DNA from: Syntrophaceae bacterium
Lineage (GTDB): Bacteria > Desulfobacterota > Syntrophia > Syntrophales > PHBD01
Length of the DNA: 64,000 nt
Assembly (NCBI GenBank): GCA_013177825.1
Contig: JABLXX010000001.1
Span: 334,936-398,935 of the forward strand
Direction of reading: 5' to 3'
A program made the position numbers and the translations under genes. The notes under the pieces were generated by a model. The model saw nothing but the letters and a program-made list of their open reading frames with translations, had not been told where the DNA came from and did no database searches. Shown piece by piece: positions 1 through 64,000 of this stretch; within the stretch, counting starts at the first letter, position 1, and every line of letters begins with the position of its first letter.

Positions 1-1
1 G

Positions 2-244
2 ACGGGGCTCTTCGCCGAGAAGGCAGTCAACGCTGCGGGTGCGGACGGACTGTTCTTCGGTGGCGGGCAGCTCTGGCCGCAGCTGATCATGGTGGCGGTA
101 GCCCCGCTCTTTGCCGGCGTCATGACCTGGATCCTCTTCAAGGTAGTGGACGCCCTGATCGGCATGCGCGTTCCGGAAAAGGACGAGACCATCGGCCTCG
201 ACCTGACTCAGCAGAGCGAAGCGGCCTACACGGTTATTGAATAG
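2..244 (+). CDS. amt: Ammonium transporter Amt, C-terminal fragment
   Basis: This is the last 80 codons of an inner-membrane ammonium channel; the 5' part lies outside the window. One hydrophobic segment (LIMVAVAPLFAGVMTWILF) is followed by a short cytoplasmic tail ending SEAAYTVIE. In the Amt family the last transmembrane helix is followed by a cytoplasmic tail containing a D-E-x-x-G-L-D-x-x-x-H/Q-x-E pattern. Here DETIGLDLTQQSEAAY matches, with Gln in the place often held by His. A PII gene starts 15 bases downstream, the usual amt-glnK pairing, in which PII gates the channel. The identification rests on tail motif and neighbour, because most of the protein is missing. Confidence 0.9.
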   Translation, partial: TGLFAEKAVNAAGADGLFFGGGQLWPQLIMVAVAPLFAGVMTWILFKVVDALIGMRVPEKDETIGLDLTQQSEAAYTVIE

Positions 245-259
245 AAAGGAAGGTTTGGC

Positions 260-604
260 ATGAAATACATTGTAGCCATCATTCAGCCCCATAAACTGGA
301 TGAGGTCATGAAGGCCCTGGAAGATGTGCAGATCCCCCTTGTGACCGTCTCCACCGTGCTGGGCCGGGGCCGTCAGAAAGGCGTGACGGAAGTGTATCGC
401 GGAGCCGTCCGTGAGGCGGGCAGTCTCCTGAAGAAGGTGAAGCTGGAGATTGCCGTGAACGAGGACTTTGTCGAGCCTGCCGTCCGGGCCATCATCGAGA
501 GTGCACGGACCGGTGAAGTGGGGGACGGCAAGATCTTCATCCTGGACCTGGCCGAGACGCTCCGCATCCGAACGGGTGAGCGGGGCGGGGAGGCCATCGG
601 CTGA
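260..604 (+). CDS. glnK: PII nitrogen regulatory protein (GlnK/GlnB family)
   Basis: A 114-residue PII signal protein, the full usual length. It should bind ATP/ADP and 2-oxoglutarate and regulate the ammonium channel encoded just upstream. The T-loop start GRQKGVTEVYRGA and the C-terminal signatures TGEVGDGKIF and IRIRTGE are clear. Tyr46 is kept, but the position of the uridylylated Tyr51 of E. coli PII is Arg51 (YRGAVREAGS), so control by GlnD-type uridylylation looks unlikely. AAGGAAGG lies 8 to 15 bases before the ATG. It should be co-transcribed with amt. GlnK is preferred over GlnB because of the amt linkage. Confidence 0.95.
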   Translation: MKYIVAIIQPHKLDEVMKALEDVQIPLVTVSTVLGRGRQKGVTEVYRGAVREAGSLLKKVKLEIAVNEDFVEPAVRAIIESARTGEVGDGKIFILDLAETLRIRTGERGGEAIG

Positions 605-1028
605 CGGACGGCGCACCACAGACGCTGAGCGTTCCACCCGGCAAACCGCTTCTTCAATCCGCCGGGCAACCGCACGAACGGCACCAAAGGAGGGGTTCCC
701 GTATCCGCATCCCCGGGATCGGGTGCCTCTCTCTCCTCCATCTTTTTCCCCGTTGCTTCCTTTTTCCCGAATGTTATCCTTTCCGAATTGACACCCCGGG
801 GCCGTTCGGATAAGACGGCCGTCTGGAGGGAAATTCCATCGTCAATAAGACCGGGTGAAGTGACGCAAAGCAGGCTCTTTGCACACGCTATGGTATGCCC
901 TTCCGGCTGGACCATTGGAAGGAAGGCCGTTCCCGGGGGCGGGCCGTTCGACGGCTTCGGGGAACCCGCGCCGGTCCGCTGCGAGAACATGGAATAACGA
1001 ACGGATAGAAAGAGGAGGGAAACAATCC
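605..1028. other. Intergenic region with hairpins and a weak promoter candidate
   Basis: A 424-base gap between the PII gene and the acyltransferase. No convincing coding sequence is visible. It holds small inverted repeats, such as ACGCTGAGCGT near 624 and GGCCGT/ACGGCC around 800-820, plus a longer GTTCCC...GGGGAAC pairing near 928-964. A -35-like TTGACA at 788-793 is followed after 17 bases by TAAGAC (811-816), a poor -10, so a promoter there for the acyltransferase is only a candidate. Confidence 0.4.
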
Positions 1029-1754
1029 ATGGAGTTGCAACCCCATGCCGCAACGGAGGCCGATGCCGCCGCATTCCCTGTGCCGGAGCCCTCACGGGAG
1101 GCGACCAATTCGTCCGCGAAGGAGCAGGACATGCCGAGAACCATGTTCGATACGCCCGTCGTGAAGCAGGTGTTCTATTTCCTGTCTCTCTTCCTGCTCA
1201 GGGCAGCGGGCTGGAAGAAAGAAGGGGACCGGCCGGAAATACCGAAATACGTGGTCATAGCGGCCCCCCACACGTCCAACTGGGACTTCCCCCTGACTCT
1301 GATGCTCGCCTTCGCCTTCCGCCTGAAGGTTTACTGGATGGGCAAGCACACCCTGTTCCGGGGGATCATGGGTCCGATCTGCCGCTGGCTCGGGGGGATC
1401 GAGGTGGACCGGACACGCTCGACCAACCTGGTGGCCCAGTCCATTGAACGGTTCCGGATCTCGGAGACGATGGCCATGATCATTCCTCCCGAGGGGACCC
1501 GGAAAAAAGTCCGCTACTGGAAGACGGGATTCTATCACATCGCCCACGGCGCAGGCGTGCCCATCGTCCTGGGGTTCATGGATTATCGCCGCAAGGTCGG
1601 AGGACTGGGGCCCCTGTTTCATCCCACGGGGAACATCGACCGGGACATGGCGGAGATCCAGAAATACTACGAGGGCGTAACGGGCAGGAAACCCGACCAG
1701 TGGAATCACGAGAGCATCACCGCGGGAGCGGACCGGAGCGGTCCGGCAACATGA
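1029..1754 (+). CDS. PlsC-like lysophospholipid acyltransferase
   Basis: A 241-residue acyltransferase of the PlsC/LPLAT superfamily, which moves acyl groups onto glycerolipid acceptors at the inner membrane. It shows the catalytic HxxxxD motif in APHTSNWDFP (about residues 81-90) and the substrate-binding motif PPEGTRKK. The first 40 residues are polar and poorly conserved in type. I chose the ATG at 1029 because AGAGGAGGG stands 8 bases upstream; an in-frame start at 879 has no comparable site and would add unlikely sequence. It stands alone on the plus strand. The specific acceptor cannot be read from sequence; the short length suggests a minor or specialised acyltransferase rather than the main PlsC. 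Confidence 0.8.
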   Translation: MELQPHAATEADAAAFPVPEPSREATNSSAKEQDMPRTMFDTPVVKQVFYFLSLFLLRAAGWKKEGDRPEIPKYVVIAAPHTSNWDFPLTLMLAFAFRLKVYWMGKHTLFRGIMGPICRWLGGIEVDRTRSTNLVAQSIERFRISETMAMIIPPEGTRKKVRYWKTGFYHIAHGAGVPIVLGFMDYRRKVGGLGPLFHPTGNIDRDMAEIQKYYEGVTGRKPDQWNHESITAGADRSGPAT

Positions 1755-1844
1755 TGTTGCGCCCGCGGCGGGCGGCTCGTTCCGGGAGACCGTGAGAGGG
1801 CACGTTGCGGCCGTTTCCCGCCCGGCTCAGCCGCAAGCCGGCGG

Positions 1845-4739
1845 TCAGCCGCTGAAAAATGCGCAGCGGTTCCTTCCCGCCCGCTTGGCCTTGTACATGG
1901 CCACGTCGGCGTTCCGGAGCAGCATGTTCATGTCGGTGCCGTGGGAGGGATAAAGGGCCGCACCGATGCTGGTGGTGACCTCCAGGACGTGGTTTCCGCA
2001 GATGAAGGGCTCCCGGATGGCCTCCACGGCCTTCTGGCAGATCCAAAGGGTATCTTCGTCGCCCCGCACTTCCGGCAGCAGGATGACGAACTCGTCGCCG
2101 CCGAAGCGGGCCACCGTGTCCACCCTCCGGAAGAGACCCTTCAGGCGCGAGCCGACAGCGATCAGGAGTTCGTCGCCGACGGAATGCCCGAGCGTATCGT
2201 TGATGTCCTTGAAGCGGTCGAGGTCCATCATCAGGACGGCAAGGACTCCTTCCTCCCGCTCGGCCCGGGCGAGGGCCATCTCCAGGCGGTCCGTGAACAG
2301 CTTTCGATTCGGCAGTCCCGTCAGGGGATCGTGGTACGCCATTTCCCGGATGGCCTCCTCGGCCCGCTTGCGGTCCGTCGTATCCCGGGCTACTCCCCGG
2401 AAACCCGTCGGGTTCCCTTCGCCGTCCCGGATCAGGGAGGCCGACATCTCCAGCGTCCTCAAGTCGCCGTCCTTGCGGACGATCTCGCTCTCGAAGCGGC
2501 TCACGGGGGCGCCCGTCCGGAGGATGCCGTCGAAGATCCGGTAGGCCTTGCGTACGTTCTCTTCGTCCGCGAATTTCCGGTAGTTCAAGCCGGGCATTTC
2601 TTCCGGCTCGAAACCCATGATTTTCCGCATGGACTCGTTGAAAAAGACAAAGTTCCCGGCCAGATCCACTTCGAAGTAGCCGTCCTCGATGTTTTCGATA
2701 ATGGTCCGATACCGCTCCTCGCTCTGCTGCTGGATCTCCTCCATCCGTTTGCGCTCGCTGATGTCGCGGATGGATTCGATGGCGCCGATGATCCGGCCGT
2801 CCCGGTCATGGAGGGGCGAGGCCTTCAGGAAGATATGGGCGCCCCGGCCGCCGTACAGGGTGGGAGAGAAGACTTCCGCGGTGATGGCGTTTCCGTCTCT
2901 GCGGACGTGGGAGTAGAGGGCCTCAAGCTCGGTGTTGTCCTCCCAGACCAGATCCATCAGCAGGGGGCGGCGCTCGCCGTAGAACGGAATCGTATAGGCA
3001 TAATCCCCCCGGCCGATCATTTCCGAGGCCGGAATCCCCGTCATTTCCTCAATGGCCCGGTTCCAGACGATGACCTTTCTGTCCGTGTCGATGGCCAGTG
3101 TTGCATCGGGCAGGAAACTGATAATGTCGGCCAGCCGCTGCTGTGATTCCCGGAGGGCGTCCTCCGCCTGCCGGCGGGCATGGATGTTTTCCATGATTCC
3201 TTCGTAGCAGAGAATCCGTCCGAAAGGATCCCGAACGCAATTCGCATTCATGGACACCCAGAACACATCCCCGTCTATCCTGCGGATCCGGAACTCGAAG
3301 TTTCGGACAACGCCTTCCCGCTCCAGGTTTTCCTTGAAATGCTCCCGGTCCAGCGGATCCATATAGACCTGGGTGGCGATGTTCGTTACGTCATGGACCA
3401 TTTCTTCCGGCGTTTCATAACCGCACATCCTGGCCAGCGCCGGGTTCACCTGAAGGTAGCGCCCGTCGGGCGTGCTCTGGAAGATCCCTTCGGCTGCATG
3501 TTCAAAAATGTGCCGGTAATTTTCCTCGGAGATGCGCAGGCTCTCCTCGATCCGCCTGCGCTCCGTGACGTCCCGGGAAATGCCGCAGATTCCCGCTACG
3601 CTTCCCTCTTCGTCCCGGATGGGGGTCTTGATGACATGGAAGGTGATGCAGGTTTCCTGGATGCGGTGCGTCAGCTCGTATTCAACGCATTCTCCCGCCA
3701 GCACCCGGGTGTCCGTCTCTTCGATGGTATGAATCGTATCGCCCGGATTGTCGAAGATGTCGATGTCCTGGTCCTTTTTGCCGAGAAATCGTACGTCTTC
3801 GATCCCGAATCGCTTCCGGAAAAACGCATTCACCAGGGCGTACCGCCGATCAGCATCCTTGATGAAGACAAAATCCTCGATGGAATCGAAGAGGGCCCGC
3901 AGACGTCCTTCGCTCTCCCGCAGGGCCTCCTCCGCCATGCGGCGCCCCGTGATGTCGCTGAGGAAATTCAGAGTCGCCGGCTCTCCCTCCCAGTCGATCC
4001 GGACGCCGTTGAGCTCCACCCACTTTACGGTGCCTGACTTGGTGATGATCCGGAAGGGGTAGGTGTAGGACGCGGGGACCTCCCCGGTCAGGCGCTGAAG
4101 GTGCCGTTCGACGACCATCCCCTGGTCGTCCGGATGGATGAATTCCAGGAAGGATCGGGACAGAAACTCTTCTCTCGAGTAACCTGCAATTTCCGTCGAT
4201 TTTGGATTGATGTAGAGGATCTGGCCGTGCCGGGCCACGAAAATGGCCTCGTTGGCGTTTTCTGCCAGGTTGCGGTACTTTTCTTCCGATGCCTGCAGGG
4301 CCTCCTCTGTCCTCCAGCGTTCGGTGATATCGACGAGATAGACCTGAACGGCGGGTCTGCCCTGGTAGACGGTTGTGTTGGAGAAGGCCTCTACCGGCAG
4401 AACGCCTCCGTCCGGACGAACGATCCGGAACCGGTGGGGCGAGGATAGGGGCTTCCCCTGGAACCGGCCGGTCAAGCGTTCCCAGGCAATGGTGCGGTCC
4501 TCCGGATGCAGGATTCCGTCCATGTCGGATCGGGAAAGCGCCAGGAGTTCCTCTCCGGTTCTCCCTGTCATTTCTTCCAGGGCGGGATTGACAACGACGA
4601 ACCGGTCGTCCTGATAGACCAGGATGCCGAGAGGGGATTGTTCGAGGAAAGGGGCGTCGTCTGTCGATGCGGCGAGTTGCCGGCGGAGGGCGTTCAGTTC
4701 TTCCAGGAGCTGCATCCTGGTTTTACGTTCGTCCTTCAT
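1845..4739 (-). CDS. Multi-PAS diguanylate cyclase
   Basis: A 964-residue predicted cytoplasmic sensor that makes cyclic di-GMP. After a short coiled start come six PAS domains, roughly residues 28-140, 148-265, 277-390, 405-520, 530-655 and 665-785, several ending in the PAC-type phrase DITERR or DITGRR. The C-terminal GGDEF domain (about 795-960) has the intact active-site motif RFGGDEFVILLPE and a product-inhibition I-site (RRVD, five residues before GGDEF). There is no EAL domain, no transmembrane segment and no receiver domain, so the signal must be intracellular. GGGAGGT lies just before the ATG at 4739. It appears monocistronic. The ligand or cofactor of the PAS domains is unknown. Confidence 0.93.
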   Translation of the reverse strand: MKDERKTRMQLLEELNALRRQLAASTDDAPFLEQSPLGILVYQDDRFVVVNPALEEMTGRTGEELLALSRSDMDGILHPEDRTIAWERLTGRFQGKPLSSPHRFRIVRPDGGVLPVEAFSNTTVYQGRPAVQVYLVDITERWRTEEALQASEEKYRNLAENANEAIFVARHGQILYINPKSTEIAGYSREEFLSRSFLEFIHPDDQGMVVERHLQRLTGEVPASYTYPFRIITKSGTVKWVELNGVRIDWEGEPATLNFLSDITGRRMAEEALRESEGRLRALFDSIEDFVFIKDADRRYALVNAFFRKRFGIEDVRFLGKKDQDIDIFDNPGDTIHTIEETDTRVLAGECVEYELTHRIQETCITFHVIKTPIRDEEGSVAGICGISRDVTERRRIEESLRISEENYRHIFEHAAEGIFQSTPDGRYLQVNPALARMCGYETPEEMVHDVTNIATQVYMDPLDREHFKENLEREGVVRNFEFRIRRIDGDVFWVSMNANCVRDPFGRILCYEGIMENIHARRQAEDALRESQQRLADIISFLPDATLAIDTDRKVIVWNRAIEEMTGIPASEMIGRGDYAYTIPFYGERRPLLMDLVWEDNTELEALYSHVRRDGNAITAEVFSPTLYGGRGAHIFLKASPLHDRDGRIIGAIESIRDISERKRMEEIQQQSEERYRTIIENIEDGYFEVDLAGNFVFFNESMRKIMGFEPEEMPGLNYRKFADEENVRKAYRIFDGILRTGAPVSRFESEIVRKDGDLRTLEMSASLIRDGEGNPTGFRGVARDTTDRKRAEEAIREMAYHDPLTGLPNRKLFTDRLEMALARAEREEGVLAVLMMDLDRFKDINDTLGHSVGDELLIAVGSRLKGLFRRVDTVARFGGDEFVILLPEVRGDEDTLWICQKAVEAIREPFICGNHVLEVTTSIGAALYPSHGTDMNMLLRNADVAMYKAKRAGRNRCAFFSG

Positions 4740-4903
4740 GGGACCTCCCGATCCGCGTGACTTCTTGCATGGATTGTCGGAAACGCTTTGCGGGGTCGGT
4801 GGGATCGAGGCTGGAAGGAAGGTCCCGGTCCCGGCGGACGGATCGCAATGAACGGGTATTCGGCCTCTATCCCAACTGGATGCAGTGTATTTATAGTGAT
4901 TTC

Positions 4904-4930
4904 TTAATATGTTTTGCTCTGAATGGTCAA
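4904..4930 (-). promoter_or_regulatory. Candidate promoter of the diguanylate cyclase gene
   Basis: On the minus strand TTGACC (4930-4925) is followed after a short 15-base spacer by TATTAA (4909-4904), inside the AT-rich part of the 262-base gap after purF. The spacer is shorter than optimal, so this is only the best-looking candidate. A further TATAAA-like run lies just downstream. Confidence 0.25.
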
Positions 4931-5001
4931 GGGGAATCGGAGAATTACGACCGCGCCCATGCGGTGCGCTGTGCGTCTCCCTGATGTCGGGCTGTGGAAT
5001 C

Positions 5002-6444
5002 CTATGGAATGAGGGTCAGCTGAATCGGATCCGGCGTCTCCAGGCAGTACTTGCCAAAGGTCTCGGGAGGGGTGACAGGGTAGTCCCCGGTATAGCAGGC
5101 AAGGCAGAAGCCGTCGGCCTCCATGCCCGTGGCTGCGACCATGCCCTCCACGGAGAGGTAGTGGACGGAATCGAGGCCCACGAAGCGGGCGATCTCTTCC
5201 ATCTCGGCCATTTCGGCGGCCAGAAGCTCCCCTTTTGAAGAGAAATCGATGCCGTACGGGCAGGGATGCCGGGTCGGCGGGCAGCTGACGGCCATGTGGA
5301 CCTCCAGCGCGCCGTTGTCCCGCAGGTTCCGGACCCGGTTGCGGCTGGTCGTGCCCCGGATGATGGAGTCCTCGACGATCAGGACGCGCTGTCCCGCGAT
5401 GAGCGGACGCACGGGGTTGAGTTTCACCCGTACGCCGAAGTCCCGGACCGTCTGGGTCGGCTGGATGAAGGTCCGGCCGACGTAGTGGTTGCGGATCATG
5501 CCCATCTCGAAGGGAATGCCGCTCCCTTCCGCGTAGCCCAGGGCCGCATAATTCCCCGAGTCCGGAAAGGGCATCACGAAATCCACGTCGGGCTGGTACT
5601 CCAGGGCCATCTGCCGGCCCAGGCGCTTGCGGCACAGATAGACGTTCTGGCCGAAGACCTGGCTGTCGGGGCGGGCGAAGTAGATCAGTTCGAAGATGCA
5701 GCGGGCCTGCCGGAGTTGTGGAAAGGGCATGATGCTGCGGGGGCCGTGTTCGTCGATGATGAGGATTTCCCCCGGGCGGATGTCCCGTACATACTGGGCT
5801 CCCACGAGGTCGAACGCGCATGTCTCCGAAGCGACGACCCAGCCGTCGCCGAGGCGGCCGAGGCACAGGGGGCGGAATCCCCGGGGGTCGCGGGCGGCGA
5901 TGACCATGTTCCGGGTCAGCATCACCAGGCTGTAGGCGCCTTCAACCCGCGACAGGGCGTGGGAAAGGGCCGCCTCGATTCCATCCCGGATGTGCCGGGC
6001 CATCAGGTGGACAATGATCTCCGTGTCCATGGTGGACTGGAAGATGGACCCCTGCATCTCGAGCTCGTGGCGGACGGCCTGGGCGTTCGTGAGGTTCCCG
6101 TTGTGGCCGATGGCGTAATACTCTTCCCCGTGGTGCACGAGAAAAGGCTGGGCGTTCGAGAGGGTCGACGAGCCGGTGGTTGAGTAGCGGACGTGCCCGA
6201 TGGCCAGGGACCCCGCCAGTTTCGCCAGGGTTCCCTCGTGGAAGACTTCGGAAACCAGCCCCATGCCCTTGTGTCCCCAGACCCGGCAGCCGTCGGCCAC
6301 CTTGATGCCGGCGCTTTCCTGACCCCGGTGCTGGAGGGCGAAGAGCCCGAAATAGGTGACCCGCGCTGCCTCCCGGTGTCCGTAGACGGCGAACACACCG
6401 CACTCTTCCCGGGGTTTCCCTTCGTGCCGGTCCGGCTGTCCCAT
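5002..6444 (-). CDS. purF: Amidophosphoribosyltransferase (first copy)
   Basis: A 480-residue PurF that makes 5-phosphoribosylamine from PRPP and glutamine, the first step of purine synthesis. The N-terminal nucleophile glutaminase has Cys15 (EECGVFAVYG) after a 14-residue propeptide, plus LQHRGQESAG. The PRPP loop reads IVEDSIIRGTTS. Cysteines in RCIFELIYFARPDS, CPPTRHPC and FCLACYTGDYP match the Fe-S-containing Bacillus-type enzyme. The ATG at 6444 was chosen because it gives a normal propeptide and has GGAAA upstream; longer in-frame extensions would run into carB. It follows carB by 16 bases and is the last gene of the carA-guaA-carB-purF operon. A divergent second copy lies at 28779-30161. 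Confidence 0.96.
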   Translation of the reverse strand: MGQPDRHEGKPREECGVFAVYGHREAARVTYFGLFALQHRGQESAGIKVADGCRVWGHKGMGLVSEVFHEGTLAKLAGSLAIGHVRYSTTGSSTLSNAQPFLVHHGEEYYAIGHNGNLTNAQAVRHELEMQGSIFQSTMDTEIIVHLMARHIRDGIEAALSHALSRVEGAYSLVMLTRNMVIAARDPRGFRPLCLGRLGDGWVVASETCAFDLVGAQYVRDIRPGEILIIDEHGPRSIMPFPQLRQARCIFELIYFARPDSQVFGQNVYLCRKRLGRQMALEYQPDVDFVMPFPDSGNYAALGYAEGSGIPFEMGMIRNHYVGRTFIQPTQTVRDFGVRVKLNPVRPLIAGQRVLIVEDSIIRGTTSRNRVRNLRDNGALEVHMAVSCPPTRHPCPYGIDFSSKGELLAAEMAEMEEIARFVGLDSVHYLSVEGMVAATGMEADGFCLACYTGDYPVTPPETFGKYCLETPDPIQLTLIP

Positions 6445-6460
6445 CCTGTTTCCTTTCACG

Positions 6461-9700
<3,240 letters not shown>

Positions 9701-9702
9701 GG

Positions 9703-11228
9703 TTACTCCCACTCGATGGTGCTGGGCGGCTTGGAGCTGATGTCGTAGACCACCCGGTTGACACCCCGGACTTCGTTGATGATTCGGTTGGAGACCTTTC
9801 CCAGGAGATCGTGGGGCAGGCGCGCCCAGTCGGCCGTCATGGCGTCGTCGCTGGTGACGGCCCGGAGGGCGAGGATGTTCTCGTAGGTCCGCTGGTCCCC
9901 CATGATGCCGACGCTCTTGACGGGCAGGAGAACCGTGAAGGACTGCCAGAGTTTGCGGTACATGCCGGCCGCCCGGATCTCCTCGAGGAAGATCACGTCA
10001 CACTTGCGCAGGACGGACAGGCGGCGCTCCGTCACCTCGCCGATGATGCGGATGGCCAGGCCCGGGCCCGGGAATGGCTGCCGCCAGATCATCTCCTCCG
10101 GGAGGCCCAGTTCCTTCCCCAGGAGACGCACCTCGTCCTTGAAGAGGTGCTTCAGGGGCTCCACGAGCCGGAGCTTCATCCGCTTCGGGAGCCCGCCCAC
10201 GTTGTGGTGGGATTTGATGACCGCGCTGGGGCCGCCGAAGACCGATCGCGATTCGATCAGGTCCGGGTAGAGAGTACCTTGGGCGAGGAACTCGGCGCCC
10301 TTGATCTTGACCGCTTCCCGGTTGAAGACGTCGATGAAGGTGCGGCCGATGATTTTCCTTTTCCGCTCCGGGTCTTCTACCCCTTTGAGCTTCTTCAGGA
10401 ATTCCCTTCCCGCCCGGACGAAGCGGAGTTTCACGCGGTAGTGGCTCCGGAAGACTTCCTGGACCCTTTCTGCCTCCCCGTGCCGGAGAACGCCGTTGTC
10501 CACGAAGACGCAGGTGAGCTGTTCGCCGATGGCCTGGTGCAGGAGGATCGCGGCCACCGACGAGTCCACGCCGCCGCTCAGTCCCAGGATGACCTTCCGG
10601 TCTCCGACCTCCTCCCGGATCTCCGCGATGGTGTCCCGGGCGAAGTTTTTCATGGTCCAGGAGCGCTTGCAGCGGCAGACTTCGAAGAGGAAATTGCCCA
10701 GCATCCGCTTGCCTTCCGGGGTGTGGACGACCTCGGGGTGGAACTGGAGGCCGTAGAGGCGCCGTTTCGGGTCCTCCGCCGCGGCCACCCGGGTGCTGGG
10801 TGTTGTGGCGGTGATGCGGAAGCCCTTCGGGAGCCGGCCGATGGAATCGCCGTGGCTCATCCAGCAGCGGGAATCCTGATGAACGCCCGCGAAGATTCCT
10901 TCCGGTTTCAGGATGCGAAGCTCGGCAAATCCGTACTCCCGCTTGTTCGCCGGGATGACCTCGCCTCCGAGAGCGTCCGCCATGAAGTGAAGGCCGTAGC
11001 AGATGCCCAGGACGGGAATTCCCAACTTGAAAATCCCCGGGTCCGCCTTGGGGCTGCCTGACTCGTAGATGCTGGCGGGGCCCCCCGAAAGGATGATCCC
11101 CTCGGGATTCAGGGCCCGGATCTTTTCCAGCGGAAGGTCCGGCGGCTCGATCTGGCAGTAGACATGGTGTTCCCGGACGCGCCGGGCGATGAGCTGGTTA
11201 TACTGGGATCCGAAATCGACGATGAGGA

Positions 11229-11232
<4 letters not shown>
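9703..11232 (-). CDS. guaA: GMP synthase (glutamine-hydrolysing)
   Basis: A 509-residue full-length GMP synthase, converting XMP to GMP with glutamine and ATP. The N-terminal class I amidotransferase has [11 protein letters not shown], the nucleophile in GICYGLHF and the His/Glu pair in [10 protein letters not shown]. The ATP-pyrophosphatase domain has the PP-loop [13 protein letters not shown]. The C-terminal dimerisation part includes [14 protein letters not shown] and ends STIEWE. Its ATG overlaps the carA stop in ATGA. Placing a guanine nucleotide gene between carA and carB is unusual, but all three products depend on glutamine nitrogen. Confidence 0.97.
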
Positions 11233-12374
<1,142 letters not shown>

Positions 12375-12407
12375 AAAAACACCTCAACTTCTGAAAGAAT
12401 CGCCTCC

Positions 12408-12432
12408 GGGGGCAGATTTGAAATCTGTCACC
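12408..12432. repeat. Short palindrome, degenerate member of the GATTTGAAATC family
   Basis: GGGGGCAGATTT (12408-12419) is mirrored around a single G by AAATCTGTCACCC, with two mismatches in the distal arm. The same core recurs almost perfectly at 63543-63575, and a sister form at 39388 and 39862. It lies in the carA leader, 34 bases before the ATG, so it could be a transcript hairpin as well as a dispersed repeat. Confidence 0.55.
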
Positions 12433-12600
12433 CGCACTGCTGACTGCCGGCCGTGAGAAACCAGGAAGGCGGGAAGGCGAAAGCACAAACGGTGCCCTTC
12501 GCATTTCCCGCCCCTCATACGGGATCCGGGGTGAATGGTCCACCTTCCGGATTCCGTAGGCGTCCTTATCTCATCTTGCCTGCCAGTGCAACGCGCAACT

Positions 12601-12651
12601 GGGGACAGGTTTACGGAACAGGGGGACGGGTTGAAACCTGTCCCCCTGTTC
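12601..12651 (-). terminator. Strong hairpin after glutamine synthetase, with alternative pairing
   Basis: Immediately past the glutamine synthetase stop, arms 12616-12632 and 12635-12651 pair over 17 bases with one G/T-type mismatch (GAACAGGGGGACGGGTT against AACCTGTCCCCCTGTTC). A second upstream arm GGGGACAGGTTT (12601-12612) is perfectly complementary to AAACCTGTCCCC (12634-12645), so two mutually exclusive hairpins are possible. There is no U-tract. Its position fits a terminator or 3' protective structure; the sequence style also resembles dispersed REP elements. Confidence 0.6.
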
Positions 12652-12653
12652 GA

Positions 12654-14831
12654 TCAGCTGATGAAGAGCATCTCCCAGAATTTCGGCAGCGGCCACAGCT
12701 CGTCGTCCACCAGCATCTCCAGTTCGTCGACATACCCGCGCAACTCGTTCATTTTGGTTTTGACCCTGTCGCAGAGCATTTCCGCCTTTTTCTGCTCGTC
12801 GTGAACGGCCGAGGCCTTTTCGACCCCGGTCTGGATGGCCTGGTTGGTAGCGTAGACCTGGTTCACCAGCACCGCCAACTTTTTCAGCAGGTCCAGCTGG
12901 GCGCTGAGATCCGCGGACTTGCCCAGGGCCTCCCGCGTGCCCAGGATCGCCTCCGAGAGCCGATTCTGGTAGCTTGTTGCGGCGGGGAGGATCTGGCTCA
13001 GGCAGATGTTCTGCAGGCACTTTGCCTCGATGCTCAGGTCCTTGATGTATCTCTCGATATGGATCAGGTAGCGCGACTTGAGCTCCACGTGGGAGAGAAC
13101 CTTATATTTTTCAAATAGATCCAAAGCCTTGGGAGTGATCAGGGCCTTCAGGGCCACCGGCGTGGTCTTGTGGTTCGGCAGGCCCCGTTTCGCCGCTTCC
13201 TTTTCCCATTCCCGGCTGTAGTTGTCGCCGTTGAAGAGCACCGGCTTGATGTCCTTCAGCTCTTCCCGGATCACGGCCAGGACGCACTGGTTGACATTCC
13301 CGCTCTTGTCGCACCGTCCCTTGATTTTCTCGGCCAGGTAATCGAGGCTTTCCGCAACGATCGTGTTAAGGACCGTCGCCGGGAAAGAGATCGACTGGGC
13401 GGAGCCGACAGCCCGGAACTCGAACTTGTTGCCCGTGAAGGCGAAGGGCGATGTCCGGTTCCGGTCGGTGCTGTCCTTGCTCACGATGGGCAGCGAGGAG
13501 ATGCCGAGGTTGATGATCTCCTTGTCGGAGGCCTTCGACACCTTGCCGGCCTCAATGTCCCCGAGAATCCGGGTGAGCTGGTCACCGAGGAAGACGGAGA
13601 TGATCGCCGGCGGCGCTTCGTTTGCCCCCAGGCGATGATCGTTGGCGTAGGACCCCACGGAGGCCCTGATGATGTCTGCGTGCTTGTAGACGGCGCGGAT
13701 GACGGCGATCAGGAAGACCAGGAAGTGGATATTGTCCTCCGGCGTCTGCCCGGGATTCAGGAGGTTGTTCCCCTTGTTGTCGGAAAGCGACCAGTTCAGG
13801 TGCTTGCCCGAGCCGTTGATCCCCGCGAAGGGCTTCTCGTGGAGCAGGCAGGCCAGGCGATGCTTCTTCGCCACCTGCTGCATCGTGTCCATGACGATCT
13901 GGTTGTGGTCGACCGCCAGGTTGGCCTCCTCGAAGACCGGCGCCAGCTCGAACTGGCTGGGTGCCACCTCGTTGTGCCGGGTCTTGGCGGGAACGCCCAG
14001 CTTGAAGAGCTCTTCCTCCATGTCGTGCATGTATGAGGAAACGCGCTCCTTGATGCTGCCGAAATACTGGTCCTCCAGTTCCTGTCCCTTGGGCGGCGGG
14101 GCACCGACGATGGCCCGCCCTCCCATGACGAGATCGGGGCGCTTGTAGTAGTAGTCCGCGTCGATCAGGAAGTACTCCTGCTCCGGTCCCAGGGTCGCGA
14201 AAACGCCCCTCACGTCTTTGCTTCCGAGGAGCTTCAGGATGTTCAGGGCACTCTTGCTGACCGCCCGGTTCGACCGCAGGAGGGGGGTTTTCTTGTCGAG
14301 GGCCTGGCCGGTGAAGGAGATGAAGGCTGTCGGGATGCACAGGGTCGTCGAGATGCCGTTTCGCCGGATGAAGGCGGGGGAGGACATGTCCCAGGCCGTG
14401 TAGCCCCGGGCCTCGAAGGTCGCCCGGATGCCGCCGCTGGGGAAGCTCGAGGCGTCCGGCTCCCCCTGGACCAGCTGCTTGCCGGAGAAGCGCTCGATAA
14501 CCGAGCTGGGCCCGGTTACATCGATGAACGCATCGTGCTTTTCCGCCGTGATCCCCGTCATGGGCTGGAACCAGTGGGCGAAATGCGTCGCACCCTTCTC
14601 GATGGCCCACTTCGCCATGGCGTGGGCCACCGTGTTGGCGGTCTCGAGATCGAGAATGGTGTTTTCGTGGATGGCGTCGATGATCTTGTTGTAGGTGTCC
14701 CCGGGCAGCTTGTTCTTCATGACCCGGATGTTGAAGGTGTCCTCGCCGTAGTATTCCGATACGGGGCCGGACTTCTCCTTCGCCACCGGGTAACTCCTTT
14801 CGGCTGCGGTGATCGGGCATGTCTTTTTCAT
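12654..14831 (-). CDS. glnN: Glutamine synthetase, type III
   Basis: A 725-residue type III glutamine synthetase, far longer than the about 450-residue type I enzyme. It makes glutamine from glutamate, ammonia and ATP in the cytoplasm. Type III features include the N-terminal THFAHWFQPMTG stretch, LGPEQEYFLID, the ATP/glutamate region NGSGKHLNWSLSDN and a long helical C-terminus. The ATG at 14831 is preceded by GGAGG at 6 bases; upstream in-frame sequence is overlap with the previous gene. It is the last gene behind glutamate synthase (31 bases after it), so the two GOGAT/GS activities are made together. Control should come from the sigma-54 promoter at 19998-20013. Confidence 0.95.
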   Translation of the reverse strand: MKKTCPITAAERSYPVAKEKSGPVSEYYGEDTFNIRVMKNKLPGDTYNKIIDAIHENTILDLETANTVAHAMAKWAIEKGATHFAHWFQPMTGITAEKHDAFIDVTGPSSVIERFSGKQLVQGEPDASSFPSGGIRATFEARGYTAWDMSSPAFIRRNGISTTLCIPTAFISFTGQALDKKTPLLRSNRAVSKSALNILKLLGSKDVRGVFATLGPEQEYFLIDADYYYKRPDLVMGGRAIVGAPPPKGQELEDQYFGSIKERVSSYMHDMEEELFKLGVPAKTRHNEVAPSQFELAPVFEEANLAVDHNQIVMDTMQQVAKKHRLACLLHEKPFAGINGSGKHLNWSLSDNKGNNLLNPGQTPEDNIHFLVFLIAVIRAVYKHADIIRASVGSYANDHRLGANEAPPAIISVFLGDQLTRILGDIEAGKVSKASDKEIINLGISSLPIVSKDSTDRNRTSPFAFTGNKFEFRAVGSAQSISFPATVLNTIVAESLDYLAEKIKGRCDKSGNVNQCVLAVIREELKDIKPVLFNGDNYSREWEKEAAKRGLPNHKTTPVALKALITPKALDLFEKYKVLSHVELKSRYLIHIERYIKDLSIEAKCLQNICLSQILPAATSYQNRLSEAILGTREALGKSADLSAQLDLLKKLAVLVNQVYATNQAIQTGVEKASAVHDEQKKAEMLCDRVKTKMNELRGYVDELEMLVDDELWPLPKFWEMLFIS

Positions 14832-14862
14832 AATTCCTCCATATCTCTCTTGATTATGGTTA

Positions 14863-17196
14863 TTATTCGATAGGGGCGTTCTCTGCAAGCTCCCAGATGC
14901 CGCAGGGACAGGCGTCGGCGCAGAACCCGCAGCCGATACAGCGGTCCCCGTCCACAACATATTCGTAGGAGTCTCCCTCGAGGCTACGCCTTGAAATCGC
15001 CTGGCCCGGACAGAGGGTTTCACAGAGGCCGCAGTCCCGGCAGGCGCCGCAGGAAGCACACGCGGTGGAACAGCTGCCCAGGTCTCCCGCCGTCGGGATC
15101 AGCGGGTCGTAGTACTCCAGGTGCACCCGCGAGGTTGAAATGGCGGGTAAACGGTCATAGGTGTCCTGCCGGCCCTGGAGCAGGTCGTCGATGGCCCGGG
15201 CGGCGATCCTGCCGGCCCCGATGGCCTCCGTCAGGAGGCCGGGCCGCACCGCGTCTCCGATGGCGAAGACCTGGGGATCGGAGCTCTGGTACCGCTCGTT
15301 GACGGCCACGAAACCCTTCTCCAGGACGATGTCCTCGGGAAGGAACCCGAGGTCCGGCGCGTCGCCGACGGCCATAATGACGGTGTCCGCCGGTAAGACT
15401 TCGCCGTCGGCCAGCTCCACACCCTTCTCCGTGACGGCCTTCGTCATTCGCGGCCAGAGAAAGCGCGCCCCCGCGGCCTCGGCCTCCCGGCGTTCGGGCC
15501 CGAAGGATGCCGGCTCCTGAATGTCCACCAGGGTGATTTCCCGGGCTCCGAGCCGGCTGGCCTCCGCCGCGGCGTCACACCCCACGTTGCCGGCGCCGAT
15601 GATCACCACGCGCTCGCCCACGGAGGCTTGCCCTTCCTTGCTGTCTTTGAGAAAATCCAGTGCCGCCAGGGCCCGTTCCTTGCCCGGCACGGGGATTTTC
15701 CTGGCTTTCTGGGCCCCAGGCGCGATGACCACGATGTCGTGCTTGCCCTTGAGGGTCCGGAACGCCTCCTTTGTGAGAGGCTTTTTCAGGTGGGTCGTTG
15801 GGATCTGTTCCTGGACCCGCTGGAGTTCGTGGATCACTACATCGTCGGGGATTCTCGTCCGGGGGATGGTGGCGGTGATCTTCCCTCCCAGCCGCTTCTC
15901 CCTCTCGTAGATGACCGGCGAATGTCCCATCATCCAGAGCTGCCAGGCCGCGGATAGCCCCGCCGGCCCGCCGCCGATGACGGCGACGGTCTTTCCGGTC
16001 GAAGGGGCGGGAGACGGCGTCTTTGCCTCCAGGGAAGCCTTCCCCAGCAGAGCCACGTCCAGTGCCGGAAGGCGGGCCGCTTGCCGGGTGCATCCCTGGA
16101 TGCACAGGTTGGGGCAGAGGTGACCGCAGACGGTGGCAGGGAAGGGTGTGTAGGTCAGCGCCAGGTCCACGGCCTCCGCCATCCGGCCCTTTCGGATCAG
16201 GGCCCACCGCTTCTGTACGGGGATTCCCGTCGGGCAGGAGGCCTGGCACGGGGGGAGATGTTTTTCGTTTTCCCAGTGGGGCACGTAGCGGCGCAGGTCG
16301 CCGGTGGCGATGACGTCGATCATCGAACGGGGGATGTCCGTCAGGTCGCCGATCAGGCCGCCTTTTCCAAGTTCCCCGTCCCAGCTTTCCCGGACGAACC
16401 GTGTCATCGTCCGAGCCGTGCTTCCCGTCTTTTCAAAAGGCTTGCGGGCCACAAGGAGGTGCCATTCCGAGCGGTCCGATATCAGGACCGGATAGAGCTC
16501 CGTGCGGCCGATGTTCTTCAGAAAGGTGAGAAGGTTGTCGAGAAGCCACTGCCAATCCTCGTCGTCGGGTTCGGTAAGCCGGGCATCCTGCTCGCTGAAT
16601 CCCCGATGGGGCCCACGGAAAAAGATCCGGCCGCTCACCATTCCGACGCAGGGGCGGTAGCCGAGGGTGTTCTCGATCCTCGTCGTGCCGTGACCGCAGA
16701 CCACGGCGGTTCCCCCGGCCATGAACTCCGCGAAGGAGTCTCCCGCGCTGCCCAGGACCCACAACTCGGGGGGGGCAAAGCGGGGGTTGTGCTTCGTCAT
16801 GGTCATGCCCCGGGCGCCGATGTCGCCGGCGACGTAAATCCTGCCCTGGGCCATGGCGTTGCCCGCCCCGTTGGTGGCATGGCCCCGGACGAGGATGGTC
16901 GCGCCCGCGTTCAGCCAGCCGACATCGTCGGAAACGGGGCCGAAGACATCGATCGTGGTGTTGGGAAAGCCCATGGACCCCACCCGCTGGCCGGACGAGC
17001 CGAGGATGCGGATCATGATCTCGTCTCCGCCGCCCTTCCAGAGGCGACCGCCGATGCCGTGCTGGCCGTATGCGTGGACCTCGATGCAGCGGTGTCCGTT
17101 CTGGACGGCCTTTTGCAGGTTCGCCTCCAGATCCCTGGAATCCACCCGGACGCCCTGGATCACGCCGGGGAGGACGATCGTCGGTTTATACAGCAT
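14863..17196 (-). CDS. Glutamate synthase: GXGXG domain fused to NAD(P)H-oxidoreductase subunit and ferredoxin
   Basis: A 777-residue fusion. Residues 1-245 or so are the GXGXG domain that ends large-chain glutamate synthase (GHRCIEVHAYGQHG, GHATNGAGNAMAQG). Then comes a GltD-like part: an N-terminal Fe-S region (CQASCPTGIPV, CGHLCPNLCIQGC), an FAD-binding site (VAVIGGGPAGLSAAW) and an NAD(P) site (VVIIGAGNVGCDAAAE). It ends with ferredoxin-type clusters (CASCGACRDCGLCETLC, CIGCGFCADACPCG). It would pass electrons from NAD(P)H or ferredoxin to the FMN domain encoded just upstream. GAGGGAG precedes the ATG. Splitting GOGAT this way is typical of archaea and some anaerobes. The natural electron donor is uncertain. 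Confidence 0.92.
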   Translation of the reverse strand: MLYKPTIVLPGVIQGVRVDSRDLEANLQKAVQNGHRCIEVHAYGQHGIGGRLWKGGGDEIMIRILGSSGQRVGSMGFPNTTIDVFGPVSDDVGWLNAGATILVRGHATNGAGNAMAQGRIYVAGDIGARGMTMTKHNPRFAPPELWVLGSAGDSFAEFMAGGTAVVCGHGTTRIENTLGYRPCVGMVSGRIFFRGPHRGFSEQDARLTEPDDEDWQWLLDNLLTFLKNIGRTELYPVLISDRSEWHLLVARKPFEKTGSTARTMTRFVRESWDGELGKGGLIGDLTDIPRSMIDVIATGDLRRYVPHWENEKHLPPCQASCPTGIPVQKRWALIRKGRMAEAVDLALTYTPFPATVCGHLCPNLCIQGCTRQAARLPALDVALLGKASLEAKTPSPAPSTGKTVAVIGGGPAGLSAAWQLWMMGHSPVIYEREKRLGGKITATIPRTRIPDDVVIHELQRVQEQIPTTHLKKPLTKEAFRTLKGKHDIVVIAPGAQKARKIPVPGKERALAALDFLKDSKEGQASVGERVVIIGAGNVGCDAAAEASRLGAREITLVDIQEPASFGPERREAEAAGARFLWPRMTKAVTEKGVELADGEVLPADTVIMAVGDAPDLGFLPEDIVLEKGFVAVNERYQSSDPQVFAIGDAVRPGLLTEAIGAGRIAARAIDDLLQGRQDTYDRLPAISTSRVHLEYYDPLIPTAGDLGSCSTACASCGACRDCGLCETLCPGQAISRRSLEGDSYEYVVDGDRCIGCGFCADACPCGIWELAENAPIE

Positions 17197-17211
17197 GGAT
17201 GCTCCCTCTCG

Positions 17212-18846
17212 CTATATGACGTGGCTGATCCGGAGCCGCTCGGCCGCTGCCGCATCGGCGATGCCCAAGGCGTCGGACATGCCGATCGGCAAGGATGTCG
17301 AGCGGCCCAGGGGGGCCACAATCTTTTTCAGTTCCGTGTCGAAGCTCAGAAACGTGTCCACGACCCGCTGGGCGACCTGCTCCGGGTCCAGGCGACGGTA
17401 AAGGCGAGGATCCTGTGAGGTGATGCCCTTGGGACAGAGGCCGACGTTGCATATGTTGCAGCGGTCCGTCTCGGAGCCGAGACAACCCGCTGCGGCCTGC
17501 ATGATGTATTTGCCGATCTGGACCCCGCTGGCCCCCAGCATGATGAGGGCGGCGGCGTTGGCGGCGAGGTTTCCGTTCTTGCCGATGCCACCGCCGGCGA
17601 AGAGGGGAATTTCATTCTGTTTCCCGACTTTTACCAGGTTCAGGTAGGCGTCCCGGATGTTGCTGGCGATCGGATGGCCCATCGTGTTCATGGATACGTT
17701 GTAAGCGGCCCCGGTGCCGCCGTCCTCCCCGTCCATGGCGAGGCCTGCCGCGTAGGGATTCCGGGTCAGGTTGTTCAGAACGGCCAGGGTGGTGCTCGTG
17801 GCGGAGATCTTGGGATACACGGGGACCCGGAACCCCCAGGCCATGGCCATGGACTGGGTCATCTTCGCCACGGATTCCTCGATGGAGTATTTCGTCTGGT
17901 GCGTCGGGGGGCTGGGCAGGCTCACTCCCGTGGGGACGCCCCGGATGGCGGCAATCAGCCTGTTCACCTTGTACCACATCAGGAGGCCGCCGTCGCCGGG
18001 CTTCGCCCCCTGGCCGTACTTGATCTCGATGGCACAGGGGTCTTCCTTCATCTCCGGCAGGGCATGGACGATCTCGTCCCACCCGAAGTAGCCGCTGGCG
18101 ATCTGCAGGATGACGTATTTGAGGAACCGGGAGCGCAGAAGCCTTGGGGGGCAGCCCCCTTCGCCCGTGCACATGCGGACGGGCATGCCCATCTCCTCGT
18201 TCAGGTAGGCCACCCCCATCTGGAGTCCTTCCCACATATTCGGCGAGAGGGCCCCGAAGGACATGCTGCCGATGATGAGCGGGTAGATCTCCCGCACGGG
18301 GGGAATCCAGCCGTTGTTCTCGATGGTTCTGACCAGTTCCTCCGGGGGCAGGATCCGGCCCAGGAGGGTGCGTAGCTCGAAGTCGTGACGGCCGGCGTCC
18401 AGTGCCGGGTCCGTGAGCATGGAGATGCGGATGAACTTGATCTCGTCGAGCAGGCTCCGTGGATCGTTGCGCCTCCCGCCGCGCCGGCGTGGAACTCCGC
18501 CTGTGTTGTTATGGAAGCGGAGCTTGTCGGGTTCGCCGCTCCGGACGGGCCGGATGGCCCCGTTGGGGCAGACGAGGTCGCACATGCCGCAGCCGATGCA
18601 GGCGAAGGCCGGATCGGTCTTCTGACGGATGCCGTGATAGACGCCGAAGACGTTTCCCGGTTTTTCCGCAAGGCCCAGGTCGACTTTGACAACCCGCTTC
18701 CGGTGCACTCCCAGCTCGACGGCACGAACGGGGCAGACGGCCGTGCACCGGCCGCAGAGCGTGCATTTTTCCCTGCTCCAGGCAATCTGCCAGGGCAGAT
18801 CGGTCCGGCTCAGGGTGGAGGGTGTCAGCGTTCCCATTGATTCCAT
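17212..18846 (-). CDS. gltB: Glutamate synthase FMN-binding domain protein with N-terminal ferredoxin clusters
   Basis: A 544-residue central GOGAT subunit that aminates 2-oxoglutarate to glutamate at FMN. Two 4Fe-4S motifs open the protein (CTLCGRCTAVCPVRAV and CIGCGMCDLVCPNGAI). The flavin domain follows, with SFGALSPNMWEGL, GEGGCPPRL, IKYGQGAKPGDGG and DGEDGGTGAAY; the 3Fe-4S cysteines appear in CLGSETDRCNICNVGLCPKG. It contains neither the glutaminase nor the GXGXG domain; those are the flanking genes. The start overlaps the previous gene by 22 bases and has an excellent GGAGGAGGTG site. The order glutaminase, FMN domain, GXGXG+GltD rebuilds a complete glutamate synthase. Confidence 0.94.
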   Translation of the reverse strand: MESMGTLTPSTLSRTDLPWQIAWSREKCTLCGRCTAVCPVRAVELGVHRKRVVKVDLGLAEKPGNVFGVYHGIRQKTDPAFACIGCGMCDLVCPNGAIRPVRSGEPDKLRFHNNTGGVPRRRGGRRNDPRSLLDEIKFIRISMLTDPALDAGRHDFELRTLLGRILPPEELVRTIENNGWIPPVREIYPLIIGSMSFGALSPNMWEGLQMGVAYLNEEMGMPVRMCTGEGGCPPRLLRSRFLKYVILQIASGYFGWDEIVHALPEMKEDPCAIEIKYGQGAKPGDGGLLMWYKVNRLIAAIRGVPTGVSLPSPPTHQTKYSIEESVAKMTQSMAMAWGFRVPVYPKISATSTTLAVLNNLTRNPYAAGLAMDGEDGGTGAAYNVSMNTMGHPIASNIRDAYLNLVKVGKQNEIPLFAGGGIGKNGNLAANAAALIMLGASGVQIGKYIMQAAAGCLGSETDRCNICNVGLCPKGITSQDPRLYRRLDPEQVAQRVVDTFLSFDTELKKIVAPLGRSTSLPIGMSDALGIADAAAAERLRISHVI

Positions 18847-19940
18847 CGAATCACCTCCTCCCGACCGGGCGGGATCATGACCGTGTCGTATTTCATGGGT
18901 TGAATGTCGATGCTCTTGTTCCGGGCAGGGATCGCTGCGTCGAGGCCGCAGACCTCCGAGGAGAAGGCGAACAGGCCCGGGCTGCCGCCCACGATGCCGG
19001 GACGAAGCTTTTTGCTGTCCTGGACCATGAAGACGGTCTTATCGGGAAGGCAGCCGATCACGCAGTTCGGGCCGTCGATGATGAGAGGACGGCAGGCCTG
19101 CTTGATCTGTTTCAATTTTGTACCATTCGGATGGTGCCCGAGTTCCCCGTCCTTCAGGGGTGTGATGATGTGCTTGTACAGGTCGAGCCCGAGCCCGAGA
19201 TTCTTCTGGGTATAGTGCAGGATATGGGTGAACACCTCCGAATCGGACTGGTATCCTGTGTATCCCGCGTAATTCCGGGAGGTCAGGAACTCCCGGATGG
19301 GCACGAAGGCCGTGTTCTCGCCGTTGGTCATGGTCGCGAAGCCCTGGATGAAGAAAGGGTGGCAAGCGTAGATGTTGATGGCGTAATTGGTGTTCTGCCG
19401 TCCCTGGGCCAGGATCACCCGGGCCTGTAGCTCTTCGTGGTCGAGCCCCAGGTAATCGGCCAGCTCCATGGGATCCCCGACCTCCTTGATCATGATCACA
19501 TCGGGCCAGAAGCTGAAGACCAGCATGGAACCGTCGGCCTCTCCCATCTGGCGGAGGCGGAGACGGGTCAGCATCAGGCGATGCTCCCTCTCTTCCTGCG
19601 TCAGGGTGAGCCAGTCCGGCGGGTAGTCATAGGCGCGAATTACATAATTGTCCCGTTTCGGCGTTCCGGTTGGCGGAATCTGGGCCGGCCGGATGGAGAG
19701 CTTGTACTTGACGGTGAAGTCCAGGTCCATCAGGTACCGGTCCAGGGTGCGAAGCCCTTCGTTGGAAAAGATGCCCGAGAGAATGGGAGAGCCCCGGAAA
19801 CGCTCGAAGCTGCCCCCGAGGTCCGTCAGGAACAGGCCCATTCCGGAGCCGTCGTGCCCTTCCTTCATGACGTTCAGGGCATGGACGGCCGTCATGGGGG
19901 AGAGGGGCTCCCGGCTGGTTATGGCAAACAGACGGCACAT
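18825..19940 (-). CDS. Class II glutamine amidotransferase subunit of glutamate synthase
   Basis: A 371-residue N-terminal-nucleophile glutaminase. Removing the start Met exposes Cys2 (MCRLFAITSREP), and the DGSGMGLFLTD and YTGYQSDSEVFTHIL parts fit GltB-N/PurF-type amidotransferases. It should release ammonia from glutamine for the FMN subunit encoded next. The ATG at 19940 is set by the required Cys2 and by AAAGGA upstream; in-frame upstream sequence would bury the nucleophile. It is the first gene of the four-gene glutamate/glutamine operon (to 12654), 58 bases from a sigma-54-type promoter. The archaeal-like separate subunit is shorter than a full GltB glutaminase domain. Confidence 0.9.
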   Translation of the reverse strand: MCRLFAITSREPLSPMTAVHALNVMKEGHDGSGMGLFLTDLGGSFERFRGSPILSGIFSNEGLRTLDRYLMDLDFTVKYKLSIRPAQIPPTGTPKRDNYVIRAYDYPPDWLTLTQEEREHRLMLTRLRLRQMGEADGSMLVFSFWPDVIMIKEVGDPMELADYLGLDHEELQARVILAQGRQNTNYAINIYACHPFFIQGFATMTNGENTAFVPIREFLTSRNYAGYTGYQSDSEVFTHILHYTQKNLGLGLDLYKHIITPLKDGELGHHPNGTKLKQIKQACRPLIIDGPNCVIGCLPDKTVFMVQDSKKLRPGIVGGSPGLFAFSSEVCGLDAAIPARNKSIDIQPMKYDTVMIPPGREEVIRWNQWER

Positions 19941-19970
19941 AATGGATCCTTTCAATAATGATTCACCCCG

Positions 19971-19992
19971 CCAGGGAGCGAACGGTTCCTGG
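19971..19992. promoter_or_regulatory. Inverted repeat over the expected start point of the glutamate synthase operon
   Basis: CCAGG and CCTGG arms flank a 12-base centre just downstream of the -12 element at 19999-20000. A transcript starting about 12 bases past the -12 would begin inside this repeat, the place for a repressor to block a sigma-54 promoter. It does not match the GGAA-N6-TTCC operator known for archaeal NrpR, so the binding factor is unknown. Confidence 0.3.
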
Positions 19993-19997
19993 TAGAT

Positions 19998-20013
19998 AGC
20001 GAAAATTGTGCCA
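19998..20013 (-). promoter_or_regulatory. Sigma-54 promoter of the glutamate synthase-glutamine synthetase operon
   Basis: Read on the minus strand the site is TGGCACAATTTTCGCT, matching the consensus TGGCAC-N5-TTGCW with one change and keeping the essential GG-N10-GC spacing (GG at 20012-20011, GC at 20000-19999). It points at the glutaminase gene 58 bases away. A sigma-54-type activator gene ends 144 bases upstream of it. Confidence 0.8.
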
Positions 20014-20103
20014 CCATAAGCAGCGGACGAAGACATCAGCGGGTAAGGGACTCGCTGGTGATGGACCCCTGCGGGCTTCGCGCACCATGGCACAAAAATG
20101 TTT

Positions 20104-20121
20104 TTTTCGAAGGCTCGAAAA
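20104..20121. promoter_or_regulatory. Inverted repeat upstream of the sigma-54 promoter (enhancer or terminator)
   Basis: TTTTCGA and TCGAAAA flank AGGC about 91 bases upstream of the sigma-54 promoter and 36 bases past the activator stop codon. The distance suits an upstream activator site for a NifA/NtrC-like protein. It does not match TGT-N10-ACA or the NtrC site, and it could instead be a weak terminator of the activator gene. Confidence 0.4.
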
Positions 20122-20157
20122 TACAAAATTGTTGCTCACGGCCCCTTTCCCCCTTCT

Positions 20158-21717
20158 TCAGACCCCGTCCCGGATGCCCTCGCCCGATCCGTCGGCTCTG
20201 CGCCCCTTCTGCCGGTATTTCCGGGGATCGATGCCCAGTTTCTGGATCTTGTACTGGATGATCCGCTTCGTCGTTCCCAGGAGCCTCGCCGCCTGGCTCT
20301 GGTTACCGCTGGTCTCCTTGAGGGCGTCGACGATCAGTGTCCGTTCCTGGGCCTCGACGACGGAACTGAGCCGTCCCGAGTCCTTCTTCTCGCCGTCCCG
20401 GGTTTTGGTCTGCAAGGAGGGAGGAAGATGCATGATTTCAATGGAATCCGCCTCCGCGAGCAGGACGGCCCGCTCAATGCAGTTTTCCAGTTCCCGGACG
20501 TTGCCCGGCCAGGGATGGGCCAGGAAGGCCTCGACGACGGCCGTGGAGATCCGTTTCACCGGTTTTCCCAGTTCCTGCGAATACTTCAGTACGAAGTGAT
20601 CCGCCAGGAGGATGATGTCATTGCCCCGCTCCCGGAGTGGCGGCAGGTAGATCGGGAAGACGCTCAACCGGTAGTAGAGGTCGGACCGGAACTGGCCGCC
20701 GGCGATGCATTCCTCCAGGCGGCGGTTGGTGGCTGCGACGACCCGGGCGTTCGTGTGGATCAGCCGGGACGAGCCCAGGGGCTGGAACTGCTTTTCCTGG
20801 AGAACCCGCAGCAGTTTGGCCTGGGCGGCGGCGGAGAGTTCCGATACCTCGTCGAGGAAAATGGTGCCGTTGTTGGCCTCCTCGAAGCGGCCCCGGCGCT
20901 GGCGAAGCGCCCCCGTAAAGGCGCCCTTCTCGTGACCGAAAAGCTCGCTTTCCATGAGGGTATCGGGAATCGCGGCGCAGTTCACCTGGACCAGGGGGCC
21001 CTTGCCGTGGGGGCTGTTCATGTGGATCGCCCGGGCCACCAGCTCCTTCCCGGTTCCCGTCTCCCCCAGGATCAGGACCGTTGTGCCCGAGTCGGCCACA
21101 TGGCTGACGAGCCCGAAGACCTCCTGCATCCCCTTGGAATGCCCAATGAAATCAACGGAAGGAGACCGCCCCTGGTTGATGATCCGGCGAAGCCGCCGGT
21201 TTTCTTCTTCCAGCGCCAGGATGTGCACCGCCTTGGCAATCAACTCCGCCACGGCTGTAAGCATGGCAAGTTCACGATCCAGATCGATCACGGAACCGGC
21301 GCCCTTGTCGGCAGACAGGATGCCAACGACCCGGTTGTCGTACATGATGGGGACGCACAGGAACGCCAGCTCTTCGCGGTTCAGATAACGCCGGGCCCCC
21401 GTCCGGTCGAGAAACAGGGCCTCCCTGCCCAGGTTGGGGATCGCCATGGGACGGCCCGTTTGGGCCACCTTGCCGGTGATCCCCTCCCCCACACGGTAGG
21501 TGATCTCCAGGCCGTCGAGGTTGACGCCATGGGCGACGTCCAGCCACGCCTCTCCGGTGTCACGGTCGAGGAGCGAAATCATGCCGCGTTCCATCCCCAG
21601 CCGGACATTCATCTCGTTGAGGACGCGTTCGAGCTGATCCCGCAAATCCCAAGGCTGGGCCAGGATCTTGGCGATGGCATGGAGGGCCGCCAGTTCTTCG
21701 AAACTATGGATGCTCAC
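20158..21717 (-). CDS. NifA-like sigma-54-dependent transcriptional activator
   Basis: A 519-residue enhancer-binding protein with a GAF sensor domain (about residues 5-165), a sigma-54-interacting AAA+ domain and a Fis-type HTH. The AAA+ domain has Walker A GETGTGKELVARAI, the sigma-54 contact loop as ELFGHEKGAFTGA, and Walker B GTIFLDEVSEL. The HTH is NQSQAARLLGTTKRIIQYKI. There is no receiver domain, so it is not a classical NtrC. The start was set at the GTG at 21717, preceded by GGAGG at 6 bases; a TTG at 21768 has no such site. It sits just upstream of the glutamate synthase operon on the same strand and is the obvious candidate activator. The GAF ligand is unknown; the nifH-type genes that would support a true NifA are not in the window. 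Confidence 0.92.
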   Translation of the reverse strand: MSIHSFEELAALHAIAKILAQPWDLRDQLERVLNEMNVRLGMERGMISLLDRDTGEAWLDVAHGVNLDGLEITYRVGEGITGKVAQTGRPMAIPNLGREALFLDRTGARRYLNREELAFLCVPIMYDNRVVGILSADKGAGSVIDLDRELAMLTAVAELIAKAVHILALEEENRRLRRIINQGRSPSVDFIGHSKGMQEVFGLVSHVADSGTTVLILGETGTGKELVARAIHMNSPHGKGPLVQVNCAAIPDTLMESELFGHEKGAFTGALRQRRGRFEEANNGTIFLDEVSELSAAAQAKLLRVLQEKQFQPLGSSRLIHTNARVVAATNRRLEECIAGGQFRSDLYYRLSVFPIYLPPLRERGNDIILLADHFVLKYSQELGKPVKRISTAVVEAFLAHPWPGNVRELENCIERAVLLAEADSIEIMHLPPSLQTKTRDGEKKDSGRLSSVVEAQERTLIVDALKETSGNQSQAARLLGTTKRIIQYKIQKLGIDPRKYRQKGRRADGSGEGIRDGV

Positions 21718-21772
21718 AAGGTTCCTCCAGGTTGTTTCGGACCCGCTGTTGCGGATTCTGATGGACAAAAAT

Positions 21773-21789
21773 GAACAAAAAGTGTGCCA
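21773..21789 (-). promoter_or_regulatory. Near-match sigma-54 site upstream of the activator gene
   Basis: TGGCACACTTTTTGTTC read leftwards has a perfect -24 box, but the -12 GC is GT, which usually weakens such promoters strongly. A sigma-70-like TTGCCA/TATAGA pair with a 15-base spacer lies slightly further upstream. Either could drive the activator gene 56 bases downstream. Confidence 0.3.
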
Positions 21790-21902
21790 ACGGTTCCCTT
21801 CTATACATTTTCGTTAAAAATGGCAATGGGAGAAAATGTTCGTTTCTGGTATGAAACTTGATATAAAAAACGTCGGTTATTCCTCAAAGGGGGTTTCTAT
21901 CC

Positions 21903-24494
21903 ATGGTAACTTTTTCCCGGGTAAGCACCGGTATCGAGGGGCTGGACAACATCCTCAACTATCTGCAGACGGGTGACAATGTCGTGCTCCAGGTGGATGA
22001 CATTGAGGACTACCGTTCCTTCGTCCTTCCTTTCGTCAAAACGGCCCTGGAGAATAAAGAACGGGTCGTCTACATGCGCTTCGCCCGCCATGCGCCGCTC
22101 CTGGAGGCCACCGGCCAGGTGACCATCTACAAGCTCAACGCCGACATGGGGTTCGAGTCTTTCTCCACGCAGGTCCATAACATCATTCGCCAGGAGGGGC
22201 AGGACGTCTTCTACGTTTTCGACTGTCTTTCGGATCTCCTCCATGCCTGGGCAACCGACCTCATGATCGGGAATTTCTTCGTTATTACATGTCCTTATCT
22301 CTTCGAGCTGAATACCGTTGCTTATTTCGCCATTCTCCGGAGCCGCCATTCCTTCAAGACGATCGCCCGGATCCGGGAGACCACCCAGGTGCTTCTGGAC
22401 ATCTATAACTACAAGGGAAAGCTCTGCGTTCACCCCCTCAAGGCCTGGCATCGCTATTCGCCGACCATGTTCCTTCCCCATATCCAGACCAACGGCCGCT
22501 TTACGCCGATCATGAACAGCGTGGACGCCACGAACCTGTTCTCTTTTCTGGCCCACAAGGGATCCACCGGTGCCGAGCGGAACCTGGATTACTGGGACCG
22601 CATCTTTTTGCAGGCCCGGGAACTTGCCCAGGATCCCAAGGCAGGGGGCGCAAAGAGCAGCATGGTAGAGCAGTTGTCCCGGGTCCTTATCGGCCGGGAA
22701 AAGCGGATGCTGACCCTGGCAAAGGACTTCTTCAACCTGGAGGATCTGCTGGAGATCGAGGAGCGCCTCATCGGCACGGGGTTCATCGGCGGAAAATCCG
22801 TCGGCATGCTTCTGGCCCGGAACATCCTCCGCCATGACCGGTCCTTCGACTGGAACGCCAAGCTGGAGCGTCACGACTCCTTCTATATCGGTTCCGATGT
22901 CTTTTATTCCTATATCGTCCAGAACGGCTGGTGGAAGCTCCTGATGGCCCAGAAGACCAAGGAAGGCTACTTCGAGAGCGCCGGGGAACTGAGAAATGTC
23001 ATGCTCCGGGGCGTTTTTCCTGATGAAGTCCGGGAGCAGTTCCAGCTAATGCTCGAGTACTTCGGACAGTCTCCCATCATCGTCCGCTCCAGCAGCCTCC
23101 TGGAGGACGCCTTCGGGAACGCCTTTGCCGGCAAGTATGAAAGCTATTTCTGCGCCAACCAGGGAACGCCGGAGCAGCGTTACGAGCACTTCGAGGAGGC
23201 GGTGCGCCGAATCTTCGCCAGCACCATGAACGTTGACGCCTTGACCTACCGGTTTCAGCGGGGCCTGGACCAGCAGGATGAGCAGATGGCCCTCCTGGTT
23301 CAGCGGGTGTCCGGATCATACAGGAAACACTATTTTTTCCCGGAACTGGCCGGTGTCGGGCTTTCCCACAACACCTTCGTCTGGAAACAGGGCCTGGATC
23401 CCAAGGCGGGGATGCTCCGGCTGGTCCTGGGGCTGGGAACCCGGGCGGTCAACCGGGTGGAAAACGATTATCCGCGTATCGTGGCCCTGGACGATCCCCT
23501 GCTGAAAGCCCATTCGGGCTCTGGTGACGCCCGGCGATTCTCCCAGCATGATGTGGATGCCCTCAACCTGGAGGAGAACCGCTTCCAGTCGCTGCCGCTG
23601 GAACAGGTGGTCCGGGAGGATCTCGACGCACGGCTGGATCTGGTGGGCACCCGGGACATGGAGGCCGCGGACCGTCTGCGGGCCCTGGGAAGGCCGGAAA
23701 CGGACAGCTGGATCCTGACCTTCGACGAACTCCTCTCGACGACGGACTTTTCCGATACCATGTCACGGATGCTCAAGACCCTGGAGCAAGTCTACGCGTA
23801 TCCGGTGGACATCGAGTTCACGGCCAACTTCAGCGCCCAGGGAAACCTGCAGGTCAACCTGCTTCAGTGCCGTCCGTTTCAGACGCGGGGCCAAACGGTC
23901 CAGGTGGACATCCCGGCGCGGATCCGGAAGGACCGGGTGCTCCTCCGCCAGGAAGGCAACTTCATGGGAGGAAGCGTCTCACAGCCCATTTCCCGTGTAA
24001 TTTACATCGATCCCCAAGGGTATACAAAATTGTCCCTCTCGGAAAAGTACGACGTGGCCCGCCTCATCGGCCGTCTCAACAAGCTGGTGGAGAACCGCGA
24101 GGAAACGCCCACGGCCCTCCTGGGACCGGGTCGCTGGGGAACGACGACGCCGGCCATGGGGGTTCCCGTGACCTTCTCGGAGATCAACAACATCACCGTC
24201 ATTGCCGAGATCGCCTACCGGGACGGGAGCCTGATTCCCGACCTCTCCTTTGGAACACATTTCTTCCAGGATCTCGTGGAGATGGAGATCTTCTACATGG
24301 CTATCTATCCTGAAAAGGAGAAAGTCTTCTTCAACACGGCCTGGATGGAGACCTTTCCGAACCGCCTGAAGGACCTGTCCCCCCGGGACGGTGCCTACGA
24401 AGAGGTGGTCCGGGTGTATGAAGTGCAGGAGCGCCATCTGAGGCTCATGTCGAATGTCGTGACACAGCAGTTGATCGTTTACGCCCGGGAATGA
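21903..24494 (+). CDS. Degenerate KaiC-like domain fused to PEP synthase-type ATP-binding domain
   Basis: An 863-residue protein. Residues 1-210 or so resemble the RecA/KaiC fold (STGIEGLDNILNYL), but the Walker A loop is replaced by TGDNVVLQVDDIEDY, with no GKT/S, so this half probably cannot hydrolyse ATP. From about residue 285 there is a pyruvate, phosphate dikinase/PEP synthase N-terminal domain: FIGGKSVGMLLARNIL, IIVRSSSLLEDAFGNAFAGK and LLQCRPFQTRG. The phosphohistidine swivel domain and the C-terminal PEP/pyruvate barrel are absent, so it cannot be a complete PEP synthase. The ATG follows GGGGG by 12 bases. It sits between the sigma-54 activator and gdhA and has its own terminator. 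A regulatory or phosphotransfer role is inferred only. Confidence 0.8.
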   Translation: MVTFSRVSTGIEGLDNILNYLQTGDNVVLQVDDIEDYRSFVLPFVKTALENKERVVYMRFARHAPLLEATGQVTIYKLNADMGFESFSTQVHNIIRQEGQDVFYVFDCLSDLLHAWATDLMIGNFFVITCPYLFELNTVAYFAILRSRHSFKTIARIRETTQVLLDIYNYKGKLCVHPLKAWHRYSPTMFLPHIQTNGRFTPIMNSVDATNLFSFLAHKGSTGAERNLDYWDRIFLQARELAQDPKAGGAKSSMVEQLSRVLIGREKRMLTLAKDFFNLEDLLEIEERLIGTGFIGGKSVGMLLARNILRHDRSFDWNAKLERHDSFYIGSDVFYSYIVQNGWWKLLMAQKTKEGYFESAGELRNVMLRGVFPDEVREQFQLMLEYFGQSPIIVRSSSLLEDAFGNAFAGKYESYFCANQGTPEQRYEHFEEAVRRIFASTMNVDALTYRFQRGLDQQDEQMALLVQRVSGSYRKHYFFPELAGVGLSHNTFVWKQGLDPKAGMLRLVLGLGTRAVNRVENDYPRIVALDDPLLKAHSGSGDARRFSQHDVDALNLEENRFQSLPLEQVVREDLDARLDLVGTRDMEAADRLRALGRPETDSWILTFDELLSTTDFSDTMSRMLKTLEQVYAYPVDIEFTANFSAQGNLQVNLLQCRPFQTRGQTVQVDIPARIRKDRVLLRQEGNFMGGSVSQPISRVIYIDPQGYTKLSLSEKYDVARLIGRLNKLVENREETPTALLGPGRWGTTTPAMGVPVTFSEINNITVIAEIAYRDGSLIPDLSFGTHFFQDLVEMEIFYMAIYPEKEKVFFNTAWMETFPNRLKDLSPRDGAYEEVVRVYEVQERHLRLMSNVVTQQLIVYARE

Positions 24495-24543
24495 GTCGGG
24501 TCGGCGATCGCGGTGAGCAGACCGGCGGGATGAGATAAAATAA

Positions 24544-24575
24544 GGACAGCCGCAAAAATCTGCGGCTGTCCTTTT
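24544..24575 (+). terminator. Rho-independent terminator between convergent genes
   Basis: Perfect 11-base arms GGACAGCCGCA and TGCGGCTGTCC (24544-24554, 24561-24571) with a six-base loop, followed by TTTT. It ends the plus-strand fusion gene and lies 24 bases past the convergent gdhA stop, so it may serve both directions. Confidence 0.9.
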
Positions 24576-24598
24576 CAATTCGGGAATCTGTGATATTT

Positions 24599-25972
<1,374 letters not shown>

Positions 25973-27073
25973 TTAATGTTCTTGATTTTGTTTTCTACCC
26001 GGCGTTCCTTCCCGGGAGCGCCGCGGTTCTGCTTTTTTTCTGTTGGTCGGCCGGCCCTGGTGACGCTTCAGGATCTGGTCGAATGGTTCCATCTCCCCAT
26101 ACTCCATGACCGCGGACATGGCGCGGTTATCCACGTCCAGACCCGCTTCCCCGACGCAGGCCACCGGATTGAGGCCACCGATGAGAACGATTCCGACCCG
26201 GTTCATCTCCACGGGAGTCTGGCAGACGGGCTCGCTGATATCACCCTTCACGAGGATCCCGCCGATGTCCGCCCGGGCCAGCCCGGCCAGCCGCCTCTCC
26301 ATCAGGGGCAGGCAGGGTGCCGGGATCTCCCGGAAATTGGCCAGGATCATTCCTTCACCCTCGTCGACGACGCTCCGGACGGAGGTCATCTTCCCCCGGA
26401 TGAAGACCTCCGAGGGGTCCAGGGACGACCCGGAGTAATGAATCAGCTCCACAAACCGGAGAGGGTGGCGGTTTTTCACCTGCAGGATGCCGCCGAATTT
26501 GGAGTCCATGGGAATGCCGTTCTTCAGGAGAACGCCGTTGACCACGATGCTGCACACCGTGGCCAGCCCTACGCGCCCCTCGGGGACAAGGAGTCCGGCG
26601 AGGCGCTGTCCCGGCCCGGCCACGGCCACGCGCCGGCTGACCGTGTAACCCGCGTTGAACACCGGTTCCATGATCCGGAGTGCGTCGGGAAATGTCTCCT
26701 CCGACAGGAGCGAGATGTTCACCGGCAGGAGCCCCCGGCCGGTTTCCGGCTCGAACGTGGTCTGGAAGGCCAGAATCTCGATGCGGGAATTGGCCAGCCC
26801 CACCTTGTCACGGACCCGGGCTCTGCCGATCTCTTCGATGCCCTTGTCCGTAATGACTCGCCCATCCCGTTTGCCGATCAGCCTTGTCAGCCCCCGCTCG
26901 TCCATGAGCTTGAAGTGATAACGGACGGCCCGCTCGCTCGAGGGGAGACCGCGATCCTGCATCCGCCGCGAGATGAGACGCGAACCCACAGGCTGACCCG
27001 CCTCGTGAAGGATGCGGAGAATCATCAGGGTCTTGCGCTCGACATCGGCAGGTGTGGTGAACGGTGAAACCAT
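25973..27073 (-). CDS. nrpR: NrpR-type nitrogen-responsive transcriptional repressor (DUF128)
   Basis: A 366-residue protein with an N-terminal winged HTH (KTLMILRILHEAGQP to LTRLIGKRDGRVIT, about residues 13-75) and one NrpR regulatory domain of about 250 residues. That domain shows RGLLPVNISLL, GRVGLATVCSIVVNG, LRFVELIHYSGSSLDP and GGLNPVACVGEAG. In methanogens NrpR represses nitrogen genes and is released by 2-oxoglutarate; those proteins often carry two regulatory domains, this one has one. The tail is very basic. The ATG at 27073 has AAAGGATGG upstream; a start at 27175 would add 34 atypical residues and lacks a ribosome site. The direct gdhA linkage supports a nitrogen role. Confidence 0.87.
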   Translation of the reverse strand: MVSPFTTPADVERKTLMILRILHEAGQPVGSRLISRRMQDRGLPSSERAVRYHFKLMDERGLTRLIGKRDGRVITDKGIEEIGRARVRDKVGLANSRIEILAFQTTFEPETGRGLLPVNISLLSEETFPDALRIMEPVFNAGYTVSRRVAVAGPGQRLAGLLVPEGRVGLATVCSIVVNGVLLKNGIPMDSKFGGILQVKNRHPLRFVELIHYSGSSLDPSEVFIRGKMTSVRSVVDEGEGMILANFREIPAPCLPLMERRLAGLARADIGGILVKGDISEPVCQTPVEMNRVGIVLIGGLNPVACVGEAGLDVDNRAMSAVMEYGEMEPFDQILKRHQGRPTNRKKAEPRRSREGTPGRKQNQEH

Positions 27074-27475
27074 CGGCAATCGGCCATCCTTTGCCGATGC
27101 ACCTACACGGGATGCGACAATCTTGTCAACACAAAATTGGACCTTTTCGTTTGGCCCTGTGTCTTCTTCATCCATGGGAACCCACCGTCCGGACGGCGCG
27201 TCCGACAGGACATCGTCCGCTCCATCCGGGGCCCGGCCGGCGAACCCGGCCGGGTCTTAAGGCCGCGCATCCCGGGTGAAGGAAGGGCAACCCGAAAACG
27301 GGATCGTCCGGATTGCGAAACCCCTTTGCTTCTGCTACGCTGGCGCGGATTTTCGAGGGTAAGATTGCCGCAGCGAGGGGCAAAAGATCTTTTATGTCTC
27401 CGGCGTCAACGGATGCCGCATAACCGGAAAACCCGGACTGCAGGGCGGGTTTTCCCCTGTAAGGAGAGAAGGAAA
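27074..27475. other. Intergenic region with several hairpins, leader of the aminopeptidase gene
   Basis: A 402-base gap between divergent genes with no convincing gene. A minus-strand TTGACA near 27130 could be the nrpR -35 box. Inverted repeats include CCCGGCCGG/CCGGCCGGG (27232-27240, 27246-27254), the palindrome AAAAGATCTTTT (27382-27393) and GGAAAACCCG/CGGGTTTTCC (27426-27435, 27446-27455) directly before the aminopeptidase ribosome site. The last three lie on the side of the plus-strand gene and look like a structured leader. I could not match it to a known riboswitch. Confidence 0.5.
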
Positions 27476-28675
27476 ATGCTGACGGATGTCCAGTTGGAGC
27501 GGTATGCAGATGTCCTTCTGTGGGGGCTGGAAACCGCCCGGAAGGAGAAATTCCGGAAGGGAGACATCGTCCTGATCCAGTATGACGCACCGGCATTGCC
27601 TCTGGCGGAGCTTTTGTACGCCCGCATCCTGGAGCGGGGGATGTTCCCCGTGCAGCGGATGGGCCTGACGTTTCGCATGGAGCGGATGTTCTACGAGAAA
27701 TCGTCCGGACGCCAGCTGTCCTTTATCGCTCCGGGGGAGCGGGAGCTCCTGGAGCGGGTCAACGGCCGGATTTTCCTGCGGGCTCCCGAATCGCTGACGC
27801 ACCTGAAGGAGATCGATCCCCTCCGGATCGGCAAGGTCCTCGTGGCCCGCAAATCCCTGAAGGATATTTTGGACCGCCGGGAGGAGGAAGGGCATTACAG
27901 CTGGACCCTCTGCACGTATCCCACAAAGGAACTGGCGATCCAGGCGAAGACGGCGCCGAAGACCTATGAGAAGGAGATCGTCCGGGCCTGCTGGCTCGAT
28001 GAGGAAGAGCCCGCCCGGAAATGGGACTGGATTCACCGGGAGATCGGCCACATCAAGACGTGGCTGGGCGGCCTGCCCGTGAAATCGTTCCGCATCGAGT
28101 CGGCAAGCATGGATCTGACCGTCACGCCGGGGGAGCAGCGGAAATGGGTGGGCATCTCGGGGCATAACATCCCAAGCTATGAGATCTTTATTTCCCCGGA
28201 CTGGCATGGAACCGAGGGGACGTACTACGCCAACCTGCCATCCTACCGCAGCGGAAACTACGTGGAGGGCGTGCGTCTAACTTTCCGGAAGGGCGTTGCC
28301 GTCGGCATTCAGGCCGATTCAGGAGAGGAATTCGCCCGGAAGCAGCTGGCCATGGACCGGGGAGCGAGCCGGGTGGGCGAGTTCTCCCTGACGGATCGCC
28401 GGTTTTCCCGGATCGGCCGCTTCATGGCGGATACGCTCTTCGACGAGAACCACGGAGGGGCCTTCGGAAACTGCCATGTGGCTGTCGGTTCGTCCTATTC
28501 GGACACCTATTCGGGAAATCCGGCGGAACTGACGAAGGAGAAGAAGAAGGACCTGGGGCTGAACGACTCGGCCCTCCACTGGGACCTGGTGAACACGGAG
28601 GACAAAACCGTAACGGCGAGGCTGAAGACGGGGAAGTCTCTGGTTGTTTACGAGGGGGGGGTCTTCAAGGTCTGA
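27476..28675 (+). CDS. Aminopeptidase, M29 family-like
   Basis: A 399-residue metallopeptidase of the M29 (AmpS/PepS) type, removing N-terminal residues from peptides in the cytoplasm. Family features are the N-terminal VLLWGLETARKEKFRKGD region, GHNIPSYEIFISPDWHGTEG, the metal-site pattern NLPSYRSGNYVEGV, and DENHGGAFGNCHVAVG near the end. The ATG at 27476 follows AAGGAGAGAAGG; upstream in-frame sequence is untranslated leader. It is transcribed alone, divergent from nrpR, with a bidirectional hairpin behind it. Substrate preference is unknown. Confidence 0.88.
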   Translation: MLTDVQLERYADVLLWGLETARKEKFRKGDIVLIQYDAPALPLAELLYARILERGMFPVQRMGLTFRMERMFYEKSSGRQLSFIAPGERELLERVNGRIFLRAPESLTHLKEIDPLRIGKVLVARKSLKDILDRREEEGHYSWTLCTYPTKELAIQAKTAPKTYEKEIVRACWLDEEEPARKWDWIHREIGHIKTWLGGLPVKSFRIESASMDLTVTPGEQRKWVGISGHNIPSYEIFISPDWHGTEGTYYANLPSYRSGNYVEGVRLTFRKGVAVGIQADSGEEFARKQLAMDRGASRVGEFSLTDRRFSRIGRFMADTLFDENHGGAFGNCHVAVGSSYSDTYSGNPAELTKEKKKDLGLNDSALHWDLVNTEDKTVTARLKTGKSLVVYEGGVFKV

Positions 28676-28693
28676 CGATGCTTCAAGGCCCGG

Positions 28694-28725
28694 CCGGAAT
28701 GGGGCCTGTACGGGCCCCATTCCGG
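28694..28725. terminator. Bidirectional hairpin between aminopeptidase and purF copy 2
   Basis: Perfect 13-base arms CCGGAATGGGGCC and GGCCCCATTCCGG (28694-28706, 28713-28725) with loop TGTACG, between two convergent stop codons. No U-tract, but the stem is very stable and would form in both transcripts. Confidence 0.75.
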
Positions 28726-28778
28726 TTCCGGAAGCGAGAGGTCCTTCCGTCCGCCTGGCTGCATGCGGGGATGCCGTC

Positions 28779-30161
28779 TCAGTCGGAGAGCGGCATGGCT
28801 CCGTCGAAGCACTTCAGGCACAGGTCCGCCCGGGGCAATCCCAGAGCGGCGACAAAGGCGGCGGTGCTGTTGTACTTGACCGAATCGGCGCCGATCTCGT
28901 CGGCCACCCACTGTTCCAGCTCCCGCAGCTTGTCGAGCGAGTCGATGTCTCCCGACCGGAAGAAATGGCGCGCCGCCAGTTCCTCGGAGGAACGCGTGGA
29001 GATGCCGAAGTCGCAGGGGTACATCAGGGGCGGGCAGGCAATCCGCACGTGGACCTCCCTGGCCCCGGCCTCCTTCAGATCCATCACTTTATAGAGGATC
29101 TGGGTTCCCCGGACGATGGAGTCGTCGCAGATGATGATCCGCTTTCCCGCCACGGCATACCGCAGGACGGAGAGCTTGCGCTTGGCCATTTTCTTCCGCG
29201 CGTCCTGGGTGGATTGGGTGTAGCTCCGGTCGGCATAGCGGTTGTAGAGGAACACCTCCTGATAGGGGAGGCCGGATTCCTGGTGATATCCGACGGCGTG
29301 TCCGATGCCGGACATGGGAACGGGGGCGACGAGGTCCGCCTCCAGTCCGCCCTCTTCGCGGTCTCGCCGGGCGAGGCTGCGGCCGAGATTGTTCCGGGCC
29401 TCCTGGACATAAAGCCCGTCCATGACGGAATCGATGCTGGCCGTATAGGCCCATTCGAAGGCGCAGTAAGCCTTCCGGGGGGAGGGAAGCTGCTTGAGGC
29501 TCTGGACGACGCCCTGGTTGTCGATCAGAACGATCTCCCCGGGCTTCACATCCCGGATGATGTCCATCTCCAGGTTCACGACGGCCCGCGATTCGGAGCA
29601 GACGACGGTTCGTCCCTCGTCCTTGCCGAGCATGAGGGGCCGAAAGCCGTAGACGTCCCGGGTGGCATAGATCCCCTCCGCCGACAGGATGACCAGGGCG
29701 TACGCGCCCCGGATTCTCTCCGCCAGGTTGCAGAGGCCCGACAGAATATCGTCGGACTCCATGATGATCTTGGCGATCACCTCGATGTTGTAGCTTCGAT
29801 AGAAGGAGTGACCCTGCCGCTTCAGCTCGCCGATGAGTTCATCGGCATTGATGACATTGCCGCTGAATGCCAGGGAGATGTCGCCCACCCGGGACTGCCA
29901 GCTCATGGGCTGCCGCTCCCAGAGGCTGACGTGGCCGATCCCCCGGTTGCCCTTCAGGTATTCCAGGTCCTGCGCGGTGAAGGAAACCCCGGCCTTGCCA
30001 TGGTGGGTGACCTGGTGGATCTTCCCGTCGTGCGTGGCAATGCCGCAGTATTCCTGGCCCCGGTGCTGGATGAAATCCAGGCCGTTGAAGATATCATATA
30101 CGCAGGGTCCCCGGGATACGATCCCGAACACGCCGCAATTGTCGCGAATTTCGTCTTCCAT
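28779..30161 (-). CDS. purF: Amidophosphoribosyltransferase-like protein (second, divergent copy)
   Basis: A 460-residue PurF paralogue. The glutaminase nucleophile is Cys9 (RDNCGVFGIVS) after an eight-residue propeptide, with LDFIQHRGQEYCG. The PRPP loop IICDDSIVRGTQ is intact, and CPPLMYPC and LCLKCFDGAMP keep likely Fe-S cysteines. It differs from the first PurF at sites usually fixed in the family: FARPDS is replaced by YTASIDS, and RDPRGFRPL by RDVYGFRPL. AGAGGAAA stands before the ATG at 30161. It follows a second carB by 52 bases, repeating the carB-purF order seen at 5002-9700. It may be a second true PurF or an enzyme with a changed acceptor or control. Confidence 0.88.
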   Translation of the reverse strand: MEDEIRDNCGVFGIVSRGPCVYDIFNGLDFIQHRGQEYCGIATHDGKIHQVTHHGKAGVSFTAQDLEYLKGNRGIGHVSLWERQPMSWQSRVGDISLAFSGNVINADELIGELKRQGHSFYRSYNIEVIAKIIMESDDILSGLCNLAERIRGAYALVILSAEGIYATRDVYGFRPLMLGKDEGRTVVCSESRAVVNLEMDIIRDVKPGEIVLIDNQGVVQSLKQLPSPRKAYCAFEWAYTASIDSVMDGLYVQEARNNLGRSLARRDREEGGLEADLVAPVPMSGIGHAVGYHQESGLPYQEVFLYNRYADRSYTQSTQDARKKMAKRKLSVLRYAVAGKRIIICDDSIVRGTQILYKVMDLKEAGAREVHVRIACPPLMYPCDFGISTRSSEELAARHFFRSGDIDSLDKLRELEQWVADEIGADSVKYNSTAAFVAALGLPRADLCLKCFDGAMPLSD

Positions 30162-30213
30162 GAAGCTTTCCTCTCGCCGCCGGGGATGCCGGCACTGCAG
30201 GATGCGATCCCGC

Positions 30214-33200
30214 CTACTGAATATCCTTGTGATAGCTCTGCAGCGACCTGGCCCGTCCATGGCCCTTCCGGAAAGCCATGATGCCCTTGACCGCCGCTGC
30301 CGCCGCCGCCGTGGTGGTAATGTAGGGAATCTTGTACTTGATGGCGGCTTTCCGGATGTATGAATCGTCGTGAGCGCTCATTTTCCCGCTGGGTGTGTTG
30401 ATGATGAGCTGAATCTCCCCGTTCTTGACAGCGTCCACTATGTTGGGCCGCCCTTCGTGCATCTTCAGGATCGGTTCCGTGGCGATCCCCTGTCGGGACA
30501 GGAACTCATGAGTTCCCTTCGTGGCGAAGATCTTGAATCCAAGCTCCTGGAACGTCCTGGCCGTCTGGAGAATGCCCCCCTTGTCCTGGGCTTCCACCGT
30601 GATCAGGACGCTGCCGGCGTTGGGAAGGACCTGCTGGGCCGCCTCCTCGGCCTTGTAGAAGGCCAGGCCGAAGGAATCCGCCAGCCCCAGAACCTCTCCG
30701 GTGGAGCGCATCTCGGGTCCAAGGACGGGATCCACCTCCTGGAACATGTTGAAGGGGAACACGGCCTCTTTGACGCCGAAATGAGGAAACCGCCGGGTCG
30801 TCAGGTTCAGGTCGGACAGCTTCTTGCCCAGCATGACCTGGGTCGCCAGGCGGGCCATCGAGACACCGCAGACTTTCGACACGAGGGGGACCGTCCGGGA
30901 GGCCCGGGGATTCGCCTCGAGGACATAGACCGTGTCCCCGGCAATGGCGTACTGGATGTTCATGAGGCCCACCACGTTGAATTCCACCGCGATTTTCCGC
31001 GTGTATTCCTCAATGGTGTCCAGGTGCCGGGCGGGGATGCTGATGGGCGGGATGACGCAGGCCGAGTCGCCGGAATGAATTCCCGCCAGCTCGATGTGTT
31101 CCATCACGGCCGGGACGTATGCATCGGTTCCGTCGGAGATGGCGTCGGCCTCGGCCTCGATGGCGTTCTCCAGGAACTTGTCGATGAGGATGGGACGCTC
31201 CGGTGTGACCCCGACTGCGGCGGAGACATATCTCCGGAGCATTTCCTCGTCGTGGACGATCTCCATGCCGCGCCCGCCCAGGACGTAGGAAGGCCGGACC
31301 ATCAGGGGGTAGCCGATGCGATCCGCCACGACCAGGGCCTCCTCGATCGTGCTGGCCATGCCGGACTCGGGCATGGGAATGCCCAGTTTGACCATCATCT
31401 GGCGGAACCGGTCCCGGTCCTCCGCCAGGTCGATCGTCTCCGGCGACGTCCCGAGGATCTTCACGCCCGCCTTCGCCAGCTCGCCGGCGATGTTCAGGGG
31501 CGTCTGGCCGCCGAACTGGACGATGACCCCCTCAGGCTTCTCCTTTTCGTAGATGGACAGGACGTCCTCGACCGTCAGAGGCTCGAAGTAGAGCTTGTCG
31601 GACGTGTCGTAGTCCGTAGAGACCGTCTCGGGGTTGCAGTTCACCATGATGGATTCGAATCCTTCATCCCGGAGGGTGAAGGCGGTGTGGACGCAGCAGT
31701 AATCGAACTCGATCCCCTGGCCGATCCGGTTCGGTCCTCCTCCGAGGACCATGATCTTCCTGCGATTGCTGACAGGGACCTCATCGGAGGCGTTGTAGGT
31801 CGAGTAATAGTAGGCGGCGTTTTCTACGCCGCTCACGGGAACGGCGTGCCAGGCCTCGGCCATGCCGATTCCGATCCGCTGCCGGCGGATGTCCGCCTCG
31901 GGAACACCGAGGATCTGGGCCAGGTAGCGGTCGGCGAAGCCGTCTTTCTTGGCCTGCTTCAGGATCTCATCCGGCAGGGGCCCGCCCCTGTATTTCAGGA
32001 TCTTCTCCTCCAGGTCGACCAGTTCCTTCATCTGGGACAGGAACCAGGGCTTGATGTAGGTTTTTCGGAACAGGGTTTCCACGGGGGCTCCCTTCCGCAG
32101 GGCCTCGTAGAGAATGAACTGGCGTTCGCTGGAAGGCTCCGCCAGAAGCTCCATCAGCTCGTCGAGGGATTTCCGGTTGAAGTCCTTTACGAAACCCAGC
32201 CCGTAGCGGCCTTTTTCCAGGGACCGGATGGCCTTCTGGAAGGCCTCCTTGTAATTCTTCCCGATGCTCATGACCTCTCCCACGGCCCGCATCTGGGTCC
32301 CCAGCCGGTCGACGGACCCCTTGAATTTCTCGAAGTCCCAGCGGGCGAACTTGACGACCACGTAGTCCCCCCATGGGGTGTACTTGTCCAGGGTCCCCTC
32401 CCGCCAGTAGGGGATCTCGTCGAGAGTCAGGCCTCCCGCCAGAAGCGAGGATACGAAGGCGATGGGAAAGCCTGTGGCCTTGGAGGCCAGGGCGGAGGAG
32501 CGGGACGTCCGGGGGTTGATCTCGATGACCACGACCCGCCCCGTCTCGGGGTTATGAGCGAATTGGATGTTCGTGCCGCCGATGACCTGGATGGCCTCGA
32601 CGATGTCGTAGCTGTGCTTCTGGAGCCTTGCCTGGAGCTCGGGAGAGATGGTGAGCATGGGGGCCGTGCAGTAGGAGTCTCCCGTATGCACGCCCATGGC
32701 ATCCACGTTTTCGATGAAGCAGACGGTGATCATCCGGTTCTTGGCGTCCCTCACCACCTCCAGTTCCAGTTCCTCCCAACCCACAACGGATTCCTCGATA
32801 AGGATCTGACCCACCAGGCTGGCGGCGATGCCGCGACCGGCCACGACGCGGAGCTCCTCCAGGTTGTAAACGAGGCCGCCGCCGGTGCCGCCCATGGTAT
32901 AGGCCGGGCGGATGACGACGGGATAACCGAGTTGGGCCGCGATCTTTTCCGCTTCTTCGACGGTGTAGGCCGGTTCGCTTCTGGGCATGTCGATGCCGAG
33001 CCGGTTCATCGTTTCCTTGAAGGCGATCCGGTCCTCTCCCCGCTCGATGGCGTCCACCTGGACCCCGATTACCTTGACGCCGTATTTGTCGAGGACTCCC
33101 CGGCGGGCCAGTTCGGAAGTCAGGTTCAGCCCGGTCTGTCCGCCCAGGTTGGGCAGGATCGCGTCGGGCCGCTCGTTTTCTATGATTTCGATCATGGACT

Positions 33201-33414
33201 CGGGATTCAGCGGCTCGATGTACGTGACATCGGCCATTCCCGGATCGGTCATGATGGTGGCTGGGTTGGAGTTTACCAGAACGATCTCGTAGCCGAGCCC
33301 CCGGAGGGCCTTGCATGCCTGGGTGCCGGAATAGTCGAACTCGCAGGCCTGGCCGATGATGATGGGGCCGGAGCCGATGATCATTATTTTCTGGATGTCG
33401 CTTCTCTTCGGCAT
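30214..33414 (-). CDS. carB: Carbamoyl-phosphate synthase large subunit (second copy)
   Basis: A 1066-residue complete CarB paralogue with both ATP-grasp halves: [17 protein letters not shown] and ENVDAMGVHTGDSYC, then [17 protein letters not shown] and GGQTPLNIAGELAKAG. A C-terminal allosteric domain follows (FATKGTHEFLSRQG). GAGGAAAAC precedes the ATG at 33414; the 92 in-frame codons upstream are promoter and leader. No second carA is near, so it would have to share the single CarA or use free ammonia. It heads a two-gene unit with purF copy 2, with a strong sigma-70 promoter at 33536-33564. Confidence 0.95.
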   Translation of the reverse strand: MPKRSDIQKIMIIGSGPIIIGQACEFDYSGTQACKALRGLGYEIVLVNSNPATIMTDPGMADVTYIEPLNPESMIEIIENERPDAILPNLGGQTGLNLTSELARRGVLDKYGVKVIGVQVDAIERGEDRIAFKETMNRLGIDMPRSEPAYTVEEAEKIAAQLGYPVVIRPAYTMGGTGGGLVYNLEELRVVAGRGIAASLVGQILIEESVVGWEELELEVVRDAKNRMITVCFIENVDAMGVHTGDSYCTAPMLTISPELQARLQKHSYDIVEAIQVIGGTNIQFAHNPETGRVVVIEINPRTSRSSALASKATGFPIAFVSSLLAGGLTLDEIPYWREGTLDKYTPWGDYVVVKFARWDFEKFKGSVDRLGTQMRAVGEVMSIGKNYKEAFQKAIRSLEKGRYGLGFVKDFNRKSLDELMELLAEPSSERQFILYEALRKGAPVETLFRKTYIKPWFLSQMKELVDLEEKILKYRGGPLPDEILKQAKKDGFADRYLAQILGVPEADIRRQRIGIGMAEAWHAVPVSGVENAAYYYSTYNASDEVPVSNRRKIMVLGGGPNRIGQGIEFDYCCVHTAFTLRDEGFESIMVNCNPETVSTDYDTSDKLYFEPLTVEDVLSIYEKEKPEGVIVQFGGQTPLNIAGELAKAGVKILGTSPETIDLAEDRDRFRQMMVKLGIPMPESGMASTIEEALVVADRIGYPLMVRPSYVLGGRGMEIVHDEEMLRRYVSAAVGVTPERPILIDKFLENAIEAEADAISDGTDAYVPAVMEHIELAGIHSGDSACVIPPISIPARHLDTIEEYTRKIAVEFNVVGLMNIQYAIAGDTVYVLEANPRASRTVPLVSKVCGVSMARLATQVMLGKKLSDLNLTTRRFPHFGVKEAVFPFNMFQEVDPVLGPEMRSTGEVLGLADSFGLAFYKAEEAAQQVLPNAGSVLITVEAQDKGGILQTARTFQELGFKIFATKGTHEFLSRQGIATEPILKMHEGRPNIVDAVKNGEIQLIINTPSGKMSAHDDSYIRKAAIKYKIPYITTTAAAAAAVKGIMAFRKGHGRARSLQSYHKDIQ

Positions 33415-33535
33415 GTTTTCCTCTTGTCTTTCCGCCGCGCCCGGTTCCGGACGGCTTGCTGTTGGGATGGTCCGTCGACGATAACGTACAGATTTCCGGG
33501 AGGATTGCTGTGGAGATCGGTCAACCGGTTGGCGA

Positions 33536-33564
33536 TATATAGGGGAGAGCCCATTGGTTGTCAA
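33536..33564 (-). promoter_or_regulatory. Sigma-70 promoter of carB-purF copy 2
   Basis: On the minus strand TTGACA (33564-33559), a 17-base spacer and TATATA (33541-33536). The -35 box is perfect and the spacing ideal. It gives a leader of about 115 bases before carB. It overlaps the -35 box of the divergent promoter for the amidohydrolase. Confidence 0.7.
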
Positions 33565-33587
33565 GGCAGAAATAAGTACTTGATAAT
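33558..33587 (+). promoter_or_regulatory. Divergent sigma-70 promoter of the amidohydrolase gene
   Basis: TTGTCA (33558-33563), an 18-base spacer and GATAAT (33582-33587), five of six matches to the -10 consensus, in an AT-rich island. It shares five bases of its -35 box with the opposing carB promoter, so the two should compete for polymerase. About 170 bases of leader follow; the gap 33415-33765 holds nothing else I recognise. Confidence 0.6.
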
Positions 33588-33765
33588 ATACATATATATT
33601 TCGCGCGACCTGCGTGTGCTTCCCGGGGGGGAGCGGCTTGCCGAGTTCCCCCGGCGGCGCACCCGGTCGGCGGTGGTTCCCGGATTTCACGCCTTGTCAG
33701 GCCTGTTGTGGCTGTGTTAGATGCCTCGATCGGGAAGCGGGCAAGCGAACCTGCCGGGAGGCCAT

Positions 33766-34683
33766 ATGGTCAGGGATGACGGTCCACAGTCGGCCAGGGA
33801 AAGAGGGGAAGGGAAGAACGACGCCACACCCGTCCCCGGCGCCATCGTCGATTTCCATGTCCACCTTTTCCCGGACCGCCTGTTCGATGCCATCTGGGAG
33901 CGCTTCGTTACCGACTACGGATGGCCCGTCCTTCACAGGATCTACTGGAGGGAGGCGGTGGATCATCTCCGCCGGCGGGGCGTCGGGCCCATCGTCTTCT
34001 CCAATTACGCACACCGGCCTGGGGTAGCCCGGGGCCTCAACGACTGGAACCGAAGCGTCCTCGATGAAGATCCTGATCTTTACTGCTTCGCGCCGTTCCA
34101 TCCGGGCGACGACAACGCCCTGACCATGGCTTCGGACATCCTGAGCCACCCGAGAGTCCTTGGATTCAAGCTCCAGCTTCTCGTCCAGCGTTTCCATCCC
34201 CATGACGAACGCCTTTTCCCCCTGTATGAGCTCGTGATGGAGCGGGGGAAGCACCTGCTCCTGCACGTGGGGAACGGGCCCGTAGGCAACGAGTTCGTCG
34301 GCCTGGAAGGGTTTGTGAAGGTTCTCCGGCGGTACCCGGACCTTCCCGCTACGGTGGCCCACATGGGGGCGCTGGAATACGGCGGATTCGCCTCTCTCCT
34401 GGAGGACCATCCGGGACTGCTCATGGATACGGCCTTTGCCTTCCTCCCGCGCCTGGGCTCCATGTGCGATATCGAAAAGGAGCGCCTGGAGGGTCTGCGG
34501 AAGCGAGTCCTTTACGGATCGGATTTCCCGAACCTGCTTTTCCCGCGGGAGGACGAGATCGGGCAGCTTCGGTCGCTGGGGCTTTCGGAGGCGTTTTACG
34601 AGGGAATCTTCCGGGAGAACGGGCTGGATCTGATCCGGCGTACCTGCCCGGATGAATTGCCGGAACGCGAAGGGGACCGTTAA
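33766..34683 (+). CDS. Amidohydrolase 2-family metal-dependent hydrolase
   Basis: A 305-residue TIM-barrel hydrolase. The metal-binding HxH is in VDFHVHLFPDR near the N-terminus; further motifs are LGFKLQLLVQRFHPHD, LLLHVGNGP, AHMGALEYGG and YGSDFPNLLFPRED, whose Asp is the usual catalytic residue. Family members are hydrolases or decarboxylases on ring or amide substrates; the substrate here is unknown. The ATG at 33766 has GGGAGG four bases upstream; an earlier ATG at 33721 has no ribosome site. It converges with the next gene, the two stop codons lying one base apart. Confidence 0.8.
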   Translation: MVRDDGPQSARERGEGKNDATPVPGAIVDFHVHLFPDRLFDAIWERFVTDYGWPVLHRIYWREAVDHLRRRGVGPIVFSNYAHRPGVARGLNDWNRSVLDEDPDLYCFAPFHPGDDNALTMASDILSHPRVLGFKLQLLVQRFHPHDERLFPLYELVMERGKHLLLHVGNGPVGNEFVGLEGFVKVLRRYPDLPATVAHMGALEYGGFASLLEDHPGLLMDTAFAFLPRLGSMCDIEKERLEGLRKRVLYGSDFPNLLFPREDEIGQLRSLGLSEAFYEGIFRENGLDLIRRTCPDELPEREGDR

Positions 34684-34684
34684 A

Positions 34685-35083
34685 TTAGAGGATCCCGACC
34701 AGGCGAAGGCCTGTAAGGACGGTCAATAAGGCCGCGGCCAGGGCGAGTCGTCCGCTCCAGCGGTGAACCATCCGGAGCCGGGCGGCGTGAGCGCGGATTC
34801 GGAATGCCAGAATGCCGACGATCGGGGCGGTGAAGGAGAGAACGAGCACGGCGGCGCCCAGCCAGGTGTGCGGTTCCTGGAGATGGACCCCGGTGGATGC
34901 CTCCACGAGGAAGTACGCCGCCGCCGCACCCGGGACCAGCATCACGGCCCCGGCGATGCCCAAGGCTCGGTGTCCCTTCAGCCACCAGCGCTTCCGCTTC
35001 AGGAAACGGGACACGATGCCGGCCAAGGTCATGAGCCCGAATCCCGTTCCCATGAGCAGACCGTGGATCAGCAGAGGATTCAT
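34685..35083 (-). CDS. Four-helix membrane protein, cytochrome b561-like
   Basis: A 132-residue integral membrane protein with four hydrophobic helices: residues about 4-27, 41-63, 75-95 and 112-130. His residues at helix ends (LLIHGLLMG, KGHRALGIAG, RMVHRWSGRL) are placed like b561/b-type haem ligands, but I cannot confirm haem binding. The function is unknown; transmembrane electron transfer is a guess from the fold. It has no obvious partner gene, although the next gene on the same strand (160 bases upstream) encodes a secreted protein with a superoxide-reductase-like fold. Confidence 0.65.
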   Translation of the reverse strand: MNPLLIHGLLMGTGFGLMTLAGIVSRFLKRKRWWLKGHRALGIAGAVMLVPGAAAAYFLVEASTGVHLQEPHTWLGAAVLVLSFTAPIVGILAFRIRAHAARLRMVHRWSGRLALAAALLTVLTGLRLVGIL

Positions 35084-35242
35084 CGGGAGTGGATGCCTCC
35101 GACGAAGGAAAGGATCAGGTTTTTCCCCGCTGCTTCGGACAAACGGGATGCCTGGAGACGGATTCCCGGTCCTGTCCGCGCACGGCTTTTTGTCGTTCTA
35201 CGTTCCACACGCATGTTCCGGGAATGCGTTCGTCCGCCGCCC

Positions 35243-35647
35243 TTATTTTGCTGCCGGTTTTGCCGCCGGGACGGTGAATTTCACGGCTTTCGAACCCCAG
35301 AGGTTGCAGGTCACCTTCACGTCCAGGACGTCTCCGGGAAAGGCCTGGATGCGGTAACTGTAAGAAAAGGCCGGGGCGTCCGGCTGGCTCTTGTAGTTCT
35401 GGGAGAGAAGAACCTTGTTCTCCTTCTTGATTTCCACGTTTTTGATGTAATGGGACGTCGGGAAAGGAGAGGGATGGGTAATGGTCACCTGGAGCGTCTG
35501 GGTCGCTGCCTCGTAGCTGAACTTGAGATCGCTGGGTGAATGGGCCTGGGCCACTCCGCAGGGAAGAATCCAAATCCAGGCCAGGATCAGCCAGAATACC
35601 GCCGGCGGGAGCAGGCTGCCCCCGGTTTTTTTTGCGTTCCGTTTCAT
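35243..35647 (-). CDS. Secreted superoxide-reductase-like (desulfoferrodoxin-fold) protein with altered metal site
   Basis: A 134-residue exported protein. A signal peptide ends near AQA-H (residues 33-36). The mature part resembles the superoxide reductase domain: THPSPFPTSHYIKNVEI corresponds to the two-His segment (His58, His66), and VTCNLWGSK corresponds to the C-x2-H segment. The Cys (114) is kept but the His is Trp117, and the first His ligand seems missing. Real enzymes bind iron with four His and one Cys, so catalysis is doubtful. The ATG at 35647 has AAGGAG upstream; longer readings overlap the neighbour. It follows the hydrolase gene on the same strand by 85 bases. Fold assignment is by eye. 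Confidence 0.6.
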   Translation of the reverse strand: MKRNAKKTGGSLLPPAVFWLILAWIWILPCGVAQAHSPSDLKFSYEAATQTLQVTITHPSPFPTSHYIKNVEIKKENKVLLSQNYKSQPDAPAFSYSYRIQAFPGDVLDVKVTCNLWGSKAVKFTVPAAKPAAK

Positions 35648-35732
35648 GGTTGGTCTCCTTCCTGTTGAAGTGTGTCGCTGCCGCCGGCGGTGGATCGACC
35701 GGCGCTCCTTGGATGGACGGGGATGAAGGAAT

Positions 35733-36572
35733 CTAAACCTTGATTTCCATGTTCTGGTGAAGGGCGAAGCAGTCCATCTCTTGACCCTCCCGTTTGACGA
35801 AACGCCGGCAGTCCTGCACGATGGCGTCCACCTGGTCGTCGGACCGTTCCTGATTGTGGTGGAACAGGCCGAGCCGCTGCACACCGGCCTCCAGGGCCAG
35901 CCTCAGGGCGTCCGTATAGACAGAGTGGCCCCAGGCCCGCGTGCGGAGGTAATCCGTTTCCGTGTATTCGGCATCATGGATCAGGAGGTCCGCCCCCCGG
36001 GAAAAAGCGAGATAGTCTTCAAAGTCGCACCCGCCGGGATGCTTGTACAGGAGTTCGTTGTCCGTGAGGAAGACAAAGGTTTTGCCGTCCTCCTCGAACT
36101 TGAAGCCCTCTCCCTGGTTCGGGTGGCTGATTGGAATGGTCTTGATGGTGATGGAGTCGATCCGGAACTCGTCCATGCAGGCCTCATGATAGAGGATCTC
36201 CGCCCGGATGTCTCCGAAATTGACCGGAAAATGGGGAGGCTCCATGACCCGGGAGATGATTTCCTGAAGGGAGGACTGGGCATAGGAGCACCCGTACATG
36301 GCAATGGAGGTTTTCCGGAAGTAGATCGGCTTGAAGAAAGGGAATCCCATGAGATGGTCCCAGTGGGCGTGGGTGAAGATCATGGTGAAGGAACTCACGC
36401 CTTCGGCCATGAGCTGGTTGCCCAGCCGCCGGATGCCCGAACCGGCGTCGATGATGATGACGTCGTTGTTCTTCGTCCGGATCTCGATGCACGTTGTATC
36501 ACCGCCGTACTTGAGATACTCGCTTCCGGACACGGGGATCGATCCCCGTGCCCCCCAGCACCGGATGATCAT
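35733..36572 (-). CDS. Metallo-beta-lactamase-fold hydrolase
   Basis: A 279-residue MBL-fold enzyme of the RNase Z/phosphodiesterase-like branch. It opens with RCWGARGSIPVSG, has the metal motif THAHWDHLMGFP, a later metal His in PISHPNQG and Asp in LIHDAEYTE, and ends with LFHHNQERSDDQVD. Proteins of this group often hydrolyse phosphodiesters or act as accessory domains in signalling; the natural substrate is unknown. GGAGGG lies before the ATG. A good sigma-70 promoter lies at 36649-36677 on the minus strand. It probably forms a unit with the downstream secreted protein. Confidence 0.85.
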   Translation of the reverse strand: MIIRCWGARGSIPVSGSEYLKYGGDTTCIEIRTKNNDVIIIDAGSGIRRLGNQLMAEGVSSFTMIFTHAHWDHLMGFPFFKPIYFRKTSIAMYGCSYAQSSLQEIISRVMEPPHFPVNFGDIRAEILYHEACMDEFRIDSITIKTIPISHPNQGEGFKFEEDGKTFVFLTDNELLYKHPGGCDFEDYLAFSRGADLLIHDAEYTETDYLRTRAWGHSVYTDALRLALEAGVQRLGLFHHNQERSDDQVDAIVQDCRRFVKREGQEMDCFALHQNMEIKV

Positions 36573-36648
36573 TGGTTCCCTCCACCCTCCCTTTCCGGGA
36601 CCGGCCCGAAAAGGCTGCCGTTCCTGCAGGGCAGTACATTAAGAAGAG

Positions 36649-36677
36649 TAAATAATGGTTATCAGAGGGGTTGTCAA
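36649..36677 (-). promoter_or_regulatory. Sigma-70 promoter of the MBL-fold hydrolase gene
   Basis: Minus strand TTGACA (36677-36672), 17-base spacer, TATTTA (36654-36649). The -35 is perfect and followed by ACC, as in the carB promoter at 33536-33564. The divergent gap 36573-36934 holds this promoter and the one at 36872; nothing else is evident. Confidence 0.6.
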
Positions 36678-36871
36678 GCTTTGATCCCGCCGGGTCCCGG
36701 ATTCTCTCCTTTCCCGGCGTTCGGTGTCAGGAAGAACTGGATATCTCCGCATCTGTCTTCGTCGGCAACACCATGGCGGGCGGAGTTTGAAGATCCGGGC
36801 GGGCCGCGGGCGCAATAGGTGATTCCTGATGGATTCCAATGAGATCCAAATTCGGGGGGCTGATTTTGTAC

Positions 36872-36900
36872 TTGTCAAAAACAGCGTTCATTGCTACAAG
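36872..36900 (+). promoter_or_regulatory. Sigma-70 promoter of the fbp gene
   Basis: TTGTCA (36872-36877), a 17-base spacer and TACAAG (36895-36900), four of six matches at -10. The start codon of fbp lies 35 bases downstream, giving a short leader that contains GAGGTG. Confidence 0.5.
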
Positions 36901-36934
36901 ATGAATATTTGAAAGGAAGCGAGGTGAACAACGA

Positions 36935-37879
36935 ATGGCAGAGGGCATTTCGGACTACACGAAATTCGTAGTGGATCTGCGACGTCATATGTGGCTTGCC
37001 GGCGTGGAAACGGAGTTGCGGAGGCTGATCTGGCAGATCGCCGTGACCGGGAAATACATCTCGGCGAAAATTCATGAATCCAACCGCAAACTGGCGGGAC
37101 TCAGGAACGTATACGGAGAGGAGCAGCTCGCTCTGGACCGGAGCGCCGACGAGATTCTCAAAAACCAGCTTCACCATTCCGGGTTTGTCCGTCAGTACGC
37201 CTCGGAGGAGCAGGAGGCCATCGTCGAGATCGGTGAGGGCAATGGAAAATATTTCGTGACGGCGGATCCCCTGGACGGATCCTCCCTTGTGGACACAAAT
37301 CTTTCCATCGGTACGATCATCGGCATTCACCGGGAGACGTTTCTGACGGAAGGAGCACGTTCCATGGTGGCGGCCCTCTACATCACCTACGGCCCCCTGA
37401 TCACCATGGTCTATTCCGCCGGCAAGGGCACCCATGAGTTTGTCCTGAATCGGGAAGGGGAATACGTCCTTTCCCAGGAGAACATCCGGCTCAACGAGCA
37501 GGGGTCGATCTACAGCCTGGGCGGACTGCGCAAGGACTGGACGGACGGGCACCTGCGGTTCGTGGAGTTCCTGGAGGAGAGAGGGTACAAGCTTCGCTAC
37601 AGCGGAGGCTTCGTTCCCGACATCAATCAGGTGCTCATCAAGAAGGGCGGCGTCTTCACGTATCCCGCCCTGAGAAAGAACCCCCACGGGAAGTTGAGGC
37701 TTCTGTTCGAACTGCAGCCCATGGCGTTCATCGCTACCCAGGCCGGCGGCATGGCGACCGACGGCCATCGGGACATCCTCTCGATTCCGGTGGAGGAACT
37801 GGACCAGTGTTCTCCCATTTATATCGGGAGCTCCTTCGAGATTCGAAAGGCGGCGGAATTCCTGGAACAGGGGTCCTGA
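36935..37879 (+). CDS. fbp: Fructose-1,6-bisphosphatase, class I
   Basis: A 314-residue class I fructose bisphosphatase, the irreversible step of gluconeogenesis. The metal and substrate motif TADPLDGSSLVDTNLSIGTI is intact. Also seen are YSGGFVPDINQVL, a GGVFTYPAL stretch and GGMATDGHRDIL. GAGGTG stands 8 bases upstream of the ATG. A class II aldolase gene follows after 82 bases, so the two gluconeogenic steps aldolase and phosphatase are likely co-transcribed. The AMP-binding N-terminus of animal-type enzymes is not evident. Confidence 0.95.
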   Translation: MAEGISDYTKFVVDLRRHMWLAGVETELRRLIWQIAVTGKYISAKIHESNRKLAGLRNVYGEEQLALDRSADEILKNQLHHSGFVRQYASEEQEAIVEIGEGNGKYFVTADPLDGSSLVDTNLSIGTIIGIHRETFLTEGARSMVAALYITYGPLITMVYSAGKGTHEFVLNREGEYVLSQENIRLNEQGSIYSLGGLRKDWTDGHLRFVEFLEERGYKLRYSGGFVPDINQVLIKKGGVFTYPALRKNPHGKLRLLFELQPMAFIATQAGGMATDGHRDILSIPVEELDQCSPIYIGSSFEIRKAAEFLEQGS

Positions 37880-37961
37880 AGCAGGCCAATCCCCACGAAA
37901 ATCCGGAAGCGGCGGATCATCCCCCATATCGTGCAGCCGCTTCTCAGAAAGGAGATGTTTC

Positions 37962-39353
37962 ATGCCCGTGATTTTTGAACAGATGGACTCGTTGCGCGCC
38001 GCCTTGAAGGGGATCCTCTCCATCGAGGATGACGTCCGGGTTCTCGATGAGCAGAACCTGAGGAACCGCCTCGTGGACGACCTGGTTTATTCCGCCGTCT
38101 TCAGCGGCGACGAGGGTGTCCGGGAGGCCTGCCGCTGGCTGATCCGTCGCGCCGGCTGGGCCCTCGGGATCCATTCCTCCTCCATCCAGCCGCTGTACGA
38201 GGCCATGGGAAGGAGAGAGGTCTCCGGTTTCACCGTGCCGGCCATCAACATCCGCACCCTCACCTTCCACACCGCCCAGGCCATCCTCCGGGCCGCCGCC
38301 AAGGGAAAGACGGGGTTCGTCATCTTCGAGATCGCCCGTTCCGAAATCGACTACACGAAACAGCGCCCCGCCGAGTACACGGCGGCCGTCGTTGCAGCGG
38401 CCATCAGGACGGGATGGAAAGGCCCCCTCTTTCTCCAGGGCGACCATTTTCAGGTGAACGCGGGCCGATATGCCAAGGATCCCGATAAGGAAGTTCGGGC
38501 CGTGAAAGATCTGATCTGGGAGGCCATCGAAGGAGGTTTCTACAACATCGATATCGACACCTCCACGCTGGTGGACCTGTCCAAGACGACCGTCCGGGAG
38601 CAGCAGTACCTCAATTACAGCCTTGCTGCGGAGCTCACGACCATGATCCGCGACCTGGAGCCGGCGGGGATCACCATCTCCGTGGGAGGCGAGATCGGCG
38701 AGGTCGGCGGTAAGAACAGCACGGTGGAGGAACTGAACGCCTACATGGAGGGTTTCCTGGAGATTCTGAAAAAACAGGGGGAGGACCTCAAGGGGATCAG
38801 CAAGATGAGCGTCCAGACGGGAACGACCCACGGCGGCGTGCCCCTTCCCGATGGAACGGTGGCCCAGGTGAAGCTGGATTTCGAGACCCTGGCGCGGCTG
38901 TCCGAAGAAGCTCGGGCCCGCTGGGGCCTTTCCGGGGCCGTGCAGCACGGCGCCTCGACCCTTCCCAACGAGGCCTTTGACCGCTTCCCTGCCACGGGAA
39001 CGGCGGAGATCCACCTTGCCACGGGATTCCAGAACATCGTCTACGACAGTGCGGCCTTCCCGGTTCCGCTCAAGGAGAAGATCTACGGATACCTGAAAGC
39101 GGAAATGGCGGGGGAGCGGAAAGCCAGCGATACGGAGGAGCAGTTCCTCTACAAGACCCGCAAGAAAGGATTCGGTCCTTTCAAGCGGGAGCTGTGGGGG
39201 CTGCCGGATGAGACCCTGTCGGCGCTTGGCCGGGAGTTGGAGAACCAGTTCGCCTTTTTCTTCGGCAAGCTGAATATGCACGACACGGAGCACTTCGTGG
39301 CCCGCTACATCCGGCCCGTGGATGCCGCCATGAAGAAACCGGCCGGACTCTGA
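37962..39353 (+). CDS. fba: Class II (zinc-dependent) fructose-bisphosphate aldolase, long form
   Basis: A 463-residue class II aldolase, longer than the usual 280-360. A 75-residue N-terminal extension precedes the barrel. Zinc and catalytic motifs can be placed: LFLQGDHFQVN (Asp-His), SVGGEIGEVGGKNS, TGTTHGGVPLPDG (second His) and GAVQHGAST (third His), followed by the phosphate/Asp region IHLATGFQN. AGAAAGGAGA lies before the ATG. With fbp upstream it would run gluconeogenesis from triose phosphates. The sequence is divergent, so the sugar could be another ketose bisphosphate. A palindrome lies 34 bases past the stop. Confidence 0.8.
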   Translation: MPVIFEQMDSLRAALKGILSIEDDVRVLDEQNLRNRLVDDLVYSAVFSGDEGVREACRWLIRRAGWALGIHSSSIQPLYEAMGRREVSGFTVPAINIRTLTFHTAQAILRAAAKGKTGFVIFEIARSEIDYTKQRPAEYTAAVVAAAIRTGWKGPLFLQGDHFQVNAGRYAKDPDKEVRAVKDLIWEAIEGGFYNIDIDTSTLVDLSKTTVREQQYLNYSLAAELTTMIRDLEPAGITISVGGEIGEVGGKNSTVEELNAYMEGFLEILKKQGEDLKGISKMSVQTGTTHGGVPLPDGTVAQVKLDFETLARLSEEARARWGLSGAVQHGASTLPNEAFDRFPATGTAEIHLATGFQNIVYDSAAFPVPLKEKIYGYLKAEMAGERKASDTEEQFLYKTRKKGFGPFKRELWGLPDETLSALGRELENQFAFFFGKLNMHDTEHFVARYIRPVDAAMKKPAGL

Positions 39354-39387
39354 GGCTAGCCGGCCGACTGTGAACAACAGCATGAAA

Positions 39388-39416
39388 GGGGGAGCGGATT
39401 TCGAATCCGCTCCTCC
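39388..39416. repeat. Palindrome, GCGGATT family, copy 1 of the pair
   Basis: GGGGGAGCGGATT (39388-39400), loop TCG, AATCCGCTCCTCC (39404-39416), with one mismatch, followed by a CTCCT-rich run. It lies just past the aldolase stop and may end that transcript. Confidence 0.8.
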
Positions 39417-39636
39417 TCCTCCTCCTTTCTTTCCCTTTCCTGCCAAGCCGGGCCCCCTTTCCCTTTGCATTCATCGCATCGGCGCGGGGGCTGCCACGGG
39501 GGCTTCCGCCGTCGCGGACGTTTTTTCCCGCGATCCGTCGTCGACGGTCCGTCAGGCTGGAGGGATGGGAAAAAAGTCCTAATTGCTCCTCTGGAAACCC
39601 CCGGTCGCGCCCCCGCGAACGTCGGTCGGGGAGGGT

Positions 39637-39800
39637 GGGCTTCCCGGAGCGCGAATAGCGGCTTTTTCGGGGTACCCTGCCGTCGCAGCGAAGCGCCCGC
39701 AAAGTCATCTGTCTGAGCACCGTCCGGTGCGAGTTATGACTTTGCAGCGGAGCGAGACGTTGCAGGGTCGAAAAAACGCTTCTGAGCGCGAGGGAAGCCC
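39637..39800. repeat. Long imperfect hairpin element (about 164 bases)
   Basis: The two halves are reverse complements with several mismatches and small gaps. GGGCTTCCC opens and GGGAAGCCC closes it; inside, ACCCTGC mirrors GCAGGGT, GCAAAGTCAT mirrors ATGACTTTGC, and the tip is GCACCG-TC-CGGTGC (39717-39730). No coding capacity, no transposase and no target-site duplication that I can see. It could be a MITE-like insertion, a REP-type composite or a structured RNA. Confidence 0.75.
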
Positions 39801-39861
39801 TTCTCCCACATGCCAGCCTCCCATCCGCGCCAGATTTCTGTAAAAAAAAGGAAAAAATAAA

Positions 39862-39890
39862 GGGGGAGCGGATTCGAAATCCGCTCCCCC
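39862..39890. repeat. Palindrome, GCGGATT family, copy 2 of the pair
   Basis: Perfect 13-base arms GGGGGAGCGGATT (39862-39874) and AATCCGCTCCCCC (39878-39890) with loop CGA. The preceding A-rich run (read as U on the minus strand) would make it a rho-independent terminator for the nitroreductase operon, whose stop is 39 bases away. Confidence 0.8.
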
Positions 39891-39929
39891 CTCTGCTTTG
39901 TATGCCGGGGTGCCGCACATCCCCCGGGT

Positions 39930-40499
39930 TCAGCCCAGGACGATGTCCTCCAGGCGGCGCTTGGGGACGTGGTGAACGCGGTTTCCGTCGCGCCAGTACT
40001 TCACGTCCCCGTCCGGTCCGATGGGATCCATGACGACGGTCTCCACGGGCTTGCCCAGGGCGATGACGAGAAGGATCTCGTAGCGTTCCGGGATGGCCAG
40101 GGCCTTCCGCAGGCCGGCCCGGCTCACCGAAGCGATCATGCAGCCCCCCAGTCCCTTTTCCACGGCTCCCAGGAGGATGGTCTGGGCGGCGATGCCGTGG
40201 TCGTAGGCCACTTCCGGGGCCGTTTCCTTGTCTCCCAGCATGATGACGTAGCCCGTGGGGCGTTCCCCCGCCTCCGGTCCCGGCCAGTCCGGCAGGTAGC
40301 CCGCCCAGGCGAGATGGCTGAAGACGACGGCGTTGCGCGGCGCGTCCGAGGACAGGATGTAGCGGAGGGGCTGCTTGTTGGCCGCCGAGGCCGTCTGGCG
40401 GGCCAGGTCCACCAGTTCCAGGAGCGTATCCCTGCTGATGGCATGGGATTCGTCGAATCTCCGGTAACTCCTGTTTCTCGATACAAGATCCTTGAACAT
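39930..40499 (-). CDS. Nitroreductase-family FMN protein
   Basis: A 189-residue flavoprotein of the nitroreductase fold. It has the N-terminal FMN phosphate-binding pattern SRNRSYRRFDES, the ASAANKQPLRY segment and KGLGGCMIASVSRAGL. Such enzymes reduce nitro groups, quinones or flavins with NAD(P)H; the substrate here is unknown. The ATG lies three bases past the stop of the aldolase-like gene upstream and uses GGAGGAGG within it, so the two are translationally linked. It is the last of four genes (39930-43619) that look like one catabolic or redox operon. Confidence 0.85.
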   Translation of the reverse strand: MFKDLVSRNRSYRRFDESHAISRDTLLELVDLARQTASAANKQPLRYILSSDAPRNAVVFSHLAWAGYLPDWPGPEAGERPTGYVIMLGDKETAPEVAYDHGIAAQTILLGAVEKGLGGCMIASVSRAGLRKALAIPERYEILLVIALGKPVETVVMDPIGPDGDVKYWRDGNRVHHVPKRRLEDIVLG

Positions 40500-40502
40500 G
40501 GT

Positions 40503-41657
40503 CTAGCCTCCTCCTTCCAGAATTGAAAAATACCGGTCCCGGCAGGCGTTTTCGATCTCCAGGAGACGCCCGACGGGGCCGTTGAAATCCGTCTCTCCGG
40601 CGGTGAACAGGCCGTGGCCGTAAACAAGGGCGGCCCCGGAAGCCGACACGGCGGGGGGAACCGTCCGCTCCAGCCCCCATTCCCCTCCGCCGGCGTCGCC
40701 GGTCACGACAGGAACCCCTCCGATGGACCAGGGATGGGGACAGCGGCGGTGGCAGTCTCCCCGCTCCCGGCAATCGCGCCGGGGACAGTCCAGGGAGAGG
40801 ATGACGGCGAACTTCGGATGGCCGTGGAGCACCGCCCGGTAGCGCGTTTCACTCACGATGCGCCGGTGGGAGGGCAGTTCCGTGGAGGCGCCGGCGTCTT
40901 CCCCCGAGGGGGTGCCGGCGGCCACCGACGCGATCTTTCCAGCCAGCTCGTCCAGGGGGGCTCCCCGGCGGCTGATGTAGAGCCGGTCGCCGAGGCGGTA
41001 CGATATGTTGCCGAAGTTCGCGTCCACGAGTCCCATGCGCACCGTCGCCGCCCCCGCTTCCGCCAGGGCTTCCATGATATCCGCCTCCGTCGTGAAAGGT
41101 CCCCGGCGGAGCGGCTCCGACAAGGACGGCGGTGGTGCCAGGAGTTTCGATATTTCCCCGAGACGGCGGTGGTCGTCCCCGTCCAGGGACCCGTCCCGCA
41201 TCCGGGTGAGCAGGGTGGAGAAGTACGTCACGAAGCCGGCGAAACAGGCGGCGCTGAATCCAAGAAAGGCCCCTTCCGGTGAAGACCTGGCTGTTGCCAG
41301 GACCGCCCCGCCCCGCAAAAGGATACAGCGGCGGCTCTGCAGGGCCGTTCCCAGGGATTGCACGTCGGGGTCCCGGGCGACGGGAAGGTCCGTCAGGAAG
41401 ATCCGCGTCTCGAAATCTCCCGGTTTCACCACCCCCGCCTCCGTTTCGGCCAGACGGGCCAGGATCGAGCGATACGGCTCCGACGGCTCGCAGTAGAGGG
41501 CCGCCCGGCGGCCCAGTGCGTCGAGGACTTTCTCCAGCCTCGGAATCAGGGCATGGGGACCGCTCCATTGCCACTCGTCCCCCCGGAGTCCCAGGAGGGA
41601 AGCCCCCGGTTCCGCAAGGCCTGATTTTACGAACTTGCTCAAATCGTTCGAGAACAT
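40503..41657 (-). CDS. Two-domain class II aldolase/adducin-type protein with a four-Cys insertion
   Basis: A 384-residue protein. Residues 1-175 form an N-terminal domain I do not recognise, with LLRGGAVLATARSS and a long helical part. Residues 188-384 resemble AraD/fuculose-phosphate aldolases: GNISYRLGDRLYISRRG, Glu260, the zinc pair in VLHGHPKF (His278, His280) and a third His in VYGHGLFTAG (His348). Between the zinc pair and the third His is an extra C-x4-C-x5-C-x3-C cluster (Cys291, 296, 302, 306), which could bind a second metal. The ATG follows GAGGAA. It lies 57 bases after the dehydrogenase gene. Aldol cleavage of a sugar phosphate is likely but not proved. Confidence 0.75.
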   Translation of the reverse strand: MFSNDLSKFVKSGLAEPGASLLGLRGDEWQWSGPHALIPRLEKVLDALGRRAALYCEPSEPYRSILARLAETEAGVVKPGDFETRIFLTDLPVARDPDVQSLGTALQSRRCILLRGGAVLATARSSPEGAFLGFSAACFAGFVTYFSTLLTRMRDGSLDGDDHRRLGEISKLLAPPPSLSEPLRRGPFTTEADIMEALAEAGAATVRMGLVDANFGNISYRLGDRLYISRRGAPLDELAGKIASVAAGTPSGEDAGASTELPSHRRIVSETRYRAVLHGHPKFAVILSLDCPRRDCRERGDCHRRCPHPWSIGGVPVVTGDAGGGEWGLERTVPPAVSASGAALVYGHGLFTAGETDFNGPVGRLLEIENACRDRYFSILEGGG

Positions 41658-41714
41658 TCGGTATTCCTCGGCATGCCGGCCGGGGGCGATGCATCCCTTG
41701 GCGGAGAGGTGCCT

Positions 41715-42740
41715 TCAGCGATGGGGTTCGATGACGACTTTCAGGGACGGGCCGCCTTCGGCGACGAGCCGGAACCCCTCCTGGATGTCCCGGAGCGGGA
41801 GCCGGTGGGTGATCATCTCCTCGACGGGTACGCGTCCCAGGCGGATGAGGTCGATGGCGATCCGGGCGTCCAGGGGGCTGTTTCCGTAGGAGGGCAGAAT
41901 CCGGATCTCGTTCCGCCAGAAGTCGTTGAGGGGCACGGGAAGCAGATAATCCGGCTCCGTGGTGGCGAAGCAGAGAACGACACCTCCCCGGTCCACGCAC
42001 CGGAGCGCCTGCTCGAAGGCGGAGGGCGCGCCGGCGCAGACAATGACCGTGTCGGCCAGGCAGCCGTCGTTGAGCCGGCGGACCCAGTCCGGGAGGTCTT
42101 CCCGGGCGTCCATGACGGCCTCGGCGCCGAATCGGAGCGCCGCCTCGCACCGGTAATCGTGAACGTCCGTCGCCAGGATCCGGCCCGCCCCAAGGGCCCG
42201 GGCCAGCATGATGTGGAGGATTCCCGAGATGCCGCTGCCCAGGACCAGGACCGACTGGCCGGGCTGAAGGCCGGCGAGGCGCTGGCCCCGGATGACGCAC
42301 GCCAGCGGCTCGATCATGACGCCGGCGGCGAAGCTCATCTCTTCCGGCAGGAGAAAAACGCCCCGGTCCACGTTCAGGCGGGGCACCCGGAGATACTCGG
42401 CGAAGCCGCCCGGGTCGTAGTTCGTGGTGTGGAGGGTCTCGCAGGCCGTGTGAAAGCCCCGGAGGCACAAGCGGCAGGTGTTGCAGGGGATGTGGTGGGA
42501 AACGAAGACGCGGTCGCCCCGTTTCCAGCCCGTTACGCCGGGGCCGGTTTCCTCGATGGTCCCGGCGATTTCGTGACCCAGGACGAGGGGCGCCTTGCGG
42601 AGGCGGTACCACTCCATGACATCGCTTCCACAGATGCCGCTCGCCATGACCTTGACGAGGATCTCGCCGGGTCCGACGGCCGGCACCGGCCGTTCTTCGA
42701 TCCGGACGTCCCGGTTTCTGTAGTAGACGGCGACGCGCAT
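41715..42740 (-). CDS. Zinc-dependent medium-chain alcohol/sugar dehydrogenase
   Basis: A 341-residue MDR-family dehydrogenase of the sorbitol/threonine dehydrogenase type. Catalytic zinc residues appear in ASGICGSDVMEWY and LGHEIAGTIEETG. The structural zinc loop CNTCRLCLRGFHTAC is intact. The nucleotide-binding glycine motif is VLVLGSGISGILH, followed by an acidic residue (ATDVHDYR) that favours NAD(H). No strong ribosome site precedes the ATG. It sits between the LsrF-like aldolase (54 bases away) and the class II aldolase, suggesting oxidation of a polyol or hydroxyketone intermediate. Confidence 0.88.
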   Translation of the reverse strand: MRVAVYYRNRDVRIEERPVPAVGPGEILVKVMASGICGSDVMEWYRLRKAPLVLGHEIAGTIEETGPGVTGWKRGDRVFVSHHIPCNTCRLCLRGFHTACETLHTTNYDPGGFAEYLRVPRLNVDRGVFLLPEEMSFAAGVMIEPLACVIRGQRLAGLQPGQSVLVLGSGISGILHIMLARALGAGRILATDVHDYRCEAALRFGAEAVMDAREDLPDWVRRLNDGCLADTVIVCAGAPSAFEQALRCVDRGGVVLCFATTEPDYLLPVPLNDFWRNEIRILPSYGNSPLDARIAIDLIRLGRVPVEEMITHRLPLRDIQEGFRLVAEGGPSLKVVIEPHR

Positions 42741-42794
42741 GGCCGGGTCCCGGGAAGGTTTACGGGAGACGGGCTTCCCGCCCGTTCAGGAGGA

Positions 42795-43619
42795 TCACTT
42801 CTTCCGCGCTTTCGTTCCGGCCGCTTTCCGGCCGCCGGAGACCAGTTCCCGGTAGAGCCCATGGGCCTCCCGGGGCGTGACGTTATCGTGGATAATGGCC
42901 CGGAGCGACCGCATCATGGCCACCGGATGGGGATGCTGCCAGACGTTCCGCCCCAGGTTGAGGCCGATGGCGCCCTTCCGGATGCCGTCATGGACGAATT
43001 CCAGCACCTCCAGCTCGGTCTCGCACTTCGGGCCGCCGGCCATGACCACCGGGACGGGGCATCCTCCCGTCACCCGGTCGAAGTCCTCGCACCAGTAGGT
43101 TTTGACCACCCGGGCGCCCAATTCGGCGGCGATGCGGGAGGCCAGGGCCAGGTAACGGGCGTCCCGTTTCTCCAGCTCCTTGCCCACGGCGGTGACGGCC
43201 ATGACGGGTATCCCGTAGTCCTCGCAGAGATTGACCATTTCCGAAAGGTTCAGGAGGGACTCCCGCTCGTATTCGCTCCCCACGAAGATGGAAACGCCCA
43301 CGGCGGCCACGTTCAGGCGGAGGATCTCCTCCATCGAAGTGGTGATGGACTCGTTGGCCAGGTCGGCGCCGATGACACTGGTACCCCCGGAGACCCGGAG
43401 AATGATGGGGGTCGTGATGGACGGATCCACGGCGGCCCGAAGGACTCCACGGGTGACGAACAGGGCGTCGCAGTACGGCAGGAGCGGCGCGATGGTTTCA
43501 CCGGGCTTCTCCAGGCAGGACGTGGGTCCCTGGAAATAGCCGTGATCGATGGGCAGAAAGAAGCATCGTCCATCCGGCTGGATCAGTCGGGAGAGGCGGT
43601 TTTTCATGCCCCAGTCCAT
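42795..43619 (-). CDS. LsrF-like class I aldolase/thiolase
   Basis: A 274-residue class I barrel enzyme of the DeoC/FbaB/LsrF group. It follows LsrF of E. coli closely as I recall it: IDHGYFQGPT, VTRGVLRAA, FVGSEYERESLLN, MAVTAVGKE, the Schiff-base Lys in RVVKTYW, GCPVPVVMAGG and GLNLGRNVWQHPHPVAMM. LsrF cleaves the phosphorylated autoinducer-2 product with CoA; relatives are fructose-bisphosphate aldolase or a heptulosonate synthase. No lsr kinase, transporter or LsrG is nearby, so a different substrate is likely. GGGAGGAAC precedes the ATG at 43619. It is the first gene of the four-gene set and follows the PpiD-like gene by 86 bases. Confidence 0.82.
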   Translation of the reverse strand: MDWGMKNRLSRLIQPDGRCFFLPIDHGYFQGPTSCLEKPGETIAPLLPYCDALFVTRGVLRAAVDPSITTPIILRVSGGTSVIGADLANESITTSMEEILRLNVAAVGVSIFVGSEYERESLLNLSEMVNLCEDYGIPVMAVTAVGKELEKRDARYLALASRIAAELGARVVKTYWCEDFDRVTGGCPVPVVMAGGPKCETELEVLEFVHDGIRKGAIGLNLGRNVWQHPHPVAMMRSLRAIIHDNVTPREAHGLYRELVSGGRKAAGTKARKK

Positions 43620-43705
43620 AGGTGTTCCTCCCTTTCGTTTCTTTGCCGGAAGAGGCCGGCGGTATCGTGAAAAGCGGCGGAGGATTTTCATCCCGCCTGC
43701 CCCGG

Positions 43706-45304
43706 CTACAGTTCCTTCATGTCCTTCTTGATTTTCAGCCGGCCGTCCTTCTCCATGGCCGTCTTGATTCCCTCGATCCAGGTTCGGATGATGGTTTGAC
43801 GTTTCATCTGCAGGAGGGCGTTCCGGAGAGCCTCCTTCCGGGAGGCGAACTCGGTCATATCAAGGGGGCTCCTGCCCTTGAGCGCCACCAGGATGAGCCG
43901 GTCGTTCACCTGGAAGGCCTGCTCCAGGTAGGGCTTCTTGGCGGAAAGCGCCCAGAGGGCATCCGTCAGTTCCCTGGATTCTCCGATTTTCGGGATCGCC
44001 CGGGCAGGGGCGAAGAAGCCCGTCTCCTCGATCTTCAAACCCTTCTCCCGGGCTGCCTGTTCGAGGGTCGCTCCGGCCTTGAGCCGGCCTGCCAGAGTCT
44101 CCGCTTCCTTGGCAGCCTGCCGGCGGGCCTCCTCCTGGAGAAATCCGGCCCGGACTTCCTTTTCAACTTCCTTGAGCGGAGGGACGTAAGCGGGTTTGCG
44201 CTCCGCCACCTGGACGAGGAAATATCCCCGGTCGTTCGAGAGGACGGGACTAACCTCGTTGGGCTTCAGGGAGAAGACATTTTTTTCGAAATCCTTGACC
44301 CCGCGAAACTCCGCCGGCGGATCGGAGACGGAAAAGAAACCCGTCGTCTGGACGGTCAGGCCGTTCTGGGCGGCGTAACCGTCGAACTTTTCATCCTGGT
44401 AGATCGCGTCGTGGGCCTTTTTGGCCCGGTCCGAGGCGGCATACATCCCCTCGACGCGCTTCAGCTCCCCGACGATCCGGTCCCTTACCTGCGCCAGGGG
44501 CTGCTCCCGACCGTCCTTGCGAAACTCGGATTTATGCCGGTCGTAATAGTCGCGGACGTCCTCGTCGGAAGGCTTCACTGCGTCCGCATAGTCCTTCCCG
44601 GGGAAGGCCAGCACCTTCAGCCTGATCCGCTCGGCTACGCGGAAGCGGTCTCCGTGCTCCTTCAGATAACCCTCCAGGTCCTTCTCCGAGGGTGAAATGC
44701 GGCCCACGAAGTCACGGGGCGAGATCTCGACGAAGGCCAGGTTCATCTTTTCGTTCTGGAGGCGATAGAGATCCGAGACCTCGCGGTCCGAGACCTTGAC
44801 CGATCCCTGGACGAGGTCTTCCATCTTGGCGATGGTCATGGCCCGCTTCTGAATGCCCTCGAACTCCTCCGCCGTGATCTTGTTGTACCGGAGGGCCTGC
44901 TTGTAGAGACGGTCGTCGAAGACGCCGTTCCGCTGGAAGGCGGGAACGGACACGATGAAGTTCCGCATCTCGTCTTCGGACACCTGGATGTTCATCTCCG
45001 CCGCCTGCTTCAGGAGAATCGTCTGGTAGACGAGGTTGTCCAGGGCCATTTCCTTCAGCCGGCCTCCCTTGAGCAGCTCCTCGGTCACCTTGTCGCCGAG
45101 CCGCTGGCGGTATGCATCCACCAGATTGTTGTATTCCCGCTGGTAGTCGGCATAGGTGAGGTTCTTGCCGTCCACCGTGGCGACGGTTTCCGTCTGCTGG
45201 AGGCCGCCGAGGGAGCCGAAGTAGAAAATGAAGACGATGATGATGATTCCCAGGAGGACCTTCATGATCCAGTTCCTGGCATGTTTTCTCATCAGTTCCA
45301 GCAT
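43706..45304 (-). CDS. ppiD: PpiD/SurA-type periplasmic foldase
   Basis: A 532-residue membrane-anchored folding factor. One transmembrane helix (about residues 14-32, VLLGIIIIVFIFYFG) puts the rest in the periplasm. A SurA-N-like chaperone region follows (VATVDGKNLTYADYQREYN, DNLVYQTILLKQAAE). The parvulin domain is partial: the tail FSLKPNEVSPVLSNDRGYFLVQVAE is recognisable, but the usual N-terminal RHIL-type active-site strand is not, so isomerase activity may be lost. A coiled-coil stretch comes after it. It should help newly exported outer-membrane proteins fold. GGAGCAGG stands before the ATG. Confidence 0.82.
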   Translation of the reverse strand: MLELMRKHARNWIMKVLLGIIIIVFIFYFGSLGGLQQTETVATVDGKNLTYADYQREYNNLVDAYRQRLGDKVTEELLKGGRLKEMALDNLVYQTILLKQAAEMNIQVSEDEMRNFIVSVPAFQRNGVFDDRLYKQALRYNKITAEEFEGIQKRAMTIAKMEDLVQGSVKVSDREVSDLYRLQNEKMNLAFVEISPRDFVGRISPSEKDLEGYLKEHGDRFRVAERIRLKVLAFPGKDYADAVKPSDEDVRDYYDRHKSEFRKDGREQPLAQVRDRIVGELKRVEGMYAASDRAKKAHDAIYQDEKFDGYAAQNGLTVQTTGFFSVSDPPAEFRGVKDFEKNVFSLKPNEVSPVLSNDRGYFLVQVAERKPAYVPPLKEVEKEVRAGFLQEEARRQAAKEAETLAGRLKAGATLEQAAREKGLKIEETGFFAPARAIPKIGESRELTDALWALSAKKPYLEQAFQVNDRLILVALKGRSPLDMTEFASRKEALRNALLQMKRQTIIRTWIEGIKTAMEKDGRLKIKKDMKEL

Positions 45305-45406
45305 GGTTGTCCTGCTCCGGTCAGGCGGATTTTCCCGTCATGGACTGAGGGTCGGGAAGGGCCGTTTTGGTAGTACAAACGCGGTGGAATTGCAAATTCT
45401 TTTTCA

Positions 45407-45637
45407 TTACTTCCGGTTCAGGAAGAACCAGAGAAGGCTCAGGACCAGGCTGACCAGGAGGCTGGTTGCCAGGGGAAAGTAAATGTGTACGTTCCGGCCC
45501 CGCCAGGTGAAGTCTCCGGGCAGGCGCCCAACCCAGGAGAGGAATCCCTTTCCCCCCAGCACAAAGAGGAGACCGATTCCCGCGAGGATCAGGCCGAAGA
45601 CGATGAGCATTTTCCCGATGCCTGAAAAAACCGCCAT
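45407..45637 (-). CDS. DUF2905 small membrane protein
   Basis: A 76-residue protein with two transmembrane helices (about 8-29 and 54-73) around the conserved centre GRLPGDFTWRGRNVHIYFPL, which marks the DUF2905 family. Function unknown; members are widespread and often sit beside ruvB or queA. Here it lies between a radical SAM gene (61 bases upstream) and the PpiD-like gene (102 bases downstream). The start with GGGAGCGGGG before the ATG at 45637 was chosen because it gives the standard family length. Confidence 0.85.
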   Translation of the reverse strand: MAVFSGIGKMLIVFGLILAGIGLLFVLGGKGFLSWVGRLPGDFTWRGRNVHIYFPLATSLLVSLVLSLLWFFLNRK

Positions 45638-45698
45638 TCCCCGCTCCCGTTGCGATGGTTCCCGGGCTGTGCATAGCCGGCCGGCCGATTCCGGCCCT

Positions 45699-46637
45699 TC
45701 AGCCGCCGTCCGCCGTCCAGCGGAACGGTTCGTCCCGCCGGAAATCCGGGACGATCTCCCGCTCGTCAACGGCCTGAACATAGATTTCTTCAAAACCCAG
45801 GTCAAGGGCGTAATCCACCACGGCTTTGTATTCCTTCTCCGTCATCCGTCGGTTCAGGTCCGGATTCTCCCGGACAGGCGCCACGGGGGTGTACTGGGCC
45901 ATCAGGCTGAGAGGGACGGCCGGGCCGAGACGATTCCGGATGAGATCGAGGACCGTCCTGCTGTTGCCGGGATTCCCGGGGAGGACCAGGTGCCGGACGA
46001 TCAGTCCCCTCCGCGCCAGGGAGCCGTCCGTCTCCAGGGTGTCTCCGACCTGGCGGATCATCTCTCCGATAGCCCGGACGGCCGTTTCCGGGTAATCGGG
46101 AACACCGGTGTAATTCAGGCCCAGGGCGGGATCGCCGAACTTGAAGTCGGGCAGGTACACGTCCACCATCCCTTCGAGGAGCCGGAGGACCTCCGGGGCC
46201 TCGTATCCCCCGCAGTTATAAACCAGCGGAACCGACAGCCCGTCCCGGCGGGCGATCATCCAGGCCTCCAGGAGGCCCGCCGCGTGCGGCGTCGGCGTCA
46301 CCGGCTCGATGTTGTGGCACCCCGCCTCCTGAAGGCGGATCATGGTTCGGGCCAGCTCCGCGGCCGTCTCCTCCCGTCCCTCCGTTCCGTGGCTGATCTG
46401 ATGGTTCTGGCAGAACGCGCAGCGCAGGTTGCAGGAGGACAGGAAGATCGTCCCGGCGCCCCTCCGTCCCGAAATGGGCGGTTCCTCGCCGTGGTGGGGC
46501 AGAGATCGGGCGACGACGGGACGGTCCGCCAGTCCGCAGAACCCCCGTCCTCCACCTGTGCGGTCGACGGCGCAGTGCCGGGGGCAGAGGGTGCATCGTT
46601 TCAGGATTTCCTTCAGCTGCCGGAGTCGTTTTTCCAT
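45699..46637 (-). CDS. Radical SAM protein, pyruvate formate-lyase activase-like
   Basis: A 312-residue radical SAM enzyme. An N-terminal Cys motif CTLCPRHC with a following FCGLAD precedes the S-adenosylmethionine cluster motif CNLRCAFCQN. Later parts, PTPHAAGLLEAW, YNCGGYEAPEVL and YLPDFKFGDP, match the group annotated as PflA-like or PFL-activase-like proteins of anaerobes. No glycyl radical enzyme lies in the window, so the target is unknown. The ATG at 46637 lacks a clear ribosome site; longer in-frame readings run into the patatin gene. It likely belongs to the patatin-radical SAM-DUF2905 run on the minus strand. Confidence 0.82.
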   Translation of the reverse strand: MEKRLRQLKEILKRCTLCPRHCAVDRTGGGRGFCGLADRPVVARSLPHHGEEPPISGRRGAGTIFLSSCNLRCAFCQNHQISHGTEGREETAAELARTMIRLQEAGCHNIEPVTPTPHAAGLLEAWMIARRDGLSVPLVYNCGGYEAPEVLRLLEGMVDVYLPDFKFGDPALGLNYTGVPDYPETAVRAIGEMIRQVGDTLETDGSLARRGLIVRHLVLPGNPGNSRTVLDLIRNRLGPAVPLSLMAQYTPVAPVRENPDLNRRMTEKEYKAVVDYALDLGFEEIYVQAVDEREIVPDFRRDEPFRWTADGG

Positions 46638-46690
46638 GGAAGGCGGACGGGATCGGGTTTGTCGGGAGTATCCGGGAAGAACGGCCGCCG

Positions 46691-47761
46691 TCAGGTGATC
46701 GGCTCGACCACGTGGCGGATCCGTCCGCTCTCGACGAGCTCCAGGAATTCCTCCCCGAAGTGAGCGGACTGCTTCACGGCCTGCCACCAGTTGCGGATGC
46801 GGGTCTCGGGATCGTCGATCAGGGCGGTGATGTCGTCCCGGTCGGGCACCTTGCCGTTCGGAAGCCCCTGGACGAACGTCTCGGATGGATAAACCATCAG
46901 AACGTTGTCGAGGATTTCCTCGGAAGGTTTTCGTTTCAGGCGCTTCTTGTCCATCCAGCCCGGGATGATGCGCTCCTGGTGATTGAAGAACAGGGTCACT
47001 TCGTCGTCCCGCTCGGTATAGCGGTGGGTCAGGTGGTAGTCGAAGAAGCCTCCGTCCCGGTAGACCCCCGTGGGCGCCCCGTAGATGTCCCGAACGCCGG
47101 CGACAACGACGGGGATGGCGCCGGAGGCGAGGATGGCAGCCCGGAAGTTTGTGGCGCTCAACCGGATGTAGGATCCCTTGAAATCGCTTCGCAGGCAGAA
47201 GGAGGGAGGCTTGGGTCCGTTATAAAAGATGACCCGTTCGCCGAAGGCGTGCAGGGTTGCCGGACTGGCCATGTTCATAAGGTAGCTGAACATGAAGCCG
47301 GTCTGCTGGACCCAGGGCCGCTCCGATGCGGTCAGCGGACGGCACCGCATCGTGGCGATGGCGATGCGGTATTTCTTGCTGGCCAGGGCGAAGGGGACGG
47401 CGTCCCGCTCCAGGTAGGTGTTGACGATGCCGCCCAGGGTTTTGAGGATCTGCTGCGGCGAGTCCTTCCGGCTGTAGGGTGCCGTGATGTAGGACTCCAT
47501 GAGGGTGCTGTAGCTTTTCTCCGGCTCGGGCTGAAGCCAGGCCGCGAAGCGCCAGGCCCCGGCGGATGATCCCGCCAGAAGGACCGGCTTGCTGTTTCCC
47601 AGGAGTCCCGAGGAGAAAAGCGTCCGGTCAAATCCCGATACGATGAGCCAGCGCGGACCCGAGGCGGGGCCGTAGTAGGACCGGACGGCATCCAGGGAAA
47701 ACCCGCCGTCCCGGATCAGGGCAATGGCGGAACGGCCGGCACGGATCTGGAGAGAACTCAT
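46691..47761 (-). CDS. Patatin-like phospholipase
   Basis: A 356-residue patatin-fold protein. The nucleophile elbow is GSSAG (Ser66) and the catalytic Asp is in YRDGGFFDY. The usual glycine-rich oxyanion strand before the elbow is not clear, so activity is probable rather than sure. It lacks a signal peptide, suggesting a cytoplasmic or membrane-surface lipase. It is the first gene of the minus-strand run ending with PpiD, 53 bases before the radical SAM gene. A possible promoter with TTGACA and TATGAA lies upstream at 47980-48009. Substrate unknown. Confidence 0.75.
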   Translation of the reverse strand: MSSLQIRAGRSAIALIRDGGFSLDAVRSYYGPASGPRWLIVSGFDRTLFSSGLLGNSKPVLLAGSSAGAWRFAAWLQPEPEKSYSTLMESYITAPYSRKDSPQQILKTLGGIVNTYLERDAVPFALASKKYRIAIATMRCRPLTASERPWVQQTGFMFSYLMNMASPATLHAFGERVIFYNGPKPPSFCLRSDFKGSYIRLSATNFRAAILASGAIPVVVAGVRDIYGAPTGVYRDGGFFDYHLTHRYTERDDEVTLFFNHQERIIPGWMDKKRLKRKPSEEILDNVLMVYPSETFVQGLPNGKVPDRDDITALIDDPETRIRNWWQAVKQSAHFGEEFLELVESGRIRHVVEPIT

Positions 47762-47885
47762 GGGGATGCCTGCAGGGTGGGCATGTACGGTTCCGGTGCC
47801 TTATCGGCCGGCCGGCTCATGCCGGTTTGCCCGCTCCGGGTTCCGGACCTGTTCATAGATATTTCCTGATATAATGATATCGTTC

Positions 47886-47914
47886 TTGACACGGTCCGGT
47901 ACGTTTTGTAAGTT
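47886..47914 (+). promoter_or_regulatory. Candidate promoter of proA-nadD
   Basis: TTGACA (47886-47891), 17-base spacer, TAAGTT (47909-47914). The -35 is perfect and the -10 weak. It leaves a leader of about 155 bases before the proA start. The 315-base divergent gap 47762-48076 holds this and the opposite promoter and nothing else I can name. Confidence 0.4.
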
Positions 47915-47979
47915 GATCCTGCCGTTTGGCCCCTTCGGGCCCATCCGGCAGATATGGAGATGGTTGGGCTGGCAGTCGG

Positions 47980-48009
47980 TTCATACAAAATCTCCTGAGG
48001 TCTTGTCAA
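47980..48009 (-). promoter_or_regulatory. Candidate promoter of the patatin gene
   Basis: Minus strand TTGACA (48009-48004), 18-base spacer, TATGAA (47985-47980). It lies inside the proA leader, so the two divergent transcripts would overlap if both promoters work. Confidence 0.4.
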
Positions 48010-48076
48010 CATTTCCCTGACCGGCATTGAGGCGGAAAGGGAACCCTTCCTGGAAATTCTCTTCGGGAGCGCGGGG

Positions 48077-49333
48077 TTGGATATAAGGCAAAGTATTCTC
48101 GAAACGGCGATGAAGGCGCGGGAGGCAGCTTCTGCCCTCGGACGGGTCCCGGCGGATCGCAAGGACCGCGCGCTTCTGGCCATGGCAGAGGCCTTGCGGG
48201 AGCACGAGGCGCTCCTGCTGGAGGCCAATGCCGGAGATGTTGCAAAGGCCCGGGAGCGGGGTTTGTCCAAGGCCATGATCGACCGTCTGACCCTGACCCC
48301 GGCGACCATCCGGGGGATGGCCCAAGGGCTGGAGGAAGTGGCGGCGCTGCCGGATCCGGTGGGCCGCATCACCGGCATGTGGCGGCGTCCCAACGGCCTG
48401 CTGGTCGGGCGGATGCGGATTCCCTTGGGCGTCATCGGCATCATCTACGAGGCGCGCCCCAACGTGACCGTCGATGCGGCGGCCCTGTGCCTGAAATCGG
48501 GCAACGCGGTGATCCTGCGGGGAGGGTCGGAGGCCATCGGCTCCAACCTGGCCATCGCCCGTGTCCTTCAGGAAGTGCTGGAAACGTCGGGTCTGCCGCC
48601 GGCGGCGGTTCAGGTCGTCGGCGTCACGGACCGCCAGGCGGTCTATGAGATGCTTCAGCTCGAGGAGTATATCGATCTGATCATCCCCCGGGGAGGAGAG
48701 GACCTGATCCGGGCGGTCGTTCGGGACTCGAAGATCCCCGTCATCAAGCACTACAAGGGTGTCTGCCACATCTTCGTCGACGCCGGCGCGGATATCGACG
48801 CGGCGGTCCGGATCTGCATGAACGCCAAGACCCAGAGGCCGGGAGTCTGCAATGCCATGGAAACCCTCCTGGTCCATGAGGCAATCGCCGAGGTGTTTCT
48901 TCCCGAGGCGGCGCGGGCCTTGCAGGATGCCGGCGTGTCTCTCCGCGGGTGTCCCCGCACCCGGAAGATCCTTCCCATGGTCGGAGAGGCAAGCGAAGAT
49001 GACTGGCACACCGAGTACCTGGACCTGATCCTGGCCGTGCGTGTCGTGGACGGGATCGACGAGGCGATGGCCCACATCGAGCGATACGGCTCCCTGCACA
49101 CGGAGGCGATCCTGACGAAGGATTACGCCAACGCCCAGCGCTTTCTCCGGGAGGTTTCCTCCTCGACGGTACTGGTGAATGCCTCGACCCGCTTCAGCGA
49201 CGGGTTCGAGCTGGGTCTCGGGGCCGAGATCGGCATCAGCACGACGAAACTGCACGCCTTCGGGCCCATGGGGCTTGAGGAGCTGACGACGACGAAATTC
49301 ATCATCTATGGAGACGGACAGGTGAGGACATGA
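48077..49333 (+). CDS. proA: Gamma-glutamyl phosphate reductase
   Basis: A 418-residue ProA, making glutamate-5-semialdehyde in proline synthesis. Family motifs are [32 protein letters not shown], the catalytic Cys in [11 protein letters not shown] and [20 protein letters not shown]. The chosen start is TTG at 48077 behind GGGAGCGCGGGG. It gives the family-typical N-terminus ([17 protein letters not shown]); no ATG exists nearby. Rare TTG initiation may keep expression low. The partner proB is not in the window. The stop overlaps the nadD start by four bases. Confidence 0.94.
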
Positions 49334-49986
49334 AGTGGGGACTGTTGGGAGGTACCTTCGATCCGATTCACATGGGCCATCTGCGCTGCGCAGAAGAGAT
49401 CCTGGAGATGTTCGATCTGAACAGGATCATTTTTGTTCCTGCTTCCCGTCCTCCGCACAAGCTGGAGGCGGAGATCACGTCCTTCTTTCACCGGGAGCAG
49501 ATGGTCAAGCTCGCCATCGAGGACAATCCTTCCTTTTCCTTCTCCGACATCGAAAACAAGCGGGAAGGGAAATCCTATTCAGTAGAAACCATTGAATATT
49601 TCCTGAACCGCTACCTCAAGGACCTGGAACTTTACTTCATTCTCGGCCAGGACGCGTTTCACGCCATTCAGACGTGGCGGGAGTGGGACAAGCTCCTCCT
49701 CCTGTGCCACATGGTCGTCATGACGCGGCCCGGCTATGAAAACCGTGGCCTGGCCGGGATCCTTCCGGATGATTTCGCATCCCGGTTTGCCTATGAAGAG
49801 GCTCTGGACGGCTACCGGGGGCCGACGGGGCACTTGATCTACTTCCGGGAGGTAACCTTCCTCGATATCGCATCCAGCAATATCCGTCAGCGGGCAAAAT
49901 CTTCGAAATCCGTCGCCTACCTCGTCCCCGACGGCGTGCGCCGCTACATCGTCAAGAACGAGCTGTACAAATCCAGGACACGATAA
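49330..49986 (+). CDS. nadD: Nicotinate-nucleotide adenylyltransferase
   Basis: A 218-residue NadD, joining nicotinate mononucleotide and ATP to deamido-NAD. The nucleotidyltransferase motif [12 protein letters not shown] and the later [11 protein letters not shown] (SSxxxR-type) are present, as is [14 protein letters not shown]. Its ATG overlaps the proA stop as ATGA, so the two are translationally coupled. The proA-nadD neighbourhood is common in this group of bacteria, often with obgE-proB upstream. A small ACCC/GGGT hairpin after the stop might end the transcript. Confidence 0.95.
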
Positions 49987-50116
49987 CCGGGGAAGCACGA
50001 ACCGGATACCCTTTTCTTTCGGGTCGTTACGTCATCAACAAATCCGTCATGCCGGCGATAGGCCGTCAATCCGGCTTCCCGGAGGGAACGTCTCGAATGG
50101 CGGTATGGGAGGAGCT

Positions 50117-51802
50117 ATGGAAAGCGCGAAGAAGACCAGGGAAGAACTGCTGCAGGAAGTGACGGCGCTGCGGAAGAAAGTGCAGAATCTCGAGCGGGAC
50201 GGCCAGGCCGTCCAGGCCTGGGAAACACGCTACCGGGAGCTGGCGGAGTGCCTGCCGCAGATCGTCTTCGAGCTGGACAAGAAGGGCCGGTTCACCTTCT
50301 TCAATCGCCATATCACCACGTTCCTCGGCTATGATCAGGAAGATTTCAGCAAGGGGCTGACCGCCTGGGATGCCGTGATCCCCGAAGACCGGGAGCGAAT
50401 GAAACGGGAAATCGACCTGGTGCTCAAGGGAAAATCCAAGGCCAAGGGCACCGAGACGGCCCTCGTCAGAAAAGACGGGACCTCCTTTCCCGTTACCCTT
50501 TTTGCTTCCCCTATCGTTTCGGCCGGGGGAATCACCGGGCTCCGTGGTGTGGGCGTCGACATCTCCCACCAGAAGAAGGCGGAGATCCAGCTCCGGGAGA
50601 GCGAGGAGCGCTATCGCTCCATCGTGGAGCACACCCATGACGGGATCTGTGTCATCGACGAGAACGCCCGGATTGTTTACGGGAACGACGAACTGTCCCG
50701 CATGACGGGCTACAGCCGGGAGGAGAACCTCGGAAAGGAATTCATTGATTTTATCGTACCGGAAGACCGCGCCCTCGCCATGGAACGCTATTCCAGGCGC
50801 CGGCGCGGAGAGAACGTGGTCAACCAGTACGAGGCAAGGCTCGTCTGCAAGGACGGCCGGCAGATCATCGTGGAGGCGAAGATCTCCGTCCTGAAAGATT
50901 CGGGAGGGAAGCAGCGCTCCGTCGTCAAGCTTCTGGACATTACGGACCGGAAAAAAGTGGAGGACAACCTTCGCCAGTCGGAGAACCTGTACCGCACGAT
51001 CTTTGAAAACACGGGAACCGTCATGATGATTGCCGACGAGGACCGAAACATCATCCTGCTGAATGGTGAATTCGAGAGGGTCGCGGGCATCAAGCGGGAA
51101 GATGTCGTCGGGAAGATCCGGGGCGACGACCTGATCGAGAGCGCCGACCTGGAGCGCCTGATCGATCTCCAGCGCGAGCTTCTGGCGGATCCGGCCAAAG
51201 GGCCCTTTCACACGGAATTCGCCCTGAAGGACAGGACAGGCAGGATGCGGGACGTTTTTCTCGTCATTTCCGCCATTCCCGAAACCCGGCTCGTCGTCTG
51301 CTCCATTCTGGACATTACCGAGCGAAAGCAGGCGGTCAACGCGCTCCTGGAGAGGGAGAAAGCACTGCAGGACACGACCATGCGCCTGGAAGAGGTCAAC
51401 GAGGCCCTGCGGGTCCTCCTGAAGCACAAACAGGAAAGCCAGGGAGAGGTGGAATCGAAGGTGCTCGCCAACGTCCGGGAACTGGTGCTTCCCTATGTAA
51501 AGAAGCTGCAGATCACGTCCCTGGACGGGCCGCAAAAGGCGTATGTGGACATCATCGAGACGAACCTGGAAGACATCATGTCGCCCTTCCTCCGGACCCT
51601 GACCTCTCAATACCTGAATTTTACCCCGAAGGAAATCCAGGTGGCGAATTATATCCGCAGCGGAAAAACAACCAAGGAAATCGCCAGAATCATGAGTGTC
51701 TCCCGGAGCGCCATCGACCTTCATCGGAACCATATCCGGGCAAAGCTGGGCCTGAACAAGAAGAAGGCCAACCTGCGCACCCATCTCGCCAGCTTGGCGT
51801 GA
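50117..51802 (+). CDS. PAS-domain LuxR-type transcriptional regulator
   Basis: A 561-residue cytoplasmic one-component regulator. An N-terminal coiled coil (residues 5-40) leads to three PAS domains, about 45-160, 168-285 and 290-405, each closing with DISHQKK, DITDRKK or DITERKQ. A helical linker then joins a LuxR/GerE HTH (FTPKEIQVANYIRSGKTTKEIARIM, given here by ends: starts FTPKEIQ near residue 500). There is no kinase domain. Proteins of this design are abundant in syntrophic Desulfobacterota. The ATG at 50117 has GGGAGGAG upstream; an ATG at 50105 precedes it. Signal and targets unknown; the Mla operon starts 112 bases downstream on the same strand. Confidence 0.87.
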   Translation: MESAKKTREELLQEVTALRKKVQNLERDGQAVQAWETRYRELAECLPQIVFELDKKGRFTFFNRHITTFLGYDQEDFSKGLTAWDAVIPEDRERMKREIDLVLKGKSKAKGTETALVRKDGTSFPVTLFASPIVSAGGITGLRGVGVDISHQKKAEIQLRESEERYRSIVEHTHDGICVIDENARIVYGNDELSRMTGYSREENLGKEFIDFIVPEDRALAMERYSRRRRGENVVNQYEARLVCKDGRQIIVEAKISVLKDSGGKQRSVVKLLDITDRKKVEDNLRQSENLYRTIFENTGTVMMIADEDRNIILLNGEFERVAGIKREDVVGKIRGDDLIESADLERLIDLQRELLADPAKGPFHTEFALKDRTGRMRDVFLVISAIPETRLVVCSILDITERKQAVNALLEREKALQDTTMRLEEVNEALRVLLKHKQESQGEVESKVLANVRELVLPYVKKLQITSLDGPQKAYVDIIETNLEDIMSPFLRTLTSQYLNFTPKEIQVANYIRSGKTTKEIARIMSVSRSAIDLHRNHIRAKLGLNKKKANLRTHLASLA

Positions 51803-51914
51803 CGGGGAACGGTCCCGGACGGACCGGTTTCCCGCGCATCATCGGGAATGCCTGCCGCCCGGGGCCGCTTCCCGCTCTGTTCCGCAGGTGTCCGATTGGA
51901 GGAATTCCGGCCGC

Positions 51915-53069
51915 ATGTTCAAGAAACGGATTCCGGACAAGCCCCGGAGCTATGCCATTGCCGTGGAAGGGACACCCGGGGAGGCCTGCACCCTTTTCCT
52001 GTCGGGGCGGCTCGCGCTGGAAAACCTGGAGCCGCTTCTCGCGGGTGCGGAGACGTTTCTGGAGACCCACCGGCCGTCGTCCATTCGGGTGGACCTATCC
52101 AAAGTCGGTTATATGGACAGTGCCGGAGCCCTCTTCATCGGAAGGCTCCGGACGCTCGCCGCGGCCCGCTCCGCTCCACTGGAGCTTTCCGGTTTGGGGG
52201 AGGACGCCCGGCGGATCCTGTCCCTCGTGGAGGGCAAGTCCGCCCCTGCCGTGGCGGCGAAAGTGGAAAGGCCGGAGGGGTTCTTTCCGAAGGTTGCGGA
52301 GACGGCCGAGTCCCTGCTTTTGGGTTTCGCGGCTCTCATGACGTTTGTCGGGGAGGTCGTCCTGGCCCTGATCCACTCCCTGCTCCATCCCCGCACGGTG
52401 CGCTGGAACGCCGTCCTGTTCTTCATGAGACGGGCCGGCGTGGAGGGCCTGCCCGTGGTCGGGCTCATCAGCCTGCTTCTCGGCCTGATCATGGCCTTCA
52501 TGGCGTCCCTTCAGCTGCGCCAGTTCGGTGCCAACATTTACGTGGCATCCCTGGTGTCGATTGCCATCGTGCGCGAGCTGGGGCCGATCATGACGGCCAT
52601 TCTCGTGGCCGGCCGCTCCGGTTCGGCCTTCGCGGCGGAAATCGGCACCATGATGGTCAACGAGGAAGTGGATGCCCTGACGACCATGGGATTCGATCCG
52701 ATCAAGTTCCTGGTGATCCCGAAGGTGATCGCCGCCCTCGTGGTCGTTCCCGTTCTGACCCTCTATGCGGACCTGCTGGGGGTGCTGGGCGGGATGATCG
52801 TCGGCGTGACGGGACTCGACATCACGGTCAACGCCTACATGACCCAGACGCTCAAGAGCATCCGGATCTTCGACATGAACGCCAGCATGTTCAAAGCCAT
52901 GTGTTTTGCACTCCTGATTTCGGGCATCGTCTGCTACCGGGGCTTTCAGGTCCGGGGAGGGGCGGAGGCGGTCGGAGCGGCGGCGACGTCCGCCGTCGTG
53001 TCGGCCATTTTCCTGATTATCGTGGCGGATTCGGCCTTCGCGATCATGCTTCACTACATCAATCCGTAG
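51915..53069 (+). CDS. mlaE: MlaE-family lipid ABC transporter permease with N-terminal STAS domain
   Basis: A 384-residue fusion. Residues about 8-105 form a STAS domain (RVDLSKVGYMDSAGALFIG), the place normally taken by separate MlaB. The MlaE permease follows with around five to six helices and the conserved LGPIMTAILVAGRSGSAFAAE and EEVDALTTMGFDP. It should move phospholipids at the inner membrane as part of an MCE transporter. The ATG at 51915 has GGAGGAA 11 bases upstream; a GTG at 51888 is possible. It is the first gene of mlaE-mlaF-mlaD-lipoprotein. Confidence 0.93.
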   Translation: MFKKRIPDKPRSYAIAVEGTPGEACTLFLSGRLALENLEPLLAGAETFLETHRPSSIRVDLSKVGYMDSAGALFIGRLRTLAAARSAPLELSGLGEDARRILSLVEGKSAPAVAAKVERPEGFFPKVAETAESLLLGFAALMTFVGEVVLALIHSLLHPRTVRWNAVLFFMRRAGVEGLPVVGLISLLLGLIMAFMASLQLRQFGANIYVASLVSIAIVRELGPIMTAILVAGRSGSAFAAEIGTMMVNEEVDALTTMGFDPIKFLVIPKVIAALVVVPVLTLYADLLGVLGGMIVGVTGLDITVNAYMTQTLKSIRIFDMNASMFKAMCFALLISGIVCYRGFQVRGGAEAVGAAATSAVVSAIFLIIVADSAFAIMLHYINP

Positions 53070-53089
53070 GGGATGTGGAGACGGTTGAC

Positions 53090-53875
53090 ATGAACGATCC
53101 ATCCACGGTACCCGTGAACGGGACCGAACCCGTCATCGAGGTCGAGGACCTGAAGGCCGCCTACGGGGATCACGTCGTCCTGGAGAACATCCGTTTCCGG
53201 GTGCAGGCCGGAGAGATCTTCGTCATCGTCGGGGGGAGCGGCTGCGGGAAATCGACCCTGCTGAAATACCTCATCGGACTTTATCAACCCGCGGCCGGCC
53301 GGGTCCGGGTCAACGGCGTAGACATTGCCCGAGCCGACGAGCGTACCATGAAGGAATTCAAGCGGCAGATCGGCGTTCTCTTCCAGTCGAGCGCCCTCAT
53401 CGGCTCCATGACCCTGGCGGAGAACGTCGCCCTGCCGCTCCAGGAGCATACGGAACTGCCGCCGTCACTCATCGACGAGGTCGTGCGGATGAAGCTCTCC
53501 ATGGTGAATCTGTCGGGTTACGAAGACTATCTGCCGGCGGAGCTGTCGGGGGGCATGAGAAAGCGGGCGGGCCTGGCCCGGGCCATGGCGCTGGACCCGA
53601 CGATCCTGTTTTTCGACGAGATGTCAGCCGGCCTGGATCCCGTCACGGCGGTGGAACTGGACATGATGGTCAAAAGCATCAACGAAGGCATGGGAACGAC
53701 CATGGTGGTCGTCACCCACGAGTTGGAATCGATCTTCAACATCGCGTCCCGGGCAATCATGCTCGACAAGGCCACCCGCGGAATCATCGCGGAGGGGCGC
53801 CCCCGGGATCTGCAGAAGGATAGATCCGACCCGCGGGTTTACAATTTCTTCAATCGCCTGAGCGGTTCTTCATAG
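53090..53875 (+). CDS. mlaF: MlaF-family lipid ABC transporter ATPase
   Basis: A 261-residue ATPase that powers the MlaE permease. Walker A is GGSGCGKSTLL, the Q-loop is LFQSSALIGSMT, the signature is LSGGMRKRAGLARA, Walker B is ILFFDEMSAGLDP and the switch His is in VVVTHELES. The substitution of Pro by Met after the catalytic Glu (DEM for DEP) is modest. The ATG at 53090 lies 20 bases past the mlaE stop with GGAG upstream. Together with mlaE and mlaD it forms a complete importer/exporter core for outer-membrane lipid homeostasis. Confidence 0.95.
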   Translation: MNDPSTVPVNGTEPVIEVEDLKAAYGDHVVLENIRFRVQAGEIFVIVGGSGCGKSTLLKYLIGLYQPAAGRVRVNGVDIARADERTMKEFKRQIGVLFQSSALIGSMTLAENVALPLQEHTELPPSLIDEVVRMKLSMVNLSGYEDYLPAELSGGMRKRAGLARAMALDPTILFFDEMSAGLDPVTAVELDMMVKSINEGMGTTMVVVTHELESIFNIASRAIMLDKATRGIIAEGRPRDLQKDRSDPRVYNFFNRLSGSS

Positions 53876-53890
53876 GGAGGCAATCCATTC

Positions 53891-54844
53891 ATGGCCAGAA
53901 GCAAGACTCCCAAGTTCCTGATCGGTCTGTTCATCACCCTGGGCGTGTCCATCGGCGTCGCCACGGTCATCTGGATCGGGGCGTCCAAGATCCTCCAGAA
54001 GGGGGATCTTTACGTGACGTATTTCGACGAGTCGGTCCAGGGGCTTTCGCCGGACTCCATGGTGAAGTACCGCGGCGTCGATGTCGGGCGGATCGACGAC
54101 ATCAACGTGGCCCCCGACCGGCGCCTCATCGAAGTGGTCATGAAGGTGGACCTGAAGCCCGCGGACGCAAAGGACACCGTGGCCCAGCTTAAATCCGCGG
54201 GGCTTACGGGCATTGTTTTCGTGGATCTCGATCGGGTGCCCGAGGGTGAACGGGTCGATACGCCGCGGATCAACTTCACGCCTCCCTATCCCCTCATCCC
54301 TTCCCAGGCCTCGGCGCAGAAACTGATCATGTCCGGCCTGGAGATGACCATCGCCAAAGTCAAGGAGATCGACCTGGCGGGCATCTCGAACGAGCTGAAG
54401 AGAGTGGAGCGGTCCATCAGCGAATTCTTCAGCGGATCCACGACCCACCGCATTCTCGAGAACCTGGAATCCACGTCGGCGCACATGAATCACACGCTGG
54501 ACAAGGTGGACCAGCTCGTTGCCGAGGGTCACCTGGAGGGGGTTCTGGATGACGCGAAAACGTTGTTTCAGGAGACCAAGGACGCCATTGTGGAGGCGCG
54601 CGGCATGATTGAAGACGTGCGGGGAGAGCTCAAGGCGATGAAACTTGCGGAAACGGCCCGGCGGACCGAGGGCATGGTGACAGACCTGGACCGCAAGACC
54701 CGGCAGATCACGACGGACCTGACCCTGGCCGGAGAAAACATCCGTCAGGCCTCGGAAAACCTCGATGCTCTGCTCCAAAGGCTGGAAGCCAATCCGTCGG
54801 AGCTGCTCTTCGGGGAGCCGCCTCCGCCCCGGCGATACCGGTGA
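53891..54844 (+). CDS. mlaD: MlaD-family MCE substrate-binding protein
   Basis: A 317-residue periplasmic MCE protein held by one N-terminal helix (about residues 9-30, FLIGLFITLGVSIGVATVIW). The MCE domain runs to about residue 120, with ESVQGLSPDSMVKYRGVDVGRI (quoted from its first part: ESVQGLSPDSMV) and SAGLTGIVFVDLD. A long coiled-coil/helical tail of about 190 residues follows, longer than in E. coli MlaD, which could bridge part of the periplasm. It ends in a Pro/Arg-rich PPPPRRYR. It lies 15 bases after mlaF. Confidence 0.93.
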   Translation: MARSKTPKFLIGLFITLGVSIGVATVIWIGASKILQKGDLYVTYFDESVQGLSPDSMVKYRGVDVGRIDDINVAPDRRLIEVVMKVDLKPADAKDTVAQLKSAGLTGIVFVDLDRVPEGERVDTPRINFTPPYPLIPSQASAQKLIMSGLEMTIAKVKEIDLAGISNELKRVERSISEFFSGSTTHRILENLESTSAHMNHTLDKVDQLVAEGHLEGVLDDAKTLFQETKDAIVEARGMIEDVRGELKAMKLAETARRTEGMVTDLDRKTRQITTDLTLAGENIRQASENLDALLQRLEANPSELLFGEPPPPRRYR

Positions 54845-54859
54845 GGGAGGGATCGGAAG

Positions 54860-55573
54860 ATGATGAACAGGATCAAGATGAGGCCGGGTGCCGGGAAGCC
54901 GGGAAAGGTTCGCGGAAAATGGACGGTCGCCCTGGCGGTCCTGCTCGCGGCGGGGCTCGTGGCGGGCTGCACCGGAGCGAAACCGGCCCTCCTGGTGGAT
55001 CACTATTCACTCGAGTACGCCCCGCCGGCCTTCGAGGGGATGGCGCCCCTGGAGGAGGTCCTCAAGCTGGACCGTTTTTCAACCACGGAGGCCCTTCGGA
55101 GTCCTCTGATGATTTCCCGGCTGGAGCCCTACGTTTATTACGCGGATCCCTACCACCGCTGGCGGGTCAATCCCGCCGACCTGGCTACGGATTTCCTGGT
55201 CCGGGACCTTCGCAACGCGGGACTTTTCAAGGCCGTCTTCACCTGGCGGGATCCCGTGGATGCGAGATTTGAGATCAGAGGCGCCGTGGAGGAGTTTTCC
55301 GAGACCGGCGGCGCCGAGGGACGCCGGTCGCTCCTGGTGCTCCGGGTCACGCTGATGGACATGAGCAGGAGCGACATCCAGAACCGGGTCGTGTACCAGA
55401 AGAAGTACGAGGCGTCCCTTCCCGTGGAAGGCAGAGGCGCCGGAAGCCTGGCGGCCTCGATGAGCCGCTCCATGGCCCTCCTGTCCCGGCAGATCATCTC
55501 GGATGCCTATGTGGCGGTCCGAAAGAGTGCCGGAACCGGGATGCCTACGGATAAAATGCCCGCTGGCGAATGA
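54860..55573 (+). CDS. ABC-type transport auxiliary lipoprotein (PqiC/LptE-like)
   Basis: A 237-residue lipoprotein. A basic start and hydrophobic stretch (VALAVLLAAGLVAGC) lead to a lipobox with Cys39 or close to it. The mature part has the family pattern YSLEYAPPAF and FSTTEALRSPLMISR, VNPADLATDFLVRDLRNAG and LSRQIISDAY. Such proteins, like PqiC, partner MCE transporters at the outer membrane. The ATG used has no strong ribosome site (GGAGGG is 12 bases away), and a second Met follows. Its stop overlaps the next start as ATGA. Confidence 0.85.
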   Translation: MMNRIKMRPGAGKPGKVRGKWTVALAVLLAAGLVAGCTGAKPALLVDHYSLEYAPPAFEGMAPLEEVLKLDRFSTTEALRSPLMISRLEPYVYYADPYHRWRVNPADLATDFLVRDLRNAGLFKAVFTWRDPVDARFEIRGAVEEFSETGGAEGRRSLLVLRVTLMDMSRSDIQNRVVYQKKYEASLPVEGRGAGSLAASMSRSMALLSRQIISDAYVAVRKSAGTGMPTDKMPAGE

Positions 55574-56718
55574 TACTGTTTCTTGTCATTTACTTCCTCG
55601 TTTACGGGGGAGTCCACGTCTATATTTTCCTGAAGCTGGTGCGGGCCTTCGCGCTGCCGGCGCCGGGGCAGTGGGTGCTCGGCGCTTTCCTGGCCGCCAT
55701 GGTTCTGATTCCAATCGCGGTTCACTTTCTCGAAAGGATCGGGCAGGAAAGGGCGGCATGCCTCGCGGCATGGAGCGGCTATCTCTGGATGGGGGCGCTC
55801 TTCTTTGCCTTCTGCCTGTTTCTGACCATCGATGTCTGGAACGGGGCGGTACGGATTGGAGCGGCCGCAACGGGTGCGGATGGATCGGCCTGGAGGATCG
55901 GGGCCCGCCCTGCCGCCCTGCTGGCCCTGGGAGGGGCTGTTCTGCTCTCCGGCTACAGTGCCTGGGAGGCGACCCGTTTCCGGACCGAGCGGATCACGCT
56001 CGCCAGTGCCAGGATTTCCACTCCGGTCCGGATCGTCCAGATCTCGGATGTCCACGTCGGATTCATCATCGACACGGATTGCATCGGCCGCATCGTCGCG
56101 GCCGTCGAGGCGGAGCGGCCGGATCTCGTGGTGTCCACGGGTGACCTGGTGGACGGACAGATCGACAGCCTGGCGGGTCCCATGCAGCGGCTCCGGGATC
56201 TCAAGCCCCGCCTGGGCAAGTATGCCGTCACGGGAAACCATGAATATTACGCGGGCCTCGAACAGGCCCTGGCCTTTACGGAGGGGGCCGGTTTCACGGT
56301 CCTCCGGGGGGAGGGACGGGCCGCAGGAGGGGTCCTGAATCTGGCCGGCGTGGACGATGCAACGGGAATCCAGGCCGGTCTCGCACCGGCGGTCGACGAG
56401 CGGGCAATCCTGTCCGGTCTCGACAACCGGCTTTTCACCATCCTGCTCCGGCATCGCCCGGATGTGCGGTCCGAGACGGCCGGCCTGTTCGATCTGCAGT
56501 TATCGGGGCACACTCACAAGGGGCAGATCTTCCCCTTCAGCCTGCTTGTTAGAATGGTTTTTCCCCATCTCGCAGGGGACTACCGGCTGACCGGCGGAGG
56601 CCTTCTCCATGTGAGCCGGGGAACCGGGACCTGGGGTCCTCCCATGCGCTTTCTGGCCCCTCCGGAAATCACGGTCATCGATCTCGTGCCCCAGTCCGGG
56701 CAGGGAGGAACGCAGTGA
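55570..56718 (+). CDS. Membrane-bound metallophosphoesterase
   Basis: A 382-residue protein with about four N-terminal transmembrane helices (residues 2-25, 36-54, 66-86, 110-130) and a calcineurin-like phosphoesterase domain. Metal motifs are intact: QISDVHVGFI (DxH), STGDLVDGQ, TGNHEYY and LSGHTHKGQIFP. The YkuE/YaeI-like group includes enzymes acting on lipid phosphates. It starts inside the lipoprotein stop and ends inside the next start, so it is coupled to the lipid-transport operon. A role in lipid head-group or lipid A metabolism is an inference from that coupling. Confidence 0.87.
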   Translation: MILFLVIYFLVYGGVHVYIFLKLVRAFALPAPGQWVLGAFLAAMVLIPIAVHFLERIGQERAACLAAWSGYLWMGALFFAFCLFLTIDVWNGAVRIGAAATGADGSAWRIGARPAALLALGGAVLLSGYSAWEATRFRTERITLASARISTPVRIVQISDVHVGFIIDTDCIGRIVAAVEAERPDLVVSTGDLVDGQIDSLAGPMQRLRDLKPRLGKYAVTGNHEYYAGLEQALAFTEGAGFTVLRGEGRAAGGVLNLAGVDDATGIQAGLAPAVDERAILSGLDNRLFTILLRHRPDVRSETAGLFDLQLSGHTHKGQIFPFSLLVRMVFPHLAGDYRLTGGGLLHVSRGTGTWGPPMRFLAPPEITVIDLVPQSGQGGTQ

Positions 56719-57572
56719 ACGAGCGTCCCGACCCGGCGGCGATCCAGAGCGTTTTCGGGGACATCCCGGGCCATCGCGCCATCGCCGGAATCATCCGCAG
56801 CCACTCGACAAACAGCCGGGACGTGCGGCACTATGCGCTGGAGGGGCTCGACCTGTCGAAATGCGGCGATATCCTCGAATTGGGGTGCGCTTTCGGCCCT
56901 TTCACCGAGACCCTGCAAGGCCGTGTTTCGCCGGCCGGCGTCGTCGTGGGTGTGGACATCGTGGAGGCCTACGATGAACCGTTCCTGGATGCCTGCCGCC
57001 GGGCGGGTCTCCGTGGACGGTTTCTCGCGGAGGGGGTCCCGGTGGTACGAAGCTTCCCTGAGGCGTCCTTCGATCTGGTCCTGTGTTCCTTCGCCCTGTA
57101 CTTCTTCCCCGAGGTCATCCCCGAGGTGGCCCGGATCCTGCGGCCGGGCGGCCTGTTTGTCGTGATCACCCACGACCGGAACAATATGGGAGAACTGGCG
57201 GACCTGATTCGGGAGATCCTGGCGCGGGAGGGAGATCTCCCGGAAGGGCGGCTTCCCGTGGAGGCGATCGTCGCCCGGTTTTCCGCTGAAAACGGCGAGG
57301 CCCTCCTGGCCCCCTGGTTCGGGCGGATCGATGCGCTGGACTACCGGAACACCCTGGTTTTCCCTTCGTCGGACATCCCACAGATTCTCCGGTACATCCG
57401 TTTCAAGAGTCCCTTTCTCCTGACCGGGACGTCCCGCACCGTTCCCGATCTGATCCTCCTGCTGGAGCGGGAACTTCACCAGTGGATCCGGAACGCCGGG
57501 AGCATCCGCCTGTCCAAGAACGACCGGATCTTCCGCTGCCGCCTGCCGCAGCCCCGAAAGGACGGAGCATGA
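56715..57572 (+). CDS. SAM-dependent methyltransferase, class I
   Basis: A 285-residue Rossmann-type methyltransferase. Motif I is ILELGCAFGPFTE, the acidic ribose-binding end is VVGVDIVEA, and the post-I region has FDLVLCSFALYFFPE and ILRPGGLFVVITHD. It starts at a GTG that overlaps the previous stop (GTGA) and ends inside the next start, continuing the operon. The substrate cannot be told; biotin-BioC-like or lipid methylation are possible. Confidence 0.85.
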   Translation: MNERPDPAAIQSVFGDIPGHRAIAGIIRSHSTNSRDVRHYALEGLDLSKCGDILELGCAFGPFTETLQGRVSPAGVVVGVDIVEAYDEPFLDACRRAGLRGRFLAEGVPVVRSFPEASFDLVLCSFALYFFPEVIPEVARILRPGGLFVVITHDRNNMGELADLIREILAREGDLPEGRLPVEAIVARFSAENGEALLAPWFGRIDALDYRNTLVFPSSDIPQILRYIRFKSPFLLTGTSRTVPDLILLLERELHQWIRNAGSIRLSKNDRIFRCRLPQPRKDGA

Positions 57573-58576
57573 ACAAGCCGCGAAGGCATTACTGCCATGT
57601 CTGCGGGGGAGGAATCGTCCGCGAGAAGGACGACGAGGGAAACGACAGGGATTTCTGCCGTCCCTGCGGCCGTTTTTTCTATGAGAACCCGCTTCCCGTC
57701 GTCTCGGCCATTGTAACGATGGACCGCTGGATCCTCTTTGTCCGGAGGGGAAAGCGTCCCTACCGGGGAATGTGGTGTCTTCCCACGGGATTCGCCGAAT
57801 CGGGGGAGAGCATCGAGGAAGCGGTCCTCCGGGAGCTGGAGGAAGAAGCGGGGATCAAAGGGAGAATCGCGGGGCTGATCGACGTGGATTCCTATCGGAG
57901 CCGCTTTTACGGGGATCTTCTGTTCCTGACGTTCGAGGTGGAGCAGACGGGCGGCATCCTGCGGCCCGGCAGCGATACGACGGCGGTACGCTACTATCAT
58001 CCGGGCGAACTGCCGCGGATCGCCTTCCCTTCGAACCGCAAGGCCATCAGAGCCTTTGTCCGGAGCAAGGCGGACTACTGGGCCATCGTCGATTCCTTCC
58101 GCCAGTCCGTCGGGGAGGAGCCGGTGGAGGGCCGCAGGAACCTGCTTTCCGACCGGCTCGTCGAGGTCATCGAAGAGAACGCCGAGTCGATCGCCCGCAT
58201 CTGGATGAAGGAGGCCCTGACCAGCCGGTCCACTGCGGGGTATCATCTCTTCGGCCGGGAACGGCTTTTCGGAGACGTTCTCAATATCCTGTCCCGGTTC
58301 AGCGCCTGGCTGGGAGGAGCCCGCGGAGACACCGATGTGAAAGATTTCTTCTCGGCCCTGGGACGGCAGAGCAGGGGGGAGGGCGTGCCGCTCAGCCACG
58401 TCCTGAGCGCCCTCAGCCTCGTAAAGAAACACCTCTGGGAATTCGCCCTGTCGCGGGGGATGTGGCAGAAGACGCTGGATATCTACATGGCCCTGGAGCT
58501 GGACAGGCGGATCGTGATCTTCTTCGACCGCGCCGTGTTTTATGCGACGCAAGGGTACGAGGCGGGAGAGGACTAG
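57569..58576 (+). CDS. Nudix hydrolase with zinc ribbon and C-terminal RsbRD-like helical domain
   Basis: A 335-residue three-part protein. A zinc ribbon (CHVCGG, CRPCGR; residues 9-38) as in NADH pyrophosphatases is followed by a Nudix domain with the complete box GFAESGESIEEAVLRELEEE (continuing AGI). After residue 190 comes an all-helical domain (IARIWMKEALTSRST, FFSALGRQSRGEG, HVLSALSLVKKHLW) like the N-terminal sensor domain of RsbR/RsbRD kinases. That pairing is unusual. The ATG overlaps the methyltransferase stop. It is the last gene of the mla run, and its stop overlaps that of the convergent small gene. Substrate is probably a dinucleotide such as NADH; the helical domain may sense a signal. 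Confidence 0.85.
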   Translation: MNKPRRHYCHVCGGGIVREKDDEGNDRDFCRPCGRFFYENPLPVVSAIVTMDRWILFVRRGKRPYRGMWCLPTGFAESGESIEEAVLRELEEEAGIKGRIAGLIDVDSYRSRFYGDLLFLTFEVEQTGGILRPGSDTTAVRYYHPGELPRIAFPSNRKAIRAFVRSKADYWAIVDSFRQSVGEEPVEGRRNLLSDRLVEVIEENAESIARIWMKEALTSRSTAGYHLFGRERLFGDVLNILSRFSAWLGGARGDTDVKDFFSALGRQSRGEGVPLSHVLSALSLVKKHLWEFALSRGMWQKTLDIYMALELDRRIVIFFDRAVFYATQGYEAGED

Positions 58577-58761
58577 TAGTCCCCGCTCTCGTGCCGTCGC
58601 CGCTCCTCTTCCAGCTCCTTTTCCTTACGCTCCGCCATGCAGGCGGCGCACCAGCGGGTGTACCCGCACCGGCCCTTGCAGTTCCAGAAGTCGTCTTCCG
58701 GTTCCGGGGCGGCGGCGGGTTCGGGAGGAGCCACTGGTTTGTCCGGATCGGGTGTATCCAT
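58573..58761 (-). CDS. Small Cys-containing protein
   Basis: A 62-residue protein, acidic and Pro/Ala-rich at the start, then with four Cys in NCKGRCGYTRWCAACMAE, then a charged helix. The Cys spacing could bind zinc. It shares its stop region with the convergent Nudix gene, overlapping by four bases. Start uncertain: the ATG at 58761 has AAGGGG 12 bases upstream; an ATG at 58773 abuts it. Function unknown. It may be a real small gene co-transcribed after the acyl-CoA synthetase (76 bases upstream). Confidence 0.5.
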   Translation of the reverse strand: MDTPDPDKPVAPPEPAAAPEPEDDFWNCKGRCGYTRWCAACMAERKEKELEEERRRHESGDY

Positions 58762-58837
58762 AAGATGTCGCATCCCCTTCGGGCGGTTCTCCTTGGCGCA
58801 CGGGCTCGCCCCGTGACGCGGCCTTCCCGGCGGATCC

Positions 58838-60634
58838 TCAGCCTTCCCGGTACAGCGCCTCAATGGCGTCCATGTGCTTCTTAAGGACCACCCGGCGCTT
58901 GAGCTTCATCGTCTGGGTGAGCATCCCGTTCTCCAGCGTGAAGTTTTCCGCCAGCAGAAGGAATTTTTTCGGGATCTCGTACCCTCCGTATTTACCCTTC
59001 AGGGCGCCGGTGATTTCGGCGGCGATGAAGGCCTTTGCCTCGGCACTCTCCGTGAGGCTTTTCCCGTCCGCCGGCAGCCCTTTCTGTTCCGCCCAGCGCT
59101 GCAGGGCCGGCAATTCCGGCACCACGAGGCAAACGTTGTAGGGCCGGTTTTCGCCGTAGATGACGCAGTTGGCCACCCAGGGCACCAGGCAGATGTCCTC
59201 CTCCAGGGCCGCGGGGAAGACGAATTTTCCGTTTTCCAGTTTGTACTGCTCCTTGATGCGCCCGGTGATGTAGAGGAAGCCGTCCTTGTCCAGGCGTCCG
59301 CGGTCGCCCGTCCGCAGTCCCCCGTCGGGCATCAGCACCTCCCGGGTGGCATCGGGCTTGTTGTGGTAGCCCTTCATGATGTTGGGCCCGTAGGCGATGA
59401 TCTCGCCGTCCGTGGCCCCCGGCTCTACCACAGAGGAGTCGATGACGACCTTCACTTTGTTCACGGGCTGGCCCACGCTCCCGAAGCGGAAGGCGTAGGA
59501 GGCGTTCATGGTGATCGCCGGGGAGGTCTCCGTCATGCCGTAGCAGTCGTAGACGGGGATGCCGATGTCGTAGAAGAAGAAGGCGATTTCGACGTTCATG
59601 GCGGCGCTGGCGGTCATGGAGCCCTTCAGGCGGCCGCCCATCTTCTCGCGGATCTTGGAGAAGACGATCCTGTCGGCGATGGCGAACTTCAGGTTCGTCA
59701 GGAAGTCGGACTTGCCCTGCGCCGCCAGTTCGCGCTTTTTCTTCGCCGAGGACACACCCATGTCGAAAAGGGTCTTCGCGAGGCCGCCCTCCTCCCGCAT
59801 CTTCGCCGTGATGCCGTCGTAGATGCGGTTGAAAACACGGGGAACCGCAACGAGCCAGGTCGGCTTCACCGTGGCAATGTCCTGGGCGATGGTGGCCGGG
59901 CTCTCCGCCAGGCCCATGCAGGCCCCCAGGTGGATCATGGCGTAGAGTTCCCCCGTCTGGCCGTAGGAGTGGGCCCAAGGGAGGATGGCCAGCGTCACAT
60001 CCTTTTCGCCCAACTCGGGATACTTGGCGATGCCCGCCAGGACGTTACTGGTGAAGTTCCCGTGGGTCAGGAGGACCCCTTTCGGGTCCCCCGTCGTTCC
60101 GGAGGTGTAGATCAGGACGGCCACGTCTTCCGGTTTGGGCCGGACGGACGGAACGGGATTCTTTTCGCCGGCCCGCTCCAGGGCCTCCATGGTCCCCTCG
60201 CCTGTGCCCTCGATGAGATAGATGCTCTGCAGGGTCGAGATCTCGTTCGGGAAATTTCTGATCTTCTCGTAGATCTCGGGCTTGGATACGAACAGGACCT
60301 TCACCTGGCTGTCGGCGATGATGTACTTCCAGATGTGAATGAGCTCCGCCTCGTACATGGGAATGAAACGCCCTTCCAGGCCGTACGTCGCAAAGGCCGC
60401 CACGAACCACTCGACCCGGTTGTTGGCGATGAGCCCGACGGCGTCCCCCTTACCGATGCCGGCTTGGGCGAGGCCTCCCCGCAGGTTTTCCACCCGGCGG
60501 GCCACTTCGGCGTAGGTTACCCACTCATAGACCCCGTTTTTGTTTTTGGTCCCGAACATGCGGTTTCCCGCATGCTTCCCGATGCTCTCCTCAAAAAGCT
60601 CCACGAGGTTGTCCGGCTTGTCGTACTGATCCAT
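58838..60634 (-). CDS. Long-chain acyl-CoA synthetase (AMP-forming)
   Basis: A 598-residue adenylate-forming enzyme, activating fatty acids to acyl-CoA with ATP. The AMP motif is LIYTSGTTGDPKGVLLTHG; further motifs are YGMTETSPAITMN and TGDRGRLDKDGFLYITGRIKE (given in part: TGDRGRLDKDGFLYITGR). The catalytic Lys region near the end is QTMKLKRRVVL-like, fitting FadD/FAA-type ligases with the bubblegum/long-chain arrangement. The ATG at 60634 has AAGGAGAGGG upstream; earlier in-frame codons are promoter sequence. In a syntroph it could serve fatty-acid or aromatic-acid breakdown. A palindromic candidate operator lies at 60787-60798. Confidence 0.9.
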   Translation of the reverse strand: MDQYDKPDNLVELFEESIGKHAGNRMFGTKNKNGVYEWVTYAEVARRVENLRGGLAQAGIGKGDAVGLIANNRVEWFVAAFATYGLEGRFIPMYEAELIHIWKYIIADSQVKVLFVSKPEIYEKIRNFPNEISTLQSIYLIEGTGEGTMEALERAGEKNPVPSVRPKPEDVAVLIYTSGTTGDPKGVLLTHGNFTSNVLAGIAKYPELGEKDVTLAILPWAHSYGQTGELYAMIHLGACMGLAESPATIAQDIATVKPTWLVAVPRVFNRIYDGITAKMREEGGLAKTLFDMGVSSAKKKRELAAQGKSDFLTNLKFAIADRIVFSKIREKMGGRLKGSMTASAAMNVEIAFFFYDIGIPVYDCYGMTETSPAITMNASYAFRFGSVGQPVNKVKVVIDSSVVEPGATDGEIIAYGPNIMKGYHNKPDATREVLMPDGGLRTGDRGRLDKDGFLYITGRIKEQYKLENGKFVFPAALEEDICLVPWVANCVIYGENRPYNVCLVVPELPALQRWAEQKGLPADGKSLTESAEAKAFIAAEITGALKGKYGGYEIPKKFLLLAENFTLENGMLTQTMKLKRRVVLKKHMDAIEALYREG

Positions 60635-60786
60635 GTCCCTCTCCTTGCATCCGTTATAATTGGTGATTGCGCTTCTCCCCCCGTCGCTCCGCATCACCTG
60701 TTCGGCTGTGAAACCGGTTTTTCGGGATCCTCTCCGAGAATACCACCGCCCCGGCTTCCGCCTTTTAACCGTTTCCCGCCGTTTTG

Positions 60787-60798
60787 ACAATAAATTGT
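60787..60798. promoter_or_regulatory. Palindrome upstream of the acyl-CoA synthetase gene
   Basis: ACAATAAATTGT forms ACAAT/ATTGT arms in an AT-rich spot of an otherwise GC-rich 188-base gap, about 150 bases before the start codon. A TetR- or FadR-type regulator could bind here, but no regulator gene lies near. A weak signal. Confidence 0.25.
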
Positions 60799-60822
60799 TC
60801 GTTCGGTAAAGAGCCTGTGATT

Positions 60823-62178
60823 TCAATCGGATACTGTTTTTGCCGCAGACTCTCCGGCCACGTATCCCGTGGAGAAGGCGGCCTGGAGGTTGTACCCTCC
60901 CGTGTCGGCGTCCAGGTCCAGGATCTCGCCGCAGAAGAAAAGTCCCTCCACGAGCCGGGAGGCCATGGTGCGGGGGTCCACTTCCTTAAGCGAGACCCCG
61001 CCGGCGGTGACAATGGCGGAGGCCATGGGAAGGGGAGTGCGGATGTTGAAGCGGAATGATTTCAGGAGACCGAGCAGCGCTTCCCGCTCGACGGCGGAGA
61101 CCTGGTTCGCCCTTTTGTCCGGCTCGATCGCCCATCGCCGGAGAAAGGCCCCGGTTGCCTTCTGCGGCAGGAGTCCTTCCAGGATGCGCGCCGCCGTCCG
61201 TTTCCCGTGGCTGTCCAGGTCGCGCTGAAGGCGGTCCCGGAGCTGCTCCCGGGTCAGGGCGGGCTTGAAGTCGATGGAAACGGAGACGGGCCCCCGTTTC
61301 AGGGCGTCCACGACGGCCAGGCTCATGAGAAGGGTAACGGGTCCGCCGATCCCGAAGTGGGTCAGCATCATCTCTCCCATGCGGCTCTCGATGACCCGCC
61401 CGGCGGGCCTTTTCCCCGGGATGCCCCGCCCGACGTCCCGGACCGGATCCCGGTCTTCCCGGATTTCTTCGGACCGGCAGGCGTAAGCGGTGAGGCGGAC
61501 GTTCCGGAGACTCACCCCCTGCATAGACCGGGCGATGTCGAGTTCCTCCACGACGAGGGGTACCAGGGAGGGGCGGAGCGGGACGATGGTGTGGCCGGTG
61601 GACTCGGCCAGGGAATACCCGTCGCCGGTGGATCCCGTGGCGGGCCAGGTGGACCCGCCGGTCGCCAGGATGACGGCCCGGGCGGGGATGAATCCTTCCG
61701 CCGTTTCGACCCCGGCCATGCGGCCTTCCCGAACGTTGAGCCCAACGACGCGCGTGCGAATCCGGACCGGCGCGCCTCCCGCGATCAGGTAACGCCGGAA
61801 TGCCTCCAGCACGTCGGCGGCCTGATCGGAGGCGGGAAAGATTCTTCCCCCCCGCTCCACTTTCGTTGTGAGGCCGTGGCGCTGCAGGAGCTCCAGCAGC
61901 TCTTCCCGGAAGAAGCGCCGGAAGACGCCGTGGAGAAAGGAGCCATTCGGCCCGAACATGGCGAGAAAGTCCCCCAGATCCTTCGTGTTTGACAGGTTGC
62001 AGCGGCCCTTGCCGGTGACCTGGATCTTTCTTCCCGGCCGGTCCGTCTTTTCCAGGAGCAGAACCGGGACTCCGCATTCGGCCGCCCGGCCCGCCGCCAT
62101 CATGCCGGCCGCCCCGGCTCCGACAACGACGACCCGGCGGTCTTCCGGAGGGAGTTCCTGTTCCTTTTGCCTTTTCAT
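60823..62178 (-). CDS. BaiN/HI0933-family FAD-dependent flavoprotein
   Basis: A 451-residue flavoprotein. The FAD dinucleotide motif VVVVGAGAAGMMAAGRAAE opens it; KIQVTGKGRCNLSN, ATGGSTWPATGSTGDGY and the C-terminal GEILDLDADTGGYNLQAAF are signatures of the HI0933/BaiN group, annotated as aminoacetone oxidase or bile-acid reductase-like. The true substrate in this organism is unknown. The ATG at 62178 was chosen; a GTG at 62199 is an alternative. It stands before the acyl-CoA synthetase on the same strand but 188 bases away. Confidence 0.88.
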   Translation of the reverse strand: MKRQKEQELPPEDRRVVVVGAGAAGMMAAGRAAECGVPVLLLEKTDRPGRKIQVTGKGRCNLSNTKDLGDFLAMFGPNGSFLHGVFRRFFREELLELLQRHGLTTKVERGGRIFPASDQAADVLEAFRRYLIAGGAPVRIRTRVVGLNVREGRMAGVETAEGFIPARAVILATGGSTWPATGSTGDGYSLAESTGHTIVPLRPSLVPLVVEELDIARSMQGVSLRNVRLTAYACRSEEIREDRDPVRDVGRGIPGKRPAGRVIESRMGEMMLTHFGIGGPVTLLMSLAVVDALKRGPVSVSIDFKPALTREQLRDRLQRDLDSHGKRTAARILEGLLPQKATGAFLRRWAIEPDKRANQVSAVEREALLGLLKSFRFNIRTPLPMASAIVTAGGVSLKEVDPRTMASRLVEGLFFCGEILDLDADTGGYNLQAAFSTGYVAGESAAKTVSD

Positions 62179-62341
62179 GATCACCCGGCCTTTCTCCACG
62201 CCTACCTATCATTCCCGACAGGTCCGGTCAACGATGCCGCCGGTGAGCTATCTACTTGAAACTCTTTGCAAGAACTTTTCTTGTACTCATGATAGAAAGG
62301 TTATATACACCGCTCAACGAAAAACCGAAAGGAACCGGCCC

Positions 62342-63190
62342 ATGCCGCAGAATCTGCGAGAAGCACTGAAAACGATTGAAGAATATAAGCAAACGAATCC
62401 CCATTACGAGGAGCTTCTGGACATCCTCGGAGACATCCTCATCCTCCGGGAAAAGCATCTCCAGCAACTGGAAGAGGGTACCTTTTCCCTGGACGAACGG
62501 CTTGTCGAATCCAAGATCGAGGGAGGATTCCCCCTGGTGGACGTGATCGGTGGCTCCTATGATCTTTCCCGGCCCAAGGAGTATTTCCTCGAGCTCCTCG
62601 AGATCGCCGAGCGGCGGGTTCCAGGAGAGACAGGAGACGTGGCCCGGAAGATCCGGGACGGCGAGATCGATTTCGAGGAGCTGATTCGCCGCTCCTTTGC
62701 TTCGGCCATGGATGAGGATGACGATGACGAAGGAAGCGAGGACGAGGCCGACCAGGAGACCTTCGACCTGATCGACCTGTTCCTGGAGGAAAGCCTCCGT
62801 CCCGCCCTGTCCCGACTGGTCGCCCGTTACGGGAGCCGGATCGCCGCCGCCGACTGGTCCGAGGGCTATTGCCCCATCTGCGGCAAGGAGCCCAAGATCG
62901 GAGAGATCCGGCAGGAGGAGGGATTTCGCTACCTTTTCTGCAGCCAGTGCGGATACGATTGGAATTACCGCCGTATCAAGTGCCCCTTCTGCGGCAACGA
63001 GGAGCATGACAGTCTTGCCTACTTCACTGTCGAGGGAGAGGAGCGGTACCGGGTCGACGTCTGCAACGTCTGCAAGCGCTACATCAAGATGGTGGATTTC
63101 CGGGAACTGAAAAGGGAAGCCAACCTGGACGTGGAGGATATTGCGACGCTGCATCTCGATATACTGGCCAACGAAGAGGGCTACGAGTAG
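62342..63190 (+). CDS. fdhE: FdhE-like formate dehydrogenase accessory protein
   Basis: A 282-residue cytoplasmic protein of the FdhE type. Four CxxC knuckles, CPICGK, CSQCGY, CPFCGN and CNVCKR, form two rubredoxin-like iron or zinc sites in the C-terminal half. The N-terminal helical half carries an acidic run (DEDDDDEGSEDEAD). FdhE assists maturation of formate dehydrogenase, an enzyme central to syntrophic electron disposal; no dehydrogenase gene lies in the window, so the role is inferred. GAAAGGAA precedes the ATG. Its last two codons are copied into the tandem repeat that follows. Confidence 0.8.
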   Translation: MPQNLREALKTIEEYKQTNPHYEELLDILGDILILREKHLQQLEEGTFSLDERLVESKIEGGFPLVDVIGGSYDLSRPKEYFLELLEIAERRVPGETGDVARKIRDGEIDFEELIRRSFASAMDEDDDDEGSEDEADQETFDLIDLFLEESLRPALSRLVARYGSRIAAADWSEGYCPICGKEPKIGEIRQEEGFRYLFCSQCGYDWNYRRIKCPFCGNEEHDSLAYFTVEGEERYRVDVCNVCKRYIKMVDFRELKREANLDVEDIATLHLDILANEEGYE

Positions 63191-63530
63191 CGACCCTGGA
63201 AAATGCACGGATGCTGCGTTGCGCATCGTCTCTCGTCAGTGCGGCGTACCAAGGGGTACGCCTCCCTCCTCGCGACTCGCGCGCCTTGCCTGCGTGCATT
63301 TTGCAGGGTCGCCCCGGGTGAGGAGTAGCGGCCTTGGAAATTGGCCGGATGCTTCGTTGTGTCGGATCCCTCGTCGGTGCAGCGTACCGAGGGGTACGCC
63401 TCCCTCCTCGCGACTCGCGCGCCTTGCCTGCGTGCATTTTGCAGGGTCGCCCCGGGTGAAGAGTAGCGGCCTTGGAAATTGGCCGGATGCTTCGTTGCAC
63501 TTCATCCCTCTTGGGGGATACGCTTCTCAC
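63188..63530. repeat. Tandem array of a 138-base element, about 2.5 copies
   Basis: Copies begin at 63188, 63326 and 63464 (the third broken off near 63530), each starting with TAGCG, the first being the fdhE stop codon. Within a unit, CGACCCTGGAAAATGCACG (63191-63209) pairs with CGTGCATTTTGCAGGGTCG (63293-63311), and the centre holds GGCGTACC-AAGG-GGTACGCC (63243-63262). The 404-base gap 63191-63594 holds only this and the palindrome at 63543; no gene. Confidence 0.85.
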
Positions 63531-63542
63531 GCCGAAAAGAAG

Positions 63543-63575
63543 AAAAGGGGGCAGATTTGAAATCTGCCCCCTTTT
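63543..63575. repeat. Perfect palindrome, GCAGATTT family, flanked by A and T runs
   Basis: AAAAGGGGGCAGATTT (63543-63558) mirrored exactly around one G by AAATCTGCCCCCTTTT (63560-63575). The flanking A and T runs make it a bidirectional rho-independent terminator, ending fdhE before nth, whose GTG lies 20 bases on. Confidence 0.85.
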
Positions 63576-63594
63576 CTGGAGATAGAGGTCTCCC

Positions 63595-64000
63595 GTGAAC
63601 GATCGGGCCATTACGAAAATCCTCAACATTCTCGAGAAGCACCTGCCCGAATGGGACATGCCCATCGTGTCGGCCCTGGCCGACGATCGGGCCGATCCCT
63701 TCCTGCTGTTGATCTCCACCCTCCTCAGCCTCCGCACGAAGGACGAAGTGACCGCCGAGGCCTCCGAACGCCTTTTCCGCCTGGCCAATACGCCCGCGAC
63801 GATGCTTGCCATTCCCGAAGAAACCATTGCCCGGACCGTCTTTCCGGTCGGGTTTTACCGGACGAAGGCCCGGACGATCCATTCCGTCTGCCGCGACCTG
63901 ATCGACCGCTTCGGGGGGCGGGTCCCCGATACCATGGAGGACCTCCTCGGCCTCAAGGGCGTGGGCCGGAAGACCGCCAACCTGGTGCTGTCTCTGGGAT
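63595..64000 (+). CDS. nth: Endonuclease III, N-terminal part (cut by window end)
   Basis: The first 135 codons of a base-excision repair glycosylase/lyase acting on oxidised pyrimidines. The order is normal: an N-terminal helix (KILNILEKHLPEW), LLISTLLSLRTKDEVT, and the helix-hairpin-helix LKGVGRKTANLVLSL, whose Lys is the catalytic residue. The Fe-S loop lies beyond the window. The GTG start has only a modest ribosome site (AGAGGTC), but the reading frame opens after the palindrome. Confidence 0.93.
   Translation, partial: MNDRAITKILNILEKHLPEWDMPIVSALADDRADPFLLLISTLLSLRTKDEVTAEASERLFRLANTPATMLAIPEETIARTVFPVGFYRTKARTIHSVCRDLIDRFGGRVPDTMEDLLGLKGVGRKTANLVLSLG

Follow-up and report, generated by a model that had tools for sequence, protein, structure and literature searches.

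VadK (Rv1127c) of Mycobacterium is, according to the accessible part of its description, a truncated PPDK that autophosphorylates His422, a site located by overlay on PPDK structures. It was reported to interact with methylcitrate-cycle enzymes and was proposed as their regulator (PMC13400623). An 863-aa protein encoded in the window, meaning the whole stretch of 64,000 nucleotides that was analysed, resembles VadK by description in joining a PPDK ATP-grasp to a His-bearing domain, here a putative transfer domain. The VadK partners are methylcitrate-cycle enzymes and not glutamate dehydrogenase (GDH), and the available text names neither a KaiC nor a receiver sensor for VadK (PMC13400623). The window protein shares the ATP-grasp fold and the ATP-site residues with PEP synthase and PPDK, but lacks the PEP/pyruvate domain and a PF00391 match and carries an extra N-terminal domain. 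Residues 259-665 had rifampin phosphotransferase and HpeHI dikinases among their best structural matches, but neither a rifampin-binding-domain match nor a homologous swivel sequence was found in the 863-aa protein. Inactivated KaiC domains (iKaiC) occur in archaeal signalling proteins, as far as the accessible text covers them (PMC5847659). The KaiC fold is shared with these and with KaiC itself, but the window protein is fused to an ATP-grasp and linked to GDH, and no such fusion appears in the accessible text of PMC5847659. A Bacteroidota relative beside gdhA, WP_041525632.1, is labelled 'PEP/pyruvate-binding domain-containing protein' at NCBI, a generic name without function. In the literature covered, mostly outside subscription journals and in part available as partial text, no article was recognised that connects GDH with a PPDK-type protein. 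The new element is the GDH partner link of the core family.

Architecture and conservation of the 863-aa protein

The protein is encoded by a single unbroken frame (Table 1), and the model of the whole protein had a pLDDT of 86.8 and a pTM of 0.85. Matches were obtained in 31 of 60 genomes in the relatives search, the window's own genome counted. Full or nearly full-length protein was present in 28 of these; in G012 and G008 the matches lay in pieces at contig ends, and G029 matched only via a variant. A further 80 loci, a few of them cut by contig ends, matched at 47-78% identity (best segment). No NCBIfam model reached its cut-off for the protein or four relatives, and no relatives were found in viral contigs with the patterns used. 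The ORF is real, intact and conserved across several phyla. The 863-aa protein is one branch of a multi-phylum family and no local oddity.

The C-terminal PEP/pyruvate barrel is absent, as had been predicted; the ORF stops after a 200-residue domain and no other Pfam match was obtained. This absence speaks for decay or frameshifting of a PEP synthase, or for a chance fusion. No sign of the frameshift raised beforehand was seen. There were no internal stops, mean column identity across 54 aligned relatives was 59%, and the same full-length architecture recurred in many phyla. Frameshift and decay were ruled out because full-length relatives are conserved, and the probability left to this explanation as a whole is negligible.

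Table 1. Features of the 863-aa gene and its neighbours, with positions in the window.
Feature	Position	Strand	Basis
NifA-like GAF/sigma54 activator, divergent neighbour	20158..21768	-	NCBIfam NifA 471, below cut-off 529
863-aa ORF: pseudo-KaiC + ATP-grasp + C-terminal His domain	21903..24494	+	Pfam, model, full-length relatives
KaiC-fold domain without Walker A, residues 1-218 (predicted)	21903..22556	+	VIA, Foldseek
GDNVV replacing P-loop, G24-D25-N26-V27-V28	21972..21986	+	Alignment of 54 relatives
PPDK/PEP-synthase-type ATP-grasp, residues 259-665	22677..23897	+	PPDK_N, VIA
K298 of GGK motif, ATP-site lysine	22794..22796	+	54/54 relatives; 20 other cores, 5 PEP synthases
R395 of VRSSS motif	23085..23087	+	Conservation in relatives, cores, PEP synthases
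D636-x-E638 to Q655-x-R657, metal/ATP-site end of ATP-grasp	23808..23873	+	Core comparison
C-terminal domain, proposed cryptic swivel (phosphohistidine-like), residues 664-863	23892..24491	+	Own model, VIA
GPGRWG motif, residues 741-746	24123..24140	+	Alignments
H786 of SFGTHFF, candidate phosphorylated His	24258..24260	+	54/54 relatives; 21/21 cores
14-pair stem, terminator-like, between 863-aa gene and gdhA	24542..24573	.	
gdhA, NADP-type GDH, convergent neighbour, proposed partner	24599..25954	-	
NrpR-type nitrogen regulator	25973..27175	-	PF01995 E 5.9e-79

In the predicted model, residues 1-218 are a KaiC fold lacking the P-loop, in agreement with the KaiC-like character proposed for residues 1-210. 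VIA Z to KaiC chains ranged from 18.5 to 21.7 over 186-209 residues, the value of 21.7 being that for 7s65_B (rmsd 2.6, 192 residues aligned; Foldseek E 2.0e-10). The predicted loss of the Walker A motif was also seen: G24, D25, N26 and V28 of the replacing GDNVV were identical in 54/54 aligned relatives and V27 in 53/54. The domain was classed as KaiC-fold only and not as a KaiC ATPase, because the Walker A is missing. Against sequences of solved structures, the N-terminus gave nothing above chance-level matches. Membership in MEDS (PF14417) was rejected with 13.2 bits against a Pfam cut-off of 29.8 (E 0.081). The likeness to MEDS is weak and local (hhalign E 1.6e-4 in one comparison, probability 50, residues 26-64) and covers the first beta-alpha-beta unit.

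The PPDK-type ATP-grasp is kept, as the original prediction had stated. PPDK_N (PF01326) matched residues 295-675 with E 3.2e-52 and 178.3 bits against a cut-off of 27. In the predicted model, residues 259-665 reached VIA Z 27.2 to rifampin phosphotransferase 5hv1 and 19.0 to HpeI 9goj. Judged by sequence, the ATP site lacks none of the residues checked: K298, R395, E401, D402, D636, E638, Q655 and R657 all match five PEP synthases. The ATP half-reaction would therefore be possible on residue grounds, and the earlier claim that neither half could carry out its family's reaction alone was not confirmed. E638, Q655 and R657 were kept in all 20 other cores as well as in the PEP synthases, and the D636 position was D or E among cores. 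Even at 23% identity, His786 and the checked ATP-site residues showed little or no variation.

The phosphohistidine domain, which had been declared missing along with the PEP/pyruvate domain, is a different case, as residues 664-863 form a domain of their own in which one His is invariant. Modelled alone, it had a pLDDT of 90.9 and a pTM of 0.90. H786 is kept in every aligned relative and in every core compared across the N-terminal variants, and is the first residue of a helix (786-793) in the predicted model. In the GPGRWG motif, G741, P742, G743, R744 and G746 were present in 54/54 relatives and W745 in 53/54, and G-P-x-R-W-G was invariant across 21 cores. A mafft alignment that paired GPGRWG with the GGRTCHAA motif was distrusted because the model has no helix after GPGRWG. 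The domain gave a weak match to residues 374-509 of PPDK 5jvj (VIA Z 5.1, rmsd 3.4, 118 residues), and four PPDK entries (residues 373-510) gave weak fold matches with Z 4.4-5.1 and rmsd 3.4-4.0. The top VIA rows were mostly CCT apical domains with Z up to 5.8, followed by PPDK, RraA, kynurenine formamidase and PA domains. These presumably share one swivelling beta/beta/alpha fold class. Foldseek with the isolated domain yielded nothing at E <= 0.001 (best E 0.045) and no PPDK among the 50 matches listed. The PEP-utilizers phosphohistidine domain, PF00391, gave no Pfam match and hhalign probabilities of 0.5 and 0.4 per cent, and sequences of solved structures gave nothing above chance level. 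Residues 664-863 are accordingly described as a separate domain with an invariant His whose modelled fold is weakly PPDK-phosphohistidine-like.

Gene linkage to glutamate dehydrogenase

The gene lies between a NifA-like activator and gdhA, as had been read from the sequence, and an NrpR-type regulator is encoded nearby. The stem between the gene and gdhA comes from a scan that overall was not above shuffles (2 found, mean 3.7). Scans for NrpR-like operators (5 found, 1.98 expected) and sigma54-like patterns (4 found, 2.82 expected) gave counts little or not above chance, with none convincing for the 863-aa gene.

Of 181 distinct cores, 104 had a GDH gene no more than 3 kb away. Identical cores were counted once and 10 cores were dropped by a motif/length filter. 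For the region sets, tblastn distances superseded an earlier gene-caller count of GDH within two genes (38/58 and 10/14 regions), which had missed five cores. Controls were 20 PEP-synthase/PPDK regions from the window's own order, 14 in GDH-positive genomes, 4 in GDH-negative genomes and 2 in one genome outside the GDH search. None had GDH within 3 kb or anywhere in the region. The neighbour surveys put the tie to nitrogen metabolism on firmer ground than the single locus could. The linkage is one of gene adjacency and indicates neither physical interaction nor kinase activity.

GDH was within 3 kb in 32/40 pseudo-KaiC regions of the same phylum (Fisher p 7.4e-10 against the controls, calculated as if the regions were independent, although they are not). 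For two sets of regions bearing other N-termini the counts were 16/18 and 11/14. The 80 further loci held 30 such cases, 56 of the 80 having at least 1.5 kb of flank at either end. For 28 genomes of the window's own order, the listed positions placed GDH within 3 kb of the core in 10 (p 0.003 against the controls), farther on the same contig in 2 and on another contig in 15. Other phyla contributed 13/20 (19 Planctomycetota regions and one of Pseudomonadota), 7/20 in Bacillota and 5/12 in a mixed set. GDH adjoined the core in two of three Bacteroidota records, one by deposited annotation, and was near 0/10 Bacillota cores of the short form, whose open frames span 572-773 aa. The region sets overlap, with some genomes in more than one set and two regions from one genome (G277). 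Regions were taken from the surveys at 21 of 23 listed places, at 22 of 32, and, in a further survey, for about 70 regions, several of the listed places being omitted.

GDH was absent within 3 kb of 77/181 cores. Contig ends do not explain these, because 44 of them had 4 kb on both sides; among all cores with such flanks, GDH was present in 73/117. The core and GDH genes occurred in four side/orientation arrangements with 21 parsimony changes, against a mean of 47.8 for shuffled labels; the neighbourhood is kept through rearrangements. An ELFV-type dehydrogenase was present in 27/28 genomes of the window's own order with the protein and in 11/22 without (p 1.7e-4). The positives were drawn from 31 genomes, leaving out two in pieces and one variant, and the negatives from 29, leaving out seven of 68-88% completeness. 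Elsewhere in the phylum, 6 of 14 more protein-negative genomes held GDH. No residue separated 78 partnered from 11 unpartnered gdhA-class GDHs at the thresholds used, so no target site is visible on GDH.

Unrelated domains replace one another at the N-terminus of the one core, and the GDH link persists. The types are pseudo-KaiC, double receiver, GAF-like and helical, some with an added nucleotidyltransferase, and there are cores with little N-terminus.

Proposed function and alternatives

GDH is a main entry point of ammonia into metabolism. For most bacteria, no dedicated protein regulator of GDH is known. As relatives lie repeatedly beside the GDH gene, an undescribed control of bacterial ammonia uptake is suggested. 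The best reading, by analogy to VadK, is a kinase module derived from PPDK that acts on GDH or on ammonia assimilation. Its full form, a sensor-coupled regulatory kinase of ammonia assimilation with GDH as main partner, is given a probability of about 0.42. The pseudo-KaiC domain would sense a ligand or partner rather than hydrolyse ATP, and this sensing would gate the ATP-grasp. The ATP-grasp would phosphorylate His786 of the C-terminal domain, in the way that PPDK, rifampin phosphotransferase and VadK do theirs, and the phosphorylated domain may then bind GDH or hand the phosphate to it, altering its activity. As the family shares no substrate domain, the GDH protein is the simplest target. 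The original prediction of an ATP-linked regulator or kinase, with its tie to nitrogen metabolism, is supported; nothing seen points to the pyruvate link suggested with it. Close to an even chance is given to an undescribed family of GDH regulators with a PPDK-derived core, a cryptic His swivel and interchangeable sensors in Desulfobacterota, Planctomycetota, Bacillota, Bacteroidota and others. If true, a sensor exchanged while the GDH partner is kept across several phyla would amount to a general control device, and regulatory kinases would have arisen from PPDK-type ATP-grasp enzymes on more than one occasion, with VadK as the case already published. Should the chemistry differ, the GDH linkage is still a first functional lead for a large, generically named family.

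It is conceivable, if unlikely, that the core is a metabolic dikinase like PEP synthase, rifampin phosphotransferase and HpeHI. It would phosphorylate a small molecule tied to GDH, such as 2-oxoglutarate, glutamate, an ammonia-derived compound or a signalling nucleotide, with the N-terminal domain supplying or regulating the substrate site. VadK apart, the relatives of the PPDK-type ATP-grasp known to us act on small molecules, the best structural matches of the ATP-grasp are rifampin phosphotransferase and PEP synthase, and the neighbours include other ammonia and glutamine enzymes. HpeHI also has the ATP-grasp and swivel parts as separate proteins, according to the accessible part of its description (PMC12167813). 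A small-molecule substrate is, however, difficult to reconcile with a family that has no common substrate domain, swaps its N-terminus at a constant GDH link and includes cores almost devoid of one. A sensor without catalysis, in which the ATP-grasp binds ATP or ADP and the C-terminal domain binds GDH, tuning it to the energy state, is rather unlikely. GDHs are commonly controlled by nucleotides, the KaiC part has no P-loop and the C-terminal domain is not demonstrable as a phosphohistidine domain, but the ATP-site residues and His786 are conserved beyond what binding alone should need.

Little probability is assigned to a merely shared nitrogen regulon, in which the protein would serve ammonia assimilation generally and have no direct role at GDH. 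Some regions without GDH hold PII, Amt, glutamate synthase, GlnA or CarB, and in one genome that encodes the protein, G023, no GDH could be detected. Glutamate-synthase parts formed clusters in 10, 5 and 3 of the 80 loci, and NrpR was found in 7, Amt in 6, CarB in 6, PII in 4, CarA in 4 and GlnA in 3. Against a regulon alone, GDH was the commonest neighbour family by neighbour clustering, with 28/80 loci and 10 for the next family. Close same-strand spacing was also frequent in the variants, with gaps of -115 to about 60 bp (crude gene caller). Furthermore, the N-terminal type largely goes with the GDH class among cores with a neighbouring GDH, in 8/8 GAF-like, 13/13 helical, 12/13 double receiver and 57/64 pseudo-KaiC cases.

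Glutamate dehydrogenase beside the core

Judged from the sequences, the finding is a glutamate dehydrogenase (GDH)-linked branch of PPDK-derived proteins, of which no published description was found in the literature searched. The window gene was a single ORF of 863 codons with an ATG start (Table). PPDK_N was its sole Pfam family above cut-off, at residues 295-675 (E 3.2e-52); MEDS remained far under the Pfam cut-off and no NCBIfam model came near its own. No second copy was seen in the genome, the only other match being a PEP-synthase-like ORF (E 8.5e-5). The original prediction, which proved largely right, had placed the gene between a nitrogen activator and gdhA, and a NifA-like activator was indeed divergent on one side and gdhA convergent on the other. 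NrpR and glutamate-synthase-type genes also surrounded it. NrpR relatives occurred in 7/80 loci of the best 80 of 577 relatives as well, e.g. L041, L046, L049 and L054. A sigma54-like site was present shortly upstream of the NifA-like gene, in a window where the number of such patterns was not above chance.

Coordinates of features in the window and in regions fetched around relatives (L numbers)
Feature	Region	Position	Strand	Remark
Split glutamate synthase	window	17212-20126	-	
Ferredoxin-type clusters fused to glutamate synthase domain	window	17212-18846	-	
Protein with just a weak GATase_6 match	window	18825-20126	-	beside synthase-domain gene
Sigma54-like site	window	21775-21789	-	TGGCACACTTTTTGT
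Pseudo-KaiC/PPDK gene	window	21903-24494	+	
NrpR-type nitrogen regulator	window	25973-27175	-	adjoins gdhA
Core with nucleotidyltransferase-like domain	L151	9016-12228	-	GAF-like type
Core with nucleotidyltransferase-like domain	L153	7733-10942	+	GAF-like type
Separate regulator	L141	4574-5878	-	HTH_3 and cupin domains
Separate regulator	L142	14495-15796	-	
NADP-type GDH genes	L352	5181-6515, 13139-14473		Parabacteroides

Regions were picked by presence of the core (ATP-grasp plus C-terminal domain), without regard to GDH. A GDH gene lay within 3 kb in 32/40 pseudo-KaiC regions of the Desulfobacterota. For two sets of regions with different N-termini the figures were 16/18 and 11/14, and for control regions centred on PEP synthases and PPDKs from the Syntrophales 0/20. 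Within this order, 10/28 genomes had GDH within 3 kb of the core as read off gene places (p 0.003 against the controls), and in 15/28 GDH was on a different contig. The best 80 of 577 relatives gave 30/80 loci with GDH within 3 kb, 56/80 having 1.5 kb either side. Elsewhere, GDH lay within the same distance of the core in 5/12 regions of a mixed set, in 7/20 from Bacillota and in 13/20 of a Planctomycetota-plus-one set. With one GDH in a genome of such size, the chance that it falls within 3 kb of any one gene is about 0.2%.

Altogether, 104 of 181 distinct cores had GDH within 3 kb: upstream on the same strand (48), downstream on the same strand (27), downstream on the opposite strand (24) or upstream on the opposite strand (5). 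These four arrangements required 21 parsimony changes against a mean of 47.8 with shuffled labels, so core and GDH stayed close together despite repeated rearrangement. Among cores with 4 kb either side, 73/117 had GDH. In Bacteroidota, the annotation of a Parabacteroides distasonis record places gdhA in divergent orientation to a gene labelled 'PEP/pyruvate-binding domain-containing protein'. A Phocaeicola record had the same arrangement by tblastn, and a Prevotella record had no GDH nearby. In L352, two GDH genes lay less than 5 kb from one double-receiver-type core. L315 (G909 contig C345) held a tandem pair of cores on one contig, with GDH 123 bases off.

Exchangeable N-termini and distribution

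Four N-terminus types were distinguished: the pseudo-KaiC domain, a helical stretch of about 150 residues, a part of about 300 residues labelled GAF-like here without a Pfam match, and receiver domains, with PF00072 found twice in L148 (E 8.5e-10) and slightly under cut-off in L146. In some GAF-like members a nucleotidyltransferase-like domain is present at the C-terminus (in L151 as NTP_transf_2 at E 2.4e-9, in L153 by alignment) and possibly provides a second modifying activity. The types largely kept to one GDH class. Among cores with adjacent GDH, 12/13 double-receiver and 57/64 pseudo-KaiC cores accompanied the gdhA class, and all GAF-like (8/8) and helical (13/13) cores two other classes. 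The separate regulators of L141 and L142 shared regions with helical-type cores; their degenerate, KaiC-like N-termini had 28-29% identity with residues 5-192.

The relatives search gave matches at E <= 1e-10 in 31/60 genomes (the window's own counted), and in 28 of these the match spanned all or almost all of the protein. A 15-sequence profile matched 80/297 genomes of the phylum (E <= 1e-20), some with a different N-terminus. Mean column identity was 59% in an alignment of 54 sequences, and the window protein is, by its sequence, old and intact. The core profile (E <= 1e-30) matched 22/199 genomes of a Bacillota draw, 26/149 Planctomycetota and just 2/299 Pseudomonadota. By their titles, the best 80 of 577 relatives kept from the named-genome scan comprised Desulfobacterota-type groups, Omnitrophota, Planctomycetes, Bacillota, Spirochaetes, Gammaproteobacteria, two archaea and others; individual labels need care because most are MAGs.

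Domain models and proposed activity

The AlphaFold model of the whole protein, built on the 54-sequence alignment, reached pLDDT 86.8 and pTM 0.85. Residues 1-218 matched KaiC 7s65_B (Z 21.7, rmsd 2.6, 192 aligned). GDNVV replaced the P-loop in 53-54 of 54 sequences, and D107 of the Walker-B-like strand was kept in 54/54. This agrees with the original proposal of a KaiC-like N-terminus lacking the phosphate loop. Residues 259-665 matched rifampin phosphotransferase 5hv1 (Z 27.2, rmsd 2.8, 296 aligned). K298, R395, E401, D402, D636, E638, Q655 and R657 of the ATP-grasp were shared by five PEP synthases and, except for D636 (D or E), by 20 other cores. Judged by first and last aligned residues, three structural alignments entered the C-terminal domain: PEP synthase 2ols (model 259-863 to chain 13-467), 5hv3 (224-841) and 5hv2 (228-862).

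Modelled alone, residues 664-863 gave pLDDT 90.9 and pTM 0.90. Strands were followed by helix 712-727, strand 737-743, a short helix, strand 766-770, a loop, a helix from H786 and strand 797-801. We take this element order to match the PPDK phosphohistidine domain, with H786 at the catalytic His position. PPDKs 5jvj, 5jvl, 5lu4 and 2r82 matched weakly (Z 5.1, 4.8, 4.6 and 4.4, each over residues 373-510) and stood among other domains, several presumably of the same fold class. Foldseek with this domain gave nothing significant and profile comparison found nothing. G-P-x-R-W-G and S-x-G-[ST]-H-F-F were kept in 21/21 cores, down to 23% identity with the window core. Measured fold support is weak, and on all this evidence a swivel domain is considered likely but unproven.

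The constant core, exchanged sensors and constant partner suggest that the core regulates GDH. The pseudo-KaiC domain would serve as sensor, H786 would be phosphorylated and the protein would act on GDH. The ATP- or pyruvate-linked role originally suggested found nothing in support of its pyruvate part. A published parallel is VadK, described as a truncated PPDK that has an ATP-grasp and a His domain, for which His422 autophosphorylation was shown and control of its interacting enzymes proposed (PMC13400623).

Occurrence without adjacent GDH

An ELFV-type dehydrogenase was present in 27/28 protein-bearing genomes of the order versus 11/22 without the protein (Fisher p 1.7e-4), although GDH-positive genomes may be overcounted because the searched family takes in related amino-acid dehydrogenases. 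The comparison covered 28 of the 31 matching and 22 of the 29 non-matching genomes of the relatives search. The protein seems to depend on GDH more than GDH on the protein. Genome G023 was the sole exception among the 28, with the protein and no such dehydrogenase. MAG binning errors may touch individual cases. Several results speak against regulation of GDH by the core. No residue marked partnership, at the thresholds applied, when partnered and unpartnered GDHs were compared. GDH within 3 kb was absent for 77/181 cores, 44 of which have 4 kb either side. PII, Amt, glutamate synthase or carbamoyl-phosphate synthase was near the core in some GDH-less regions. Ten short-form Bacillota cores (L301-L310) had no GDH within the fetched regions and likely have a different role. 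Most of the ten had little N-terminal sensor, and their neighbours were mixed (VTT, SLH/DUF4901, cation efflux).
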